Position numbers and translations under genes: made by a program. The notes beneath the pieces are model-generated. The model was not told the DNA's origin. It did not search any database and saw only the letters and a list, made by a program, of their open reading frames with translations. A stretch of DNA of 64,000 nucleotides, from contig NZ_QYUR01000002.1 of the NCBI RefSeq assembly GCF_003596405.1, positions 372,001 through 436,000 on the forward strand. Direction: 5' to 3'. Below, piece after piece: positions 1-64,000 of the stretch. Numbering within the stretch: position 1 is the first letter of the stretch; each line of letters opens with the position of its first letter. This DNA comes from Pseudomonas cavernicola (GTDB taxonomy: Bacteria; Pseudomonadota; Gammaproteobacteria; Pseudomonadales; Pseudomonadaceae).

Positions 1-391
1 CGAACGGGCGCCGGCCCTGCTTCATCCGCCGCTCGAACAGCGTCCGATCTTCCTCGGTCAGTTCCAGCACCTCGACGATGACATCCAGCACCTGTTTCCA
101 GTCACCGGCGCGCTCGCGAGTCATGCTCAGGCTGAAGCTCGGCCGGTTGTCGGCGATGATCACCCCATTGCGGTCGAAGATCAGCCCACGGGTCGGCGGA
201 ATCGGCTGGACGTGAACGCGGTTATTCTCCGACAACGTCGAGTGGTATTCGTACTGAATCACCTGCAGGTAATACAGGCGCGCGATCAACATACAGACCA
301 AGAAAAGGATGGCGCCAGCGCCTACCACAACGCGTTTGCGAACTTGGCGGGCGTCTTTCTCGTGGTCCTTCAGGCGAATCGGCTGCGGCAT
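1..391 (-). CDS. mrdA: Penicillin-binding protein 2, N-terminal fragment
   Basis: The first 130 residues of PBP2, the transpeptidase that works with RodA in rod-shape (elongasome) peptidoglycan synthesis. The start ATG lies at 389-391 and the gene runs off the left edge, so the catalytic domain is not visible. The visible part has a short basic cytoplasmic tail (residues 1-20, rich in K, R and D), a single membrane anchor (about 21-42) and then the conserved juxtamembrane region with NRV and PPTRGLIFDRNG, typical of the class B PBP pedestal domain. It lies just downstream of rlmH on the same strand, the usual Pseudomonas arrangement. Family assignment is firm; the symbol follows the PBP2 start and the neighbourhood. 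Confidence 0.9.
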   Translation of the reverse strand, partial: MPQPIRLKDHEKDARQVRKRVVVGAGAILFLVCMLIARLYYLQVIQYEYHSTLSENNRVHVQPIPPTRGLIFDRNGVIIADNRPSFSLSMTRERAGDWKQVLDVIVEVLELTEEDRTLFERRMKQGRRPF

Positions 392-410
392 AACTAGGCT
401 CTAGAGCCTC

Positions 411-878
411 TTACTTGTGATAAGGGTGCCCGGACAGCACGGTCCAGGCGCGATAAATCTGTTCGCCGATCAAGATACGCACCAGTGGATGCGGCAAGGT
501 CAGCGGCGACAGCGACCAGCGCTGCTCGCTGCGGGCCTGTACCTCGGGCGCCAGCCCCTCGGGGCCGCCGACCATCAAGTTGACGGTGCGCGCATCCAGG
601 CGCCAGCGATCCAGCTCGACCGCCAACTGCTCGGTACTCCACGGGCGCCCTTCTACCTCAAGCGTGACGATCCGCTCGCCCGGCTGCACTTTCGCCAGCA
701 TGGCTTCGCCCTCCTGACGGATCAGGCGGGCCACGTCGGCATTCTTGCCACGCGTATTCAAGGGGATTTCCACCAGCTCCAGCGGCAGCTCGGCGGGCAA
801 ACGCTTGGCATATTCCTGCCAACCATCCTCCACCCAACGCGGCATCCGCGAACCAACGGCGATCAGACGCAGGCGCAA
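411..878 (-). CDS. rlmH: 23S rRNA pseudouridine-1915 N3-methyltransferase RlmH
   Basis: A 155-residue SPOUT-class methyltransferase that methylates pseudouridine 1915 in helix 69 of 23S rRNA using SAM. The C-terminal trefoil knot is clear: GGPEG at residues 104-108 is the SAM-binding loop, and the protein ends in the family signature [14 protein letters not shown]. Length matches the E. coli family member (155). It is followed 20 bases later by mrdA and preceded by rsfS (9-base gap), so rsfS-rlmH-mrdA are probably co-transcribed. Nothing unusual. Confidence 0.96.
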
Positions 879-887
879 CGGACGACC

Positions 888-1277
888 TTACTCTTGCTCA
901 GGATTGAGCTGCTCGGAACTGTGATGCGCACGGCTCTGCTCGGCACCCTGCCAGAGACGCTCGAGGTCGTAGAACTGCCGGGTGGCGACCTGCATCACGT
1001 GCACCACCACATCGCCCAGGTCGAGCAGCGCCCACTCGCCCGTATCCAGGCCTTCGCTACCGAGCGGGCGCACGCCCTTTTCTTTGACCTTTTCCAGCAC
1101 GTTGTCGACCAACGACTTCACGTGGCGGCTGGAGGTACCGCTGGCAATCACCATGAAGTCGGTGATGCTGGTTTTCTCGCGCACATCAATCGTGGTGATG
1201 TCCTGTGCCTTGATGTCTTCCAGGGCGGCGATGGCCAGTTTGACCAGCTCTTCGCTTTGCATTGCTTTGTTCTTCAT
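888..1277 (-). CDS. rsfS: Ribosomal silencing factor RsfS
   Basis: RsfS (Iojap/DUF143 family) binds uL14 on the large subunit and blocks subunit joining when nutrients are short. The conserved core is present ([51 protein letters not shown]). I place the start at the ATG at 1275-1277, giving 129 residues. A second ATG at 1260-1262 has a better-placed purine-rich sequence and is also possible. The open frame extends further to 1331 but that part overlaps nadD and is not conserved-looking. It sits between nadD and rlmH in the usual order. Confidence 0.93.
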
Positions 1278-1299
1278 AGATGACTCGTTTATCTCGTGT

Positions 1300-1944
1300 T
1301 CAGTTCGGCGCACGGTACAGCCCGTGCGCATGGATATAGGCCAGTACCGCGTCGGGCACCAGAAAACGCACCGACTTTCCGCTGGCCAGCAGATTCCGGA
1401 TCTGGGTAGCGGACACCGCTAAGGGTGTCTGCCAAACGAAAGCGATCTGCCCGCTCGGCCCGCTCAGGACCTGCGGGTCGCTGACACTGCGCGCCGCCAG
1501 CAAGTCGCGTAGCGCTTCCGGCGCCTCGCTGTCGGCATCCGGGCGTTGCAATACCAGGATATGGCAGTGTTCAAGCAGCTCTTCCCAGCGATGCCAGGTC
1601 GGTAGCCCGCAAAAGGCATCCCAACCCAACAACAGAAACAATTGATCCGCGGCCGCCAGTTCGGTCCGCAGGGACTCCAGGGTGTCGATGCTGTAGGACG
1701 GCATGTCGCGTTTCAGCTCGCGATCATCCACCTTCAACGGCGGCACTCCGGCTACCGCCTGCTCGACCATCGCCAGCCGATCGGCAGCGGACACTTGCGG
1801 CGTATCGCGGTGCGGCGGACGCGCGCTGGGAATCAGGCGCAGCTCTTCGAAACCGAGCTGCTCCGCCACTTCCAGCGCGCCGCGCAGGTGGCCGATATGG
1901 ATCGGATCGAAGGTGCCACCGAAAATCCCGACTTTTTTAGCCAC
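1300..1944 (-). CDS. nadD: Nicotinate-nucleotide adenylyltransferase NadD
   Basis: NadD adenylates nicotinate mononucleotide to deamido-NAD in NAD biosynthesis. The 214-residue protein opens with the nucleotidyltransferase motif [11 protein letters not shown] (residues 9-19) and has the second family motif near the C terminus (SATQIRNLL). Length is normal. It overlaps the proA stop by 8 bases and is followed by rsfS, a conserved proA-nadD-rsfS-rlmH order in pseudomonads. Confidence 0.96.
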
Positions 1945-3196
1945 GCAACTGACCGTCGCCGATCACCACGTACTTCTCGCAGGTCAGACCTTCCAGACCG
2001 ACCGGCCCACGGGCGTGCAGTTTATCGGTGGAAATGCCGATCTCGGCACCCAGGCCATACTCGAAGCCATCGGCGAAGCAGGTCGGGGTATTCAACATCA
2101 CCGAACTGGAGTCGACCTCGGCGAGAAAACGCCGCGCCTGACCTTGATGCTCGGTAACGATCGAGTCGGTGTGGTGCGAGCCATAGTGATTGATGTGCTC
2201 GATAGCCTGATCCAGACCATCGACCACCCGAATCGACAGAATCGCCGCCAGGTACTCGGTGCTCCAGTCTTCCTCGGTTGCCGGCACCGCCTCGATCAAC
2301 GCGCGTGTCCGCTCACAACCGCGCAGCTCGACGCCTTTGGCGCGAAACTCGGCCGCCATCGCCGGCAGGAAATCCGCGGCGACAGCCTGATCCACCAGCA
2401 AGGTCTCCATCGCTCCGCAGATGCCGTAGCGGTAACACTTGGCGTTGAAAGCAATCTTCTGCGCCTTAGCCAGGTCGGCCTGGGCGTCCACATACACGTG
2501 GCAGATACCATCCAAGTGCTTGATCACTGGCACCCGCGCATCGCGACTGATGCGCTCGATCAAGCCTTTGCCGCCACGCGGGACTATCACATCGACGAAT
2601 TCCGGCATGCTGATCAACGCACCAACGGCGGCACGATCGGTGGTTTCCACCACTTGCACGGCGGCAGCCGGCAAACCGGCGTCGGCCAGGCCACGCTGTA
2701 TGCAGGCGGCAATCGCCCGATTGGAATGAATCGCTTCCGAGCCGCCACGCAGGATGGTGGCGTTGCCGGACTTCAGGCACAGGCTGGCAGCGTCGATGGT
2801 CACGTTCGGTCGCGACTCATAAATGATGCCGATCACCCCAAGCGGCACGCGCATCTTGCCGATCTGGATGCCCGATGGGCGGTAGCTCATGTCTCGGATG
2901 GCGCCGACCGGGTCGGGTAGCGCGGCGACCTGGCGCAGGCCTTCGATCATCCCGTCGATCCGCGCCGGAGTCAGCGCCAGGCGCTCCAGCAGTGCCGGCT
3001 CCAGACCATTGGCACGGCCAGCGGCGAGGTCTTGTTCGTTGGCCGCGGACAGCTCCGAGCGCGCCGCGTCGAGGGCGGCAGCGGCGGCTTGCAGGGCACG
3101 GTTCTTCTGCGCGGTGCTGGCGCGGGCCACCACGCGAGAGGCTTCGCGCGCGGCGCGGCCCAGGCGGGTCATATAGTCGAGCACGGACTCAGTCAT
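1937..3196 (-). CDS. proA: Gamma-glutamyl phosphate reductase ProA
   Basis: ProA reduces gamma-glutamyl phosphate to glutamate semialdehyde with NADPH, the second step of proline synthesis. I start at the ATG at 3194-3196 ([13 protein letters not shown]), giving 419 residues, the family length; the open frame reaches 3391 but the extra residues are not ProA-like. Diagnostic segments include [19 protein letters not shown], the nucleotide-binding segment around [13 protein letters not shown], and the active-site cysteine in [12 protein letters not shown]. It heads the minus-strand proA-nadD-rsfS-rlmH-mrdA run. Confidence 0.96.
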
Positions 3197-3510
3197 GGTC
3201 TCGGTGGTCTGGCAATGAGGAAAGCGGCTGATTATAGCGGCGCAGCCGCCCCACGCCCAGCGGCGTCGGGCGGGTGGTAAACAGCTCGTCCCAATACCGC
3301 CTGCGGTAACGCCCATAGCCGCTGCCGCCAGGCCCGATCGGCGAGACGGTGACACCCAGGGTTCAGCGCCGCCCGAAGGTTGGGTAAACAAAAGCCTTGC
3401 TGATGTTTACCTTCAACCTAGCGCCAATCAACCAGGCCCCGTTTGCCGCATAACAATGTGCCGCATACCCGTTTACCGAATAACAACAAGACGCCGCCGG
3501 AGTGCTCGCC
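3197..3510. other. Divergent intergenic region, proA / hydrolase
   Basis: About 310 bases between two divergent genes. No convincing ORF, repeat or RNA was seen. It presumably holds both promoters. The only clear site is a GGAG at 3499-3502, spaced for the ATG at 3511. Confidence 0.4.
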
Positions 3511-4740
3511 ATGCGTTACCGCACTGACTACAGCGCCACGCTACTCAGTAGCGCCACCGAAACACTCGAGCTGGGCTGCTGGCGCCTGCACTACCAGGCG
3601 TATGCGACCCGCGCCGACGACCCGCGCGCGCCGGTGCTGCTGCTCGGCGGCGCCTTTCAAAGCTTTCGCTCCTTCACCGGCGAAGTCGGTGAACTGCTCG
3701 CCGAACACCCGGTGATCCTCCTCGACCTGCCTAGCCAGGGTTGCAACCTGCAACTGGCGCCAGAACTTGGCCTGGAGGAGTTAGCCGACCTGATCGCCGC
3801 CTTCGCCGCAGAACTGCAACTGCCGCCGTTGATGCCGATCGGCCTGTCCTATGGCTCGGCGCTGGCGGCGCTGTTTGCTGTGCGCCATCCGCAGCGCTGC
3901 GCACGCCTGCTGCTGGCCGGGATCACCGCCTTTGGCCGACCTGGTGCGCGTCGCCTGCTGGAGGAAGGTCTGGCCCTGCTGGCCGAAGGCCAGACCGCCG
4001 CCTTTGCCCAAGGCGCGCTGACCGGCCTGCTGAACCCTCTGCGCCTCAACGAAACCGGGGTTTCGCCGGTATTTCGCAAAGCCCTGCTGCGACAGATGCA
4101 GCGACTGTCGCCGACCGAGGTGGAACGCTACCGGCAAAACAGCCTGCGCCTGCTTGGTTTTCAAGGGTTTGCGCAACACCCGGCGTGCCCGACGCTGGTC
4201 CTCGCCGGCGAATACGATCACTTCACCCAACCCTGGGAGCACGCCAGCTTCGCTGCGGCCTGCGCCGATGCCGATTGCGTACTGATTCACGACGCCGACC
4301 ACCTCGCCCAGTTCGAACGCCGGAGCGCCTGCGCCAGCCTCTATAGCCCGTTTCTGCGCGGGGAGCCGCTACCGCTGGTCAGCCCTGGCAGCACCCGTCT
4401 GGCCCGCAGCCAGCTGTTGCAGCTGGAGAAACGCCATGAAGCCCGTCGCCCACCGCTTAATCGTCGCGCCCGCCTGACTCACGCCGAGGCTGGCGAGTGG
4501 GCCGTCGAGGTAGCCGAGCTGGGCTTCTTCGGTGGCTTGTTGCAGGGCGACTTACCGGCCGCGCCACCGCTGCGTGGTTGGCAACTACAACTGCCCGGGT
4601 TGCCGGCGCTACCGCTATTACCGCTACGTCTTAGCACGAATGGTTTGGCGCTGGTCTTTTCGCATACCGACGCGCAGGCCAGTGCAGCGCTGGCGGAGCT
4701 AGTCACCCCGCCCGCTCTGCCAGCGGTAGCCTGCGCCTAA
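3511..4740 (+). CDS. Alpha/beta hydrolase with possible C-terminal PilZ-like domain
   Basis: A 409-residue protein; the specific substrate is not recognised. Residues 1 to about 270 form an alpha/beta-hydrolase: the nucleophile elbow GLSYGSA carries the predicted serine, GEYD holds a candidate acid and DADHLAQF the candidate histidine. After a basic linker (EKRHEARRPPLNRRARLTHA) the last 90 residues resemble a degenerate PilZ fold (an R-rich start, then VAELGFFGGLLQG in place of the usual D-x-S-x-x-G strand), which would suggest a c-di-GMP link, but the binding arginines are not clean. GGAG at 3499-3502 favours ATG 3511 over the in-frame GTG at 3502. No signal peptide, so probably cytoplasmic. 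Confidence 0.8.
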   Translation: MRYRTDYSATLLSSATETLELGCWRLHYQAYATRADDPRAPVLLLGGAFQSFRSFTGEVGELLAEHPVILLDLPSQGCNLQLAPELGLEELADLIAAFAAELQLPPLMPIGLSYGSALAALFAVRHPQRCARLLLAGITAFGRPGARRLLEEGLALLAEGQTAAFAQGALTGLLNPLRLNETGVSPVFRKALLRQMQRLSPTEVERYRQNSLRLLGFQGFAQHPACPTLVLAGEYDHFTQPWEHASFAAACADADCVLIHDADHLAQFERRSACASLYSPFLRGEPLPLVSPGSTRLARSQLLQLEKRHEARRPPLNRRARLTHAEAGEWAVEVAELGFFGGLLQGDLPAAPPLRGWQLQLPGLPALPLLPLRLSTNGLALVFSHTDAQASAALAELVTPPALPAVACA

Positions 4741-4760
4741 GGTCGTCGCTCAAGCGCACT

Positions 4761-5624
4761 TCACACCCGCGCTTCAATCACCCGCACCAAGCTTGGCAGT
4801 GACATCGGCGGTAAGCCAAGGGCGGCGCCATGCTCACTGGGATCGAGCACCTGGGTCGCGCGAAACCCACAGTTGCTAAAGGCCGCGACGATTTCCTCGG
4901 CATTGCGGTAGTGCAGCGGATAGTTGCCGCGCGTCAACCGGCCGACCAAGCCAACACCCCAACGCAATTGCCGGTAACGCGGATGCTCGCGCAAGTCCGG
5001 ATAGAGCTCGGTGAGGTAGGTCCCCTGCGGGAACTGGTTGAGCTGCTGGGCCAAGCGCGTCCAAAAACCTTCAATCACCGGCCGTTCGAAGTAATTGACC
5101 AGCCCCTCGGTAATCACCAGCACCGGCTCGTTGTGATCCAACCCTGCGAACAAAGCAGTCAAGCTCTGCGCGCCCTGCTCGGCGAGGATATTCACCGATT
5201 GCACCTGATGCAGACCATTCAACCAGCCCTCGCTGTGCAACAGCAGGCGTTTGCGCGCGGCCATTGCCGGCAAATCCGCCTCCAGGTAACGCAGCTCAGG
5301 GTAGCGCTGGCAAAAACGCTGACCACGTGGCGACAGTCCACAGGCGATTTCCACCACCTGGCGCACGCCGCCTTGCTCGATGGCCGCGGTCAAACGCGCG
5401 TCGATCAGCAAATGGCGTTGCAGCAGAAAGTTTTCGATATCCAGGCCGAAACCGACCCGCGCGCCCCAGGTGATCGGCGCCAACAGGCCATGTACCCAGC
5501 GCCCGAAGGTGGTGGCGAACGCCGGATCAGCCAACTGGTGGCGATACCAGACATAGCCGGTGTAATGCGCACTAGGGCTGATATGGGCACTGTCCGTGCG
5601 GGCATGGCGGCTCATGAGAGGCAC
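4761..5624 (-). CDS. Class I SAM methyltransferase, leucine carboxyl methyltransferase-like
   Basis: A 287-residue protein of the LCM/PPM1-type O-methyltransferase family by its layout. The SAM-binding loop reads VVEIACGLSPRG, the acidic motif is YLEADLP, and later VLVITEGLVNYF matches the family motif that follows strand 4. The substrate cannot be told from sequence. The gene is convergent with the hydrolase at 3511-4740 (20-base gap) and divergent from the glycosylase gene at 5680. No signal peptide or membrane segment. Confidence 0.8.
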   Translation of the reverse strand: MPLMSRHARTDSAHISPSAHYTGYVWYRHQLADPAFATTFGRWVHGLLAPITWGARVGFGLDIENFLLQRHLLIDARLTAAIEQGGVRQVVEIACGLSPRGQRFCQRYPELRYLEADLPAMAARKRLLLHSEGWLNGLHQVQSVNILAEQGAQSLTALFAGLDHNEPVLVITEGLVNYFERPVIEGFWTRLAQQLNQFPQGTYLTELYPDLREHPRYRQLRWGVGLVGRLTRGNYPLHYRNAEEIVAAFSNCGFRATQVLDPSEHGAALGLPPMSLPSLVRVIEARV

Positions 5625-5679
5625 TCTAAATTGTTATGATCGCCCCAGCCTATGCCCTGCCACCCAGCGATGACAGCAC

Positions 5680-6459
5680 ATGCCTAGCGATCCCACCCTT
5701 AGTTTGTCCTTGTCGAATGGTTTGCCTTGGTCGAGTAATTTGCCGTGGCCGAATGCACGCCCCTTACCCGACGCCTTTTTCGACCGTGATGCGCAAACCG
5801 TCGCCCGCGCCTTGCTCGGCAAAGTCATCCGTCACCGCATGGGCGAACTCTGGCTGGCAGCGCGAATCATCGAGACCGAGGCTTACTACTGCGCAGAAAG
5901 AGGCAGCCATGCCTCGCTCGGCTACACCGAGAAACGCCGCGCGTTGTTTCTCGATGGCGGGCACATCTACATGTATTACGCCCGTGGTGGCGACTCGCTG
6001 AACTTCAGCGCCCAGGGGGCAGGCAATGCAGTGCTGATCAAGTCGGCTTACCCCTATCTCGATGCCCAGAGTGGCCCCGACAGCCTGGCGCAGATGCAAC
6101 GCAACAACCCCGATGCACAAGGGCGAGCGCGCCCGCTAAACAAGCTCTGCGCTGGCCAGACGCTGCTGTGCAAAGCCCTCGGCCTGAAGGTGCCGGCCTG
6201 GGACGCACAACGCTTCGACTGGCAGCGGCTGTTCGTCGAAGACGTCGGCGAGACGCCCGAGCAGATTATCCAGACCACCCGCCTGGGCATACCGCGCGGG
6301 CGCGATGGGCACTTGCTCTACCGCTTCGTCGACGCGGCCTACACTCGCCACTGCACGCGCAACCCGCTGCGCCGCGGCCAAGTCGAGCAACGTGATTTCT
6401 ATTTAATTAATCAGCATCTTATCAATCAGCAACTGCTCAGTCAGGAGTCAAACCCATGA
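5680..6459 (+). CDS. mpg: DNA-3-methyladenine glycosylase (AAG/Mpg family)
   Basis: Base-excision repair enzyme that removes alkylated and deaminated purines. The 259-residue sequence has the AAG-family core: LLGKVIRH, the catalytic segment IIETEAYY (residues 63-70), the HASLGYT and RALFLDGGHIYMYYARG segments and RPLNKLCAGQTLL. The first 30 residues are not conserved and the true start may be slightly downstream. Its stop overlaps the next start (ATGA), so it is translationally coupled to the DedA-PAP2 gene. Confidence 0.92.
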   Translation: MPSDPTLSLSLSNGLPWSSNLPWPNARPLPDAFFDRDAQTVARALLGKVIRHRMGELWLAARIIETEAYYCAERGSHASLGYTEKRRALFLDGGHIYMYYARGGDSLNFSAQGAGNAVLIKSAYPYLDAQSGPDSLAQMQRNNPDAQGRARPLNKLCAGQTLLCKALGLKVPAWDAQRFDWQRLFVEDVGETPEQIIQTTRLGIPRGRDGHLLYRFVDAAYTRHCTRNPLRRGQVEQRDFYLINQHLINQQLLSQESNP

Positions 6460-7772
6460 GCGAGTGGCTCAACAGCCTGACTGGCTGGCTAAGTGCTCAC
6501 CCGGAATGGCTCGGCCTGAGTATTTTCCTGGTGGCTTGCATCGAATGCCTGGCTATCGCCGGCATCATCGTGCCAGGCACTGTGCTGCTGTTCGCCATCG
6601 CCGTACTGGCCGGCAGCGGCGCCCTGAGCCTGGGTGAAACCCTGCTGCTCGCCTACACCGGCGGGTTGCTCGGCGACGCCCTGTCCTATGCCTTGGGCCG
6701 CCGCTTCCATCAAAACATCCGCCGTCTGCCGCTGCTGCGCCACCACCCGGAATGGCTCATCGGGGCCGAGCAGTACTTCCAGCGCTATGGCGTGGCCAGC
6801 CTGCTAGTCGGCCGCTATATCGGCCCGCTGCGACCGATGCTGCCGATGGTCGCCGGCATGCTCGACATGCCACTCGGTCGTTTTATCGTGATCAGCCTGA
6901 TCGCCGCTGCCGGCTGGTCGGTCGCCTACCTTTTGCCCGGCTGGGCCACCGGCGCCGCCATGCGCTTGCCGTTGCCGGAAGGCTTCTGGGGCGAGGCCGC
7001 CACGGTAGCGCTCAGCTTGACGCTGTTCCTCGCGGTGAGCATTCACAGCATCCTGCGCAATCAGCGCTGGGCCACTGCGCTCGCGGCAGGGTTGAGCCTG
7101 TCGATTCTGCTCGTGCTGTTCATCGGCTGGCCGCGCCTGGCGCAACTCGATCAAGGCCTGATGACCCTGGTGCAGGAACAGCGCCATCCAAGCCTGGATA
7201 GCGTGATGGTGTTGATTACCCGCCTTGGCGACCTCAATACCCAGCTAAGCGTCGGTATCTTGCTGGGCCTGCTATTGCTACTGACCCGGCAATCGCGGGA
7301 GCTGCTGTTCGCCGCCAGCACCCTGCTCGGCACCGCCGTGGCCAATCAGACCCTAAAGCTGCTGATCGCCCGTGCGCGCCCGGAAGTCCTGCTCGAGCCA
7401 CTGCACAGCTTCAGTCTGCCCAGCGGGCATAGCTCCGCCTCTTTCGCGTTTTTTCTGGTGCTGGGGGTCTTGGCCGGTCGCGGCCAACCGGCACGTCTAC
7501 GGCTTACCTGGCTGCTGCTGGCAAGCCTGCCGGCGCTGGCGATCGCGCTGTCACGGGTGTATCTGGGCGTGCACTGGCCAACCGACATCATCGCCGGCGC
7601 GCTGCTGGCGACTGGCGTCTGTGCGCTGAGCCTGACCCTGACGCAGTGGAAAATTCCGCTGGCAGCGCTGCCGCCGCGCGTCTGGTGGCTGATTCTACCC
7701 GCCTGCCTGGGCCTGCTCGGCGCCATTGCAACCTGGGCACTGCCGGCAGCGTTGTTGCAGTACCGCTATTGA
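6456..7772 (+). CDS. Bifunctional DedA-family / PAP2 phosphatase membrane protein
   Basis: A 438-residue polytopic inner-membrane fusion. Residues 1 to about 200 are a DedA (VTT) domain, with the typical NLFP-free start, GDALSYALGRRFH and the amphipathic FxRYGxxSLLVGRYIGPLRPMLPMVAG motif; DedA proteins act in lipid-carrier scrambling and membrane homeostasis. Residues from about 230 form a PAP2 phosphatase with all three motifs: KLLIARARP (about 299-307), PSGHS (about 323) and SRVYLGVHWPTD (about 365). A plausible role is flipping and dephosphorylating undecaprenyl or other lipid phosphates. Overlaps the mpg stop by 4 bases. Confidence 0.9.
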   Translation: MSEWLNSLTGWLSAHPEWLGLSIFLVACIECLAIAGIIVPGTVLLFAIAVLAGSGALSLGETLLLAYTGGLLGDALSYALGRRFHQNIRRLPLLRHHPEWLIGAEQYFQRYGVASLLVGRYIGPLRPMLPMVAGMLDMPLGRFIVISLIAAAGWSVAYLLPGWATGAAMRLPLPEGFWGEAATVALSLTLFLAVSIHSILRNQRWATALAAGLSLSILLVLFIGWPRLAQLDQGLMTLVQEQRHPSLDSVMVLITRLGDLNTQLSVGILLGLLLLLTRQSRELLFAASTLLGTAVANQTLKLLIARARPEVLLEPLHSFSLPSGHSSASFAFFLVLGVLAGRGQPARLRLTWLLLASLPALAIALSRVYLGVHWPTDIIAGALLATGVCALSLTLTQWKIPLAALPPRVWWLILPACLGLLGAIATWALPAALLQYRY

Positions 7773-7803
7773 GATCGAGCGATTCGCTTACCTACCGGTA
7801 TCT

Positions 7804-7874
7804 GTAGGCTGGGTAGAGCGAAGCGAAACCCAGCGGGGTATGAGCTGGGTTTCGCTTCGCTCTACCCAGCCTAC
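7804..7874. repeat. REP-like palindrome with perfect 31-bp arms
   Basis: The segments 7804-7834 and 7844-7874 are exact reverse complements (GTAGGCTGGGTAGAGCGAAG...), separated by 9 bases. The right arm overlaps the stop codon (7871-7873) of the minus-strand LON gene, so two convergent transcripts end here and the hairpin could act as a bidirectional terminator. A diverged relative is at 16574-16655. Confidence 0.85.
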
Positions 7875-8461
7875 GCAATCATCTCGCCCTGCAACTGATC
7901 CAACAGCCGCTGAATATGCGCCAGGCGTTGTTGCGGATCGGCCAGCACCAACAGCTCCAGCTTCTGCTGCGCGGTAAAAGGCAATAAATACGCAAGCTGG
8001 TACGCCAATGCCTGTTGCCCCGTCACCAGCCCGCCCATGCCCAACTCGGCGACCATCGGGTGTTCGGCCAGGGCGCTTAATAGAGCGGCCAAATCGGCGT
8101 GTTCGGGCAGCAATGGGCACTCATCGACCTCATCCAGCCAGTCGATATCGGCCGTGGTCAGCTGATCGCGCTGCACTTCGGCGCGGCTAACCTTGAAACG
8201 CCGCGCACCTTCGACCCGAATCCCCAGCAAACCATTCGGGCGCTGCTGCCAATCGCGGATCAGCGCCTCACAACCGATTGCGGCGAAGCGCTCGGCAGCC
8301 TCGCCGACCTCTTCACCGTCAAGAATGCAGACCACACCAAAACCTTCGCCGCGCTTCATGCAGGCGCTGATCATATCCAGGTAGCGCGCCTCGAAAATTT
8401 GCAAATCGAGCACGCAACCCGGGAATAACACCGCATTAAGGGGAAACAACGGCAACTTCAT
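7871..8461 (-). CDS. LON peptidase N-terminal domain protein
   Basis: A 196-residue stand-alone Lon N-terminal substrate-binding-like domain (PUA-like), without ATPase or protease parts. The opening KLPLFPLNAVLFPGCVLDLQIFEARY is the hallmark of the family. The start ATG at 8459-8461 is preceded by AAGGAG at good spacing; the longer open frame to 8497 is not needed. Molecular role is unknown. It lies upstream of a REP palindrome and downstream of lrgB. Confidence 0.9.
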   Translation of the reverse strand: MKLPLFPLNAVLFPGCVLDLQIFEARYLDMISACMKRGEGFGVVCILDGEEVGEAAERFAAIGCEALIRDWQQRPNGLLGIRVEGARRFKVSRAEVQRDQLTTADIDWLDEVDECPLLPEHADLAALLSALAEHPMVAELGMGGLVTGQQALAYQLAYLLPFTAQQKLELLVLADPQQRLAHIQRLLDQLQGEMIA

Positions 8462-8531
8462 CAAATGCTCCTTCTTCCGCGGCCCGCTCCCTCGCACCAG
8501 TCAGACCCGCCGGCACAAGGCAGCAGGGTAA

Positions 8532-9248
8532 TCACACCAGCAAAGCTACTACTAACGGTAGCAACACTGCCGTGGCCACCCCCATCAAACTCATCGCCAA
8601 CGCGGCAAAGGCGCCACACTCTTCGCTTTCCTGTAGCGCCCGCGAGGTGCCGACCGCATGCGCGGTCAGGCCCAGGGCCATGCCTTGCGCGGCGTGATGG
8701 TGCACTCCACAGCGGCGTAGCAGTTCCGGACCGAGAATCGCGCCAATCACCCCGGTGATCAGCACGAATACCGCAGCCAGGGCGGCGATGCCGCCAATCT
8801 GATCGGCCACCAACATCGCAATGGGTGAAGTCACCGACTTCGGCGCCATGCTCATCAGCATCATATGCTCGGCGCCAAACAACCAGGCCAGCGCCACGCC
8901 CAATACAGTCGCCACAACCCCGCCGACCACCAGGGTCAGCAAGGTTGGCCAGAACAATTGACGGATCCGCCGCAAGTTAAGAAACAGCGGCACCGCCAGC
9001 GCCACGGTCGCCGGACCGAGGAAGATGGTCAGCACCTTGGCGCTTTCACGGTACTCGGCATAGCTCAGGCCGCATGCCAGCAAAACGCCGATCACTGCGA
9101 GCATCGATACCAGCACCGGCTGCAAAAACACCCAGCGGGTTTTCTCGTAGGCGCTCAGTGCCAGTTGATAAGCACCGAGGGTCACCCCGACCCCGAACAG
9201 CGGATGGTGGATCAGCGCCTGCCAGGCGCCATGCCAGTCAAGGCTCAT
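8532..9248 (-). CDS. LrgB/CidB family membrane protein
   Basis: A 238-residue polytopic protein of the LrgB/CidB family, partner of the holin-like CidA/LrgA, linked to control of murein hydrolase activity and export of small metabolites. Family segments: HHPLFGVGVTLGAYQL, FLGPATVALAVPLF, APKSVTSPIAM, and GLTAHAVGTSRALQ. The start ATG at 9246-9248 overlaps the upstream cidA stop (ATGA), so the two are translationally coupled. Confidence 0.92.
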   Translation of the reverse strand: MSLDWHGAWQALIHHPLFGVGVTLGAYQLALSAYEKTRWVFLQPVLVSMLAVIGVLLACGLSYAEYRESAKVLTIFLGPATVALAVPLFLNLRRIRQLFWPTLLTLVVGGVVATVLGVALAWLFGAEHMMLMSMAPKSVTSPIAMLVADQIGGIAALAAVFVLITGVIGAILGPELLRRCGVHHHAAQGMALGLTAHAVGTSRALQESEECGAFAALAMSLMGVATAVLLPLVVALLV

Positions 9249-9607
9249 GTGTCCTCCCGCCGGCGCGCTTGACGCTCGATCAGCTTCTGCATCAGCCAAC
9301 CGGCGAAGACCAAGGACAATAGCAGCGACAAGCTCAACGCCCCCACCACCGCCCAGAAATCTGCGGCAATCGCCTTGGCATACACCATTACGCCCACCGC
9401 TGCGGGCACCAACAACAGCGGCAGATAGCGCAACAAGCTGGAGGCCGCCAACGTCAACGGCTCGCTCACCTCGCCACGCTGCACCAGGAACACCAACAAC
9501 AACAGCAGACCGATGATCGGCCCGGGCAGCATGGGCAAAAGCAACGCATTGATCGCGGTGCCGAGCAATTGGAACAGCACCAGCCAGGTCAGGCCGCGTA
9601 GCAGCAT
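9245..9607 (-). CDS. cidA: CidA/LrgA family holin-like protein
   Basis: A 120-residue membrane protein with about four predicted segments. The motif LPGPIIGLLLLL near the N terminus is characteristic of CidA/LrgA. These proteins oligomerise like holins and act with the LrgB/CidB partner encoded immediately downstream. No LytTR- or LysR-type regulator is adjacent. Confidence 0.9.
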   Translation of the reverse strand: MLLRGLTWLVLFQLLGTAINALLLPMLPGPIIGLLLLLVFLVQRGEVSEPLTLAASSLLRYLPLLLVPAAVGVMVYAKAIAADFWAVVGALSLSLLLSLVFAGWLMQKLIERQARRREDT

Positions 9608-9983
9608 GAGAGTCTCCGATTCAGGTCACAGCGAGCCATTCAACATCACGGCGCGGCAGGGCTATGCGGGCTAAATCCAGGCCGCTGTCGCGTCCTGCAA
9701 GATCAAGCCAGACATCCCTCTCAAGGGTCGCCGGCAGCGGATTTAGCTTTCTCAGTTTGCGCCAAAGAATCGCGCCGCGGCTCGTAACAGGCCGTATAAC
9801 CGAGCGCAGCAATTTTCACACAGGCTGCAAGCCCGGCCATTATAAGCATGCTAAACAAACCGCTATAACTCGCCATTCGCCGTAGCGATCCAGGCTTGAC
9901 CCCATGCACGGCGCATGATGATCTAGGCCCCCACGAGACATTAATTCAAAAAACAACAAAACCCGTCTCCTCAAGGAGTATCT
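9608..9983. other. Intergenic region with no gene seen
   Basis: About 375 bases between divergent cidA and the MaoC-type gene. The small ORFs here have no recognisable protein pattern. It presumably contains both promoters. AAGGAG at 9973-9978 is the ribosome-binding site for the gene at 9984. Confidence 0.4.
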
Positions 9984-10439
9984 ATGCCGTTCGTACCCGT
10001 TGCAGAACTCAAGGATTATGTTGGCAAGGAACTGGGCCGTTCCGACTGGCTGACCATCGACCAAGAGCGCATCAATCAATTCGCCGAATGCACCGGCGAC
10101 CATCAGTTCATTCACGTCGACCCGGAGAAAGCCAAGCTGACCCCGTTCGGCACCACCATCGCCCATGGCTTCCTCTCGCTGTCGTTGGTGCCGATGCTGA
10201 TGGAAAAGATCATGATCATGCCTCAGGGCCTGAAAATGGCGGTCAACTATGGCCTGGACAGCGTGCGCTTCATCCAGCCGGTCAAGGTCAATTCCAAGGT
10301 TCGGCTGATCGTAACCCTGACCGATGCCAACGAGAAAAACCCCGGCCAATGGCTGCTCAAAGCCAAGGTCGTGCTGGAGATCGAAGGCCAGGAGAAACCG
10401 GCCTATATCGCCGAGCCGCTGACCCTCTGTTTCGTCTAA
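9984..10439 (+). CDS. MaoC-like (R)-specific enoyl-CoA hydratase
   Basis: A 151-residue single hot-dog-fold hydratase. The hydratase-2 motif is present: FAECTGDHQFIHVDPEKA carries the catalytic D and H, followed by PFGTTIAHGFLSLSL. Such proteins hydrate trans-2-enoyl-CoA to (R)-3-hydroxyacyl-CoA and can link beta-oxidation to other pathways; the exact substrate is not known. Start ATG at 9984 has AAGGAG six bases upstream. A strong terminator follows. Confidence 0.9.
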   Translation: MPFVPVAELKDYVGKELGRSDWLTIDQERINQFAECTGDHQFIHVDPEKAKLTPFGTTIAHGFLSLSLVPMLMEKIMIMPQGLKMAVNYGLDSVRFIQPVKVNSKVRLIVTLTDANEKNPGQWLLKAKVVLEIEGQEKPAYIAEPLTLCFV

Positions 10440-10453
10440 GTCATAACGGTCAC

Positions 10454-10490
10454 AACGGGGTGTAGCAACACTGTTGCTGCACCCCGTTTT
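10454..10490 (+). terminator. Rho-independent terminator after the MaoC gene
   Basis: An inverted repeat (ACGGGGTG...GCAAC / GTTGC...CACCCCGT) with a tiny loop followed by TTTT, 15 bases after the stop codon. One G-U-type mismatch in the stem. Confidence 0.85.
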
Positions 10491-10580
10491 CGTTTCCAAG
10501 TTGTGATCGCACAGCACGCGCACCAACGGCTTTACGGCATACTTCAGCGATTCCCAAGCCCGACAGGCTCTTCGACCTGG

Positions 10581-12320
10581 ATGTCTCGCATGCGCCGCCT
10601 ATTTCTTGCCCTCTTGGTCCCACTGGCCCTCGCGCTACTCGCCGCCTGCGGTGAGGGCGAGCCGCTGACCCCACCGAATGCCGTGCTGCCGGATGGCGGC
10701 CGTTATCGCGGGGAAGTAGTCAACGGTTTATTGCAGGGCCCAGGCCGAGTGGATTACGCCAATGGCAGCTGGTTCCAAGGCCAGTTCAAGGACGGCCAAC
10801 CGGAAGGCCCCGGCAAATGGCAGGGGCCGAGTGGCGAGTCCTACGTCGGCGAGTTCCACCAGGGCCTGTTCGATGGCCAAGGCAAGCTCACCTACAGCGA
10901 CGGCAGCACCTACGAGGGTGGCTTCAAACAGGCCCGGATGGACGGCGAAGGGACCCTCAAGCAAGGTGGCCTGAGCTACCGCGGCGAGTTCAAGCAGGAT
11001 CGCTACCAAGGCCTCGGCAAACTCGAACGGGCCGACGGCAGCAGTTTCCAGGGCCGCTTCGTGCAGGGGCAACCCAGCGGCGAAGGCCTGCTGATCGACG
11101 ACAGCGGCAATCAGTTCAGCGGCAACTTCGTGCAGGGCCAACTGAACGGCACGGGCAGCTACAAAAGCAGCGCCGGCGACTTCTACAACGGTGGCTTTCG
11201 CGACAACCAGTTCCACGGTAAGGGCCGCTACGAGAATGCCGACGGCGACGTCTGGCTGGGTCAATTCGCCGGGGGGGCGCTGAGCGGCAAAGGCGAATAC
11301 CACAGCGCCGACGGCAGCCACTATGAAGGCATGTTCCACGACTGGGGTTACCACGGCGAAGGCCGCCTGACACTCGCCGACGGCAGCGTCTACCAAGGCC
11401 ACTTTGCCTATGGCAGCTACGATGGCCGCGGCAGCCTGACCTTGGCCGACGGCACCGTGCAGGCGGGTATCTGGCAGCACGGGCTGCGCTTGCGTGATAG
11501 TCAGGGCAAGGCCCTGCCCGATCCGCTAGAGGTCGGCCTACTGGAACAAGGTCACTTGCTTGAACAAGCCATCGCTGCGCTTCCCGCCTCCACCCCGGCA
11601 CTTGAGCTCTACAGCCTGACCCTCGCCGGTGACGGCAAGCAGAGCGTGTTTATGCGCGAAGCCGACTACGTCAACCAACTGCTCGGCGAGCGCTTCGGCG
11701 CACGCGGCCAGATTACGCTGGCCAACCACCGCGACCATCTCGCCGACCGCCCGCTGGCAACCCGCGAGAGCCTGACCCGTGCGGTGCGCGCGCTAGCCCA
11801 ACGCAGCGGCCCGGAAGACCTGATCTTCATCTACCTGACCAGCCACGGCTCGCGCAGCCATGAGCTGAGCCTTGATCAGCCGCGCCTGCAACTGGCCGAC
11901 CTGCCGGCCAGCGAACTGGCCGCGCTGCTGCAACCGCTCAAGGATCGGCACAAGGTCGTGGTGATTTCGGCGTGTTTCTCCGGCGGCTTTATCCCGCCGC
12001 TGAAAGACGACAAGACCCTGGTGATGACGGCGGCGCGTAGCGACCGGGTGTCCTTCGGCTGCTCGGAGGAAAATGACTTTACCTATTTCGGTCGCGCCCT
12101 GTTCGCCGAAGCCTTGAGCCAAACCGATGATCTGCAACGGGCTTTCAGCCTGGCCAAAGCCAAGGTCGCCGAGCGCGAAAAAGCCGAAGGCTTCGAACCC
12201 TCAGAGCCACAGATCTGGGCACCGAAAGCGGTGCTGGCACACTGGCGCAAGCTGCGTGAAAGCCAAGCCGAGCACGCATTCACAGCAACCACAACCGACA
12301 AAACCAGCGGCAGGCACTAG
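10581..12320 (+). CDS. MORN-repeat lipoprotein with C13-type caspase-like protease domain
   Basis: A 579-residue predicted lipoprotein. The signal peptide ends in the lipobox LLAAC. Residues about 35-300 hold roughly eleven 23-residue MORN repeats (pattern Y-x-G-x-F-x-x-G-x-x-x-G-x-G). The C-terminal part is a C13 (legumain-like) peptidase: YLTSHGS carries the catalytic histidine and [11 protein letters not shown] the catalytic cysteine, in caspase-fold order. MORN repeats often bind membranes or act as spacers. Substrate and role are unknown; the domain pair suggests an envelope-anchored protease. ATG at 10590 is an alternative start. It follows a terminator, so it has its own promoter. Confidence 0.88.
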
Positions 12321-12351
12321 ACTCACCTGTAACTGCGGAGAGACACAATTC

Positions 12352-12993
12352 ATGTACCTGACGCCCCAGCATATCCTGCTCGCCGGTGCCACCGGCCTGA
12401 CTGGCGAGCACTTGCTCGATCGCCTGCTCAACGAACCAACGGTGACGCGCGTGCTGGCGCCGACCCGACGGCCACTGGCTGAGCATCCACGCCTGGATAA
12501 CCCGCTGGGCGAGCTGCCGGCCTTGCTGCCACTGCTGACCGGCCTGCTGGATACAGCCTTCTGCTGCCTCGGCACCACGCTGAAACAGGCCGGCTCGCAG
12601 GAAGCCTTCCGCGCAGTCGATCACGACCTGGTACTGGCGGTCAGCCAACGTGCCCGCGCCCTCGGCGCCCGACACTTCCTGGTGATCAGTGCGCTAGGGG
12701 CCGACGCCAACTCCTCGGTGTTCTACAACCGCGTCAAAGGCGAGCTTGAAGAAGCCTTGAAGGCGCAGGACTGGCCGCAACTGACGATCGCCCGACCGTC
12801 CCTGCTGCTGGGCACCCGAAACGAGTTCCGCCTCGGCGAACGCCTGGCCGCACCGCTGATGCGCTGGGCTCCAGGCAAATATCGCGGCATCCATGCCTGC
12901 ACCCTGGCCCGCGCGCTCTGGCGCTTAGCCCTGGAAGAACAGGACGGGGTGCGCATCGTCGAGTCGGACGAGCTCAGAAAGCTCGGACGCTAA
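12352..12993 (+). CDS. NAD(P)-binding Rossmann protein, atypical SDR (HTATIP2-like)
   Basis: A 213-residue atypical short-chain dehydrogenase. The nucleotide-binding motif [11 protein letters not shown] starts at about residue 11, ISALGAD replaces the catalytic serine region, and YNRVKGELE gives the Y-x-x-x-K pair. This pattern fits the small NAD(P)H-binding family near HTATIP2/YbjT-type proteins; no substrate is known. ATG at 12352 has GGAGAG about ten bases upstream. It begins 31 bases after the MORN-protease gene and may be co-transcribed. Confidence 0.85.
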
Positions 12994-13094
12994 ACGCACC
13001 CGTCACCCGGGTGTAAAACTTCAATCCTTCGAGACACCGCACAATTCTCCTGACGTGCACGGCGTCAGTTAATTTTCAGATGAGATCCCGCACC

Positions 13095-13421
13095 ATGAGC
13101 ACCTCTCCCGCAAACCTCCTCGTCGCGCTTGAAGCGGCCGACATGCTTGAGATTGATGGCCTGTACGCCTGGCAGTTCGAGCTGGCCCTGGACGCCCAGC
13201 AGAACGCCGAGCGCGCGCTGGCGATTGAGTGCATGGACGGGCGCACCCTGCGCAAATGGCAGTTCTCCCGAGCCGAACTGCTGGCCGCGACCTTCTCGCC
13301 GGCGACGCAGAGCTGGAACCTCACAGGCAGCAGCGGCACGCACGAGCTCAAGTGCCTGTCCGGGGTGACGGCTGACAACTCCGAGCAGGCCTGGGACGCT
13401 GAAGACGCTGAAGACGCTTAA
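13095..13421 (+). CDS. Conserved hypothetical protein (DUF5629-like)
   Basis: A 108-residue acidic protein with no recognisable catalytic motif, no signal peptide and no membrane segment. The C terminus is a run of A, E and D. I recall similar small proteins in other pseudomonads, possibly DUF5629, but cannot verify. The start could be ATG 13080 or 13095; I prefer 13095 (MSTSPANLL). It stands alone between an SDR gene and a methyltransferase gene. Confidence 0.7.
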   Translation: MSTSPANLLVALEAADMLEIDGLYAWQFELALDAQQNAERALAIECMDGRTLRKWQFSRAELLAATFSPATQSWNLTGSSGTHELKCLSGVTADNSEQAWDAEDAEDA

Positions 13422-13550
13422 GCGAGTCGGCCGTGTTAGCGCCTGGATGAAAAAACCTGATTCAGCATCCGCCACTTTGACCGAATAGCCCGCAGCCGCC
13501 GACAGCCGAGCTTGCTATGGTCATGCTCCCGTCGACTAGCGGAATTACCT

Positions 13551-14162
13551 ATGGGTCTCTACAGCCGTCACATCCTGCCGCACCTGATCGACTTCGCCTG
13601 CGGCATGGGCGCAGTGATGAAGGCCCGTTCGAAGATTGTCCCGCAGGCCCACGGGCGGGTGCTGGAGATCGGCATTGGTAGCGGCCTGAATCTCGAATTT
13701 TATGACCCGGCCAAAGTGAGCAGGATTGTCGGCGTCGACCCGGCGGCCGAAATGCAAACCTTGGCCCGCGAACGCGCGGCCCGGATAGCCATTGCGGTCG
13801 AGATGATCCCGCTGGAGCTGGGACAGATCCAGGCCGCCGCTGCCAGCTTCGACAGCATCGTTTGCACCTTTACCCTGTGTACGATTCCGGATGCCGTGGC
13901 GGCACTGCAAGAGATGCGCCGAGTGCTCAAACCCGGCGGTCGCCTGCTGTTTTGCGAACATGGTTTGGCGCCGGATCTGCCGGTGGTGCGCTGGCAGAAT
14001 CGGCTGACACCGCTGTGGAAACCGTTGGCCGGTGGCTGCCACTTGAACCGTGATATTCCGGCGCTGCTCAGCGCCGGCGGCTTTCACATCGGTGAGCTGG
14101 ACACCCGCTACCTGAAAGGCCCCAAGCCGATGACCTATGTCTATTCCGGCTGGGCCGATTGA
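13551..14162 (+). CDS. Class I SAM-dependent methyltransferase (UbiE/COQ5-like)
   Basis: A 203-residue small methyltransferase. The SAM motif is VLEIGIGSGLNLEFY, motif II is TFTLCTIPD and post-motif RRVLKPGGRLLFCEHGLAPD. This matches the methyltransferase-11 type; the substrate is unknown. Start at ATG 13551 (MGLYSRHILPHLIDFAC), since the open upstream extension is not family-like. Convergent with the yceK-type lipoprotein gene. Confidence 0.85.
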   Translation: MGLYSRHILPHLIDFACGMGAVMKARSKIVPQAHGRVLEIGIGSGLNLEFYDPAKVSRIVGVDPAAEMQTLARERAARIAIAVEMIPLELGQIQAAAASFDSIVCTFTLCTIPDAVAALQEMRRVLKPGGRLLFCEHGLAPDLPVVRWQNRLTPLWKPLAGGCHLNRDIPALLSAGGFHIGELDTRYLKGPKPMTYVYSGWAD

Positions 14163-14184
14163 TCGGCTCTAGATCGCAAGATCG

Positions 14185-14472
14185 CTAATACCCGCCCGAC
14201 ACACCCAAATCGATACCCAGCGCCGCCGCCAGCGAAAGCGGTAGCAGCAGAGTATCCAGCAACGCGCTGGCGGGCAGGTCGAAGCCCGCGTACTTCGGCG
14301 CCTCGGCACCAAAACGATCCAGCGGACAGCAGCCGCCATTCAGCGAGTACCAATCCAGGCGCGTCCCGGCATACACCAGCGGCGCGCCAGGCTTGGCCGC
14401 GTTCAACGTGCGTGCGGTTGCGCAACCGAATAGGTTGCCCGCCAGCAGCAGAATCAACAGAAGCCTAATCAT
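14185..14472 (-). CDS. YceK/YidQ family lipoprotein
   Basis: A 95-residue small lipoprotein (DUF1375 type). The signal peptide ends in a lipobox LFGCA. The mature part contains [14 protein letters not shown] and PLDRFG and a hydrophobic segment [16 protein letters not shown] typical of this family. Its start ATG at 14470-14472 overlaps the end of ubiX (stop at 14465-14467). Function unknown; likely outer-membrane anchored. Confidence 0.85.
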
Positions 14473-15094
14473 CACTGCTCAAATGGTGCTCGCCCCAACG
14501 CGGCAGCATATCCTGCGGGATGTTGAGGACGTTGAGGATCCGTGCGACAACGAAGTCGATCAGGTCATCGATGGTCTGCGGCTGATGGTAGAAGCCCGGC
14601 GCCGCCGGCAGGATCACCGCACCGAGGTTCGACAGCTTGAGCATGTTCTCCAGATGAATGCTGGAGAACGGCGCCTCGCGCGGCACCAGAATCAGTTGCC
14701 GGCGCTCTTTCAGCACCACATCCGCCGCACGCTCGATCAGGTTATTGCAGGCCCCCGTGGCGATGGCCGAGAGTGTGCCAGTCGAGCACGGCACTATCAC
14801 CATCGCGCTGGGCGCACCGGAGCCGGAGGCCACTGGGGCCATCCAGTCTTCCTTGCCGTACACGCGAATCTGCCCCGCCGCCGCTCCGGTGTACTCGCTG
14901 AGAAACGCCTGCATCGCCTGCGGTTTAGTCGGCAGGGTCACGTCCGTCTCCGTGGCCAGCACCAACTGCGCCGCCTTGGAAATCAGGAAATGCACCTCAC
15001 GTTCTTCCTGTACCAGACAATCGAGCAGGCGCAGGCCGTACTGAGCGCCGGAGGCGCCGGTCATGGCCAGGGTGATGCGTTCCGGACCGCTCAT
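14465..15094 (-). CDS. ubiX: Flavin prenyltransferase UbiX
   Basis: UbiX makes prenylated FMN from FMN and dimethylallyl phosphate, the cofactor of the UbiD decarboxylase in ubiquinone synthesis. The 209-residue protein shows the FMN-binding start [18 protein letters not shown], then [13 protein letters not shown] and [19 protein letters not shown] use ATG 15092-15094; the upstream extension overlaps mpl and is not family-like. It begins 2 bases after the mpl stop, so the mpl-ubiX-yceK-like genes likely form one unit. Confidence 0.95.
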
Positions 15095-15095
15095 C

Positions 15096-16448
15096 TCAGC
15101 TCTCCAGGGCCGTGGCGAGCTTGCCGTGCAGGCCGCCGAAACCACCGTTACTCATGATCACCACCTGAGTGCCCGGCTGCGCCTGGGCTTTAACTGCGGC
15201 GATGATCGCCTCCAGCGAATCACACACCTGCGAGGGCACCGCGCAGGTCGCCGTGGTCGCCGCCAGATCCCAACCGAGGTTGGCCGGCGCGAACCAGAAC
15301 ACCTGATCGGCCTGCTTGACCGAGTCCGGCAAGCCGTCGCGGTGTGCACCGAGCTTCATCGAATTGGAGCGTGGTTCGATGATCGCAATCAGCTTGGCGT
15401 CGCCCACCCGCTTGCGCAGACCGTCGAGGGTGGTGGCAATCGCCGTCGGGTGATGGGCGAAGTCGTCATAGATCGTGATGCCGTTGACCTCGGCGACCTT
15501 CTCCATCCGCCGTTTGACATTCTTGAACTCGCTCAGCGCGGCGATGCCTTGCCCCGGCACCACGCCGACATGGCGCGCGGCAGCCAGGCAGGCCAAGGCG
15601 TTGGCGACGTTGTGTTGGCCGGTCAGTTGCCACTCGACCACGCCTTGCAGCGCACCGTCGAACAGCACCTCGAAACGCGAACCGTCTTCGCTGAGCAATT
15701 TGGCCTGCCATTGACCGGCATCACCGGTGGTCTGCACTGGCGTCCAGCAGCCCATCTCGATCACCCGCTTGAGCGCGGTCTCGGCCTGCGGATAGATCAC
15801 CAGGCCGTCGCTCGGGATGGTGCGCACCAGATGATGGAACTGTCGCTCGATGGCCGCCAGATCAGGGAAGATGTCGGCGTGATCGAACTCCAGGTTATTC
15901 AGGATTGCGGTGCGCGGACGGTAATGGACGAACTTCGACCGCTTGTCGAAGAAGGCGCTGTCGTACTCATCGGCCTCGACCACGAAGAACGGCGTGCCAC
16001 CGAGGCGTGCGGACACGGCAAAATTCTGCGGCACCCCGCCGATCAAAAAGCCCGGGCTCATGCCAGCGTATTCCAACACCCAGGCGAGCATGCCGCTGGT
16101 GGTGGTCTTGCCGTGCGTGCCGGCCACCGCCAACACCCAGCGCCCTTGCAGCACATGGTCGGCCAGCCACTGCGGCCCGGAGACATAGGGCAAGCCCTTG
16201 TTCAGCACATATTCGATCGCCGGGTTACCGCGCGACAGGGCGTTGCCGATCACCACCAGGTCCGGCGCCGGCTCCAGCTGGGCGGGATCGTAGCCCTGAG
16301 TCAGCTCGATGCCTTGAGCCTGCAACTGGGTGCTCATCGGCGGGTAAACGTTGGCGTCGGAACCGGTCACCCGATGGCCCAGCTCTTTCGCGAGAACGGC
16401 CAGCGAGCCCATGAAGGTGCCGCAAATGCCCAGAATATGGATGTGCAT
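15096..16448 (-). CDS. mpl: Murein peptide ligase Mpl
   Basis: UDP-N-acetylmuramate:L-alanyl-gamma-D-glutamyl-meso-diaminopimelate ligase of peptidoglycan recycling: it rejoins the recovered tripeptide to UDP-MurNAc. The 450-residue protein has the Mur-ligase N-terminal motif [15 protein letters not shown], the ATP loop [33 protein letters not shown], and the C-terminal [11 protein letters not shown]. Normal length. In a cluster with ubiX. Confidence 0.96.
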
Positions 16449-16573
16449 GATTTACCTTGAAGGCGACCTCGAAAGCGGGCGGCGCAGCCCGAAGAAACTG
16501 GCCGGCAGGTTACCGCACGCAACCATGGGGGGCCAGAGCGCTGTCACTGGACGGTAGGGGAATGGCAGCAGTT

Positions 16574-16655
16574 GTAGGCTGGGTAGAGCCCTGCGGGCGA
16601 AACCCGGCTCAATCGCTGCAAATGCTGGGTTTCGCTAACGCTCTACCCAGCCTAC
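16574..16655. repeat. REP-like palindrome (GTAGGCTGGG family)
   Basis: Outer arms GTAGGCTGGGTAGAG (16574-16588) and its reverse complement ending at 16655, with an imperfect centre of inner complementary segments (GCGAAACCC / GGGTTTCGC). Related to the repeat at 7804-7874 but with a longer, diverged centre. It lies in the 270-base gap between convergent-side mpl upstream region and the eatR stop. Confidence 0.8.
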
Positions 16656-16720
16656 GACCTAAATGCGCGTGGGCGCCTACAGGTTTTGCGCTTTGCCACT
16701 GCGCGCCCGGGGACACGCAC

Positions 16721-18643
16721 TCAGGTGTGCTGATCCCGCGCAATCGCATGTTTGCGCAGCTTGCGATACAGCGTATTGCGACTGATGCCCAACTGCTCCG
16801 CCGCGCGCGTCATGTGCCAGCGCTGGCCTTCCAATGCCGCGAGCAAGGCAGAGCGCTCAGCATCTTCCAGCGGACTGGCCGAGTTCGTCTCATGCTCCGA
16901 CGCCTGCGGCAGGGCCTGACGGATTTCCAGCGGTAGATCCGCCAGGCGTACGCAGTCATCCTCACAGAGAGCCGTCAGCGTGCGCAGCACGTTACGCAGC
17001 TGGCGGACATTGCCGGGCCAGGCATAGTCGAGCAGGGCCTGACGGGCGCTGTCCTCCAGATAAATGTTCTGCCCGCGCGCCTCTTCCGCCAGCAGATGCT
17101 CGAGCAACTCCAGCCGATCGGTGCGCGCGCGCAACGACGGCAGATTGAGCACCAGCCCGTTGAGCCGGTAAAACAGGTCTTCGCGGAAGGTGCCGGCCTG
17201 CACCCGCTCGCCCAGCTCGCGGTGAGTCGCGCTGATGATGCGCACATTCACTTCTTGCGGCTCGCCCCCGATCGGCACCACCAGGCGATCTTCCAGCACC
17301 CGCAGCAAGCGGGTTTGCAGCGCCAGCGGCATATCGCCGATTTCGTCGAGGAACAAGGTGCCGCCATCGGCCTGCTGCAACTTACCGCGCATGCCTTCCT
17401 TACGCGCGCCGGTGAAGCTGCCACCACGATAGCCGAACAGCTCGCTCTCGATCAGCGTCTCGGGAATCGCCGCGCAGTTCAGCGCGACGAACGCCTTGTC
17501 GGCCCGTGAGCTGGCCTGGTGAACGGCCTTGGCAAAGGCTTCTTTACCGGAGCCGGTCTCGCCATTAATCAGCAACGGCACATCGCGCTCGAAGACCCGC
17601 AAGGCCCGGCGAAAATCGCTTTGCAGCGCCGCATCGCCCAGGCATAGAGACGGCGCAGCCACGGCAGGCCCAGCCAGAGTCGGTCGTGCTATAGGCATCG
17701 GTACGCTGCGCGGCACACCCCGCAGCATGGCGAACAAGGCCCGCCCATTGCGCGCCCGCAACGGCCAGCTGGCACTCGGTTGCGGACTGGCGCGGCCGAG
17801 CAGTTCATCCAGCCGGCAATCGAAAAACGCCTCGACCGGCTGCCCGAGCAAATTCGCCCGAGTGCGGCCCAACAGGTTCATCGCACTCTGGTTGACCGCG
17901 CTAATCCGCCCGTCGCCGTCGAACGCCAGCAGGCCTTCGCTGAACAGCCCGACGTACTCGGCCTGCAGGTGAAAGCGCAGCAGCCACTGCCCTTCGAAAC
18001 GGCGGAGGAAATAGCAGCTCTCGATCATCTTCGCCGACAGATTGACCAGCGCCATGGTGTGGAACTGGCTCTGCCGCGAAACCTCATGGCGCGCCGAGGA
18101 GACGTCCAGAACGGCGAGCAAATCGCCTTGGGAGTCGAACACCGGGCTCGCCGAGCAGGTCAGCCCGGTGTGCCGGCCACGGAAATGCTCATCCTGGTGA
18201 ATCGTCAGGGCTTGCCGCTCGATCAGGCAGGTGCCGATCCCATTAGTGCCCTCGCAGGCCTCGCTCCAATCGGCGCCGAGCCAGAGCCCGGCGCGCTCGA
18301 AGGTCTTGCGCTCGGCGGCGGCGGTGACGCTGTTGAGGATCACCCCGCGGGCGTCGGTCAGCAGCACCGCGTGACCGGAGCCGGAAAGTTGCTGATGCAG
18401 GCTGCTCATCTCGCCGCTGGCGATTTCCAGCACCTGCTGCAAGCGCTCGCGGCACTCGAGTACGCGCGCGTGCTCCAGCACCGTCGGCGCCATGGTCAGC
18501 GCCGGGTCGAGGTGGTAGTCCTCCAGGCAGCGCAGCCAGGAGCGGGCGATCGACGGATCCGCCGCCGGCCCAGCCGACTGGGCCTTGCCTTGCGCCACCG
18601 TCAGCACCTGCTGCGTGTGACGACTGAGATGATTCGCAGGCAT
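16721..18643 (-). CDS. eatR: Sigma-54-dependent activator of ethanolamine catabolism (EatR-like)
   Basis: A 640-residue AcoR-type enhancer-binding protein. In order: GAF-like sensor region (about 70-210), PAS-like segment (about 225-290, [17 protein letters not shown]), AAA+ domain with Walker A GETGSGKE (about 359), the sigma-54 contact loop as GSFTGA (about 407, variant of GAFTGA as also seen in AcoR-type proteins) and FLDEIGD, and a C-terminal Fis-type helix-turn-helix ([16 protein letters not shown]). In P. aeruginosa the protein at this position, EatR, turns on ethanolamine catabolism with RpoN. It is divergent from the dehydrogenase-eat-eutBC genes, with a -24/-12 promoter between. Confidence 0.9.
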
Positions 18644-18749
18644 TGTTATTGTTCTCCGCCGTGGGGGATTGGGCGACAGCCCCGTGCGCCGTCAGCGCGG
18701 GCACTTTTTCGCAGCATCGCCCAGGGTCATGAGCATAGCAATCGCGGCT

Positions 18750-18763
18750 TGACCAGCAGGTCA
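18750..18763. promoter_or_regulatory. Short palindrome upstream of the ethanolamine genes
   Basis: TGACC-AGCA-GGTCA, 5-bp arms, in the eatR/dehydrogenase divergent region. A possible activator or repressor half-site arrangement; no known consensus was matched. Confidence 0.35.
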
Positions 18764-18778
18764 TGGGCTGTATCGAGA

Positions 18779-18810
18779 CTGGGACAAAGTGTCACCCGCC
18801 GCTGTCCCAG
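18779..18810. promoter_or_regulatory. Candidate EatR enhancer site (inverted repeat)
   Basis: CTGGGACA at 18779-18786 and TGTCCCAG at 18803-18810 are inverted, with a further GACA-AAG-TGTC inside the left arm. It lies about 75-105 bases upstream of the -24/-12 promoter, a normal distance for a sigma-54 activator. Assignment to EatR is inference from position. Confidence 0.5.
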
Positions 18811-18885
18811 GTCCGCCACAAAGCTGCTCATCCACGCCATCCTCAAACATCAGCGAGCCGCTCTGTTCCGCCCTTTCCCGCAGTC

Positions 18886-18901
18886 TGGCCCAACCCTTGC
18901 T
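18886..18901 (+). promoter_or_regulatory. RpoN (sigma-54) -24/-12 promoter for the aldehyde dehydrogenase gene
   Basis: TGGCCCAACCCTTGCT: GG at 18887-18888 and GC at 18899-18900 have the required 10-base spacing, close to the consensus TGGCAC-N5-TTGC. It lies 66 bases before the ATG at 18967. An RpoN-dependent activator is encoded divergently. Confidence 0.8.
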
Positions 18902-18966
18902 CTCTAACTGGCAAGCGCCCCAGGCGCGTCCTCCCCAATAAGCACAAAAGCCAGGAGAATCTCACC

Positions 18967-20487
18967 ATGCGTTACGCCCACCCCGGTACCGACGGCGCCA
19001 TCGTTGCCTTCAAGGCCCGTTACGGCAACTACATCGGCGGCGAGTTCGTCGCGCCGGTCAACGGCCAGTACTTCACCAACCTCTCGCCGGTCAACGGCCA
19101 GCCGATCGCCGAGTTCCCGCGCTCGAGCGCCGCCGACATCGAGCGCGCGCTGGACGCCGCGCATGCCGCCGCCGCGGCCTGGGGCAAGACCTCGGTGCAG
19201 GAGCGTTCGGGCATCCTGCTGAAGATCGCCGACCGCATCGAAGCCAACCTCGAAGTGCTCGCCGTCACCGAAACCTGGGACAACGGCAAGGCCGTGCGCG
19301 AGACCCTGAATGCCGACATTCCGCTGGCCGCCGACCACTTCCGCTACTTCGCCGGCTGCCTGCGCGCCCAGGAAGGCGGCGCCGCCGAGATCGACGGCAA
19401 CACCGTGGCCTACCACATCCATGAACCGCTGGGCGTGGTCGGGCAGATCATCCCGTGGAACTTCCCGCTGCTGATGGCCGCCTGGAAGCTGGCCCCGGCG
19501 CTGGCCGCCGGCAACTGCGTGGTGCTCAAGCCGGCCGAACAAACCCCGCTGGGCATCAGCGTGCTGCTGGAGCTGATCGGCGATCTGCTGCCGGCCGGCG
19601 TGCTCAACGTGGTGCAGGGCTTCGGCAAGGAAGCCGGCGAGGCGCTGGCGACCAGCAAGCGCATCGCCAAGATCGCCTTCACCGGCTCGACCCCGGTTGG
19701 CGCGCACATCCTCAAGTGCGCGGCGGAGAACATCATCCCCTCCACCGTCGAGTTGGGCGGCAAGTCGCCGAACATCTTCTTCGAAGACATCATGCAGGCC
19801 GAGCCGAGCTTTATCGAAAAAGCCGCCGAAGGCCTGGTGCTGGCGTTCTTCAACCAGGGCGAGGTTTGCACCTGCCCGTCGCGGGCGCTGGTGCAGGAGT
19901 CGATCTACCCGGCGTTCATGGCCGAGGTGATGAAGAAGGTCGAACAGATCAAGCGCGGCGACCCGCTGGACACCGAGACCATGGTCGGCGCCCAGGCCTC
20001 CGAGCAGCAGTTCGACAAGATCCTCGCCTACCTGGAGATCGCCAAGCAGGAAGGCGCCGAACTGCTCACCGGCGGCGGCGTGGAACAGCTTGCCGGCAGC
20101 CTGGGCGGCGGCTATTACATCCAGCCGACCCTGCTCAAGGGCCACAACAAGATGCGCGTGTTCCAGGAAGAGATCTTCGGCCCGGTGGTCGGCGTGACCA
20201 CCTTCAAGGACGAAGCCGAAGCCCTGGCGATCGCCAACGACACCGAGTTCGGCCTCGGCGCCGGCCTCTGGACCCGCGACATCAACCGCGCCTACCGCAT
20301 GGGCCGGGCGATCAAGGCCGGGCGGGTGTGGACCAACTGCTACCACCTGTACCCGGCGCACGCGGCGTTTGGCGGTTACAAGAAGTCCGGGGTCGGCCGC
20401 GAAACCCACAAAGTGGCGCTGGAACACTACCAGCAGACCAAGAACCTGCTGGTCAGCTACGACATCAACCCGCTGGGGTTCTTCTAA
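18967..20487 (+). CDS. exaC: NAD-dependent (acet)aldehyde dehydrogenase
   Basis: A 506-residue class 1/2-type aldehyde dehydrogenase; in this context it oxidises acetaldehyde released from ethanolamine by EutBC. Features: [12 protein letters not shown] cofactor segment, GSTPVG, catalytic Glu in VELGGKSPN (about 262) and catalytic Cys in [11 protein letters not shown] (about 300). ATG 18967 follows an AGGAG; the open frame further upstream crosses the promoter. Similar proteins are called ExaC or AldB; the symbol is by similarity. In P. aeruginosa the protein at this position has also been studied as a hydrazone dehydrogenase. High-GC gene with strong codon bias, suggesting high expression. 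Confidence 0.92.
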
Positions 20488-20639
20488 GAGCCGGACTGCG
20501 CATAAAAGTCTGGAAACGCCTTCTGCATAGCTAAAACCGCAGCCTGCCCTGCCAGTCGTAACAACTTGTTGCAGCTGGCATGGGCGTTGCGTGCATCCGT
20601 GGGTCTCTTGGTCTGTTCAACTCTCAGGGCGGGTAAGCA

Positions 20640-22010
20640 ATGACTACAACAACGACACTCAAACCTACACTCGGCACCCTGCATCTATGGGGTATCGCCG
20701 TCGGCCTGGTGATTTCCGGCGAGTACTTCGGCTGGAGCTACGGCTGGGGCACCGCCGGTACGCTGGGTTTTCTCGTCACCGCACTGATGGTGGCGGCGAT
20801 GTACACCTGCTTCATTTTCAGCTTCACCGAGCTGACCACCGCCATTCCCCACGCCGGAGGCCCGTTCGCCTACAGCCGGCGCGCCTTTGGTGAAAAAGGC
20901 GGATTGATCGCCGGGATCGCCACACTGATCGAGTTCGTCTTCGCGCCACCGGCGATTGCCATGGCCATCGGCGCCTATCTGAACGTGCAGTTTCCGGAGC
21001 TCGACCCGAAACACGCGGCGGTCGGCGCCTACTTCGTGTTCATGACCCTGAACATCCTCGGCGTCAGCATCGCCGCCACCTTTGAACTGGTGGTGACGGT
21101 ACTGGCGGTCGCCGAATTGCTGGTGTTCATGGGCGTGGTCGCGCCAGGCTTCAGCTTCAGCAACTTCGCGCTGAACGGCTGGGCCGGCTCCGACACCTTC
21201 AGCAGCGCGTCGATTTCCGGGATTTTCGCGGCGATCCCCTTCGCCATCTGGTTCTTTCTCGCCATCGAGGGCGCCGCAATGGCCGCCGAAGAAGCCAAAG
21301 ACCCGAAACGCACCATCCCCAGAGCCTACGTCAGCGGCATTCTGACCCTGGTGTTCCTGGCGCTCGGCGTGATGGTCATGGCCGGCGGCGTGGGCGACTG
21401 GCGCCAACTGTCGAATATCAACGACCCGCTGCCGCAAGCGATGAAAGCCGTGGTCGGTGACAACTCCACCTGGATGCATATGCTGGTGTGGATCGGCCTA
21501 TTCGGCCTGGTGGCGAGTTTCCACGGCATTATCCTCGGCTACTCGCGGCAGTTCTTCGCCCTCGCGCGCGCCGGTTACCTGCCGGCCGGCCTGGCCAAGC
21601 TGAACCGCTTCCAGACCCCTCACCGGGCGATCATCGCCGGCGGCGTGATCGGCATCGCAGCCATCTACAGCGATGGTTTGATCAACCTGCAAGGCATGAC
21701 CCTGACCGCCGCGATGATCACCATGTCGGTGTTCGGCGCCATCGTGATGTACATCATCAGCATGCTCAGCCTGTTCAAACTGCGCCAGACCGAGCCGAAT
21801 CTGGAGCGCACCTTCCGCGCACCGGGCTACCCGATTGTGCCGGGTATCGCGCTGCTGCTGGCGGTGGTCTGCCTGGTGGCGATGGCTTGGTTCAACACGC
21901 TGATCGGCCTGATCTTCCTCGGTTTCATGGCCGCGGGCTTCCTCTACTTCCAACTGACCGCTCATCAGCGCTCCAGCGCCCCAGCTGACGCCATGCTGAC
22001 CGGAGCTTAA
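20640..22010 (+). CDS. eat: Ethanolamine permease
   Basis: A 456-residue APC-superfamily transporter with about 12 membrane segments. Family segments: LGTLHLWGIAVGLVISGEYFGWSYGWG, FTELTTAIPHAGGPFAYSRRAFGEKGG and FLAIEGAAMAAEEAKDPKRTIPRAY. It brings ethanolamine in for EutBC. Located 152 bases after the dehydrogenase gene and upstream of eutBC on the same strand. Confidence 0.93.
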   Translation: MTTTTTLKPTLGTLHLWGIAVGLVISGEYFGWSYGWGTAGTLGFLVTALMVAAMYTCFIFSFTELTTAIPHAGGPFAYSRRAFGEKGGLIAGIATLIEFVFAPPAIAMAIGAYLNVQFPELDPKHAAVGAYFVFMTLNILGVSIAATFELVVTVLAVAELLVFMGVVAPGFSFSNFALNGWAGSDTFSSASISGIFAAIPFAIWFFLAIEGAAMAAEEAKDPKRTIPRAYVSGILTLVFLALGVMVMAGGVGDWRQLSNINDPLPQAMKAVVGDNSTWMHMLVWIGLFGLVASFHGIILGYSRQFFALARAGYLPAGLAKLNRFQTPHRAIIAGGVIGIAAIYSDGLINLQGMTLTAAMITMSVFGAIVMYIISMLSLFKLRQTEPNLERTFRAPGYPIVPGIALLLAVVCLVAMAWFNTLIGLIFLGFMAAGFLYFQLTAHQRSSAPADAMLTGA

Positions 22011-22011
22011 G

Positions 22012-22062
22012 AACCTGTTCAAAATCTAGTCGAGCGCAGCTCAGGCAGATATTGAACAGGTT
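22012..22062. repeat. Short palindrome, mini version of the dispersed CAGGC-GTTGA repeats
   Basis: AACCTGTTCAA at 22012-22022 is the reverse complement of TTGAACAGGTT at 22052-22062. The loop contains TCGAGCGCAGCTCAGGCA, which resembles the left part of the longer repeats at 25258, 38324 and 49153. It starts two bases after the eat stop codon. Confidence 0.55.
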
Positions 22063-22072
22063 GTAAGCTGCA

Positions 22073-22100
22073 CCTCTGTCGGGCCCAGGCCCGGCAGAGG
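22073..22100 (+). terminator. GC-rich hairpin between eat and eutB
   Basis: CCTCTG-TCGGGCC...GGCCCGG-CAGAGG, nearly perfect inverted repeat with a short loop. It lacks a T-run, so it may be a processing or partial terminator hairpin that separates eat from eutBC rather than a full terminator. Confidence 0.45.
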
Positions 22101-22191
22101 CTCCATTCAGGTGCAGGCAACCGCCCATGCTATAAGCGTCGTGCGGTTTGCCTTTTATAGCGATGACGAGCCGTTTCAGGAGTACCCGCGC

Positions 22192-23586
22192 ATGGCCCGT
22201 TTTTCCCATTCCGTCGGTGTGGAAACCTACCGCTTCGACAGCCTCAAGGACGTCATGGCCAAAGCCAGCCCCGCCCGCTCCGGCGATTTTCTCGCCGGTG
22301 TGGCCGCGAGCAACGATGGCGAACGTGTCGCCGCACAGATGGCGCTGGCCAACATCCCGCTCAAACACTTCCTCGACGAGGTGCTGATCCCCTACGAAGA
22401 GGACGAAGTCACCCGGTTGATCATCGACAGCCACGATCCCCAGGCGTTTGCCGCCGTCAGCCACCTGACCGTCGGCGGTTTGCGCGACTGGCTGCTCAGC
22501 GATCACGCCGATGAGGCCAGCCTACGCGCCCTCGCTCCCGGCCTGACGCCGGAGATGGCCGCCGCGGTATCGAAGATCATGCGTGTGCAGGACTTGGTCC
22601 TGGTGGCGCAGAAGATCCGCGTGGTCACTCGCTTTCGTGGCACCCTCGGGCTACAGGGGCGTCTATCCACCCGCCTGCAGCCGAACCACCCGACCGACGA
22701 ACCGGCCGGGATCGCCGCGAGCATCCTCGACGGCCTGCTGTATGGCAACGGCGACGCCATGATCGGCATCAACCCGGCCACCGACAGCATCGCCTCGATC
22801 TGCGCCATGCTGGAGATGCTCGACGCGATCATCCAGCGTTATGAAATCCCGACCCAGGCCTGCGTCCTGACCCACGTCACCACCTCGATCGCCGCAATCG
22901 AGCGCGGCGTGCCGCTGGATCTGGTGTTCCAGTCGATCGCCGGCACCGAGGCGGCGAACGCCAGTTTCGGTATCAACCTGAATGTACTGCAGGAAGGCTA
23001 CGAGGCCGGGCTTTCACAGAAGCGCGGCACCCTCGGCAACAACCTTATGTACTTCGAGACCGGCCAGGGCAGCGCGCTGTCGGCCAACGCCCACCATGGC
23101 ATCGACCAGCAGACCTGCGAGACCCGTGCCTATGCGGTGGCCCGACACTTCAAGCCGTTTCTGGTGAACACCGTGGTCGGCTTCATCGGCCCGGAGTATC
23201 TCTACAACGGCAAGCAGATCATCCGCGCCGGGCTGGAGGATCACTTCTGCGGCAAGCTGCTCGGCGTGCCGATGGGTTGCGATATCTGCTACACCAACCA
23301 CGCCGAGGCCGATCAGGACGACATGGACATGCTGCTGACGCTGCTCGGTGTGGCTGGCATCAACTTCATCATGGGCATCCCCGGCTCCGACGACATCATG
23401 CTCAATTACCAGACCACCTCGTTCCACGACGCGCTCTATGCGCGGCAGACTCTCGGCTTGAAACCGGCGCCGGAATTCGCGGCCTGGCTGCAACGCATGG
23501 GCATCTTCACCCAGGCCGACGGCCGTGTACGCTTCGGCGACAATCTGCCGCCGGCGTTCCGCCAGGCGCTGGCACAGTTGAGCTAA
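22192..23586 (+). CDS. eutB: Ethanolamine ammonia-lyase large subunit EutB
   Basis: EutB, with EutC, is the adenosylcobalamin-dependent lyase that splits ethanolamine into acetaldehyde and ammonia. The 464-residue protein has family segments GDFLAGVAASNDGERVAAQMALANIPLKHFL, NPATDSI, FGINLNVLQEGYEAG, and MGCDICYTNHAEADQDDMD. AGGAG at 22178-22182 sets the ATG at 22192. The B12 dependence fits the btuB/btuF genes elsewhere in the window. Confidence 0.96.
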   Translation: MARFSHSVGVETYRFDSLKDVMAKASPARSGDFLAGVAASNDGERVAAQMALANIPLKHFLDEVLIPYEEDEVTRLIIDSHDPQAFAAVSHLTVGGLRDWLLSDHADEASLRALAPGLTPEMAAAVSKIMRVQDLVLVAQKIRVVTRFRGTLGLQGRLSTRLQPNHPTDEPAGIAASILDGLLYGNGDAMIGINPATDSIASICAMLEMLDAIIQRYEIPTQACVLTHVTTSIAAIERGVPLDLVFQSIAGTEAANASFGINLNVLQEGYEAGLSQKRGTLGNNLMYFETGQGSALSANAHHGIDQQTCETRAYAVARHFKPFLVNTVVGFIGPEYLYNGKQIIRAGLEDHFCGKLLGVPMGCDICYTNHAEADQDDMDMLLTLLGVAGINFIMGIPGSDDIMLNYQTTSFHDALYARQTLGLKPAPEFAAWLQRMGIFTQADGRVRFGDNLPPAFRQALAQLS

Positions 23587-23596
23587 CGCTGAACCT

Positions 23597-23653
23597 GTAG
23601 GAGTGAGCTCTGCTCGCGAATCGGCGCCCCAACAGAGCTTCCCTCGCGCCTAC
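23597..23653. repeat. REP-like element (GTAGGAGTGAGC...)
   Basis: A palindrome with outer arms GTAGG(A/C)G... / ...CGCCTAC and inner GAGC / GCTC, matching the common Pseudomonas REP style. It lies in the 87-base gap between eutB and eutC. A shorter relative with GCGAGC-GCT-GCTCGC lies at 24538-24552 after eutC. Confidence 0.6.
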
Positions 23654-23673
23654 AAAAGCATCGAGAACAGATA

Positions 23674-24522
23674 ATGAATGACGACAGCCCTATCTCCGGC
23701 GCCACCGACAACCCCTGGCAAGAACTGCGCCGCCTGACCCCGGCGCGGATCGCCCTCGGGCGCGCCGGCACCAGCCTGCCGACCGACGTGCAGTTGGACT
23801 TTCAATATGCCCACGCGCAGGCGCGCGACGCCGTGCACCTGCCGTTCGATCATCCCGGTCTCAGCGCACAACTGGCCGAGCGCGGCCGCGCCAGTTTGCT
23901 GCTGCACAGCGCTGCCAGCGACCGCCACAGCTACCTGCAACGGCCTGATCTTGGCCGTCGCCTGAATGCCGCCTCGGCGCAACAGTTGCGCGACTACGCC
24001 CAGGCCACCCCCGGCGGAGTCGACCTGGCGATAGTCGTGGCGGACGGCCTTTCGGCACTCGCCGTGCACCGGCATACCCTGCCGTTTCTCGCACGCATGG
24101 AGGAGCAGGCGCTGACCGAAGGCTGGTCGCTATCGCCGGTGATATTGGTGGAACAGGGCCGGGTCGCGGTGGCCGATGAAGTCGGCGAACTGCTCGGTGC
24201 CCGCATGGTGGTGATCCTGATCGGCGAACGCCCCGGTCTGAGCTCGCCGGACAGCCTCGGTTTGTACTTCACCTATGCGCCCAAGGTCGGGCTGACCGAT
24301 GCCTACCGCAACTGCATCTCCAACGTGCGCCTGGAAGGCTTGAGCTACGGCATGGCCGCGCATCGCCTGCTCTACCTGATGCGCGAGGCGTGTCGGCGCC
24401 AGCTGTCTGGAGTCAACCTGAAGGATGAGGCCGAAGTGCAGACCCTGACGTCCGTAGAAGGCCAGGGCATGACGACTAACTTCCTCCTTGCGGAGCCGAA
24501 AAATCCAAAGAACGCGAGCTGA
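23674..24522 (+). CDS. eutC: Ethanolamine ammonia-lyase small subunit EutC
   Basis: A 282-residue small subunit that binds the cobalamin cofactor with EutB. Family segments: [58 protein letters not shown] and [23 protein letters not shown]. Last gene of the ethanolamine run; a REP-type hairpin follows its stop. Confidence 0.96.
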
Positions 24523-24790
24523 TCAGCTAATCCAGGAGCGAGCGCTGCTCGCGATGGGGGCCATCCCCCCGACCACGTTTCGCGAGCAGAGCACGCTGAT
24601 AAACGCAGCCTCTCCTTCGTGCCGCAAACCGAGCAGGGCGAAACCAGGCAAAAGGCTTTTGACTCATCCGAAAAAATCAAACGCTTGCTTGGATTGCGCT
24701 TTCTATATGCTTTAGGCAGCATCGATTCGACCGCTGGCATAACACCTGCACTGCCAGCCTTGCCCCATTCAATTGCAGCCGAGGCCTCTC

Positions 24791-25268
24791 ATGCGCATCG
24801 TCCAAGCCACCCTGGAGCATCTGGATCTGCTGACCCCGCTATTCGTCAGATACCGCGAATTTTATGGCGAGCTGCCTTATCCCGATTCGTCGAAAAAATT
24901 TCTCGAAAAACGCCTACGCCGCAAAGAGTCCGTGATCTACATGGCGTTGGCCGATGACGATGACAAGCTGCTCGGCTTCTGCCAGCTCTACCCGAGTTAC
25001 TCCTCGCTGTCGCTGAAACGCGTGTGGATTCTCACGACATCTTCGTCGCCGAAGACGCCCGCCGCCAGTTGTCGCGACCGCTCTGCTGCAAACCGCCAAG
25101 AAGATGGCCAAAAGAGACCCAGCCGTGCGCATGCGCGTATCCACCCAGCAGCAACAACGAAGGGCGCAGAAGGTGTACGAGTCGATCGTTTTCGCGAAAG
25201 ACACTCAGTTCAAGAGCCTGACGTGCTACCGATCAACGGGCGGGACTGAAGCGCTAACAGGCCGTTGA
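24791..25268 (+). pseudogene. GNAT N-acetyltransferase, two frameshifts
   Basis: The first 75 residues (MRIVQATLEHLDLLTPLFVR ... SLSLKRVWIL) are a clear GNAT acetyltransferase. The frame then breaks near 25033 and the expected DIFVAEDARRQL follows in another frame, then breaks again near 25074, after which TALLQTAKKMAK and AQKVYESI follow in a third frame. Each break fits loss of a single base (a C, then a G). The last frame ends inside the start of the repeat at 25258, so the natural C terminus is also replaced. Possible assembly errors cannot be excluded. A GNAT gene follows eutC in P. aeruginosa too. Confidence 0.75.
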
Positions 25269-25466
25269 AGAAATGTAGCCGAGCGAAGGCTTAGACAAGG
25301 ACGCAACGCAGCCGAAGGCGGAAAGTAACAGGCCACAGCTGGCCCACGCAGGGGCGAAGCGTAGCGAGTCAAAAGCACAGTTTACGTGCTGTAAATCGAG
25401 CATTTTGAGCCTGAGTTCAACGCCGTATTAGCGCCGCAAGCCCGCAGTAGTTTTTTCAACGGCCTG
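25258..25466. repeat. Long dispersed palindromic repeat, copy A
   Basis: About 209 bases bounded by CAGGCCGTTGAAG...AA and its near-perfect complement TTTTTTCAACGGCCTG. Inside are CGAGCGAAGG, GAGCATTTTGAGCCTG and GCAGTAG, shared with copies at 38324-38522 and 49153-49290. No ORF; MITE-like or structured-RNA repeat. It sits on the 3' end of the broken acetyltransferase gene. Confidence 0.75.
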
Positions 25467-25797
25467 CTAATGCACGGCTCCAGGCTACGCTGGACAGCCC
25501 TCGTCCACGGGCAAACCCTGGAAGGCTTGCCGCGCAGTATCGGCCGCACCCAATAGGCGCGCCGGCTGTCATCCGCACAAACCGCTAATCCAAGGCCGTA
25601 GGCAAGCCACCGTCTTTACACATGGCTAACGCGCCACTCGCCCGCAGCACCCAACAGCCCTTCGTCGTAAGATCGGACATCGGCTGCAACCAAAACTGGA
25701 ACGTAGCGACTTAGCCTTGCCCTTATAATGCCGGATCAGCGCCCGCCCCGTCCAGGCCCGTGCATCGACTCCCCGGCGCAGCGAAACAGGCGTTACC
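25467..25797. other. Intergenic region before the DedA gene
   Basis: No ORF or RNA recognised. A TATAAT at 25724-25729 is a candidate -10 for the following gene, but no good -35 is seen at 17 bases. Confidence 0.3.
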
Positions 25798-26472
25798 ATG
25801 GATTCAAAACCCCGCTTGACCTCATCCTCCACCTACACGTCTACCTGGACTTGCTAGTCGCGAATTATTTGCGTCGGATTCTACGCCATCCTGTTTCTGG
25901 TGATCTTCCTCTTCTGCGAGACCGGCCTGGTGGTGACGCCCTTCCTGCCCGGCGACTCCCTGCTGTTTATCGCCGGCGCCGTCTGCGCTAGCGGCAGCAT
26001 GGACCCGGTCCTGCTGGCCGGGCTGTTGATGCTGGCGGCGATCAGTGGTGACAGCACCAACTACGTGATCGGCCGTACCGTCGGCGAACGCTTGTTCCGC
26101 AACCCGACGTCGAAAATCTTCCGCCGCGACTACCTGCAACGCACCCACGACTTCTACGATCGCCACGGCGGTAAAACCGTGACTCTGGCGCGCTTTCTGC
26201 CAATCGTGCGGACCTTCGCGCCCTTCGTCGCCGGCGTTGGCAAGATGCCCTACCCACGTTTCCTCGCATTCAGCGTGGCTGGCACCCTGGCCTGGGTCGG
26301 CGGCCTGATCACCCTCGGTTACTTTTTCGGCAATGTGCCCTTTATCAAGCAGAACCTCACGCTGGTGATCATCGCCATCATCGGCCTGTCCCTGCTGCCG
26401 ATGCTGATCGGCTGGCTGCACCATCGCTTGCACCCGACACCGTCCAGCAACCACGCCAAACAACCCAACTGA
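25798..26472 (+). pseudogene. DedA family membrane protein with 5' frame disruptions
   Basis: The body, open from a GTG at 25900 (190 residues), is a classic DedA protein: [34 protein letters not shown] and [18 protein letters not shown]. The expected N terminus is split: ATG at 25798 reads only M-D before the frame must shift to give [19 protein letters not shown], and it shifts again near 25866 to join [13 protein letters not shown]. So either two small indels inactivated the start or a shorter protein is made from GTG 25900. DedA proteins are lipid-carrier translocases. The next gene, mtfA, begins 13 bases later. Confidence 0.65.
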
Positions 26473-26485
26473 CGAGCCAGCGCCT

Positions 26486-27304
26486 ATGTGGTTTCTCCGC
26501 TCCTGGCGCCACCGCCGCATCCTCGCCAAACATCCGCTTGATCCCGCCCTCTGGGCTCGCGTGCACCAACGCTTGCCGATTCTCGACGGCCTGAGCGCCG
26601 CTGAGGATCAGCGCCTGCGCCAGCGTGCCGTGCTGTTTCTGCATACCAAGCACCTGACCTCGCTGCCCGGCGTCGAATTGGGTGCCGAGGAGCGACTGCT
26701 GCTGGCCGCCCAAGCGCAACTCCCCCTGCTGCACCTGGCCGACCTGGACTGGTATCAGGGTTTTCACGAACTGGTGCTCTACCCGGATGACTTCGTCAGC
26801 CCGCAGCGCCATCGCGATTCCAGCGGTGTGGTGCATGAGTGGCAGGGCCAGCACAGTGGCGAAGCCTGGCAACAAGGCCCTGTGATTCTGGCCTGGCCCG
26901 GCGTGCTCGGCAGCGGCGGCTGGGAGGCTTACAACCTGGTGATCCACGAACTGGCGCACAAGCTCGACATGCTCAACGGCGACGCCAACGGCCTGCCGCC
27001 GCTACACAGCGATATGCGCCTCGAAGACTGGGCCAGCGCCATGCAGAGCGCTTATGACGACTTGAATGCCCGCCTCGACCGGCATTCGGATGCGCACACG
27101 CCGATCGATCCTTACGCTGCGGAAAACCCCGGCGAGTTCTTCGCCGTCACCAGCGAATACTTCTTCAGCGCCCCGGATTTGCTGGAAAGCGCATACCCCG
27201 CGGTGTACGCGCAACTGCAAGCCTTCTACCGGCAAGACCCGCTGGCGCGCTTGCGCCTATTGCAGGCCAGCCAACCCGGTTATCCCCACGCGACCAAAGG
27301 CTAA
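26486..27304 (+). CDS. mtfA: Zinc-dependent peptidase MtfA
   Basis: A 272-residue M90-family metalloprotease, the relative of E. coli MtfA, which binds the repressor Mlc and so affects glucose PTS control. HELAHKLDMLNG at about residues 154-165 is the HExxH zinc site, and ENPGEFFAVTSEYFF downstream contains the third ligand region. Cytoplasmic, no signal peptide. Pseudomonads often lack Mlc, so the target may differ. Confidence 0.9.
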   Translation: MWFLRSWRHRRILAKHPLDPALWARVHQRLPILDGLSAAEDQRLRQRAVLFLHTKHLTSLPGVELGAEERLLLAAQAQLPLLHLADLDWYQGFHELVLYPDDFVSPQRHRDSSGVVHEWQGQHSGEAWQQGPVILAWPGVLGSGGWEAYNLVIHELAHKLDMLNGDANGLPPLHSDMRLEDWASAMQSAYDDLNARLDRHSDAHTPIDPYAAENPGEFFAVTSEYFFSAPDLLESAYPAVYAQLQAFYRQDPLARLRLLQASQPGYPHATKG

Positions 27305-27338
27305 GCGCTCAAGCATGGTAACGGCCGGGGAATATGCC

Positions 27339-27344
27339 TATAAT
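27339..27344 (+). promoter_or_regulatory. Candidate -10 box for ppa
   Basis: TATAAT, 68 bases upstream of the ppa ATG, in GCCTATAATCG. No convincing -35 is visible, so this is a position-based call. Confidence 0.4.
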
Positions 27345-27411
27345 CGCGCCCACTTTTTGACCTGAGCCTTAGAGGTCAAAGCCTGTTTGGCCAACCCAGG
27401 AAACATCACCC

Positions 27412-27939
27412 ATGAGCTACAGCAAGATCCCGGCCGGCAAAGACCTGCCGAACGACATCTACGTCGCCATTGAGATTCCGGCCAACCACGCGCCGATCAA
27501 ATACGAAATCGACAAGGACAGCGATTGCCTGTTCGTCGACCGTTTCATGGCCACGCCGATGTTCTACCCGGCCAACTACGGCTACATTCCCAACACCTTG
27601 GCAGACGACGGCGACGCCCTCGACGTGCTGGTGGTGACCCCGTATCCGGTGGCCCCAGGCTCGGTGATCCGCGCGCGCCCGGTTGGCATACTGCACATGA
27701 CCGACGAAGCCGGCGGTGACGCCAAGCTGCTCGCCGTACCGCACGACAAACTGTCCGTGCTGTACAAAGACGTGCAGGAATACACCGACCTGCCGGCCCT
27801 GCTGCTGGAGCAGATCAAGCACTTCTTCGAGAACTACAAAGATCTCGAGAAAGGCAAATGGGTCAAAGTTGAAGGCTGGGGCAATGCCGACGCGGCCCGC
27901 GCCGAAATTCTTAAGGCGGTTGCGGCTTACCAAAAATAA
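27412..27939 (+). CDS. ppa: Inorganic pyrophosphatase
   Basis: A 175-residue soluble family I pyrophosphatase, the same length as E. coli Ppa, which hydrolyses pyrophosphate made in biosynthesis. The signature DGDALDVLV (about 65-73) carries metal-binding aspartates, and YGYIPNTL and [14 protein letters not shown] are family segments. AGGAA precedes the ATG. A terminator follows. Confidence 0.97.
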
Positions 27940-27955
27940 GCCAAACCCACCCCCG

Positions 27956-27982
27956 AAAGGCCGGCCACAAGCCGGCTTTTTT
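27956..27982 (+). terminator. Rho-independent terminator after ppa
   Basis: AAAGGCCGGC-CACAA-GCCGGCTTTTTT: GC-rich 6-bp stem with a 5-base loop followed by six T, 17 bases after the ppa stop. Confidence 0.85.
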
Positions 27983-28068
27983 ATGCCTGCAATTCAGATC
28001 TTTGGTCGTACTTGGGTGGTCAGGTGGTCAGGTTTTACTCTTGCCTCCTTTTGGTGCGAGCACGGTCG

Positions 28069-28426
28069 ATGCCAATTCCTGATCTTTACCTACAGGTTCT
28101 CGCCGGCTTCGCTGCCGGCGGCATGAACGCCCTGGCCAGTGGCGGCACCTTTTTCTCCTTCCCCCAGCCCTAGTCGCCGCCAGCCTGCCGCTGATGACCG
28201 CCAACGCCACCAAGCCGTGGCGCTGTGGTCTGCTAGCCTGGCCGGTGCCAGGGCCACGCGCGATTCGCTGCGCCCGCTCGGCCGCTACCTGGTCCGCTAC
28301 TGCTCGCCGGCTTGTGCGGCGGTCTGTTGCTGCAAACCGGCGGCGCTGATGCACGCCTTCGTCATCCTGGTCGGCGGCAGCATGCCCCTCTACTACGGCT
28401 TCTGGACCACCTATTTCGCCGGCTGA
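28069..28426 (+). pseudogene. TSUP (TauE/SafE-like) permease remnant
   Basis: Starts as a TSUP permease (MPIPDLYLQVLAGFAAGGMN, then ALASGGTFFSFP) but hits a stop after about 36 codons. The expected continuation appears in other frames: ALVAASLPLMTANAT, then AVALWSASLAGARATRDSLR, then LLAGLCGGLLLQTGG, then AFVILVGG. At least four frame changes and a shortened C terminus show genuine decay. Intact family members are about 250 residues. Confidence 0.75.
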
Positions 28427-28434
28427 TCGTCAGG

Positions 28435-29034
28435 CTAGACCTTCCACGACAAGCAGAGCGACTCGACCATCCGGGTCAGGGCCTCGATCACTTCGTCGCG
28501 CTCGAGCAACAGCGGCTCCAGGCTGAAGTAGCGCGCCGTGGTGTACTGCACCGAGTTGATCAGCACGAACAGCGTGGCCGGCAGATTGTCGATGCGGTAT
28601 TCGTCGACGTGGCGCATTAGGTATTGCCGGCACACTTCGGTCATGTCCTTCTCCAGGGCCTGGAACACCGCGCTGGAGTGCAGGTGGTGCCTGTGCCGCA
28701 CCAGTTCGCGCAGCCCCTTGTCCTGTTCGACCTGCTCGAAGATACCTTGCAGGATGGCGCGCGTGACGGTCCTGACATCGCTGCCGAGCAACGGCCGCAG
28801 ACGCTGGTGCACAACCGCCATGAGCCGGCCGGCCTGGCGCTGCAGCAAGGCTTCGATCAACGCCTCCTTGCTGTCGAAGTACTGATAAAGCGAGCCGATG
28901 CTGGCCCCGGCACGGCGGGCGATGTGGTTGGTGGTGAGACAGTCCAGACCACGCTCGCCCAGCTCCAGCACTGTCGCATCGAGCAGGGCCACTACCATCT
29001 CGCTCGAGCGTTTCTGTGTCGGCTGCTTCCTCAT
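28435..29034 (-). CDS. TetR/AcrR family transcriptional regulator
   Basis: A 199-residue one-domain repressor. The N-terminal helix-turn-helix is standard (LTTNHIARRAGASIGSLYQYFDSKEALIEALL), followed by a variable ligand-binding domain. I use ATG 29032-29034 (MRKQPTQKRS). It is divergent from the MpaB-type oxygenase gene, with a nested palindrome between them, so it probably controls that gene and itself. Confidence 0.9.
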   Translation of the reverse strand: MRKQPTQKRSSEMVVALLDATVLELGERGLDCLTTNHIARRAGASIGSLYQYFDSKEALIEALLQRQAGRLMAVVHQRLRPLLGSDVRTVTRAILQGIFEQVEQDKGLRELVRHRHHLHSSAVFQALEKDMTEVCRQYLMRHVDEYRIDNLPATLFVLINSVQYTTARYFSLEPLLLERDEVIEALTRMVESLCLSWKV

Positions 29035-29048
29035 ACCGCCTCCCGTAC

Positions 29049-29075
29049 GCGAGTTGTTTGCGAGCAAAAACTCGC
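29049..29075. promoter_or_regulatory. Candidate TetR operator, nested palindrome
   Basis: Outer arms GCGAGTT (29049-29055) and AACTCGC (29069-29075) enclose an inner TTTGC-GA-GCAAA (29057-29068). A 27-base dyad placed between the divergent TetR and oxygenase genes, as expected for a TetR-type site. Confidence 0.65.
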
Positions 29076-29129
29076 AATAGCGTAAGCGTAACTAGACCCC
29101 ATGCCCGCACAACCAACCAAGGTATGAAC

Positions 29130-30356
29130 ATGCCCCAGCCAGCCATCCGCATTCCCGCCCGCCATGGCGCCGACCTGGCCCTCGCGCAGCGCACCGCCGC
29201 GCCCATCCGCCGTTTCATCAAGGGCCAGGCCGAGCCCGATGCCAGCGAGTGGCAGGCGATCGGCGAGTCCTTGCTGCAGGGCGACGAGCCGATGGACAGG
29301 CTGATCGAGTGGATGCAGGGCGTCGGCCTGGGCCATGGCAAGCAGCTCTACGACCACGCGGTGAACGAGGGTATCGACGCCCTGGATGACGCCCCGCAAC
29401 CGTTGCGGCAGTTCTTCGACCGGGTCGAGGCACCGCCCGCCTGGCTCGACCCGGAACAACTGCACCTGGGCGCGCGGGCCTGCGGCCTGTCCGGGCTGAC
29501 CGGCATGCGCGTGCTACGCGACCTGGGCCTGCTCGCCGGCTACCAAGCCTCGGCGATCAACCGCACCCTGGTCCTCACCGGCGCGCTGGAGAAAGGCGCG
29601 CAACGGCGTGTCGCGGAAACCACCAAGTGGTGGATCGACTGCACCCGCCCCGGCGGCATGCACCGCGGCGCGCCCGGCTACCGCAGCACCCTGCAGGTGC
29701 GCCTGATCCATGGCCTGGTGCGCCGCCGCGTGTCCTGCATGACTGACTGGGACCCGGCCTACTACGGCCTGCCGATCAACCAGGGTGACATGCACGCCAC
29801 CTACCTGGCCTTCTCAGCCATCTTCCTGATCGGCCAGCGCCTGCTCGGCGTGCCGCTGTCGCGTCACGACGGCGCGGCGATCACTCACCTCTGGCGCTAC
29901 ATCGCCTGGCTGATGGGCGTCGACGAGAGCTGGCTGCACGACGACGAAAACCAGGCCAGGCGCGCGCTCTACCACAACCTATTGGCCCAGGCGCCAGCGG
30001 ACGCCAGCAGCCGCCAACTGGGAGCCGCGCTGATCGACGAACCGCTGCAGCGCCACTACACCAATCTGCCTTGGCTGCGCGGCCGGCTGAACCGCGCGAT
30101 CCACCTGAGCATCGCGCGCACCTTCATCAACGCTGAAGGCATGCAGGCGCTGGGTTTGCCGAGCGGGGTGCTGCCCTGGTACCCGCTGCTCAGCGGGCCG
30201 CCGCGCTTTGTCTGGCACAGCCTGTTGCGCTGCTTGCCGTACGGCCGCGACTTCCTCATAGCGCGCGGCCTACGCCAGCAGGAAACCTATCTGCAGACAC
30301 TGTTCGGCAAGGACCATCCCCAACTAACCCGCGCGCCCGGCCTACCCCCTGCCTGA
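29130..30356 (+). CDS. MpaB-family oxygenase (DUF2236)
   Basis: A 408-residue protein of the oxygenase MpaB / latex-clearing-protein family, heme-dependent oxygenases in characterised cases. Conserved segments here are [49 protein letters not shown] and [26 protein letters not shown]; histidines in these are the likely heme ligands. Substrate unknown. AAGG at 29119-29122 fits ATG 29130 better than ATG 29124. Divergent TetR gene upstream is the likely regulator. Confidence 0.85.
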
Positions 30357-30435
30357 GCCCGCGGCAGCGCATTTGCTCAGGGGGCGGAGCTCTGCTAGTG
30401 TCGCGACCGTTCCAACGCCGCCGAGACCCGCCACC

Positions 30436-30678
30436 ATGGCCCGTAAAAAAGCCGCGCTCGACTTCGAGCAGTCCCTCACCGACCTACAAAATCTGGTCGA
30501 ACGCCTGGAAAACGGCGAGCTGTCGCTGGAAGACTCGCTAGCCGCCTTCGAGCAAGGCATACGCTTGACTCGTGACTGCCAGGCAGCGCTCGCCCAAGCC
30601 GAGCAAAAGGTGCAGATCCTCCTGGAGCGCGACGGCGAGCTGGAGGAAGCCCCCTTCGACGCGGACCAGTCCGCATGA
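30436..30678 (+). CDS. xseB: Exodeoxyribonuclease VII small subunit
   Basis: An 80-residue small subunit of exonuclease VII, which degrades single-stranded DNA with XseA. Typical start [38 protein letters not shown]. The open frame begins earlier but ATG 30436 ([10 protein letters not shown]) gives the family length. Its stop overlaps the ispA ATG (ATGA). Confidence 0.96.
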
Positions 30679-31562
30679 TCGCGGCCTACCAGAAAAGCTG
30701 CCAGACACGCGTCGACGCGGCGCTGGAAGACCTCTTCAAGGCCCCGCGCAGCGAACTGGCGCGGCTTTATCAGGCCATGCGCTACAGCGTGATCAATGGC
30801 GGCAAGCGCGTGCGTCCGTTACTGGTGTACGCCGCCTGCGAAGCGCTGGAGGGCGACATCAGCCGCGCCGACGGCGCAGCCTGCGCGGTCGAGCTGATCC
30901 ACGCTTACTCGCTGGTGCATGACGACTTGCCGGCGATGGACGATGACGACCTCCGTCGCGGTCAGCCAACCACCCACAAGGCCTTCGACGAGGCCAGCGC
31001 CATCCTCGCCGGTGACGGCCTGCAGAGCTTGGCCTTCGAAGTGCTCGCCGACCCGCGGCGCAACCCGCAGGACGCCAACCTGCGCCTGACAATGATCACC
31101 AGCCTGGCCACTGCCGCCGGCCCCGCCGGGATGGTCGGCGGCCAAGCCATCGACCTCGGCTCGGTGGGCCGCAAGCTCGATCAGCAAGCCTTGGAAGTCA
31201 TGCACCGGCACAAGACCGGCGCGCTGATCGAGGCCAGCGTGCGCCTTGGCGCGCTGGCCAGTGGCCGTGCGGATGAGCGAACGCTGAAAGCCTTGCAGAG
31301 CTACGCCCAGGCGGTCGGTCTGGCGTTCCAGGTGCAGGACGACATTCTCGACGTCGAAAGCGATACCGCCACCCTGGGTAAACGCCAAGGCGCCGATATC
31401 GCTCGCGACAAACCAACCTACCCGGCCCTGCTCGGCCTCGACACCGCCAAGGCCTACGCCCTGGAGCTACGCGACCAAGCGCTGCATGCCCTGCGCCCAT
31501 TTGACGAAGCCGCCGAACCGCTGCGCGAGCTGGCGCGCTATATCGTCGAACGGCGCAGTTAA
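30675..31562 (+). CDS. ispA: Farnesyl diphosphate synthase IspA
   Basis: A 295-residue short-chain prenyl transferase making FPP from IPP and DMAPP/GPP. First aspartate-rich motif [10 protein letters not shown] (about 82-91), second DDILD (about 221-225), GGKRVRP substrate-binding loop. Coupled to xseB. In P. aeruginosa dxs follows directly; here about 4.8 kb intervenes. Confidence 0.95.
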
Positions 31563-31596
31563 GCCGCCATAAACAACGCTGGGTATTAGGGCATCT

Positions 31597-31728
31597 GTAG
31601 GTTGGCGCTGAGCGCAGCGATGCCCAACAAGGAGTCGCCCAGCGACTCCCTATGCACGGAATCCCGCTTGGCAGCCCGGCCTAGCAGGTCGGTTGTTGGG
31701 CATCGCCTTCGGCTCAGCACCAATCTAC
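31597..31728. repeat. REP-like palindrome (GTAGGTTGGCGCTGAG family), copy 1
   Basis: GTAGGTTGGCGCTGAGCGCA at the left end and its diverged complement (GGCTCAGCACCAATCTAC) at the right, with internal GTTGGGCATCG / CGATGCCCAAC arms and a central GGAGTCGCC-C-AGCGACTCC hairpin. Same family as 40777-40909 and 40945-41076. Confidence 0.8.
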
Positions 31729-31744
31729 GGATTTGCGCAATGCC

Positions 31745-32614
31745 TTAAAGATCCGCGCGCGCCGGCAACAAGCGCAGCCGAAGCAACAACCACGGCATCA
31801 ACGCCGCCACGAACAAGCCCATGGTCAAGCCACGGATGCCCTGCCAGAGCAACGGTTGCAGCGCCAACTGCGGGCCCAGCCATTTAAGTAGCGCCTGCAA
31901 CCCGATAAACGCCAGTGCGCCCAACGCGGCTGCCAACGCCCGTTTCCACCACAGGGTTGCCATGGAAAATCCCACCAGCCGGTAACCGAACAACACCCCG
32001 ACCAGCAAGCCCGCAAGCAACGGCACATAATTCGGCGCCACACCCTGCCAGGTGAAGTAACACAGCAGCGCTACCAGCGTGATCAGCGCCAGATGCCAAA
32101 ACGCATTGGCCTGCCGCCACCAATTCCAGTCCTTGACCTGCGCAAACAGCAGCAGGGTCACGCCGCCAAGCAGCGTCCCTACCAGTACGTCCTCAAGATC
32201 ATGAGCGCCGAGATAGAGCCGGCTGAAGATGATCCCCGCCACCACCACCCCGCTCACTAGCCAGAACCAAGGGCGGCGCACTTCATAGGCCAGCCAGAGC
32301 CAAAGCACCACGGCGATCTGCGCATGGCCACTGGGCATGCCGAAGCTATCGCCCACGGCATCATCCATGCGCAAGGCCAGATCCGGCCTCGGATCCTGCC
32401 AGAGATCCTTCAGGTAGGCGTTCAATACCGCCGTGATCGCCACCAGCACGAACAAGCGCATAAATACCGACTTGCTCCAGGCCCAGTAGCCCAGCGGCAA
32501 AAAGAACAAGATGAATTTTTCGTAACCGAGCAACGTGAAGAGTCGCATCAGCGGCGTCAGCCCCTCGTTGCGCAGGGGCAACACCCAGTCGAGGTTGTGC
32601 AGCAGGTCGAGCAT
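31745..32614 (-). CDS. PAP2-family membrane phosphatase
   Basis: A 289-residue polytopic protein with the PAP2 signature: LWQDPRPD for motif 1 (K replaced by a shorter form), MPSGHAQ for motif 2 and SRLYLGAHDLEDVLVG for motif 3. Such proteins dephosphorylate lipid phosphates at the periplasmic face. The motif 3 His is present (LGAHDLED). About eight membrane segments. It is on the opposite strand to its neighbours, inserted between ispA and the carboxylase gene. Confidence 0.85.
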   Translation of the reverse strand: MLDLLHNLDWVLPLRNEGLTPLMRLFTLLGYEKFILFFLPLGYWAWSKSVFMRLFVLVAITAVLNAYLKDLWQDPRPDLALRMDDAVGDSFGMPSGHAQIAVVLWLWLAYEVRRPWFWLVSGVVVAGIIFSRLYLGAHDLEDVLVGTLLGGVTLLLFAQVKDWNWWRQANAFWHLALITLVALLCYFTWQGVAPNYVPLLAGLLVGVLFGYRLVGFSMATLWWKRALAAALGALAFIGLQALLKWLGPQLALQPLLWQGIRGLTMGLFVAALMPWLLLRLRLLPARADL

Positions 32615-32840
32615 CGCAGGGCCTTAGCGGTCGCAACCGCGGGTTATGGATTATGAGTGAACAGCGGCCGCCACTTCTAATGTACCGGCGTACCACTTTG
32701 CAAGCCGAGCAAGCACACACGGCATTATCAGCGCAGCATGTGGCCAAGCATTCGCCCCAAGCAGCAAGCTTCCCCTGCCCGATGCAGGCTGCCTAAGCTA
32801 GACCCAAGCGCTATGCCGAAGAACAAAAACCGGAGCTCAG

Positions 32841-35800
32841 ATGCCCATCAAGACCCTGCTGATCGCCAACCGCGGCGAAATCGCCATCCGTATCGCCCGC
32901 GCCGCCGCTGAGTTGGATATCCGCAGCGTGTCGGTCTATGCCGAGGACGACGCAGCCGCGCTGCACACCCGCAAAACCGACGCAGCCGTTGCGCTGCGCG
33001 GTCGTGGGGTCAGCACTTACCTGGACATGGATCAGCTGATCGCCGCCGCCCTGGCCCAGAGTTGCGACGCGATTCATCCGGGCTATGGCTTTCTGGCTGA
33101 AAACGCTGAGTTCGCCCGCCGTTGCCACGCTGCGGGCCTCTGTTTCGTCGGCCCGACAGCCGCAGTGTTGGAACGATTCGGTGACAAAACCCAAGCCCGC
33201 GCCCTGGCCCTGCGTTGCGGTGTGCCACTGGCGGCAGGGACCAACCAACCGACCAGCCTGGCCGAAGCCCAGGCCTTCTTCAGTGGCCTCGGCGCCGGCG
33301 GCGCGATGATGATCAAAGCGCTGGCCGGCGGTGGCGGGCGCGGCATGCGCGCGGTGCACCGCGCCGAAGAGGTGCCCGAGGCCTATGCGCGCTGCCAGTC
33401 GGAAGCCAAGGCGGCGTTCGGCAATGGCGACCTGTATGTCGAACGGCTGATCCGCAATGCCCGGCATATCGAAGTGCAGGTGATCGGCGATGGCGACGAG
33501 GTCAGCCACCTGTGGGAGCGCGACTGCACCCTGCAACGCCGCAATCAGAAGCTGGTAGAAATCGCCCCCAGCCCGAACCTGCCAGCGGCGCTGCGCGACT
33601 CTATCCTCCAGGCCGCGCTGCAACTGGCCGCAGCGGTTAACTACAAAACGCTGGGCACTTTCGAATTCCTCGTCGATGAGGACAACGGCGACTTCGTCTT
33701 CATGGAAGCCAACCCGCGCCTGCAGGTCGAGCACACAGTGACCGAGGCGGTGACCGGCATTGACCTGGTGCAGGCGCAATTACGCGTCGCCGGCGGCGCC
33801 AGCCTGGCCCAGTTGGCTTTGCAGCAAGCGCAAATCCCCGCCCCGCGCGGCTTTGCCGTGCAACTGCGGATCAACCTGGAAAGCATGAACCCTGATGGCA
33901 GCGTGCAACCGGCAGCCGGTGCGCTCAGCACCTACGAACCGCCCAGCGGCGCCGGCATTCGGGTGGATGGCTGCGGCTATAGCGGCTATACCACCAGCAG
34001 CAGCTACGACTCGCTGTTGGCCAAGCTGATCGTCCACGCCGCCAGCGATTTCCCCGGTGTGCTGCGCCGCGCCTACCGCGCCCTGTGTGAATTCCGATTG
34101 GAAGGGGTGGCGAGCAATATCCACTTCCTGCAAAACCTGCTGCGCCAGCCGCAGGTCGCCAGTAACAGCGTGACCACGCGTTTTGTCGAAGAACAGATCA
34201 ACCTGCTGCTGGCGCCGCAAGCGCAAGCCCATCCCCACCTGTTTTTCCCGCAAGCCGCAACACCGACACAGAAAGCTAGCCAAACCGTGGATGCCCCGGT
34301 CGGTTGCCTGGCCCTGGAGGCGCCGACTGCCGGCGTGGTGGTCAGCCTCGACGTGCAGCCAGGAGATAGCGTGGCCGTCGGCCAAAGCATCGCCGTGCTG
34401 GAGGCGATGAAAATGGAGTTCGTGGTCAAGGCCCAGCACAGTGGCATCGTCCGCGCCCTGGTGGCCAAACCCGGCGATAGCCTGTTCGAAGGCCAGCCGC
34501 TGCTGTTCATCGAGCCGGCCGACGTCAGCCATTACGCGGTGCAGAACGAGGAAAGTATCGACCTCGACTACATCCGTGCCGACCTTGCCGAAGTATTCGA
34601 ACGCCACGCCCTGACCCGCGACGAACGCCGCCCGCAAGCCGTGGCCAAGCGGCGCAAAACCGGCCAACGCACCACCCGCGAAAACCTCGATGACCTGCTG
34701 GATAACGGCAGCTTCATCGAATACGGCGCCCTGGCCATCGCGGCCCGCCGCCGCCGCAACTCGGTGGAAGAACTGATCCAGCAGAGCCCGGCCGATGGCC
34801 TGGTCAGCGGTATCGGCACGGTCAACGCCGCGCAATTCGGCGCCGAGCACGCGCGCTGTATGGCCATTGCCTACGACTACACGGTGTTCGCCGGCACTCA
34901 AGGCGTGATGAACCACAAGAAAACCGACCGCATGCTGCAACTGGCCGAGCAATGGCGTCTGCCGCTGGTGCTGTTTGCCGAGGGCGGCGGCGGCCGGCCC
35001 GGCGATAGCGATTTTGTCGGCGTGGCCGGGCTGGATTGCCACACCTTCGTCGGCATGGCCAAGCTGTCCGGCCTGGTGCCACTGGTGGGCGTGGTCTCCG
35101 GCCGCTGCTTCGCCGGCAACGCCGCGCTGCTCGGCTGCTGCGACGTGATCATCGCCACCGAGAACGCCAGCATCGGCATGGCCGGCCCGGCGATGATCGA
35201 AGGCGGCGGCCTCGGCAGCTTCACCCCGGAACAGGTCGGTCCGGTTACCGTGCAGAGCCCCAATGGGGTGATCGACGTGCTGGTGGCGGACGAAGCCGCC
35301 GCCGTACGCGTAGCCAAGCAGTACCTCGCCTATTTCCAAGGGCCGCTGAGCGAGTGGCAGTGCGCCGACCAACGCGAGCTGCGTCAGTTGATCCCGGAAA
35401 ACCGCCTGCGCGTCTATGACATCCGCCAGGTGATGGAAACCCTGGCCGACAGCGGCTCGGTGCTGGAACTACGCCGGCAGTTCGCGCCGGGGCTGATCAC
35501 TGCCTTCGTGCGCATCGAGGGCAAGCCGTTTGGCCTACTGGCGAATAATCCGGCGCATCTGGGCGGTGCCATCGACGCGGCGGCTGGCGACAAGGCCGCG
35601 CGCTTCATGCAGCTGTGCGATGCCTTCGATTTGCCGCTGCTGTCGTTGTGCGACACCCCCGGTTTCATGGTCGGCCCGGAGGCGGAAAAACAGGCCACGG
35701 TGCGGCACGTGTCGCGCATGTTCGTCGCCGCCGCGAGCTTGAGTGTGCCGTTCTTTACCGTGGTGCTGCGCAAGGGCTACGGCCTCGGCGCCCAGGCGAT

Positions 35801-36128
35801 GGCCGCCGGCAGCTTCCACTCGCCGCTGTTCACCATCGCCTGGCCGAGCGGCGAATTCGGTGCCATGGGTCTGGAGGGCGCAGTGCGCCTGGGCTTTGCC
35901 AAAGAGCTGGCAGCGCTCGAGGATCTGACGCAGCGGCAACAGCTGTTCGACAAACTGGTCGCCAAGGCTTACCAGAGCGGTAAAGGCATCAACATGGCCA
36001 GCTTCCTCGAAATCGACGCGGTGATCGACCCGCTGGACACCCGCAGTTGGCTGCTGCGTGGCCTCAACGCGGCGCCGCGCTCGGCCAAGCGCGAAGGCAA
36101 GAAGCGCGCGTTTGTCGATACCTGGTAA
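32841..36128 (+). CDS. Fused biotin-dependent acyl-CoA carboxylase (BC-BCCP-CT)
   Basis: A 1095-residue single-chain biotin carboxylase. Residues 1 to about 450 are biotin carboxylase (LLIANRGEIAIRIARAA; ATP-grasp glycine loop GGGGRGMRAV near 161; FMEANPRLQVEHTVTE). Residues about 485-560 are a biotinyl domain with EAMKME, the biotin lysine at about 523. Residues about 590-1095 are a carboxyltransferase (GFMVGPEAEKQ, GYGLGAQAMAAG). The split acetyl-CoA carboxylase of pseudomonads is encoded elsewhere, so this is probably for another acyl-CoA, but the substrate cannot be read. Lone gene on the plus strand. Confidence 0.9.
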   Translation: MPIKTLLIANRGEIAIRIARAAAELDIRSVSVYAEDDAAALHTRKTDAAVALRGRGVSTYLDMDQLIAAALAQSCDAIHPGYGFLAENAEFARRCHAAGLCFVGPTAAVLERFGDKTQARALALRCGVPLAAGTNQPTSLAEAQAFFSGLGAGGAMMIKALAGGGGRGMRAVHRAEEVPEAYARCQSEAKAAFGNGDLYVERLIRNARHIEVQVIGDGDEVSHLWERDCTLQRRNQKLVEIAPSPNLPAALRDSILQAALQLAAAVNYKTLGTFEFLVDEDNGDFVFMEANPRLQVEHTVTEAVTGIDLVQAQLRVAGGASLAQLALQQAQIPAPRGFAVQLRINLESMNPDGSVQPAAGALSTYEPPSGAGIRVDGCGYSGYTTSSSYDSLLAKLIVHAASDFPGVLRRAYRALCEFRLEGVASNIHFLQNLLRQPQVASNSVTTRFVEEQINLLLAPQAQAHPHLFFPQAATPTQKASQTVDAPVGCLALEAPTAGVVVSLDVQPGDSVAVGQSIAVLEAMKMEFVVKAQHSGIVRALVAKPGDSLFEGQPLLFIEPADVSHYAVQNEESIDLDYIRADLAEVFERHALTRDERRPQAVAKRRKTGQRTTRENLDDLLDNGSFIEYGALAIAARRRRNSVEELIQQSPADGLVSGIGTVNAAQFGAEHARCMAIAYDYTVFAGTQGVMNHKKTDRMLQLAEQWRLPLVLFAEGGGGRPGDSDFVGVAGLDCHTFVGMAKLSGLVPLVGVVSGRCFAGNAALLGCCDVIIATENASIGMAGPAMIEGGGLGSFTPEQVGPVTVQSPNGVIDVLVADEAAAVRVAKQYLAYFQGPLSEWQCADQRELRQLIPENRLRVYDIRQVMETLADSGSVLELRRQFAPGLITAFVRIEGKPFGLLANNPAHLGGAIDAAAGDKAARFMQLCDAFDLPLLSLCDTPGFMVGPEAEKQATVRHVSRMFVAAASLSVPFFTVVLRKGYGLGAQAMAAGSFHSPLFTIAWPSGEFGAMGLEGAVRLGFAKELAALEDLTQRQQLFDKLVAKAYQSGKGINMASFLEIDAVIDPLDTRSWLLRGLNAAPRSAKREGKKRAFVDTW

Positions 36129-36344
36129 GAGCTGGCGCGCGGCGTCCAAGGTCGTCGCGCTCTAGGCCTTTGGCCTGATCACTCGGCCGCTACGTGGGCG
36201 GTGGGATTACTAAATTGCACTGAACGACAACTCAGCGTTAGCGCAGTAATCCTCACTCCTCGTCTTAGGGCGACGGCCAACTTGGGTAGCTTGCGGCGAT
36301 TCGGGTAAACTGCCGCATCTTTTATACCTATAACGATCTGCCTG

Positions 36345-38264
36345 ATGCCCACGACGTTTCACGAGATTCCCCGCGAACGCCCCGTAACGCCTCTGCTCGA
36401 CCGCGCAGAGATGCCGGCCGGGTTGCGCCGGCTGGGCGAGGCGGAGCTGGAGACGCTCGCCGACGAACTGCGCCAAGAGCTGCTCTACACGGTCGGGCAG
36501 ACCGGCGGGCATTTCGGTGCCGGCCTCGGCGTGGTCGAGCTGACCATCGCGCTGCACTATGTCTTCGATACCCCGGAAGATCGTCTGGTATGGGATGTCG
36601 GCCACCAGGCCTACCCGCACAAGATCCTCACCGGCCGCCGCCAGCAGATGACCACGCTACGCCAGAAGGACGGCATCGCCGCCTTCCCCCGGCGCAGCGA
36701 GAGCGAGTACGACACCTTCGGCGTCGGCCACTCCAGCACCTCGATCAGCGCCGCCTTAGGCATGGCCATCGCCGCGCAACTGCAAGGCAGCAAGCGCAAA
36801 TCGGTGGCAGTGATCGGTGACGGCGCGCTGACCGCGGGCATGGCCTTCGAGGCGCTGAACCATGCCTCGGACGTCAAAGCCAACATGCTGGTGGTGCTCA
36901 ACGACAACGACATGTCGATCTCGCACAACGTCGGCGGCCTGTCGAACTACCTGGCGAAAATCCTCTCCAGCCGCACCTACGCGAGCATGCGCGAGGGCAG
37001 CAAGAAGGTGCTGTCACGCCTGCCCGGCGCCTGGGAAATCGCCCGCAAGACCGAAGAACACGCCAAAGGCATGCTGGTTCCCGGCACCCTGTTCGAGGAA
37101 CTGGGCTGGAACTACATCGGCCCGATCGACGGCCACGACCTGCCGACCTTGATCACCACGCTGCGCAATATGCGCGACCTGGAAGGCCCGCAGTTCCTCC
37201 ATGTGATCACCAAAAAGGGCAAAGGCTTCGCCCCGGCCGAGCTGGACCCGATTGGCTATCACGCGATCACCAAGCTGGAGCCGATTAACGCTCCGGCCAG
37301 CGCCGCCCTCTCTGTTCCCAAGCAGGCCGCCGGGCCGAAATACTCCAGCGTGTTCGGCCAGTGGCTGTGCGACATGGCCGAGACGGACCCGCGCCTGACC
37401 GGCATCACTCCGGCGATGAAGGAAGGCTCTGATCTGGTGGCCTTCAGCGAGCGCTTCCCGCAGCGCTACTTCGACGTCGCGATTGCCGAGCAACACGCCG
37501 TGACCCTCGCCGCCGGCATGGCCTGCGAAGGCGCCAAACCGGTGGTGGCGATCTATTCGACCTTCCTCCAGCGCGGTTATGACCAACTGATTCACGATGT
37601 GGCGGTGCAGCACCTCGACGTGCTGTTCGCCATCGACCGCGCCGGTCTGGTCGGTGAAGACGGCCCGACCCACGCCGGCAGCTTCGACCTCTCCTACCTG
37701 CGCTGCATCCCCGGCATTCTGGTGATGACCCCGAGCGACGAGAACGAACTGCGCAAGATGCTCACCACCGGTTATCTGTTCCAAGGCCCGGCGGCGGTGC
37801 GCTACCCGCGCGGCAGCGGCCCGAACGCAGTGATCGAGCAGGCACTCGAACCACTCGAAATCGGCAAGGGCCTGGTGCGGCGGCAAGGCCAGAAAGTCGC
37901 CTTGCTGGTGTTCGGCGTACAGCTGGCCGACGCCCTGGTAGTCGGCGCGAACCTGGATGCCACGGTGGTCGACATGCGCTTCGTCAAACCGCTGGATGAG
38001 GCGCTGGTACGCCAATTGGCGGCCAGCCACGAGCTGCTGGTGACCATCGAAGAGAACTCGGTGATGGGCGGTGCCGGTGCGGCCGTCAGCGAATTCCTCG
38101 CCCGTGAGAACCTGCTGCAGCCGATCCTGCATCTGGGCCTCCCCGACTATTACGTCGAGCACGCCAAACCGGCGGCCATGCTCGCCGAATGCGGCCTGGA
38201 TGCCGCCGGCATCGAAGCGTCCGTGCGCACCCGCCTGGCGCAACTTGAAGCTGGCTCACGCTAA
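36345..38264 (+). CDS. dxs: 1-deoxy-D-xylulose-5-phosphate synthase
   Basis: A 639-residue thiamine-diphosphate enzyme that condenses pyruvate and glyceraldehyde-3-phosphate, the entry step of the MEP isoprenoid pathway. [17 protein letters not shown] and NDNDMSIS form the ThDP site, [17 protein letters not shown] is a family signature, and the transketolase C-terminal domain ends normally. ATG at 36345. It is separated from ispA by a phosphatase and a carboxylase gene. Confidence 0.97.
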
Positions 38265-38323
38265 CCCACCGGGCTTTCGCTTGTGCTGGTGACCACCGCG
38301 CATTAAGGTGCGCGGCGTTTTAG

Positions 38324-38522
38324 CAGGCTGCTGAGAAGCGTAGCGAGCGAAGGACAGGCAAGGCGCAACGCAGCGAAGCGGAGTAACAGCCAAAGGCTGG
38401 CCCGCTAGGGTGAGCGCAGCGAGTCAATCAGGCGAAGAGGCGCAGTTTACTGTGCGTAAATGAGCATTCTGAGCCTGCTTTCAACGCAGCATATCCGAGC
38501 GCAGTAGTTTCTCAACAGCCTG
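38324..38522. repeat. Long dispersed palindromic repeat, copy B
   Basis: About 199 bases bounded by CAGGCTGCTGAGAA and TTCTCAACAGCCTG. Internal shared blocks: GCGAGCGAAGGACAGGCAAGG, TGAGCATTCTGAGCCTG, TTTCAACGCAGCAT and GCAGTAGTTT. It lies between dxs and the cobalamin riboswitch and could fold into one long hairpin, so may insulate the two. Confidence 0.75.
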
Positions 38523-38539
38523 CGAGTTCCGCCGAGGTG

Positions 38540-38745
38540 CGCCTGATCCTGTCAGGCCTTAAACGGGAAGCCGGTGCGCTCGTATCACGAGCAATCCCGG
38601 CGCTGCCCCCGCAACGGTAATCGATCACAGCCTTTGCGCTGCATGCCAGATCAAGATGCCACTGGGATTTTCCTGGGAAGGCGATCGGGCAGGAAAGTTC
38701 GCTTTCGGTCGAGAGCCCGGAGACCGGCCCTGGTGGATGTGACTG
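38540..38745 (+). ncRNA. Cobalamin riboswitch, aptamer
   Basis: The B12-element core is visible: GGGAAGCCGGTG near 38565-38576, CCGGCGCTGCCCCCGCAACGG (about 38597-38617, the B12 box), and AGCCCGGAGACCGGCC near 38714-38729. It precedes the btuB gene by about 115 bases on the same strand. It should repress btuB when adenosylcobalamin is plentiful. Confidence 0.93.
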
Positions 38746-38752
38746 GTGTTGC

Positions 38753-38852
38753 GGAGGGCATCATCGTCAAGCGCAGGCGCCAGCTCATCCCGGCCATTCC
38801 ACGCCTGCGCTTGTCCCTGCCCTCCTCAAAAGTTTTCTAAGTACTTTTGAGG
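38753..38852 (+). promoter_or_regulatory. Riboswitch expression platform, SD-sequestering hairpin
   Basis: CCTCAAAAGT (38824-38833) pairs with ACTTTTGAGG (38843-38852), and the GAGG in the right arm is the btuB ribosome-binding site, eight bases before the ATG. A competing pairing is available: GGAGGGCA (38753-38760) with TGCCCTCC (38818-38825), stabilised by CAAGCGCAGGCG (38768-38779) with CGCCTGCGCTTG (38802-38813), which would take away the left arm and free the site. This suggests translational control. Confidence 0.65.
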
Positions 38853-38860
38853 CTTTATTA

Positions 38861-40774
38861 ATGAAGTTGTCCCGTCTCGCCCTGGCTGCGGTGCTCTTAC
38901 CGCTGACCAGCCAGGCCGAAGAATTCAGCGAACCTGGCGATGCGCTGAAACTCCCGCCGCTGGTGATCACCTCGGGTCGTGTGGCCGAACCACTGAGCAA
39001 AGCCACTGCGGCAACCAGCGTCTTCACGCGCGAAGATATCGACCGCCTGCAACCCAGCTCGATCACCGAACTGCTGACCCGCGTGCCCGGCGTACAAGTC
39101 GTGCAGAACGGTGGCCGCGGCAGCACTGCCTCAGTTTTGATCCGCGGCACGGGCAATACGCAGAGCCTGGTGCTGGTGGATGGCCAACGCATTGGCTCGG
39201 CATCCGATGGCGGCGCCAGCCTGCAATACCTCAGCATTGAGCAGATCGAGCGCGTCGAAGTGGTACGCGGCTCGCGCTCCGCGCTGTACGGTAGCGATGC
39301 CATCGGCGGAGTGATCCAGATTTTCACCCGCCGCGGCGAGCAGGGTCTGCAGCCGCGTCTGCATCTGGGCGCCGGTAGCAACAACACTTGGGAGCGCAGC
39401 CTGGGGCTTGCCGGTGGCGATCAGCAGACCCGTTTCAGCCTCAACACCAGCCTCGACGAAACCGCCGGCATCGACCGCACAGGGCCCTCCTTCGACTCCG
39501 ACGCGGATCACGATGCTTACCGCAACAAGGCGCTGAGCTTCAATCTCAGCCATCAGCTCAATGAACAGCTGGAGACCGGGCTCAGCGTACTGGACCAGCG
39601 TGGCCGCAGCGAATTCGACAACCCTTTTGGCCGCTTCGACATGGCCACCTTCCAGAGTTTTCCACAGCAGCCCTCCAGCGACTTCACCCTGAGCGCCGCT
39701 TCCGGCTTCGTCGATGCCCAGCTCAGTGATGCCTGGAACAGCCGCCTGGAACTCGGCCACAGCGAAAACCGCCAGCAAAGCCAGGACAAGCTGAGCGACG
39801 AACACAACGTGTTCAACACCTACCGCGACTCGGCGAGCTGGCTCAACACCCTCCAGTTGAACGACAGCCACAGCCTGCTGCTCGGCGCCGACTGGTATGA
39901 GGACCAACTGCACAGCACCACCGCCTTCGACCAGCAAAGCCGCTGGAACCAGGCCGCGTTCATCCAGCACCGTTTCCAGGGCGAGCTTTTCTCCACCGAA
40001 CTGGGCCTGCGGCATGACCAAAACCAGCAGTTCGGCAGCCAGAACAGCTGGAACACCGCCGTGACCGTGCCGCTGGCTGACTCCGCTATCGACCTGATCG
40101 CCTCCTACAGCGAGGGCTTCCGCGCGCCGACCTTCAACGAGCTGTATTGGCCCAACGACGGCAATGGCTACATCGGCAATCCGGATCTCGAACCCGAGCA
40201 TTCGCGCAACTACGAGGTGCAGCTGCGTGGTGAGCATTGGGATACGCGCTGGAGCCTGGCGGCCTATCGCAACGAGGTACGCGACCTGATCAGCACCGAG
40301 CTCTACGACCCGATCAACTACATCTACCGTGCGGTCAACCTCAACACCGCGCGCCTGCAGGGGCTCGAGCTCAGCCTCGAACGCAATGTGCTGGGTTGGC
40401 GCGCCTCGGCCAATGCCAGCCTGCTCGACCCACGCGACACGGAAAGCGGACATACCCTACCGCGCCGAGCTCGCCGTACGCTGAGCCTGGATCTGGACCG
40501 CCAGTTCGGCGCCTTCGGTGTCGGCGCCACATGGCAGGCCATCAATTCGAGCTACGACGATGTCGGCAACACCCGACGCATCGCCGGCTATGGCCTACTC
40601 GGACTGCGCGGCAGTTGGCAGGCCAGCGACGAAGTAACGCTGGATTTGAAACTGAGCAATGCCCTGGACAAGGATTACAGCCGTGCCCTCTATGCCTATC
40701 AGCGGGTGAACTACGCCTACCAGGAAGAAGGTCGAGCGCTACTGTTCGGCTTCACCTGGACACCGAACCTGTAA
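38861..40774 (+). CDS. btuB: TonB-dependent vitamin B12 receptor BtuB
   Basis: A 637-residue outer-membrane receptor for cobalamin. Signal peptide about 1-19, TonB box around LVITSGR (about 33-39), plug domain with LIRGTGNTQSLVLVDGQRIG and VEVVRGSRSALYGSDAIGGVIQI, then a 22-strand barrel. It is behind a cobalamin riboswitch and next to btuF, which supports the substrate. Its last residue is Leu (TWTPNL) rather than the usual aromatic. Confidence 0.93.
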   Translation: MKLSRLALAAVLLPLTSQAEEFSEPGDALKLPPLVITSGRVAEPLSKATAATSVFTREDIDRLQPSSITELLTRVPGVQVVQNGGRGSTASVLIRGTGNTQSLVLVDGQRIGSASDGGASLQYLSIEQIERVEVVRGSRSALYGSDAIGGVIQIFTRRGEQGLQPRLHLGAGSNNTWERSLGLAGGDQQTRFSLNTSLDETAGIDRTGPSFDSDADHDAYRNKALSFNLSHQLNEQLETGLSVLDQRGRSEFDNPFGRFDMATFQSFPQQPSSDFTLSAASGFVDAQLSDAWNSRLELGHSENRQQSQDKLSDEHNVFNTYRDSASWLNTLQLNDSHSLLLGADWYEDQLHSTTAFDQQSRWNQAAFIQHRFQGELFSTELGLRHDQNQQFGSQNSWNTAVTVPLADSAIDLIASYSEGFRAPTFNELYWPNDGNGYIGNPDLEPEHSRNYEVQLRGEHWDTRWSLAAYRNEVRDLISTELYDPINYIYRAVNLNTARLQGLELSLERNVLGWRASANASLLDPRDTESGHTLPRRARRTLSLDLDRQFGAFGVGATWQAINSSYDDVGNTRRIAGYGLLGLRGSWQASDEVTLDLKLSNALDKDYSRALYAYQRVNYAYQEEGRALLFGFTWTPNL

Positions 40775-40776
40775 GC

Positions 40777-40909
40777 GTAGGTTGGTGCTGAGCGAAGGCG
40801 ATGCCCAACAACCGGCCTGCAAGGCCGGGCGGTCAAACTCGGGGCCGGTTGTATAGGGAGTCGCAGGGCGACTCCTTGTTGGGCATCGCTGCGCTCAGCG
40901 CCAACCTAC
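40777..40909. repeat. REP-like palindrome (GTAGGTTGG family), copy 2
   Basis: Begins three bases after the btuB stop. Outer arms GTAGGTTGGTGCTGAGCG and CGCTCAGCGCCAACCTAC, inner arms CGATGCCCAACAA / TTGTTGGGCATCG, and two central hairpins (CCGGCCTGCAAGGCCGG; GGAGTCGC-AGG-GCGACTCC). It contains an intact copy of the IS110 target site at 40901-40912. Confidence 0.85.
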
Positions 40910-40944
40910 GGGACAGTCGTTTGCTTGCGATGCTGCGCAAAACT

Positions 40945-41076
40945 GTAGGTTGGTGCTGAGCCGAAGGCGATGCCCAACAACCGGCCTGCAAGGCCGGGCG
41001 GTCAAACTCGGGGCCGGTTGTATAGGGAGTCGCGAGGCGACTCCTTGTTGGGCATCACTGCGTTCAGCGCCAACCT
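40945..41076. repeat. REP-like palindrome, copy 3, split by IS110
   Basis: Almost identical to copy 2 and in tandem with it (35-base gap). Its right arm stops at CGCCAACCT (41076) and resumes as CTACGGGAC at 42357, after the IS110 element. Confidence 0.85.
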
Positions 41077-41109
41077 TGTATGTTGTTTTCCGTCAACCGG
41101 GTTAGCCTT

Positions 41110-41285
41110 TCAGGCCCTGCGCTTGACGCAGAGAAGCAGTTACTGGGGAGGCCGTTCCAACCTGGAGGTGAGTTCACACTCAACCTCGTCCGTAGATCGG
41201 CCCCCCGCCTCATTGCCCACCGCGTGGAGTATCCGGAAGCCAGCTCATTGAGGTGGACTTCGCATCACAAGGTTGCAGCGGCAAG
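41110..41285 (+). ncRNA. Predicted IS110 bridge RNA
   Basis: In the left end of the element. A 5' stem-loop (CTGCG-CGCAG, 41117-41131) is followed by a target loop: CCAACCT (41157-41163) equals the left target, then hairpin GAGGTGAGT / ACTCAACCTC (41165-41187), then CCGTAG (41190-41195), complement of right target CTACGG. A donor loop follows: GAGTATC (41227-41233) equals the right end of the element (42351-42357), then hairpin GAAGCCA / TGGACTTC (41236-41261), then ACAAG (41267-41271), complement of CTTGT at the left junction (41075-41079). This is the known bridge-RNA order. Ends are approximate. Confidence 0.75.
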
Positions 41286-41336
41286 AAGTGCGAGGTCGGG
41301 GAACCGGTAGCTATTGTTGCTCAAATGCCGGGCGAG

Positions 41337-42341
41337 ATGAAAACAATGAGCGTATTTGTCGGTGTGGATGTGGGTGCCAAGACAGTTGTCTTGGCATGGC
41401 GAAAGGGTGGTCGCACGCGGGGCAAGCTGGACATCCAGCAAACGCCCGAGGGTCACGCCCAGGCGGTGGAGCGGATTAAAGCGCTAAAAGCCGTCCAAGT
41501 CGTGATGGAGGCCACCGGCGTTTACTACTTGGACTTGGCCGTTGCCTTGAGCAAGGCCGGGATCGTCGTGTCTGTCATCAACCCCAAAAGCTTCCACCAC
41601 TTTGCCCAACTCAAGTTGGCGCAAAGCAAGACCGACCCGCTAGACGCGGCCCTCCTGGCCGAGTACGCCGAGCGGATGACGCCAGCCCCTTGGACTGCGC
41701 CGGATACCCTCCGTATGGCGCTGCGTGACATCGGCCGACAAATCAATCGGCTGACCGCGACCCGTACACAAGCCAAGAACCGCCTGCACGCCTTGCGCTC
41801 CAAACGTGACACGCTGGCGCTGCTGATTGAAGACGAAGTTGAAGCGGTCGAGAGGCTGGATCAGCGCATCGAGCGACTCAGCAACGCTGCACAGCGCCTG
41901 ATTGCCGAGGACGCCGTGTTGAACAGTCAGTTTCAGCATCTGCTGGCAGCCAAAGGTGTTGGCGTTGCCAGTGCTATTGCGTTACTGGCTGAACTCAGTG
42001 TCCTGCCCCAGCATCTGAAGGCGCCGCAAGTCAGTCGCTATGCCGGGCTAGATATCCGCCTGTGCCAATCGGGCAGTAGCGTCAATAAGGCTTCACGGCT
42101 GAGCAAGGCGGGTAATGCCTATCTACGAAGCGCCCTCTACATGCCGGCACTGAGCGCGGTACGACATGACCCAAACGCCAAGGCCTTCTACCTGTCCCTA
42201 CAACGCCGTGGCAAAAAGAAAATACAGGCCGTGTGCGCCGTCATGCGCAAGTACCTGACCGGGCTTTGGGCTTGCATCCAACTGGGCGAACCCTTCGACT
42301 CCAGCAAGCTATTCAGCAAAATCCATCTGGCTGAAGCTTGA
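41337..42341 (+). CDS. IS110-family transposase (recombinase)
   Basis: A 334-residue DEDD/serine recombinase. N-terminal RuvC-like part: GVDVGAKTVVLAWR (first Asp), VVMEATGVYYLDLA (Glu), SKTDPLDAALLAEYAER (Asp pair). A coiled-coil linker lies at about 150-195. The C-terminal Tnp domain has QSGSSVNKASRLSKAGNAYLRSALYMPAL, holding the predicted catalytic serine. Starts at ATG 41337 or 41346; the open frame upstream belongs to the noncoding end. It seems intact, so the element could be active. Confidence 0.93.
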   Translation: MKTMSVFVGVDVGAKTVVLAWRKGGRTRGKLDIQQTPEGHAQAVERIKALKAVQVVMEATGVYYLDLAVALSKAGIVVSVINPKSFHHFAQLKLAQSKTDPLDAALLAEYAERMTPAPWTAPDTLRMALRDIGRQINRLTATRTQAKNRLHALRSKRDTLALLIEDEVEAVERLDQRIERLSNAAQRLIAEDAVLNSQFQHLLAAKGVGVASAIALLAELSVLPQHLKAPQVSRYAGLDIRLCQSGSSVNKASRLSKAGNAYLRSALYMPALSAVRHDPNAKAFYLSLQRRGKKKIQAVCAVMRKYLTGLWACIQLGEPFDSSKLFSKIHLAEA

Positions 42342-42356
42342 CGTCCAACAGAGTAT

Positions 42357-43154
42357 CTACGGGACGCGACTCAGCTGTTGGCAGAGTTTTTCCGTCGCAT
42401 CCAACATCTGCAAGCTGGGCCGCTCCAGGCCCTTATCCGGAATCACCCAGACTTGTCGACGTTGCACCGCCGTCAGTTGTGGCCAGGCTTGCCACGCGGC
42501 GGCCAGACCCGGCGAGCTGAGTAGAATCACCTGCGGATCACGCGCCAGCACTGCCTCGACACTGACCTGCGGCGCCGGCAGTGGCAAATCGTCGAACACG
42601 TTCTCGGCGCCACAAACACGCAGCGCATCGCCGATGATCTGCCGGCTACCGATGGTATAGAGCGGCGTATCCCAGATCTGATAGAACACCCGCAGCGGCA
42701 CTGCGCGCCGATAACGCTGACGCAGTTCGCTCAGGCGCGCCTGGAAGCCTGCCGCCAACTGCTCGGCACGCTGCGCACGATCGAGACGGTGACCGAGTTC
42801 AAGCACTTGTTGGCCGAGCTCCTCCAGGCTGTGCGGTTCGGCTTCATACAGCGCAATGCCGAAGCGTTTTAGCTGCTCGCGCTGGCTGGCGCTGACGCTG
42901 TCCGGCCAGAGCAGGAGCAGGTCAGGCTTGAGCGCCAGCAGGCTTTCCAATTCAAGCTGGCCATAACGCCCGACCGAGGGCAGATGCGCCAGCGCGGCCG
43001 GACGCTCGCCACCATCCAGCACGCCGACCAGCAGGCCTGCGGCATCCAGCTCCAGCATGATTTCACTAAGGGACGGCGCCAGGCTGACCACCCGTTCGAA
43101 CGCTGCCGCCGGCCAAGCCAGCGCCAGTAGCAAACAGGCTAGCAGCGGGCGCAT
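42357..43154 (-). CDS. btuF: Cobalamin-binding periplasmic protein BtuF
   Basis: A 265-residue substrate-binding protein. Signal peptide [18 protein letters not shown], then FERVVSLAPSLSEIMLELDAAG, GVLDGG and KPDLLLLW, the class III (BtuF/FhuD) pattern, and the C-terminal DPQVILLSSPG. It passes B12 from BtuB to the BtuCD transporter, which is not in the window. The ATG at 43152-43154 overlaps the end of the next gene upstream. Its stop codon TAG (42357-42359) lies on the IS110 junction and was preserved by the CT core. Confidence 0.88.
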   Translation of the reverse strand: MRPLLACLLLALAWPAAAFERVVSLAPSLSEIMLELDAAGLLVGVLDGGERPAALAHLPSVGRYGQLELESLLALKPDLLLLWPDSVSASQREQLKRFGIALYEAEPHSLEELGQQVLELGHRLDRAQRAEQLAAGFQARLSELRQRYRRAVPLRVFYQIWDTPLYTIGSRQIIGDALRVCGAENVFDDLPLPAPQVSVEAVLARDPQVILLSSPGLAAAWQAWPQLTAVQRRQVWVIPDKGLERPSLQMLDATEKLCQQLSRVP

Positions 43155-43570
43155 CAGCCGAGTTGGCGAGGAATGCGGTAGAGATACGACAGCACCAGAC
43201 TGGACAGCGCCAGCAGGATCAACGGGATCGCCTCCAGCCCAGCGAACACCGCGAGCGCCGCGATCCAGGCCGGCAGCCCGGCACCGAGAAACGCCAGGCG
43301 CCGCCGATTCGCCAGCTCCTGCCAGGCATCGGGCTCGGCTGGTGTATCGAGGGCTTTTTCGGTGGCGATCAGCGCGCGTTTGTAGGCGCTGAACAGCGGC
43401 AGACTGACGAACATCGAGGCCAGCCCGGCAATGAACAGCGGCATCGCCAGCACTGAAACCGTCTTGCCGGCACCGAACAACAGGTTGAGAACCAACAGCG
43501 GCGCCAGGGTCAGAGCCAACTGATGCCACCAAACCAGGGCCAGCCGACGCCGCACTTCACTGCGGGTCAC
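43154..43570 (-). CDS. Conserved inner-membrane protein, unknown function
   Basis: A 138-residue protein with about four predicted membrane segments (around 18-35, 40-60, 95-112, 113-130). No family motif recognised. It starts with GTG (43568-43570) overlapping the ribA stop as GTGA, and its end overlaps btuF, so ribA, this gene and btuF may be read together. A membrane protein occurs here in P. aeruginosa too. Confidence 0.8.
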
Positions 43571-44187
43571 AGACTTTCCTCGACCTCGCCCTGGTGCTGG
43601 TTGCCCAGCAGATGGCCGAGCTTGCCGGCCTTGGTCGCGAGGTAGTGCTTGTTGTGCGGGTTGTGCTCGATCTGCAGCGGCATGCGCTCGGCGACCGGAA
43701 TACCCATGTCGGCCAACGCCTTCAGTTTGCGCGGATTATTGGTCATCAACTTTAGCGAGCTGATCCCCAAGTGCTTGAGCATCGGCAGGCAAATGCCGTA
43801 GTCGCGCTGATCAGCACCAAAACCCAGGCGCTCATTGGCCTCGACGGTATCGGCGCCACCATCTTGCAACTCATAGGCGCGGATTTTGTTCAGCAAGCCA
43901 ATCCCCCGACCTTCCTGACGCAGATAGAGCAGTACGCCGCGGCCTTCTTTGGCGATGGCGCGCAGCGCGGCCTCCAGCTGAAAGCCGCAATCGCAGCGCA
44001 AGCTGAACAGCGCATCACCGGTCAGACACTCGGAGTGCAGACGGCCGAGTACCGGCGCACCATCCGCTACGTCGCCCAGAGTGAGCGCTACATGTTCACG
44101 CCCGGTGGCCTCCTCGCGAAAGCCATGCATGGTGAACACTGCGAAAGGGGTAGGTAGCTGGGAGGCGGCGACGAAGACGACAGGCAC
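43567..44187 (-). CDS. ribA: GTP cyclohydrolase II RibA
   Basis: A 206-residue enzyme that opens GTP at the start of riboflavin synthesis. The three zinc cysteines are in [18 protein letters not shown] (C54, C65, C67), and [11 protein letters not shown] is the catalytic loop. It is separate from the RibB-RibA-like fusion at 49291, whose second domain lacks these cysteines, so this gene supplies the activity. Confidence 0.96.
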
Positions 44188-44311
44188 CGGATGCTCCTGT
44201 AAATAAGAGGGCGGAAAATTCGCGAGGGCGGCATTGTAACAGCAGCCTCTACTCGCCGGTCAGCCTGAATTGCTGGCCATAAAGATCAAAGAGGTTGATC
44301 GATAGAACGAT

Positions 44312-45190
44312 TCAGCCAAGCCAGCCGACGACAATCCGCGCGGCAGAGGCCACCACGTCATTGCGCGCTTTGGCATCCTGCGCCTGTTGCGTCACGTAGA
44401 CAGCCACCACCACGGGCGCCCGTTGCGGCGGCCAGAGCACGGCGATGTCGTTGGTCGTGCCGTAGTCACCGGTACCGGTTTTATCGCCGACTTGCCACGC
44501 AGAGGGAACGCCGGCGCGAATGCGAGTGGCACCGGTGGTGTTGCCGCGCAACCAGGTCTGCAACTGCTCGCGCTGCGGGGCCTGCAGCGCGTCGCCCAGC
44601 GCCAGCCGTTGCACGCTGCGCCCCATGGCCTCGGGGGTTGAGGTGTCGCGGGGGTCGCCGGGTATCGCGGTGTTGAGGTCGGTTTCCCAGCGGTCGAGAC
44701 GGAATTCAGCATCGCCAATCGAGCGCGCGTAAGCCGTAACGCCAGCCGGGCCGCCCAGCAACTTCATCAACAGATTGGAGGCGGTGTTGTCGCTGTACTG
44801 GACCGCCGCCGCACACAGCTCGGCGACCGTCATGCCGGTTTCGAGGTGTTTTTCGCTGATCGGCGAATAGCTGACCAGATCGCGCTTAATGTACTGGATG
44901 CGCTGCTGCATGAGCCCTGGCGTCTGCGTACTGCGCTGCAGAATGGCCGCGGCCAGCAGCACCTTGAACGTGCTGCACACGGGAAAACGCTCGGTGGCGC
45001 GGTAACCAAGCTGCGCGCCATGGCCTGTGTTCAATGCGAACAGACCAAGGCGACCGTTGAAGGCGCGTTCGAGTTGCTGGAGCTGCAGGTGAGCCGATGC
45101 GGCATCGGGCCTGGCAGCGGCCCAGGCGCTGGCAAAAGGAAGCGCGGCTGCGGCCAGGAGGAATGTCCGGCGGCTCGGAGAATGACCCAT
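44312..45190 (-). CDS. bla: Class A beta-lactamase, Tat-exported
   Basis: A 292-residue class A serine beta-lactamase. [15 protein letters not shown] near the N terminus is a twin-arginine signal. Active-site motifs: STFK at 73-76, SDN at 133-135, ETDLN at 169-173 (omega loop) and KTG at 237-239. Overall closest in style to the CTX-M/Pen type ([28 protein letters not shown]), with a Cys before STFK. Spectrum cannot be read from sequence. No ampR-type regulator or mobile element adjoins it. ATG 45188-45190 chosen over the open extension. Confidence 0.92.
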
Positions 45191-45204
45191 CGCCAGGGAA
45201 CCCT

Positions 45205-45864
45205 TTACAGTTTGGATTCGAGAATCAGCACGCCCTGCTCCTCGCGCCAACTCACACGATTGAGGAAGCTCATGCCGAGCAACGCCTCGGTCGGCGCATC
45301 GCCTTCCATCACCGCGGCCTCCACCCCGAGTAATTCCAGGGCACCGACCTTGACCCGGTCGAGCTTGATGCGCCAGGCCTTGGCCGTGCCGCTGGCGGTG
45401 CTGACCATCATCGGCTGGCCCTCCATCCGATAATCAATCCCCAGGCGCTTGGCCTGGGCATCGTTCAGCGCGATGGAGGTGGCGCCGGTATCGACCAGAA
45501 ACTGCACCGGCTGACCACCGATCGAGCCGGCCACCCAGTAGTGCCCACCGATGCCTTTGGCGATGCTCAACTGCGTCTTAGTCGGCGCGGCAAAGCCTTC
45601 GCTGTATTCGCGACTGAGGCTATAGGCGCGCTCCACGCCATCCACCCGCAATACCGCGCCGTGACTGTTGGCGCTGACAACCATCACTCCGCCCGGGCCG
45701 GTCTGGCCGACTTTCACCAGCTTGCGCTGGCCATCGACATTCAGCACCGCGGCCCCCGGGAACAGGCCGACCACCTGCACTTGAGGCGCGGCCCAGAGCG
45801 CAGGGGCGGAGAGCAGATTGGCAGCGACCAGCAACACAGCAGCAAGCAGGTTAAGGCGACGCAT
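45205..45864 (-). CDS. Retropepsin-like aspartic protease, clan AA
   Basis: A 219-residue secreted or periplasmic protein. Signal peptide about 1-25 (ending ALWAA). The protease domain starts at about 110: [15 protein letters not shown] (active Asp125), then a hydrophobic FLNRVSW at the C-terminal strand. A single DTG means it should work as a dimer, like retropepsins (TIGR02281 type). Residues 28-90 form a separate small beta-rich part, perhaps regulatory. Function in Pseudomonas unknown. Start ATG 45862-45864. Confidence 0.85.
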
Positions 45865-45881
45865 CGAGCTTCTCTTAATCA

Positions 45882-46607
45882 TTAGAAGGGATAGGGTTGC
45901 TGCCAACGGGCGAACACCCGGCGCAGACTACCGTTTTTTACCAACTGAGCCATGCGCCGATCAAACAGCCCGGCCAGCGCGTGCCCGTTCGGGGTATCGG
46001 CGAAGCCCAGGTAAAGCGGCAAGCGGGTGAGATCAGTGACGCGGTAAGCGGACTTATCGGCAGCCCCGCCAAGCACGTCATCCACCTCGGTGCGCGCATC
46101 GATATAGAAATCCATGTGCCCCATGGCCAACATCGAGAGGATACCGTCGCGCCGATAAATTTCCTGGAAGTCGGTCAAGGTCGGCAAATACTTTTGGTAC
46201 GCATAGCCGCGCATCCAGGCCAGTCGAAAATTCCCGAGCGTCGCCAAGTCGACCTCTGGACTGTCGGCGCGGCTGAGGGCGCTGATCTGATCGGCATCAT
46301 AGGGCCTGTGCGGATAGAACACGCCCTCCTGAACCTCGTTCAGGTAAGAGCCGAGCCAGGCATCCGCCTCACCGCGCTGCACCAAACCAATCGAACGGGT
46401 ATAGGGCACGCTGCGAATCTGCAGCTTGACCCCTGCGGGCTCGAACACCGCGCGCAGGATGTCCCAGGCTAGCCCCTGACCATCGGCCTGGGTGTGGCCA
46501 TTCCAGACCTCGCTGGCCAGGCGAATTTCAGGGGGTAAAGCCGGCTCAGCCTGAACCGCAAACAGCCCTTGGGCGCAGAACAGTAGAGCCAACCAGAAGC
46601 CACGCAT
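45882..46607 (-). CDS. Periplasmic substrate-binding protein, family 3
   Basis: A 241-residue SBP_bac_3-type protein with signal peptide (MRGFWLALLFCAQGLFAVQAE). Family segments: GLAWDILRAVFEPAGVKLQI and RGEADAWLGSY. Pseudomonads carry many such orphan amino-acid-binding-like proteins; no transporter genes are nearby, and the ligand is unknown. Start ATG 46605-46607. Confidence 0.85.
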   Translation of the reverse strand: MRGFWLALLFCAQGLFAVQAEPALPPEIRLASEVWNGHTQADGQGLAWDILRAVFEPAGVKLQIRSVPYTRSIGLVQRGEADAWLGSYLNEVQEGVFYPHRPYDADQISALSRADSPEVDLATLGNFRLAWMRGYAYQKYLPTLTDFQEIYRRDGILSMLAMGHMDFYIDARTEVDDVLGGAADKSAYRVTDLTRLPLYLGFADTPNGHALAGLFDRRMAQLVKNGSLRRVFARWQQPYPF

Positions 46608-46623
46608 AAACCGCTCCCTCAGG

Positions 46624-47124
46624 CTAGCCCCGAACCCAGAGCCAGCCCCAAACCGCAAATTGCATCGTCAGCCAGGCGAAAACTCCGGCCAGCACGTCAT
46701 CCAGCATGATGCCCACGCCGCCATGCACATGCCGATCGATCCAGTGAATCGGCCAGGGTTTGATAATGTCGAAAAAGCGGAACACCAGAAAACCTAGCAG
46801 TAGCCACTGCCAGCCTTCTGGCACCAGCCAGAGGGTGATCCACATGCCGACCATTTCATCCCAGACAATGCCCTCGTGGTCATGCACCCCGAGGTCTTGT
46901 GCGACCCTGCCGCACAGCCAGAAGCCGAACAGCATGGTTACCCCGAGCATCAACCAATAGCCCCAGTCCGGCAGCAACTGCCACAGTGGGATAAATGGCA
47001 GCGCCACCAGTGAACCCCAGGTGCCCGGCGCTTTCGGCAAGGTGCCGGAGCCGAAGCCAAAAGCGAGGAAATGCCAGGGATTGCGCCAGACCGAAGGCGG
47101 CGCCTTGCTGATGGAATCAGTCAC
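46624..47124 (-). CDS. pgpA: Phosphatidylglycerophosphatase A
   Basis: A 166-residue membrane phosphatase that dephosphorylates PGP to phosphatidylglycerol. Family segments: GSGTLPKAPGTWGSL, VWDEMVGMW and DIIKPWPIHWIDRHVHGGVGIMLDDVLAG. No ATG is suitable: I choose GTG at 47122-47124, with GGGAG five bases upstream; GTG 47130 and TTG 47136 are alternatives. It overlaps the thiL end by 8 bases. Confidence 0.93.
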   Translation of the reverse strand: MTDSISKAPPSVWRNPWHFLAFGFGSGTLPKAPGTWGSLVALPFIPLWQLLPDWGYWLMLGVTMLFGFWLCGRVAQDLGVHDHEGIVWDEMVGMWITLWLVPEGWQWLLLGFLVFRFFDIIKPWPIHWIDRHVHGGVGIMLDDVLAGVFAWLTMQFAVWGWLWVRG

Positions 47125-48085
47125 CGCCACTCCCAAAATGTTGATAGCCCCGCGCCGGCGGGGTGATGGCCTGGCCTGCCCTGTCCACTAGCTGCACCCC
47201 CTGCCCCTCTTCGACCCGGCCAATCACCTGGATCGGCCAACCGTCTGCCTGCAATGCCGACAGGTGTTCCGCCGGCAAGGTGAAGGCCAGTACGTAGTCA
47301 TCGCCGCCACTGAGCGCACACTGCCAAGCCGCGGCCTCATCGAGCAACGCCCGCACGGCCGAGGACAACGGCAACTTATCCCGTTCGACCCGCAACGCGA
47401 CGCCGGAGGCCGTGGCGATATGCCCGCAGTCCGCCAACAGGCCGTCGGAAACATCCAGCGCAGCCGAGGCCTTACCGCGCAAAGCCAGCCCCAAGCTCAG
47501 CTGCGGCTCGGGCGACCAATAGCGCGCCAGCAGCGGCGCTGCGATCTCCGGCGCCTCCTGCTGCTGACCGAGCACCAGCGGCAAAGCCGCCGCGCCATCC
47601 CCCAGCGGCCCGCCGACACAGAGCAGCTCACCCGGCTGAGCGCCTTTGCGCGTCAGCGCCTGACCGGCCGGCACCCGGCCGAACACGGTCAGGGTCAAAC
47701 TCAGCGGGCCACGGGTCGTATCGCCACCCAGCAGCGTCAGGCCACAGCCTTGCGCCATACGGTTGAGGCCGCGAGCAAAACCTTCCAGCCAAACGGGTTC
47801 GGCGTGCGGCAAGGTCAAGGCCAGGGTGAAACCGATAGGCGTGGCACCCATCGCCGCCAGATCACTGGCCGCTACCGCCAACGCGCGCTGGCCCAATAGG
47901 AAAGGATCACAAGGATCGGGGAAGTGCACCCCGGCAACCAGGGTGTCGGTGGAAATCGCCAGCTGTTCGCCCGCCGGCACGGCCAACAGGGCACAGTCAT
48001 CGCCAATGCCCTGCACCACGCCTTCGCCAACCTGCGCACAGGGCGCAGCAGCGAAGTAGTGACGGATCAGCTCGAATTCACCCAC
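47117..48085 (-). CDS. thiL: Thiamine-monophosphate kinase ThiL
   Basis: A 322-residue kinase that makes thiamine diphosphate. Family segments: GEFELIRHYF at the start, GIGDDCALL, STDTLVAGVHF, ASDLAAMGATP and LDVSDGLLADCGHIA. It starts with GTG at 48083-48085 (no suitable ATG), just after nusB. Normal length. Confidence 0.95.
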   Translation of the reverse strand: MGEFELIRHYFAAAPCAQVGEGVVQGIGDDCALLAVPAGEQLAISTDTLVAGVHFPDPCDPFLLGQRALAVAASDLAAMGATPIGFTLALTLPHAEPVWLEGFARGLNRMAQGCGLTLLGGDTTRGPLSLTLTVFGRVPAGQALTRKGAQPGELLCVGGPLGDGAAALPLVLGQQQEAPEIAAPLLARYWSPEPQLSLGLALRGKASAALDVSDGLLADCGHIATASGVALRVERDKLPLSSAVRALLDEAAAWQCALSGGDDYVLAFTLPAEHLSALQADGWPIQVIGRVEEGQGVQLVDRAGQAITPPARGYQHFGSGGD

Positions 48086-48104
48086 GTGGCTGGCTGAACA
48101 CGGG

Positions 48105-48602
48105 TTAGCGCTTGTTGCTGCGGACTTCAGCTTCGCGCAGGCGCGGCGCCAACTTGTCCAGCACACCATTGACGAACTTGTGTCCGTCGGTAGCGCCAAA
48201 GACTTTCGCCAACTCGATGCCTTCGTTGATCACCACGCGGTACGGTACATCCACGCGTTTGAGCATCTCGAAGGTCGACAGGCGCAGAATCGCCAGTTCA
48301 ACCGGGTCGAGCTCTTCCAGCGGACGATCCAGGCAAGGCGCGAAGGCCTCGTCGATCTCGGTCTTATGCGCCGGTACGCCGTGCAGGATTTCCCGGAAGT
48401 ACGCACCATCCACCGCGGTGAAATCGTTGTCGACGCGAAACTGCGCTTCGATTTCGTTGATCGCCTGACCGGCTAGCTGCCACTGATACAAGGCTTGCAT
48501 GGCCAAGCTGCGGGCCTGACGGCGTGCCGCAATCTTACCGGTCGGGGCGTTAGGACCTTTCTCGGCCGGCGGGTTGAAGGTGTCGTCTTCGTCGTTAATC
48601 AC
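48105..48602 (-). CDS. nusB: Transcription antitermination factor NusB
   Basis: A 165-residue protein that binds boxA RNA with S10 (NusE) in rRNA antitermination. Core: [56 protein letters not shown], and [16 protein letters not shown]. It starts with GTG at 48600-48602 that overlaps the ribH stop (GTGA), so translation is coupled to ribH. Confidence 0.96.
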
Positions 48603-49075
48603 TTGGCCTCCAACTGCGCCAGCAGGCTGACCATTTCCAGGGCGGAGAGTGCAGCTTCGGCGCCTTTGTTGCCCGCTTTGGTGCCGGAACGCTCGATAGC
48701 CTGCTCGATGGAGTCGACGGTCAATACGCCGAATGCCACCGGCACACCGAACTCCATGGACACTTGGGCCAGCCCCTTGGTGCATTCACCGGCAACGTAT
48801 TCAAAGTGCGGCGTGCCGCCACGAATGACCGCGCCCAAGGCAATGATCGCGTCGTATTCGCTGCGCTGAGCGATTTTCTGGGCGACCAATGGAATCTCGA
48901 AGGCACCCGGCGCGCGGATGATGGTGATGTCGCTTTCGCTCACGCCGTGACGAACCAGCGCATCAACGGCGCCGCTCACCAGGCTTTCAACCACGAAGCT
49001 GTTGAAGCGGCCGACCACCAGGGCATAGCGGCCTTTGGGGGCGATGAAAGTACCTTCGATGGTCTTCAGGGTCAT
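48599..49075 (-). CDS. ribH: 6,7-dimethyl-8-ribityllumazine synthase RibH
   Basis: A 158-residue lumazine synthase, the penultimate step of riboflavin synthesis; it forms icosahedral 60-mers in many bacteria. Family segments: [29 protein letters not shown], and [20 protein letters not shown] 49073-49075; the open upstream extension enters the repeat at 49153 and is not family-like. Confidence 0.97.
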
Positions 49076-49152
49076 GGGGCGTTCTCGTCGTGAAAGAGCA
49101 AATCTATATTGAAAAACCCTGGGCGCGAATCCGCATCCCATCGGGCTGTTAA

Positions 49153-49290
49153 CAGGCTGTGTGAAAACGTGCGAGCGAAGGTCAGGCAAGGCAAAAACAG
49201 GCGAGGAAGCGGAGTTGACTGCAGTCAATGAGCATTCCGAGCCTGTTTTTAACGCAGCATCACCGATGCGCAGTAGTTTTCACGCGGCCT
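49153..49290. repeat. Long dispersed palindromic repeat, copy C
   Basis: About 138 bases bounded by CAGGCTGTGTGAAAAC and GTTTTCACGCGGCCT. Shares CGAGCGAAGGTCAGGCAAGG, TGAGCATTCCGAGCCTG, AACGCAGCATCACCGATGCG and CAGTAGTTTT with copies A and B. It fills almost the whole ribB-ribH gap and ends right at the ribB stop. Confidence 0.75.
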
Positions 49291-50385
49291 TTATTCAGAG
49301 GGCAGATATTCTACTACCTCCAGGTCGAAACCGGATATCGCGTTGAACTTCATTGGCGAGCTCATCAGGCGCATCTTGCGCACGCCGAGGTCACGCAGAA
49401 TCTGCGAGCCGGCACCGACCGTGCTGTAAGTGGTCGGATTGGTAATCTTCGACTCGCTACCCAACTGGCGCTCCAGGTGCGCCAACAAGTCCGGGCCGGT
49501 CAGCGGATTGCCCAACAACAGCACCACACCGCTACCAGCCTCCGCCACCTTGGCCATGGCCGCACGCAGGCTCCAACGGCCCGGCTGTTTGACCATGAAC
49601 AGGTCGCGCAGCGGCTCCATGTTGTGCACGCGCACCAGGGTCGGCTCATCCGGGCAGATCTTGCCTAGGGTCAGCGCCATGTGCACATCGTTTTCCACCG
49701 AGTCACGGTAAGTGACCAGGTTGAAGTGGCCTAGCTCGCTGTCCAGCGGCTGCTCGGCGATGCGCTCGACCGTGCGCTCGTGGATCAGACGGTAGTGAAT
49801 CAGGTCGGCGATGGTGCCGATCTTGATCCCGTGCTCGGCGGCAAACGCCTCGAGCTCGGTACGCCGGGACATGGTGCCGTCGTCGTTCATGATTTCGCAG
49901 ATCACCCCGGATGGCTCGAAACCGCCCATCCGCGCCAGATCACAGGCCGCCTCGGTATGCCCAGCACGCGCCAGCACGCCACCGGGCTGGGCCATCAACG
50001 GGAAGATATGCCCGGGGCTGACGATGTCTTCCGCTTTCGCGCCGGGTGCCGCCGCGGCCTGCACGGTTCGCGCCCGGTCGGCGGCCGAGATGCCGGTGGT
50101 GACCCCTTCCGCCGCCTCGATCGAGACGGTGAACTTGGTGCCGAAACCGGAGCCATTGCGCGGTGCCATCAGCGGCAGCTTGAGCAACTCGCAGCGCTCG
50201 CGACTCATCGGCATGCAAATCAGACCACGAGCATGCTTGGCCATGAAGTTGATGTGCTCGGCCCGTACGCACTCGGAGGCGATGATCAGGTCGCCTTCAT
50301 TCTCGCGATCCTCGTCATCCATGAGGATGACCATCTTGCCCTGACGGATGTCTTCAAGCAGTTCTTCAATACTATTGAGAGCCAT
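49291..50385 (-). CDS. ribB: 3,4-dihydroxy-2-butanone-4-phosphate synthase with degenerate RibA domain
   Basis: A 364-residue RibBA-type fusion. Residues 1-200 are RibB (LMDDEDRENEGDLIIASE, RGLICMPM, HTEAACDLARMGG), which makes the 4-carbon unit for lumazine. The C-terminal GTP cyclohydrolase II-like part (from about 205) has lost the zinc cysteines and the catalytic loop (it reads VRVHNMEPLRDLFMVKQPGRWSL), so only RibB activity is expected. ATG 50383-50385. A separate ribA lies at 43567. Confidence 0.95.
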   Translation of the reverse strand: MALNSIEELLEDIRQGKMVILMDDEDRENEGDLIIASECVRAEHINFMAKHARGLICMPMSRERCELLKLPLMAPRNGSGFGTKFTVSIEAAEGVTTGISAADRARTVQAAAAPGAKAEDIVSPGHIFPLMAQPGGVLARAGHTEAACDLARMGGFEPSGVICEIMNDDGTMSRRTELEAFAAEHGIKIGTIADLIHYRLIHERTVERIAEQPLDSELGHFNLVTYRDSVENDVHMALTLGKICPDEPTLVRVHNMEPLRDLFMVKQPGRWSLRAAMAKVAEAGSGVVLLLGNPLTGPDLLAHLERQLGSESKITNPTTYSTVGAGSQILRDLGVRKMRLMSSPMKFNAISGFDLEVVEYLPSE

Positions 50386-50401
50386 GGGGCGTCCCTTCAA
50401 T

Positions 50402-51064
50402 TCAATGTTTGAGGTAGCCGTTTTCGGCCAGAAAGCTTTCAGTCAGGCCCGAGGCCTTGGGTTCGGCAGCCTTGTCGCCAAGCAACAAGCGCTCCAGATA
50501 ACGTGCCAGCAAATCCACTTCGAGGTTGACCTGCCTTCCTGCCCGGTAGTCGGCCATGATGGTTTCACCCAGGGTGTGCGGCACGATGGTCAGCTCGAAC
50601 TCGGCGCCATTCACGGCGTTCACCGTCAGGCTGGTGCCGTCGACAGTGATCGAGCCCTTGAGGGCGATGTATTTGGCCAGTTCACGCGGTGCACGGATAC
50701 GAAACTGCACCGCGCGGGCGTTGTCCTCGCGGGACACCACCTCACCGACACCATCGACATGACCACTGACCAGATGACCGCCCAAGCGGCTGCTCGGGGT
50801 CAAGGCCTTCTCCAGGTTGACCTTGCTGCCAGCCTTGAGGTCGATGAACGCGCTGCAGGCCAGGGTTTCGCGACTGACGTCGGCCCAAAAGCCATCACCT
50901 GGCAACTCCACTGCGGTCAGGCACACACCGTTTACTGCGATGCTGTCACCCAGCTTGACGTCGCTCAGATCCAGCTTGCCGGTCTCGACATAGACGCGCA
51001 CATCGCCGCCTTTCGGGCTGAACGCGCGGATGGTGCCGAGGGCTTCGATTATGCCGGTGAACAT
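50402..51064 (-). CDS. ribE: Riboflavin synthase, alpha chain
   Basis: A 220-residue riboflavin synthase (also called ribC) with two homologous barrel halves: MFTGIIEALGTI at the start, SIAVNGVCLTAVEL in the first half, HLVSGHVDGVGEV, and SITVDGTSLTVNAV in the second. It disproportionates two lumazines. It is the first gene behind the FMN riboswitch; normal length. Confidence 0.96.
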   Translation of the reverse strand: MFTGIIEALGTIRAFSPKGGDVRVYVETGKLDLSDVKLGDSIAVNGVCLTAVELPGDGFWADVSRETLACSAFIDLKAGSKVNLEKALTPSSRLGGHLVSGHVDGVGEVVSREDNARAVQFRIRAPRELAKYIALKGSITVDGTSLTVNAVNGAEFELTIVPHTLGETIMADYRAGRQVNLEVDLLARYLERLLLGDKAAEPKASGLTESFLAENGYLKH

Positions 51065-51225
51065 GGGACCTCCCGAACCTGCTTCAGGCCATGGCGCGCC
51101 AGCGCGGCGCGGGCCGTTTGCACAGAATAAGACATCAATACGAACTCCTGTTTATGAAAAACAGGGCGTGTTGGATCGAAGGGGATTTTGCAAGCGCACA
51201 GTACCGGCGCCCAGGCAGGCAATCC

Positions 51226-51386
51226 CGTTCTCTCTTTATCCGGACTATGACCGTCGGCCCCGGAATCACACCGGGTCTGCTGACCTTGCCGCCCACCTGA
51301 ATAAGGACTGCGGCAAGCGCTCGCGGGCTATGCGCATTGCGCGCAATTACCGCCGGTGGGGAATCGCACCCCGCCCTGAGAACGCT
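51226..51386 (-). ncRNA. FMN riboswitch (RFN element)
   Basis: Read on the minus strand the element starts near 51386 with the hallmark CTCAGGGCGGGGTGCGATTC and ends near 51226 with AGTCCGGATAAAGAGAGAAC; in between are GCAGACCCGGTGTGATTCCG and GGCCGACGGTCATAG. All conserved RFN blocks are present. It lies between ribD and ribE, so it controls ribE and the genes after it (ribB, ribH, nusB...), not ribD. Confidence 0.95.
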
Positions 51387-51442
51387 ACAGCCATCTGCAT
51401 GACTGGGGCGCGTTTTACCACAGTCACCGGCTTAGCGCATCC

Positions 51443-52591
51443 CTAACGCTGGCTCTCGGGCGTTTTACCTTGCGGCACGGCTATGATCCGCCAGTCGTCG
51501 CCCACCGCACGCATCTCGATGATTTTCAACGGTGTCGCCTCGGCCATCCGAGCCAAAGGTAGATCGAGCAAGGGCCGCGCACTCGAGCCGAGAAACTTGG
51601 CGGCGACGAATAGCTGATATTCATCCACCAGCCCGGCCTGGGCGAATGCCCCGGCCAGGCGCGGACCGGCTTCCACCAGCACTTCATTGACCCCGCGCGC
51701 AGCCAACTCGGTGAGCAGCTTGCGCAGATCGACATGCCCATTGCTGCCCGGCATGGCCAGTAACTCGTGGCCCTGCTCGAGGAAACGATCCCGCGCCTCA
51801 GCCGCCGCACAGGTCGCCACCAAGGCGGCGCCGACCTGATAAAACGGTGCCGTCAGCGGCACGCGCAGCCGCCCGTCGACCAGCACCCGCAACGGCGGGC
51901 GGGTCATGGCCAGCGCGGTCAATTCCGCATTCAGGCCCAGCTCATCCGGGCGCACGGTCAAGCGCGCCGCATCGGTTAATACGGTATCGGCACCGGTCAG
52001 CACCACGCTGGCGCGGGCGCGCAGGCGCTGCACTGCGGCACGCGCTGCGGGGCCGGTAATCCACTGGCTCTCACCGCTGGCCATGGCGGTGCGCCCGTCC
52101 AGGCTCATCGCCAGCTTCACCCGCACGAATGGCAGGCCATGCTCCATCCGCTTGATAAAGCCGGCATTCAGCGCCCGCGCTTCGCTTTCCAGCACGCCGC
52201 TCTGCACCGCGATGCCAGCCTGCATCAGCCGCTGCAGGCCACGCCCAGAGACCTCCGGATTGGGATCCTGCATGGCCGCCACCACCCGCGCGATACCGGC
52301 ATCCACCAGTGCATCCGCACAGGGTGGCGTACGCCCGTGATGGCTGCAGGGTTCCAGGGTGACATAGGCGGTGGCACCACGGGCTCTGGCACCCGCCTGG
52401 CGCAAGGCATGCACTTCCGCATGCGGCTCGCCGGCGCGGGCATGCCAGCCCTCGCCGACAATCTGCCCGTCGAGCACGATCACGCAGCCGACCCGCGGGT
52501 TCGGATGGGTGGAATACAGGCCTTTGCGGGCCAGTTCGAGGGCACGGGCCATGAATTTAGGGTCGAGAGCACCCGGATCGGAATTCGGCAT
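51443..52591 (-). CDS. ribD: Bifunctional riboflavin-specific deaminase/reductase RibD
   Basis: A 382-residue enzyme for steps 2 and 3 of riboflavin synthesis. N-terminal deaminase with zinc sites GEPHAEVHALRQAG and PCSHHGRTPPCADAL; C-terminal reductase (VRVKLAMSLDGRTA, GVNEVLVEAGPRLAG). ATG 52589-52591, two bases after the nrdR stop, so nrdR-ribD are probably co-transcribed. Confidence 0.96.
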   Translation of the reverse strand: MPNSDPGALDPKFMARALELARKGLYSTHPNPRVGCVIVLDGQIVGEGWHARAGEPHAEVHALRQAGARARGATAYVTLEPCSHHGRTPPCADALVDAGIARVVAAMQDPNPEVSGRGLQRLMQAGIAVQSGVLESEARALNAGFIKRMEHGLPFVRVKLAMSLDGRTAMASGESQWITGPAARAAVQRLRARASVVLTGADTVLTDAARLTVRPDELGLNAELTALAMTRPPLRVLVDGRLRVPLTAPFYQVGAALVATCAAAEARDRFLEQGHELLAMPGSNGHVDLRKLLTELAARGVNEVLVEAGPRLAGAFAQAGLVDEYQLFVAAKFLGSSARPLLDLPLARMAEATPLKIIEMRAVGDDWRIIAVPQGKTPESQR

Positions 52592-52593
52592 AC

Positions 52594-53058
52594 TCAGTCT
52601 TGCGCCGGCTCGCGGGACAGCCGGTCGATCTCCTCACGGAACTCGTTGAGATCCTGAAAGCGCCGGTACACCGAGGCGAAGCGGATATAGGCGACTTCAT
52701 CGAGCTTTTGCAACTCGCCCATCACCAACTCACCGAGCACCCGCGACTTGATCTCGCGCTCGCCGGTAGCACGCAGCTTGTGCTTGATATGGGCGATCGC
52801 CGCTTCCAGACGTTCGATACTGACCGGGCGCTTCTCCAGCGCACGCTGCATGCCGGCGCGCAACTTGTCTTCGTCGAAAGGCTGGCGGCTGCCGTCCTGT
52901 TTGATCAGGCGCGGCATCACCAGTTCAGCGGTTTCGAAGGTGGTGAAGCGCTCTTCGCAGGCCAGGCATTCGCGCCGACGGCGCACTTGCTCGCCCTCGG
53001 CGACCAATCGCGAGTCAATAACCTTGGTGTCATTGGCACCGCAGAAGGGACAATGCAT
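52594..53058 (-). CDS. nrdR: Transcriptional repressor NrdR
   Basis: A 154-residue regulator of ribonucleotide reductase genes. Zinc ribbon with C3, C6, C31 and C34 ([17 protein letters not shown]), followed by an ATP-cone (about 45-135) that senses nucleotides. Start ATG 53056-53058; the longer open frame is not family-like. Divergent from the YbaY-type lipoprotein gene at 53181. Confidence 0.96.
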
Positions 53059-53180
53059 AAATGGCAGGCAGCAGAAAAAAGGAAGCCCATGGTAGCGCAT
53101 CCCACTGGCAAGACAAGCCGCGTGCTTTACGGTATATAGGCGCCCGCACTTTAATTGTTCTTGTCGTGACGGAACCACCC

Positions 53181-53618
53181 ATGCTGCTGCGCCCGCTTGC
53201 TCTGCTCACCGCCCTTAGCCTGCTCGCCGCCTGCGCGGGTGAGCCGGCCGCGCCGCTGCAAGCACCAGCCTTCCCCAAGGCGGCCGCCGCGCCTACACCA
53301 GTGCCGGCCCACCTGCGAGAACTGACCGGCAGCCTGCTCAATGTACCGGCCGGCGGCGATGTGGAACTGGCACTGCTCATCATCGATGAACGTAACCGCC
53401 CACAGCGCCTGCTCGGCAATATCACGCTGAGCGGTAATGGCGCGACGCTGCGCTTCAGCCTGCGCTTCAACCCCGAGTCTTTCCCGCCCGGCGCGCGCGT
53501 CGAATTGCGCGGAAGAGTTAGCCGCTCGGCACAATTGATCTTGCGCCTGCGGCCGCTACGCATTCAGTCCGCGACCAGCCAGGCGCTCGGCGAACTGCGC
53601 TTCGTAGCCGCACCATGA
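53181..53618 (+). CDS. YbaY-family lipoprotein
   Basis: A 145-residue lipoprotein: signal [18 protein letters not shown] with lipobox LAAC, then an Ala/Pro-rich linker and a beta-sandwich ([40 protein letters not shown]) typical of YbaY/META-type and T3SS-pilotin-like domains. Function unknown. Stop overlaps the next ATG. Confidence 0.85.
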
Positions 53619-54271
53619 AGGCGCCCATCATGTTGCAAGCGGCCCTCAGCGAACTGCTTGGCGATGCCCAGTTAGTCGCCGAAACCTTGCCCGGCACCAC
53701 GCTTAAACTCTGGCTCATCGACGCCGCCAACATGGATCGCGCCTTCAGCCCCGAGGAAACCCGACGCATTCTCGAAGAACCGCCATACTGGAGTTTTTGC
53801 TGGGCCAGCGGCCTGGTGCTCGCGCGCTGGCTGGCCGAGCGCCCGGAATGGGTGCGCGGCGAACGCGTGCTGGATTTCGGCGCTGGCTCCGGCGTCGCGG
53901 CGATTGCTGCCGCCAAGGCCGGTGCCGCCGAAGTGGTGGCCTGCGATCTGGACCCATTGGCCATCGCGGCCTGCCGGGCGAATGCCGAACTGAACGGTGT
54001 GGAACTGAGCTACTCGCTGGACTTCTTTGCCGAGGCCGACCGCTTCGACCTGATCATCGTCGCCGACGTACTCTACGACCGCGCCAACCTGCCGCTGCTG
54101 GATCAGTTCCTCACTCGCGGCAAGCACGCGCTGGTGGCTGACTCGCGAGTACGCGACTTTCAGCACCCGCTGTATCAGCGCCTGGATATCGTCGAAGCTT
54201 GCACTTGGCCGGATCTGGCAGAGCCCGCCGAATTCCGTCATGTCAGCCTGTATCACGCTTCGCGCAACTGA
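53615..54271 (+). CDS. Class I SAM methyltransferase (ETFB lysine methyltransferase-like)
   Basis: A 218-residue protein of the METTL20/nicotinamide-N-methyltransferase-like group. SAM motif VLDFGAGSGVAAIAAAKAGA, CDLDPLAIAACRAN, and ADVLYDRANLPLL, a D-x-x-Y-D pattern common in this protein-lysine methyltransferase family. PYWSFCWASGLVLARWL before motif I is also characteristic. Likely substrate is a protein lysine, unproven. Coupled to the YbaY gene by a 4-base overlap. Confidence 0.85.
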   Translation: MKAPIMLQAALSELLGDAQLVAETLPGTTLKLWLIDAANMDRAFSPEETRRILEEPPYWSFCWASGLVLARWLAERPEWVRGERVLDFGAGSGVAAIAAAKAGAAEVVACDLDPLAIAACRANAELNGVELSYSLDFFAEADRFDLIIVADVLYDRANLPLLDQFLTRGKHALVADSRVRDFQHPLYQRLDIVEACTWPDLAEPAEFRHVSLYHASRN

Positions 54272-54387
54272 AGCGCTGGCTTTCGCGCCACTGAATCCGC
54301 ACTTATAGTGCAACCATACTTATCAGTTGCAGCCATTCAGTGAATGAGCGCCCTTTCGCCCCCCTTTCCGCGTTTTCGAGAATTCCG

Positions 54388-55260
54388 ATGAGCCAGGACA
54401 CGCCCTACATCTTTGACGTCAGCACGGCCAACTTCGACCAACTGGTAATCCAGAACTCCTTTCACAAACCGGTATTGGTGGATTTCTGGGCCGACTGGTG
54501 CGCGCCCTGCAAGGCACTGATGCCGCTGCTGGCGCAGATCACCGAGGGTTACCGCGGCGAGTTGCTGCTGGCCAAGGTCAATTGCGATCTCGAGCCAGAC
54601 ATCGTCGCCCGTTTCGGCATCCGCAGCCTGCCGACCGTAGTGCTGTTCAAAGATGGTCAGCCGATCGATGGTTTCACCGGCGCCCAGCCGGAATCGGCGA
54701 TCCGCGCGATCCTCGAGCCGCACGTCCAGGCTCCGCCGCCGCCCGCTGCCGACCCGCTGGAAAGCGCCCAGGCGCTATTCGCCGAAGGCCGCATCGGCGA
54801 CGCCGAAAGCCTGCTGAAACAACTGCTGAGCGAAGGCAGCGAAAAGCCCGCCGCGCTGATTCTGTATGCGCGCTGCCTGGCCGAACGTGGCGAATTAGGC
54901 GAAGCAGAGGCTGCGTTGAATGCGGTGAAAAGCGATGAGCACAAACATGCCCTCGCCAGCGCCCGTGCACAACTGACCTTCCTGCGCCAAGCCGCCGATC
55001 TGCCGGAAGTCGCCAGCTTGAAAACGCGCCTGGCGCAAAACGCCGAAGATGATGAAGCGATTTATCAGCTGGCCGTGCAACAGCTGGCACGTCAGCAATA
55101 CGAGCCGGCACTCGACGGTTTGCTGCGCCTCTTCATCCGCAACCGCAGCTACGCCGATGGCCTGCCGCACAAGACCTTGCTGCAAGTGTTCGACCTGCTG
55201 GGTAACGAGCATCCGCTGGTCACCCTCTACCGGCGCAAGTTGTACCAAGCGCTGTATTGA
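54388..55260 (+). CDS. cnoX: Thioredoxin-fold co-chaperone CnoX (YbbN)
   Basis: A 290-residue protein. Residues 1-110 are a thioredoxin domain with WCAPC (Cys38 and Cys41); E. coli CnoX has SxxC instead, so this one may have redox activity. Residues 125-290 hold TPR-like helices (ADPLESAQALFAEGRIGDAE..., ALILYARCLAERGELGEAEAAL). CnoX protects proteins from oxidation by hypochlorite and hands them to GroEL and DnaK. ATG 54388. Confidence 0.9.
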   Translation: MSQDTPYIFDVSTANFDQLVIQNSFHKPVLVDFWADWCAPCKALMPLLAQITEGYRGELLLAKVNCDLEPDIVARFGIRSLPTVVLFKDGQPIDGFTGAQPESAIRAILEPHVQAPPPPAADPLESAQALFAEGRIGDAESLLKQLLSEGSEKPAALILYARCLAERGELGEAEAALNAVKSDEHKHALASARAQLTFLRQAADLPEVASLKTRLAQNAEDDEAIYQLAVQQLARQQYEPALDGLLRLFIRNRSYADGLPHKTLLQVFDLLGNEHPLVTLYRRKLYQALY

Positions 55261-55318
55261 TCCGCCCAAGCTTGGCGCGGCGAGACCGCAGCACACAGGC
55301 GAGGCGAGCCTGAGAGCC

Positions 55319-55657
55319 CTACCCCACCCAGCGATACAGCGGCGCATCCTTGCCGCTTTCCAGCTGTACCAGCGGGCTGTGTCGCAGACGCACCAGCAGG
55401 CGCTTGCTGGCTGCGGCGCTGCCGGTCAGGGTTTGCAGCTCAGCCAAAAGGTCCGGCCCTTCCATTTGCCCGGCGTTGCGCAGCAACTCCTGCGCCGTCG
55501 GCCAGAACCCCTCGCCCTGCACCTCCGGCGCGCTGGACGGCGCAGCGACTGCGACTTTACCCGGTAGCTGAGCCGCCAGACGCGCCCAGTCCTCATCATC
55601 CAATTCCAGCGTCAGATCGACCGGCCACTCGCCGATCTGTCCACGAATGCGCAGCAT
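55319..55657 (-). CDS. Conserved hypothetical protein (112 residues)
   Basis: No motif recognised. The N terminus (MLRIRGQIGEWPVDLTLELDDEDWARLAAQL) looks like a small beta-strand unit followed by an acidic helix. No signal or membrane segment. Convergent with cnoX and divergent from the zinc-linked operon. Codon pattern supports a real gene. Confidence 0.7.
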   Translation of the reverse strand: MLRIRGQIGEWPVDLTLELDDEDWARLAAQLPGKVAVAAPSSAPEVQGEGFWPTAQELLRNAGQMEGPDLLAELQTLTGSAAASKRLLVRLRHSPLVQLESGKDAPLYRWVG

Positions 55658-55737
55658 GACAATACCCTCGAATTCACTGCCGTCATGCTCCCACGCGCAT
55701 CGCGCGCCGCCAAGCAGGCTAGCCAGCGCAGAAAAGT

Positions 55738-55752
55738 TGTTATAACGTAACA
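55738..55752 (+). promoter_or_regulatory. Zur-like box upstream of the DUF2796 gene
   Basis: TGTTATAACGTAACA, 5-bp inverted arms TGTTA / TAACA, close to the bacterial Zur consensus GTTATANTATAAC. It lies 38 bases before the ATG at 55790. The downstream genes are zinc-related, which fits Zur control; the orthologous P. aeruginosa operon is known as Zur/zinc-responsive. Confidence 0.75.
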
Positions 55753-55789
55753 GCTTTAACGCTTCGCTTTGCCCGCCCGGAGAATGTCC

Positions 55790-56407
55790 ATGCGCCGCCT
55801 GCTGCTCGCTCTACCTTTTGCCCTGCTGCCCCTGGCCATCGCTCACGCCCAAGGCGATGAACACGAACATGAGGAGCACGCCAGCCTGGGCGCCCACGAG
55901 CATGGTGTCGGCCACCTGAATGCGGCGCTGGATGGCAAGACGCTGGAGCTGGAGCTGGAAAGCCCAGCGATGAATCTGCTCGGCTTTGAACATGCAGCCA
56001 AGAGTACGGCCGACCAAGCCAAAGTCGCCGCCGCCCGTGCCGAGCTGGAACAGCCACTGACCCTGTTCAGCCTGCCAGCCGCCGCCGGTTGCACAGTGGC
56101 CAAACAAGAACTGGAAAGCCCGCTGTTCGGCGACAAGCCGGATACCGAGCATGAGCATGACCACGACGAGCACGCCAAAGGTGAAGCTGCGGAGCACGAG
56201 CACGAGCACGAGCACGACGATCAGCACAGCGAGATTCACGCGCGCTATCAGTTCACCTGCAACGAGCCGGCGGCGTTGAAAACCCTCGACTTGCGCGAAG
56301 TCTTCAAACGCTTCCCCTCCACCCACAAAATTCAGGTACAACTGATCGGCCCACAGGGCCAGCAAGGTGTGGAAGCCACGGCAGAAAACGCCACGCTGAG
56401 TTTTTAA
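55790..56407 (+). CDS. DUF2796 (ZrgA-type) periplasmic zinc-binding protein
   Basis: A 205-residue secreted protein (signal MRRLLLALPFALLPLAIAHA). Two histidine/acid clusters (HEHEEHASLGAHEHG near the N terminus; HEHDHDEHAKGEAAEHEHEHEHD in the middle) are the DUF2796 zinc-binding hallmark. ZrgA proteins help zinc acquisition in Vibrio. GGAG at 55779-55782 fits ATG 55790 rather than 55784. First gene behind the Zur-like box. Confidence 0.88.
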   Translation: MRRLLLALPFALLPLAIAHAQGDEHEHEEHASLGAHEHGVGHLNAALDGKTLELELESPAMNLLGFEHAAKSTADQAKVAAARAELEQPLTLFSLPAAAGCTVAKQELESPLFGDKPDTEHEHDHDEHAKGEAAEHEHEHEHDDQHSEIHARYQFTCNEPAALKTLDLREVFKRFPSTHKIQVQLIGPQGQQGVEATAENATLSF

Positions 56408-56453
56408 AGGCGCCGTTCTTTTAGACTGAGATGCTTAAGAAAAGCCCAAATCA

Positions 56454-56485
56454 ATCGCCACTCCCGCTCTGGCGGGTATGGCGAT
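56454..56485 (+). terminator. Hairpin between the DUF2796 and ABC genes
   Basis: ATCGCCA-CTCCCGC...GGCGGGTA-TGGCGAT: 7-bp outer and CCGC/GCGG inner arms. No T-run follows. It may be an attenuator or a processing hairpin that lowers expression of the ABC genes. Confidence 0.45.
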
Positions 56486-56564
56486 GCAGAGCCTGTATTG
56501 CATTTTCTTAATGCTCAATTCCTGAATTGCAGCAGATCGGCCGGGGTAACCCGACCGCTTATTT

Positions 56565-57275
56565 ATGACCCCAGCACTGATAGCGCTTTCCGATCTCGGC
56601 TTCGCCTGGCCCGGCCACGCGGAGCTTCTGGACATTCCGGGGTTCCGCCTGGAGCATGGGGAGACCCTGTTCCTCAAAGGCCCTAGCGGCAGCGGCAAGA
56701 CCACCCTGCTCGGCCTGCTCGGCGGCGTGCAGAAGCCCATTCGCGGCAGCATCCGCCTGCTCGGGCAGGAGCTGACCGCGCTGTCCGCTGGTGCGCGCGA
56801 TCACTTTCGCGTCGATCACACAGGCTACATCTTTCAGCAGTTCAACCTGCTGCCGTTTCTCTCGGTACGCGAGAACGTCGAGCTGCCCTGCCACTTCTCC
56901 AAACTCCGCGCCCGCCGCGCCAAGCAGCGCCACGGCAGCGTCGATCAAGCCGCCGCGACCTTACTCGCACACCTTGGCTTGAAAGATCCGAGCCTGCTGG
57001 CACGCCGCGCCGATGAACTGTCCATCGGTCAGCAGCAGCGGGTTGCCGCCGCCCGCGCGCTGATTGGCCAGCCCGAACTGGTGATCGCCGACGAACCCAC
57101 CTCGGCGCTGGATGCTGATGCCCGCGAAGCCTTCCTCCAGCTGCTGTTCGCCGAATGCCGCGAGGCCGGCGCCAGCCTGTTGTTCGTCAGCCACGATCAG
57201 AGTCTGGCGCCGCTGTTCGATCGCCACCTGTCCCTGGCGGAACTCAATCGCGCCCGTCAGCCCGCGGAGGCCTGA
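56565..57275 (+). CDS. ABC transporter ATP-binding protein (LolD/MacB type)
   Basis: A 236-residue ATPase: Walker A GPSGSGKTT (39-47), signature LSIGQQQRVAAARAL (variant of LSGGQ), Walker B LVIADEPTSALD, H-loop FVSHD. The type that pairs with FtsX-like permeases. With its partner it may move periplasmic factors or a lipid/protein related to zinc handling; the cargo is unknown. Its stop is one base before the permease ATG. Confidence 0.9.
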   Translation: MTPALIALSDLGFAWPGHAELLDIPGFRLEHGETLFLKGPSGSGKTTLLGLLGGVQKPIRGSIRLLGQELTALSAGARDHFRVDHTGYIFQQFNLLPFLSVRENVELPCHFSKLRARRAKQRHGSVDQAAATLLAHLGLKDPSLLARRADELSIGQQQRVAAARALIGQPELVIADEPTSALDADAREAFLQLLFAECREAGASLLFVSHDQSLAPLFDRHLSLAELNRARQPAEA

Positions 57276-57276
57276 G

Positions 57277-58542
57277 ATGTATCTGTTTCGTCTGGCCATG
57301 GCCAGCCTGGCTAATCGCCGCTTTACCGCCTTGCTCACCGTGTTCGCCATCGCCCTCTCGGTCTGCCTGCTGCTGGCCGTCGAGCGAGTGCGCACCGAAG
57401 CGCGCGCCAGCTTCGCCAGCACCATCAGCGGCACCGACCTGATCGTCGGCGCCCGCTCGGGCTCGATCAACCTGCTGCTGTATTCGGTGTTCCGTATCGG
57501 TAACGCCACCAACAATATTCGCTGGGACAGCTTCGAGCATTTCGCCCACAGCCCGCGGGTGAAGTGGGCAATTCCGATGTCCCTCGGCGACTCCCATCGC
57601 GGCTACCGGGTGATGGGCACCAGCGCGGCCTACTTCGAGCACTACCACTACGGCCGCGGGCAAGCCCTGCAACTGGCGCAGGGCCGGGCTTTCGCGAGCG
57701 ACCCATTCGAGGTGGTCCTCGGCGCCGAAGTGGCCGACGCGCTCAAGTACCGACTTGGCGAGCAGATCGTACTGGCCCACGGTGTGGCGACGGTGAGCCT
57801 GGTCAAACACGATGACAAACCCTTCACCGTGGTCGGCATCCTCCAGCGCACCGGCACCCCGGTAGATCGCACTCTGCATATCAGCCTGGGCGGCATGCAG
57901 GCGCTGCATATCGACTGGAAGGCCGGCATGCCGGCGCAGGGTGCCGGGCGGATCAGCGCCGAGCAGACGCGCAGTATGGATCTGACCCCACAAGCCATCA
58001 CCGCATTCATGCTCGGACTGAACAGCAAGATCGCCACCTTCACCGTGCAGCGCGAGATCAATGAATTTCGCGGCGAGCCGCTGCTGGCGATCCTGCCAGG
58101 TGTAGCCCTACAAGAGTTGTGGAGCCTGATGGGTACTGCGGAGAAAGCGTTGTTCGTGGTCTCGCTGTTCGTGGTGATCACCGGGCTGATTGGCATGCTC
58201 ACGGCAATTCTGACCAGCCTGAATGAGCGTCGCCGCGAGATGGCGATCCTCCGTTCAGTTGGCGCGCGGCCTTGGCATATTGCCAGTCTGCTAGTGCTGG
58301 AGGCGTTTGCCCTGGCCTTCTCCGGCGTGCTGCTCGGCACGCTGCTGCTCTACGCCGGCATCGCCGGCGCCCAAGGCTATGTGCAGGCCAATTACGGCCT
58401 TTATCTACCGCTGGCGCTGCCGAGTCGCTATGAGTGGACGCTGCTCGGCGCTATTCTGGCCGCCGCCCTACTGATGGGCTGTGTACCGGCCTGGCGCGCC
58501 TATCGGCAGTCGCTGGCCGACGGCCTGTCCATACGCTTATGA
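57277..58542 (+). CDS. FtsX-like ABC permease
   Basis: A 421-residue permease of the MacB/LolE type: N-terminal membrane helix (about 18-38), a periplasmic domain (about 40-280) with LIVGARSGSINLLLYSVFRIGNATNNIRW, and three C-terminal helices with LTSLNERRREMAILRSVGARPWHI, the FtsX-family motif. GGAGG at 57266-57270 sets ATG 57277. Forms a mechanotransmission-type pair with the upstream ATPase. Confidence 0.9.
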   Translation: MYLFRLAMASLANRRFTALLTVFAIALSVCLLLAVERVRTEARASFASTISGTDLIVGARSGSINLLLYSVFRIGNATNNIRWDSFEHFAHSPRVKWAIPMSLGDSHRGYRVMGTSAAYFEHYHYGRGQALQLAQGRAFASDPFEVVLGAEVADALKYRLGEQIVLAHGVATVSLVKHDDKPFTVVGILQRTGTPVDRTLHISLGGMQALHIDWKAGMPAQGAGRISAEQTRSMDLTPQAITAFMLGLNSKIATFTVQREINEFRGEPLLAILPGVALQELWSLMGTAEKALFVVSLFVVITGLIGMLTAILTSLNERRREMAILRSVGARPWHIASLLVLEAFALAFSGVLLGTLLLYAGIAGAQGYVQANYGLYLPLALPSRYEWTLLGAILAAALLMGCVPAWRAYRQSLADGLSIRL

Positions 58543-58552
58543 GGATCGCTTG

Positions 58553-59089
58553 ATGTTGCGCCGCTCACTCACCCTTGCGCTGTTGCTGGCTACTCCGTTC
58601 CTGCCCCTCCACGTCGGAGCGGCGGAGGTGCGCGAGCTGACCTGGTCCGAATTGATTCCGGCGGACGCGCCGGCGGCGGCCCCATCGCAAGCGCCGATCC
58701 ATGACCTCTCGCAGCTGGCCGATGCCTTGGCTGCCGAATCCGCTCCGGCGGCGAAACAACAGTCGCCTGCCGCACCGGTGGTCAAAGCCCTGGATGGCCA
58801 GGAAGTGAAACTTCCCGGCTACATCGTGCCGCTGGATGTCACTGAAGAAGGCCGCGTCACCGAGTTTCTCCTGGTGCCTTATTTCGGCGCCTGCATCCAT
58901 GTGCCACCACCACCGCCCAACCAAATTGTCCACGTCACCAGCGAACTGGGCGTGCTAATGGATGCGCTGTATCAACCGTTCTGGATCGAAGGCCCGTTGC
59001 AGGTGCAAGCCAGCAGCAGCGAACTGGCGGAGGCCGGTTACCAGATGGTCGCCAGCAAGATCTATCCCTACGAGATGCCCGACAGCTAA
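58553..59089 (+). CDS. DUF3299 periplasmic protein
   Basis: A 178-residue secreted protein (signal peptide to about residue 24). DUF3299 pattern: LTWSELIP, VKLPGYIVPLD, EFLLVPYFGACIHVPPPPPNQIV. CIHVPPPP suggests a metal-binding Cys and His. Last gene of the zinc-linked operon; a terminator follows. Confidence 0.88.
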   Translation: MLRRSLTLALLLATPFLPLHVGAAEVRELTWSELIPADAPAAAPSQAPIHDLSQLADALAAESAPAAKQQSPAAPVVKALDGQEVKLPGYIVPLDVTEEGRVTEFLLVPYFGACIHVPPPPPNQIVHVTSELGVLMDALYQPFWIEGPLQVQASSSELAEAGYQMVASKIYPYEMPDS

Positions 59090-59108
59090 CGCCAAGCAAT
59101 CTCGAGAA

Positions 59109-59140
59109 GCAAAAGGCCCGGACTAAGCCGGGCCTTTTGC
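59109..59140 (+). terminator. Terminator after the DUF3299 gene
   Basis: GCAAAAGGCCCGG (59109-59121) and CCGGGCCTTTTGC (59128-59140) are exact complements with a 6-base loop, so it can act on both strands. Confidence 0.88.
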
Positions 59141-59180
59141 TATCTGCCAGCGCCTTTCTACTGCGCAGACTCGGCAAGCA

Positions 59181-59194
59181 TTGCTCTGGATCAA
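59181..59194 (+). promoter_or_regulatory. ANR/Fnr-type box upstream of oprG
   Basis: TTGCTCTGGATCAA, one mismatch to TTGAT-N4-ATCAA. It lies 66 bases before the oprG ATG. In P. aeruginosa oprG is induced under low oxygen through Anr, consistent with this site. Confidence 0.65.
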
Positions 59195-59210
59195 GATGGC
59201 TCCGTAGGCG

Positions 59211-59253
59211 CTCCTTAACATTGAACCCAGCCAATCAGTTCAATGTTAAGGAG
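59211..59253 (+). promoter_or_regulatory. Perfect hairpin covering the oprG ribosome-binding site
   Basis: CTCCTTAACATTGAA (59211-59225) is the exact complement of TTCAATGTTAAGGAG (59239-59253), a 15-bp stem with a 13-base loop. The Shine-Dalgarno AAGGAG (59248-59253) is entirely inside the right arm, seven bases before the ATG. This should block translation unless opened. Confidence 0.7.
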
Positions 59254-59259
59254 CCCTCT

Positions 59260-59943
59260 ATGCACAAGCCTCTCTTTGCCGCGCCGCTGCTCGCACTAGC
59301 CCTTGCCAGCCCCTTGGCCATGGCCTACCAGACCGGCGACATCATCGTTCGCGCCGGCGCCATAACCGTCGACCCGCACGAAGACAGCGGCAACATCGAT
59401 CATGCCGTCCTCGGCAAGGTCGCAGGCAGCAAGGCCACACTCGACAGCGATACCCAGCTGGGCCTGAACTTCGCCTATATGCTGACCAACCATGTCGGTA
59501 TTGAATTGCTGGCCGCCACGCCCTTCAACCATGACGTCGGCGTGAAAGGCATGCCCGGTGCCTTTGCTGGCCTGAACGGCAAGTTGGGTGAAATCAAGCA
59601 CCTGCCGCCAACCCTGAGTGCTGTTTACTATCCGCTGGACAGTGCTTCTGCCTTCCAACCCTACGTCGGGCTCGGCATCAATTACACCTGGTTCTTCGAT
59701 GACAAGCTGAGCAGCGAAGCAGAAAGCAAAGGCTTCCGCGGCCTGGACATGAAGGACTCCTGGGGCCTCGCCGGCCAGGTGGGCATGGACTACATGCTGA
59801 CTGACAACATCATGCTCAACGCCCAAGTGCGCTATATCGACATTGAAACTACCGGCACCACATACCTCGCTGGCGACAAGGTGAAGGTTGATGTCGACGT
59901 CGACCCATGGGTGTATATGGTCGGTCTCGGCTACAAGTTCTAA
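59260..59943 (+). CDS. oprG: OmpW-family outer-membrane protein OprG
   Basis: A 227-residue eight-stranded barrel that passes small amino acids or hydrophobic compounds. Signal peptide to about residue 21 (LAMA); GDIIVRAGAITVDPHE, LTNHVGIELLAATPFNHDV, LPPTLSAVYYP and C-terminal GLGYKF are OmpW motifs, with a terminal Phe. AAGGAG sits in the hairpin just upstream. A terminator follows. Confidence 0.93.
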   Translation: MHKPLFAAPLLALALASPLAMAYQTGDIIVRAGAITVDPHEDSGNIDHAVLGKVAGSKATLDSDTQLGLNFAYMLTNHVGIELLAATPFNHDVGVKGMPGAFAGLNGKLGEIKHLPPTLSAVYYPLDSASAFQPYVGLGINYTWFFDDKLSSEAESKGFRGLDMKDSWGLAGQVGMDYMLTDNIMLNAQVRYIDIETTGTTYLAGDKVKVDVDVDPWVYMVGLGYKF

Positions 59944-59963
59944 GCGTGGGTCCCAGCCCCAGC

Positions 59964-59989
59964 AAAAAGGCGCCTACCGGCGCCTTTTT
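59964..59989 (+). terminator. Terminator after oprG
   Basis: AAAAAGGCGCC-TACC-GGCGCCTTTTT-type stem-loop followed by TC. Bidirectional, serving oprG and the convergent epimerase gene. Confidence 0.88.
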
Positions 59990-60026
59990 CGTATCCGTCA
60001 GGCGGGCCGCACAACCGTTTCGCGCC

Positions 60027-60956
60027 TCAATGCGCCAACAGCTGCGCCAGCCCCATCGCCATCGGCGTCGGTTCGGGGAAGCCGTAGCGGCTCAGCAGGC
60101 GCTGATTGTTCGCCCGCGAATGACGAATATCACCGGCACGCGCCGCTACATAGGTAACTTGCGGCAGGCCGCCGAGCACTCCGGCGATCTCGGCCAACAG
60201 CTGGTTGAGGCTGGTGGCACGGTTCAAACCGACGTTCGCCGCGCCCACCTCGAGCACCGGCAACTCCAGCGCCCGCAACAGCAGCCCGACCAGATCACCG
60301 ACATAGACAAAGTCGCGAGTCTGCTCGCCATCGCCAAACACCGTGATCGGCAAGCCCTGCTGCGCACGCTCGATAAAGATGCTAATCACCCCGGAATAGG
60401 GCGAGGACGGATCCTGGCGCGGCCCGAAGATATTGAAAAAACGAAAGATCGCCGGCTCCAGGCCATGCTGGCGACGGTAGAAATCCAAGTACTGCTCACT
60501 GCCCAGCTTGTCCACCGCGTAAGGCGTCAGCGGTGCCTTCGGCGTGTCTTCATCGATCGCCAGGCCTTCACCATTGTTGCCGTACACCGCAGCGCTGGAG
60601 GCGAACAACACTCGTTTGACGCCGTGCTGGCGCATCGCCTCGCAAACATTCAGGGTGCCGACGAAGTTGCTCTGGTGAGTGCTGACCGGGTCGTCTACCG
60701 AGGCCTGCACCGAGGCCACCGCCGCCAGATGCGCCACCGCCTGGCAGCCGGCGACCGCCCGCAGCACCAGCGCGGCATCGGCGACGTCACCGACGATCAG
60801 CTCCAGCCTCGGGTTCTCCAGCGGCAGATTGCCCGGTTTGCCACTCGACAGATTATCTAGCACACGCACGGCATAGCCCTTGGCGAGCAGCGCATCGACC
60901 AGATGTGAGCCGATAAAGCCGGCTCCTCCGGTGACCAGGATAGGCGAATCAGACAT
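60027..60956 (-). CDS. NAD-dependent epimerase/dehydratase (nucleotide-sugar SDR)
   Basis: A 309-residue extended SDR: ILVTGGAGFIGSHLVDALL at the start, AHLAAVASVQASV, SSAAVYGNN for the Ser and TPYAVDKLGSEQY for the Tyr-xxx-Lys pair, RFFNIFGPRQDPSSPYSGVI. Resembles UDP-glucose 4-epimerase-like enzymes of pseudomonads; the sugar is unknown. ATG 60954-60956 overlaps the end of the next gene by 8 bases. Confidence 0.9.
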   Translation of the reverse strand: MSDSPILVTGGAGFIGSHLVDALLAKGYAVRVLDNLSSGKPGNLPLENPRLELIVGDVADAALVLRAVAGCQAVAHLAAVASVQASVDDPVSTHQSNFVGTLNVCEAMRQHGVKRVLFASSAAVYGNNGEGLAIDEDTPKAPLTPYAVDKLGSEQYLDFYRRQHGLEPAIFRFFNIFGPRQDPSSPYSGVISIFIERAQQGLPITVFGDGEQTRDFVYVGDLVGLLLRALELPVLEVGAANVGLNRATSLNQLLAEIAGVLGGLPQVTYVAARAGDIRHSRANNQRLLSRYGFPEPTPMAMGLAQLLAH

Positions 60957-61833
60957 GACGATAATAACGATCCAGAAGGCTCGGCAGCCCAGCCCGCCAA
61001 GCGCGCGGCTTGATGCCGAAGGTATGTAGAATTTTCTTGCAGGCCAGTACCGCATGCTGCGGCTCATCGGCGGCATCTGGGCGGGCCGCATGTGCCTGCG
61101 GGCCGATCTCTTCTACCTGCAAGCGCCGGAAGGCACGGGCCTCGGCCAGGATGGCCTGGCCCAGCGCCAACGAGGTGGTCGCCTCGTAGCCACCATAGTG
61201 GTAAGTGCCCCACAGCGGCGCCAGACAGTCCAACTGCTTCAACACGGCGATAATCACCCGCGCGGCATCATCGACCGGAGTCGGGTTACCACGCCGGTCG
61301 TCCGCCAGAAACAACTCGGTATCCTGCTCGGCGCGGGTGAGAAAGCGCCCGAGCAGGCCATCGACGCTGTCGTCGAGCAACCAGCCGAAGCGCAGTAACA
61401 CGTGCCGCGGACAAGCCGCGCGCACACTCTGCTCGATCCGCCAGAGCGCTTGCCCACGCAGCCCGAGCGGAACCTGCTCTTCCTTCTCGCTGTAGGCAGT
61501 GGCACGCGAGCCGTCGAATACCCTATAGCTGGACGGTTGCAACAGGCGAATAGCGTGATGCTGACACAGCTCAGCCAAGCGCTCGACCGCCCGTTCCTGG
61601 GCCATAAAGCGCTCTTCGCTGACCACTTCGGCCTGGAACCAGTCGAAGTAGTAGGCGAGATTGATCACCGCATCGGGGCGGGTTTCATCGAGCAACTGGG
61701 TCAGGCTGGCGGCATCCCAGCCCCCTTCTGGCGGGCGCGGCGCGAGGAAGCCAATGTCTTCCTCGGCGCCCAGGCGAATTAGCGCCTGCCCAAGAGCATT
61801 ACCACCGCCCAGTAGCATCAGGCGCATACGCAT
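60949..61833 (-). CDS. RmlD-like SDR sugar nucleotide-binding protein
   Basis: A 294-residue extended SDR of the RmlD-substrate-binding type. The N-terminal loop is MLLGGGNALGQALIRLG, a variant of GxxGxxG, and the usual Tyr-Lys pair is not obvious (SSYRVFDGSRATAYSE), so it may not be a standard dehydrogenase. PDAVINLAYYFDW and RFGWLLDD are RmlD-like. First gene of a two-gene unit with the epimerase. Confidence 0.8.
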   Translation of the reverse strand: MRMRLMLLGGGNALGQALIRLGAEEDIGFLAPRPPEGGWDAASLTQLLDETRPDAVINLAYYFDWFQAEVVSEERFMAQERAVERLAELCQHHAIRLLQPSSYRVFDGSRATAYSEKEEQVPLGLRGQALWRIEQSVRAACPRHVLLRFGWLLDDSVDGLLGRFLTRAEQDTELFLADDRRGNPTPVDDAARVIIAVLKQLDCLAPLWGTYHYGGYEATTSLALGQAILAEARAFRRLQVEEIGPQAHAARPDAADEPQHAVLACKKILHTFGIKPRAWRAGLPSLLDRYYRHV

Positions 61834-62309
61834 GAGATCCGACTAACCCAGTCGATCAGAACGGTTGTGCATACCAAAAAACTGTTAACAACCTTGAATC
61901 CCCATGTGAATCAAAGGAATAGATAGTCATAACAATCTCCTGGCTGGGTATTCTGTAAACGCAACCCCTGATGCGAGGGTACTTGTTTACATTTTGCGGG
62001 TTTCATCTCCAGACGTCACTGAAAAAAGCCAGGCATCCAGGGAGGTTCGATGGATTGCGGTTCTCCTCTGTTAGAGGGATACCGCCCCACTGGGGCGCTA
62101 TCCCAAGTGGGTGACTTCGCGAGGCGAAGAAGTGGTGGCTGTTTATTTCGACAGGCCAGCTACCTGCAATGACGGAGCTCGCATGAGCAACCGGCAAGTG
62201 GCGCTATTCTTGAGGTCAAATTGACTGTAGTCAAGTGGATACGCGATGCCCGCCTAGCCCCGAAGAACTTCGGTCGGCTTTGACCGCTGCCACCAGATAG
62301 TCTTAGTGA
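61834..62309. other. Intergenic region before the transposase remnant
   Basis: About 475 bases. Two adjacent hairpins are visible: GGGATA...TATCCC (62076-62104, with CCGCCCC/GGGGCG inside) and CTTCGC-GAG-GCGAAG (62115-62129). A minus-strand small ORF (62003-62197) reads through them; its sequence recalls small ORFs near P4-type phage genes, but I cannot support that. No clear left IS end was found. Confidence 0.4.
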
Positions 62310-63057
62310 TGGCTACTCGGCTCGCTTAAGCATCCATTGATCCTGGTCGACTGGTCACCGATTGATGCTTCTGGAACGTTTTTCTTGTTGCGAGCAGCGA
62401 TACCCTTGGCTGGGCGTTCGTTTCCCATTTACGAGAGCGTTCATGAGCGCGAAGGGTGTCCGAAATATCAAAAACGTCTGCTTCAAGCGCTGGCCGAAAT
62501 GCTCTCTGAAGGATGCATTCCAACACTGGTGGCGGACGCGGGTTTTCGACGTCCATGGATCAAGGCGGTCGAGGCGCAGGGCTGGCATTACGTGGGGCGG
62601 GTCCGCAATCGAGACCTTTATCGCAGTGCCTCGCAAACGTGGTTGCCGGTGAAAAATCTATACGCTCTCGCGTCAGCCTCGCCTAAATCGCTGGGGTGTA
62701 TCGAGATGACCCAGAGCACCCCTCACTTCATCCATTTGTACTGCGTCAGACATCCTGCCAAGGGCAGAAAACATCAACGTGTAACCGGCTCAATCGCCAA
62801 AAACAAACTCAGCCGACAATCAGCCAACCGTGAGCGCGAGCCCTGGTCGCTTGCCAGCAACCTGCCGGAGCAGCACTGGAATCCGGCGAAAATCGTCGCG
62901 ATATACAAACAGCGGATGCAGATCGAAGAAGGCTTTCGGGATGTGAAAAGCGAGTACTTGGGCATTGGGTTGAACCTGCATCGAAGCCACTGCCCGAAAC
63001 GGATTGAAGTACTTCTGCTTGTCGCCGCATTGGCCAACCTCGGGCTCGACGCACTTA
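62310..63057 (+). pseudogene. IS4-family transposase, truncated at both ends
   Basis: The reading frame starts abruptly at WLLGSLKHPLILVDWS, with the first DDE Asp in VDW, then TLVADAGFRRPWIKAV (second Asp) and IYKQRMQIEEGFRDVKS, the Y-R-K-E type signature with the catalytic Glu. About 100 N-terminal residues are missing: a stop precedes at 62307. At the other end the frame runs ALANLGLDAL and then straight into the first CRISPR repeat (63058), so the C terminus is lost. Usual length is about 400 residues or more; it cannot be active. Confidence 0.8.
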
Positions 63058-64000
63058 GTTTCAATCCGCGCGCCCGCGTGGGGCGCGACGTGTGAGACCA
63101 AAGTCCTGACTCCTGAGCTGCAAGTTTCAATCCGCGCGCCCGCGTAGGGCGCGACATCACGCGCTGGTTGCAAAAGTCGACCTCGTCCCGGTTTCAATCC
63201 ACGCGCCCCGGTGGGGCGCGACCCCGCTGGGCTGATGGACTCGCTGCTGTGGTGTGTTTCAATCCGCGCGCCCCTGTGGGGCGCGACACCGCCTGTGCCG
63301 CGATCATGGCATCGATTACCCGTTTCAATCCGCGCGTCCCCGTGGGGCGCGACACCTATACGCCGGATACCAACTACCAAGACCCGCCGTTTTAATCCGC
63401 GCGCCCACGTGGGGCGCGACTCAAGGCTTCTACCTGGCCGACGGTACTTACCTGTTTCAATCCGCGCGCCCGCGTGGGGCGCGACTTGCGCTTCTCGCCA
63501 ATCTCTTGGAACACCTGCATGTTTCAATCCGCGCGCCCGCGTGGGGCGCGACATCCTCCAGCACCGGGTTGATCCGGCCTTGGGCGTTTCAATCCTCGCG
63601 CCCCCGTGGGGCGCGACTTACCGGCTATCACATGAGGGCTAGACGCCCGAGGTTTCAATCCGCGCACCCGCGTGGGGCGCGACTTATACGGGATCAGCGT
63701 GGTGTTGACGCCATCGAAGTTTCAATCCGCGCGCCCGCATAGAGCGCGACAGCACGCGCTGGTTGCAAAAGTCGACCTCGTCCCGGTTTCAATCCACGCG
63801 CCCCCGCAGGGCGCGACCATGCTCGCCGCCGCTCCAGCGCCGAAGGTGGGGGTTTCAATCCGCGCGCCCCCGCGGGGCGCGACGCTTTTATCCGCAATAC
63901 CTTCCTCGGGTAGCCAGTTTCAATCCGCGCGCCCGCGTGGGGCGCGACCGGCTGGTCGCCTCGTTATGTAGATCAAATACCTGGTTTCAATCCGCGCGCC
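63058..64000 (-). CRISPR. CRISPR array, type I-C-like, leader-distal end
   Basis: Fourteen full 32-base repeats (starts 63058, 63124, 63191, 63256, 63322, 63389, 63454, 63521, 63586, 63652, 63719, 63786, 63852, 63917) and a partial one from 63984, with 33-35-base spacers. On the minus strand the repeat begins GTCGCGCCCC and ends GGATTGAAAC, the type I-C pattern whose 3' end becomes the crRNA handle, so transcription should run leftward and leader and cas genes lie beyond the right edge. Repeats differ in the loop and a few stem positions. No cas gene is in the window. Confidence 0.95.

Follow-up and report, generated by a model that had tools for sequence, protein, structure and literature searches.

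IS621 is described as inserting at ATCAGGCCTAC in the REPs of E. coli (PMC11208160); the same account reports guide–target covariation over 5,511 pairs and, in some relatives of IS621, longer right guides. In many species REPs are reported to start with GTAG, GTAGGTTGGGCTGAGC... among them (PMC2817692). A 2006 paper described IS110 elements residing in REPs of Pseudomonas (PMC1525189), and a 2024 account presents one element pair as a case of natural redirection by guide change (PMC11187229).

Here we analyse an IS110-family element in a 64,000-nt stretch of Pseudomonas cavernicola DNA (the window). With high confidence, the left end of this element (41077-41336) is predicted from its sequence to encode an IS621-type bridge RNA, through which the transposase would be brought to REP-like palindromes, at their CCANC-CT-ACGG tip. 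The element and its immediate surroundings comprise the following.

40776-40911, no strand assigned: uninterrupted double palindrome made of two REP-like halves, with CCAACCTACGG at its end; it is homologous to the target and stands as an empty site.
40945-41076, no strand assigned: second palindrome copy, into which the element has inserted; its left target CCAACCT occupies 41070-41076 and the CT core 41075-41076.
41077-42356, plus strand: IS110-family insertion sequence, between the CT cores 41075-41076 and 42357-42358, its ends shared by 11 copies at 99-100% identity.
41337-42341, plus strand: DEDD transposase/recombinase of 334 aa (Pfam PF01548 and PF02371; NCBIfam NF033542; PDB 9t56, 8wt6).
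42357-42362, no strand assigned: core CT and right target ACGG, from the sequence and the copy junctions.

The transposase possesses both a DEDD RuvC-like domain and a C-terminal domain with a conserved serine (D11, E58, D100, D103 and S245, assigned by motif position), and scores above the cut-off of NCBIfam model NF033542. PDB relatives at E values up to 0.001 are limited to ISCro4 (9t56, 5.6e-45) and IS621 (8wt6, 5.7e-41), with whose DEDD motifs and SG serine its own align. A long non-coding left end lies upstream of the transposase gene and a CT core stands at each end, the arrangement of the IS110 group. The IS1111 layout (subterminal inverted repeats of 11-13 bp, long non-coding region downstream) does not apply, since the long non-coding region is upstream and a search of 41060-42400, which would miss an inverted repeat of 11 bp, gave none of at least 12 nt. 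In a tree of 25 of the 32 proteins (those of 280 aa or longer, ignoring the L081 row, which is not closely related), the window transposase falls beside L069, without strong support, and apart from the elements that share its genus; it reaches at most 70% identity, to L064 (Parahaliea). The element may already carry a name.

Against Rfam at gathering thresholds the left end has no match, only FMN and cobalamin riboswitches being listed, and we therefore built our own model of the left-end RNA. The cobalamin riboswitch (38518-38746) lies ahead of a TonB-dependent receptor-like ORF (38861-40774), which we take to be btuB-like, and the FMN riboswitch occupies 51223-51387 on the minus strand. A minus-strand ORF, 44312-45250, is presumably a class A beta-lactamase, which it resembles in its STFK, SDN and KTG motifs. 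A blastn search of an E. coli genome collection gave no match to the left end, and a plasmid search with the element returned one short match (125 nt at 74%, in a Vibrio record); comparison with IS621 hence draws on the papers, the RNA being compared through published descriptions instead of direct alignment.

A sequence-only reading of this DNA had proposed four guide segments, and all are present where it placed them: CCAACCT at 41157-41163, CCGTAG at 41190-41195, GAGTATC at 41227-41233 (and again at 42351-42357) and ACAAG at 41267-41271. Among 200,000 sequences from a first-order Markov control of the 260-nt left end, the four words occurred together once and in this order never. The order itself, a target loop followed by a predicted donor loop upstream of the transposase gene, agrees with that described for IS621 (PMC11208160, PMC11208158), as the same reading had held. 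The predicted RNA is laid out as below.

41145-41206, plus strand: target-binding loop of the predicted bridge RNA, with lower stem 41145-41153/41199-41206 and apical hairpin 41165-41187, from covariation and fold.
41155-41163, plus strand: left target guide UUCCAACCU, whose positions 3-9 equal the left target CCAACCT.
41190-41195, plus strand: right target guide CCGUAG, complementing CTACGG (present in 10 of 11 copies, with CTACGA in one; GG enriched).
41196-41197, plus strand: predicted handshake bases AU, complementing the AT before the donor core and matching A81/U82 of IS621 as described.
41227-41233, plus strand: left donor guide GAGUAUC, equal to the right end 42351-42357 and invariant in 14 sequences.
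41236-41261, plus strand: apical hairpin of the predicted donor-binding loop, nearly invariant and pairing in 100% of cells with letters.
41264-41271, plus strand: right donor guide AU[C]ACAAG, a discontiguous complement of CTTGTAT at the left end, comparable to the published IS621 guide.
41272-41273, plus strand: predicted handshake bases GU, complementing the AC of the left target and matching G166/U167 of IS621 as described.

The right donor guide had been given as ACAAG, which is present but falls short of the full extent: AT[C]ACAAG can pair along the whole of CTTGTAT (41075-41081) if one base is bulged, and the donor guide of IS621 is described as likewise discontiguous (PMC11208158). 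Bases lying 3' of the two right guides, AT (41196-41197) and GT (41272-41273), complement the donor and target bases that adjoin the core. An extended handshake, forming a longer complement of the left junction (ACAAGGTTG versus CAACCTTGT), was considered and rejected because GGTTG also occurs in relatives with other targets.

Folding 41105-41285 as a single sequence places both target guides within an internal loop (z -2.1; 6 of 200 shuffles fold at least equally well), with the donor guides only partly unpaired; the 260-nt left end folds no better than its shuffles (z -0.97, 39 of 200). The 5' stem-loop suggested earlier (CTGCG/CGCAG) forms in the first of these two folds and not in the 260-nt fold, and its region is unconserved in relatives. 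Covariation was scored, on a structure that we specified, over an alignment of 14 left ends (that of the window and 13 relatives). Here 99.1% of cells are paired, and both partners change in 10 of the 23 pairs; no shuffle of 500 reaches the observed value in four of five measures (8 of 500 do so in the fifth), and the signal is lost when the partner is slid. Nearly all of this support is carried by the target loop, where both partners change in 9 of the 15 pairs. The apical stem of the donor loop is paired wherever both sides have letters, and is devoid of covariation support because it hardly varies; RNAalifold gives the donor half another pairing, with a conserved downstream box. All four guides had been expected in internal loops: for the target guides this is borne out by fold and 14-sequence covariation, and for the donor loop, with its guide words present and invariant, its stem nearly so and its other pairing in RNAalifold, it is less certain.

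Beyond the bridge RNA, an alignment of 11 sequences shows strong conservation of a box at about 41286-41313, which reads AAGTGCGAGGTCGGGGAACCGGT in the window. This box can pair with donor-loop GACTTCGCAT, and the resulting fold would exclude the bridge fold. Such conservation, and the capacity to pair with the donor-loop stem, would suit a left-end RNA that acts mainly as a structured leader controlling transposase production, its guide role being secondary or lost in this copy. We judge this very improbable, for it leaves the matching of guides to targets unexplained; the two roles could also coexist.

Matching of guides to insertion sites extends, for the most part, to the relatives. Scanned with the left-end model, 9 of the 369 genomes from the class gave matches and 15 of the 398 from the family, and both counts include the own genome. 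From 72 model matches (69 sources) we tabulated 65, dropping five that repeat G020 places as well as L107 and L115, which have no usable left end; 63 rows have a left flank, L076 and L104 being without a recognised left junction. Left guide and own flank agree at four or more of positions 3-7 in 58 of the 63 insertions, and at all five in 44. The mean match is 5.37 of 7, versus 2.99 when permuted (0 of 20,000; 33 host/element groups, 23 different guides). Poor matches (three or fewer of positions 3-7) number 5 of 63, these being L046 (the nested copy, in G020), L079, L080, L101 and L103. On the right, the flank reads CTAC in 50 of 50 rows with both flanks (CT fixed by the search, AC free), and the right guide often fails past CTAC, for example in 7 of 7 G445 copies. 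The clade pairs a right guide that nearly always keeps GUAG with a left guide that differs between hosts, and a target loop whose left and right guides match the insertion site, a feature of the IS621-type bridge RNA, is present. At L104:1501-1633 (minus strand) the right guide reads GGAG, where the other tabulated relatives have GTAG. L046:1971-2390 (minus strand) contains two left ends 286 nt apart, one copy lying inside the start of the other's transposase gene; the left flank of the nested copy mismatches its own guide.

These relatives also bear on whether the transposase protein alone recognises the repeat tips, the guide-like words being a by-product of shared ancestry. The C-CT-AC common to many targets could be read by a protein, and left-guide positions 7-9 vary too little to be informative. 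However, guide and flank vary together at each of positions 2-6, where 0 or 1 of 2,000 permutations reach the observed value (position 1 is weak, reached by 138 of 2,000), and one well supported clade contains four transposases whose guides all differ, each with matching flanks. Recognition by protein alone is therefore highly unlikely in our view.

Within the own assembly (5.63 Mb, 8 contigs) there are at least 11 copies of the element at 99-100% identity, from 40 of 46 candidates scored. All 11 copies found sit at CCA[A/C/G]CCT^ACG[G/A], with left junctions of CCAACCT in 8, CCACCCT in 2 and CCAGCCT in 1, and right junctions of CTACGG in 10 and CTACGA in 1. Left-guide position 1 mismatches in 11 of 11 and position 2 in 9 of 11. 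Copies at unrelated sites, which would have spoken against a programmed target, were sought and none was seen; the other 10 copies found share the target motif. Their sites belong to different repeats with a common tip. The 135-bp double palindrome adjoining the window copy recurs at nearly full length in 41 or more genomic places (of 134 candidates, 40 were scored), its intact form being 97% identical to the interrupted one over 115 nt; further copies occupy the GGTGGGCTGAAGCCCACC repeat (L003) and the GGATTA...TAATCC repeat (L006). Because 11 nearly identical copies lie at matching sites, the RNA is probably functional, which supports the earlier claim of a working RNA with its own target.

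Empty sites provide a background for this distribution. Empty CCANCCTACGG sites number 119 (9 in the reversed control), and 14 of the 119 equal CCAACCTACGG. The guide's A at position 6 is found in 7 of 10 ACGG copies versus 14 of 119 empty CCANCCTACGG sites (one-sided Fisher p=1.0e-4; this and the other site-preference p-values assume independent copies, and overstate the evidence if the copies are not independent). Over the whole genome there are 165 CCAACCTAC sites (control 26), of which 14 continue with GG, whereas GG follows the target in 7 of 8 CCAACCT copies (p=1.1e-6). As the insertion sites are biased to GG, the two RNA bases before GUAG appear to be read, and the right guide of this element appears, by sequence, to read six bases. 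CCACCCTAC is commoner (254) than CCAACCTAC, yet of the 10 copies at one or other of the two tips, 8 are at CCAACCT (p=0.013). The in-genome counts predict less recombination at CCACCCTACGG, at CCAGCCTACGG or at CCAACCTAC without GG than at CCAACCTACGG, and new insertions are predicted at sites related to CCANCCTAC. Spread of the 11 copies by recombination between repeats, without RNA-guided insertion, would fit their near identity and their location in repeats but is scarcely credible, given flanks that differ per copy, different repeat families, a junction always at the same base and a bias to guide-matching sites that it would not lead one to expect.

The targets are tips of REP-like palindromes, and the 11 copies found lie mostly at palindromic-repeat tips. 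CTAC is the complement of GTAG, the REP foot, and the target repeat is REP-like in being palindromic, in standing on a GTAG foot and in its abundance, with 41 or more near-full-length places. Intact palindrome halves fold as GTTGG/CCAAC hairpins that leave the GTAG or CTAC end free; the half at the insertion itself folds weakly alone (z -0.37). In many relatives the left flank finishes within the 3' arm of a short palindrome, for example CGGGCTGAAGCCCG-ACCT and GCGGCTAAAGCCGC-TCCT. In a 26-nt hairpin test, 21 of 59 left flanks fall within the best 5% of windows in their own locus, a result that is only partial because the long palindromes of the own genome are missed.

We counted five guide-predicted 9-mers in 17 genomes, with own 9-mers in 13 of the 17 (G597, G912, G914 and G915 excepted). 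Guide-derived 9-mers exceed the reversed control more than 1.5-fold in 9 of 13 own-host pairs versus 6 of 72 other pairs (Mann-Whitney p=8.9e-6), the own-host enrichment being absent, among the 13 hosts, in G034, G338, G664 and G913. In G034 the same stem stands on a GTGG foot (CGCTCCCAC, seen 60 times in 200 kb where 2.8 are expected, and ranking first of 1,024), and in G664 the top repeat has CCAAC though the guide reads CCACC, 1 of 3 tabulated copies being at CCAACCT. The G034 rows (L124-L133) include two tabulated copies on CTAC feet, although the commonest repeat tip there has a GTGG foot. For the own genome, a 200-kb sample gives no excess of the target 9-mer (1 seen versus 1.3 expected), and the whole genome does (165 versus 26); in 200-kb samples the repeat that matches the guide is the top-ranking one in G445 and the second in G020. 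By sequence, then, the left guide seems often, not always, to match a host-abundant repeat (9 of 13 tested hosts).

A cycle for the element can be proposed around a putative promoter split between its two ends.

41079-41084, plus strand: predicted -10 box TATGTT of a circle-junction promoter, left-end half, from the sequence.
42338-42343, plus strand: predicted -35 box TTGACG of the circle-junction promoter, right-end half, 17 nt from TATGTT once the ends are joined.

The element would excise as a circle, and its joined ends would form the promoter TTGACG-17 nt-TATGTT, transcribing the left-end RNA. The transposase would hold this bridge RNA, whose donor loop would read the circle junction GAGTAT-CT-TGTAT and whose target loop would read the repeat tip, with strand exchange at the CT core. 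Expression, binding and catalysis are here supposed by analogy with IS621; the guides, insertion sites, covariation and copy distribution to which the scheme is fitted are read from the DNA itself. The predicted TTGACG-17 nt-TATGTT junction is common to the window element and its close relatives, and the TTGAC/TATGTT junction is absent from the distant sub-clade L105-L110.

A wider reading, which we hold to have an even chance of being right, is that of a broad REP-dedicated clade of RNA-guided recombinases, in which one half of the target loop stays fixed on the GTAG foot that REPs share and the other half is rewritten per host, copying the stem of the host REP. If so, one parasite would follow another, and guide rewriting would be a route to change host without hitting genes. 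The left guides of relatives, which differ by host and often match host repeats, would make natural bridge-RNA retargeting testable host by host; the own genome, with its preference for guide-matching sites over abundant near-matches, is a natural experiment on guide programming. The element also adds another transposase–RNA pair for recombination assays.

As described, IS621 shares with this element the CT core, the donor sequence CTTGTAT, the handshake bases and junction promoter predicted here, a related transposase and insertion in REPs at ...CCTAC. Differences lie in the target, here CCANCCTACGG, in a right guide whose predicted pairing spans six bases in 10 of the 11 copies found, and in a diverged transposase (E=5.7e-41). 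The ISCro4 transposase (PDB 9t56) is the closest solved relative by sequence (E=5.6e-45), in a comparison of the proteins. ISPpu9, ISPpu10 and ISPa11 of Pseudomonas, likened here by description, are IS110-family elements at a fixed point of host REPs, as is this element; they use other REPs, and ISPa11 is of IS1111 type (PMC1525189, PMC11187229). The seekRNA of IS1111/IS110 elements is likewise described as a guide RNA from a long non-coding region, which in the IS1111 types, unlike here, lies downstream and is accompanied by subterminal inverted repeats (PMC11187229). Titles, abstract openings and passages of the literature, preprints excluded, gave no account of host tracking of REPs by bridge RNAs. 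Since REP targeting by IS621 and guide–target covariation are already published, the element joins a known kind of system, to which it brings an in-genome preference set against an empty-site background, a six-base right guide as read from sequence, and a target loop with a constant GUAG half and a changing half.
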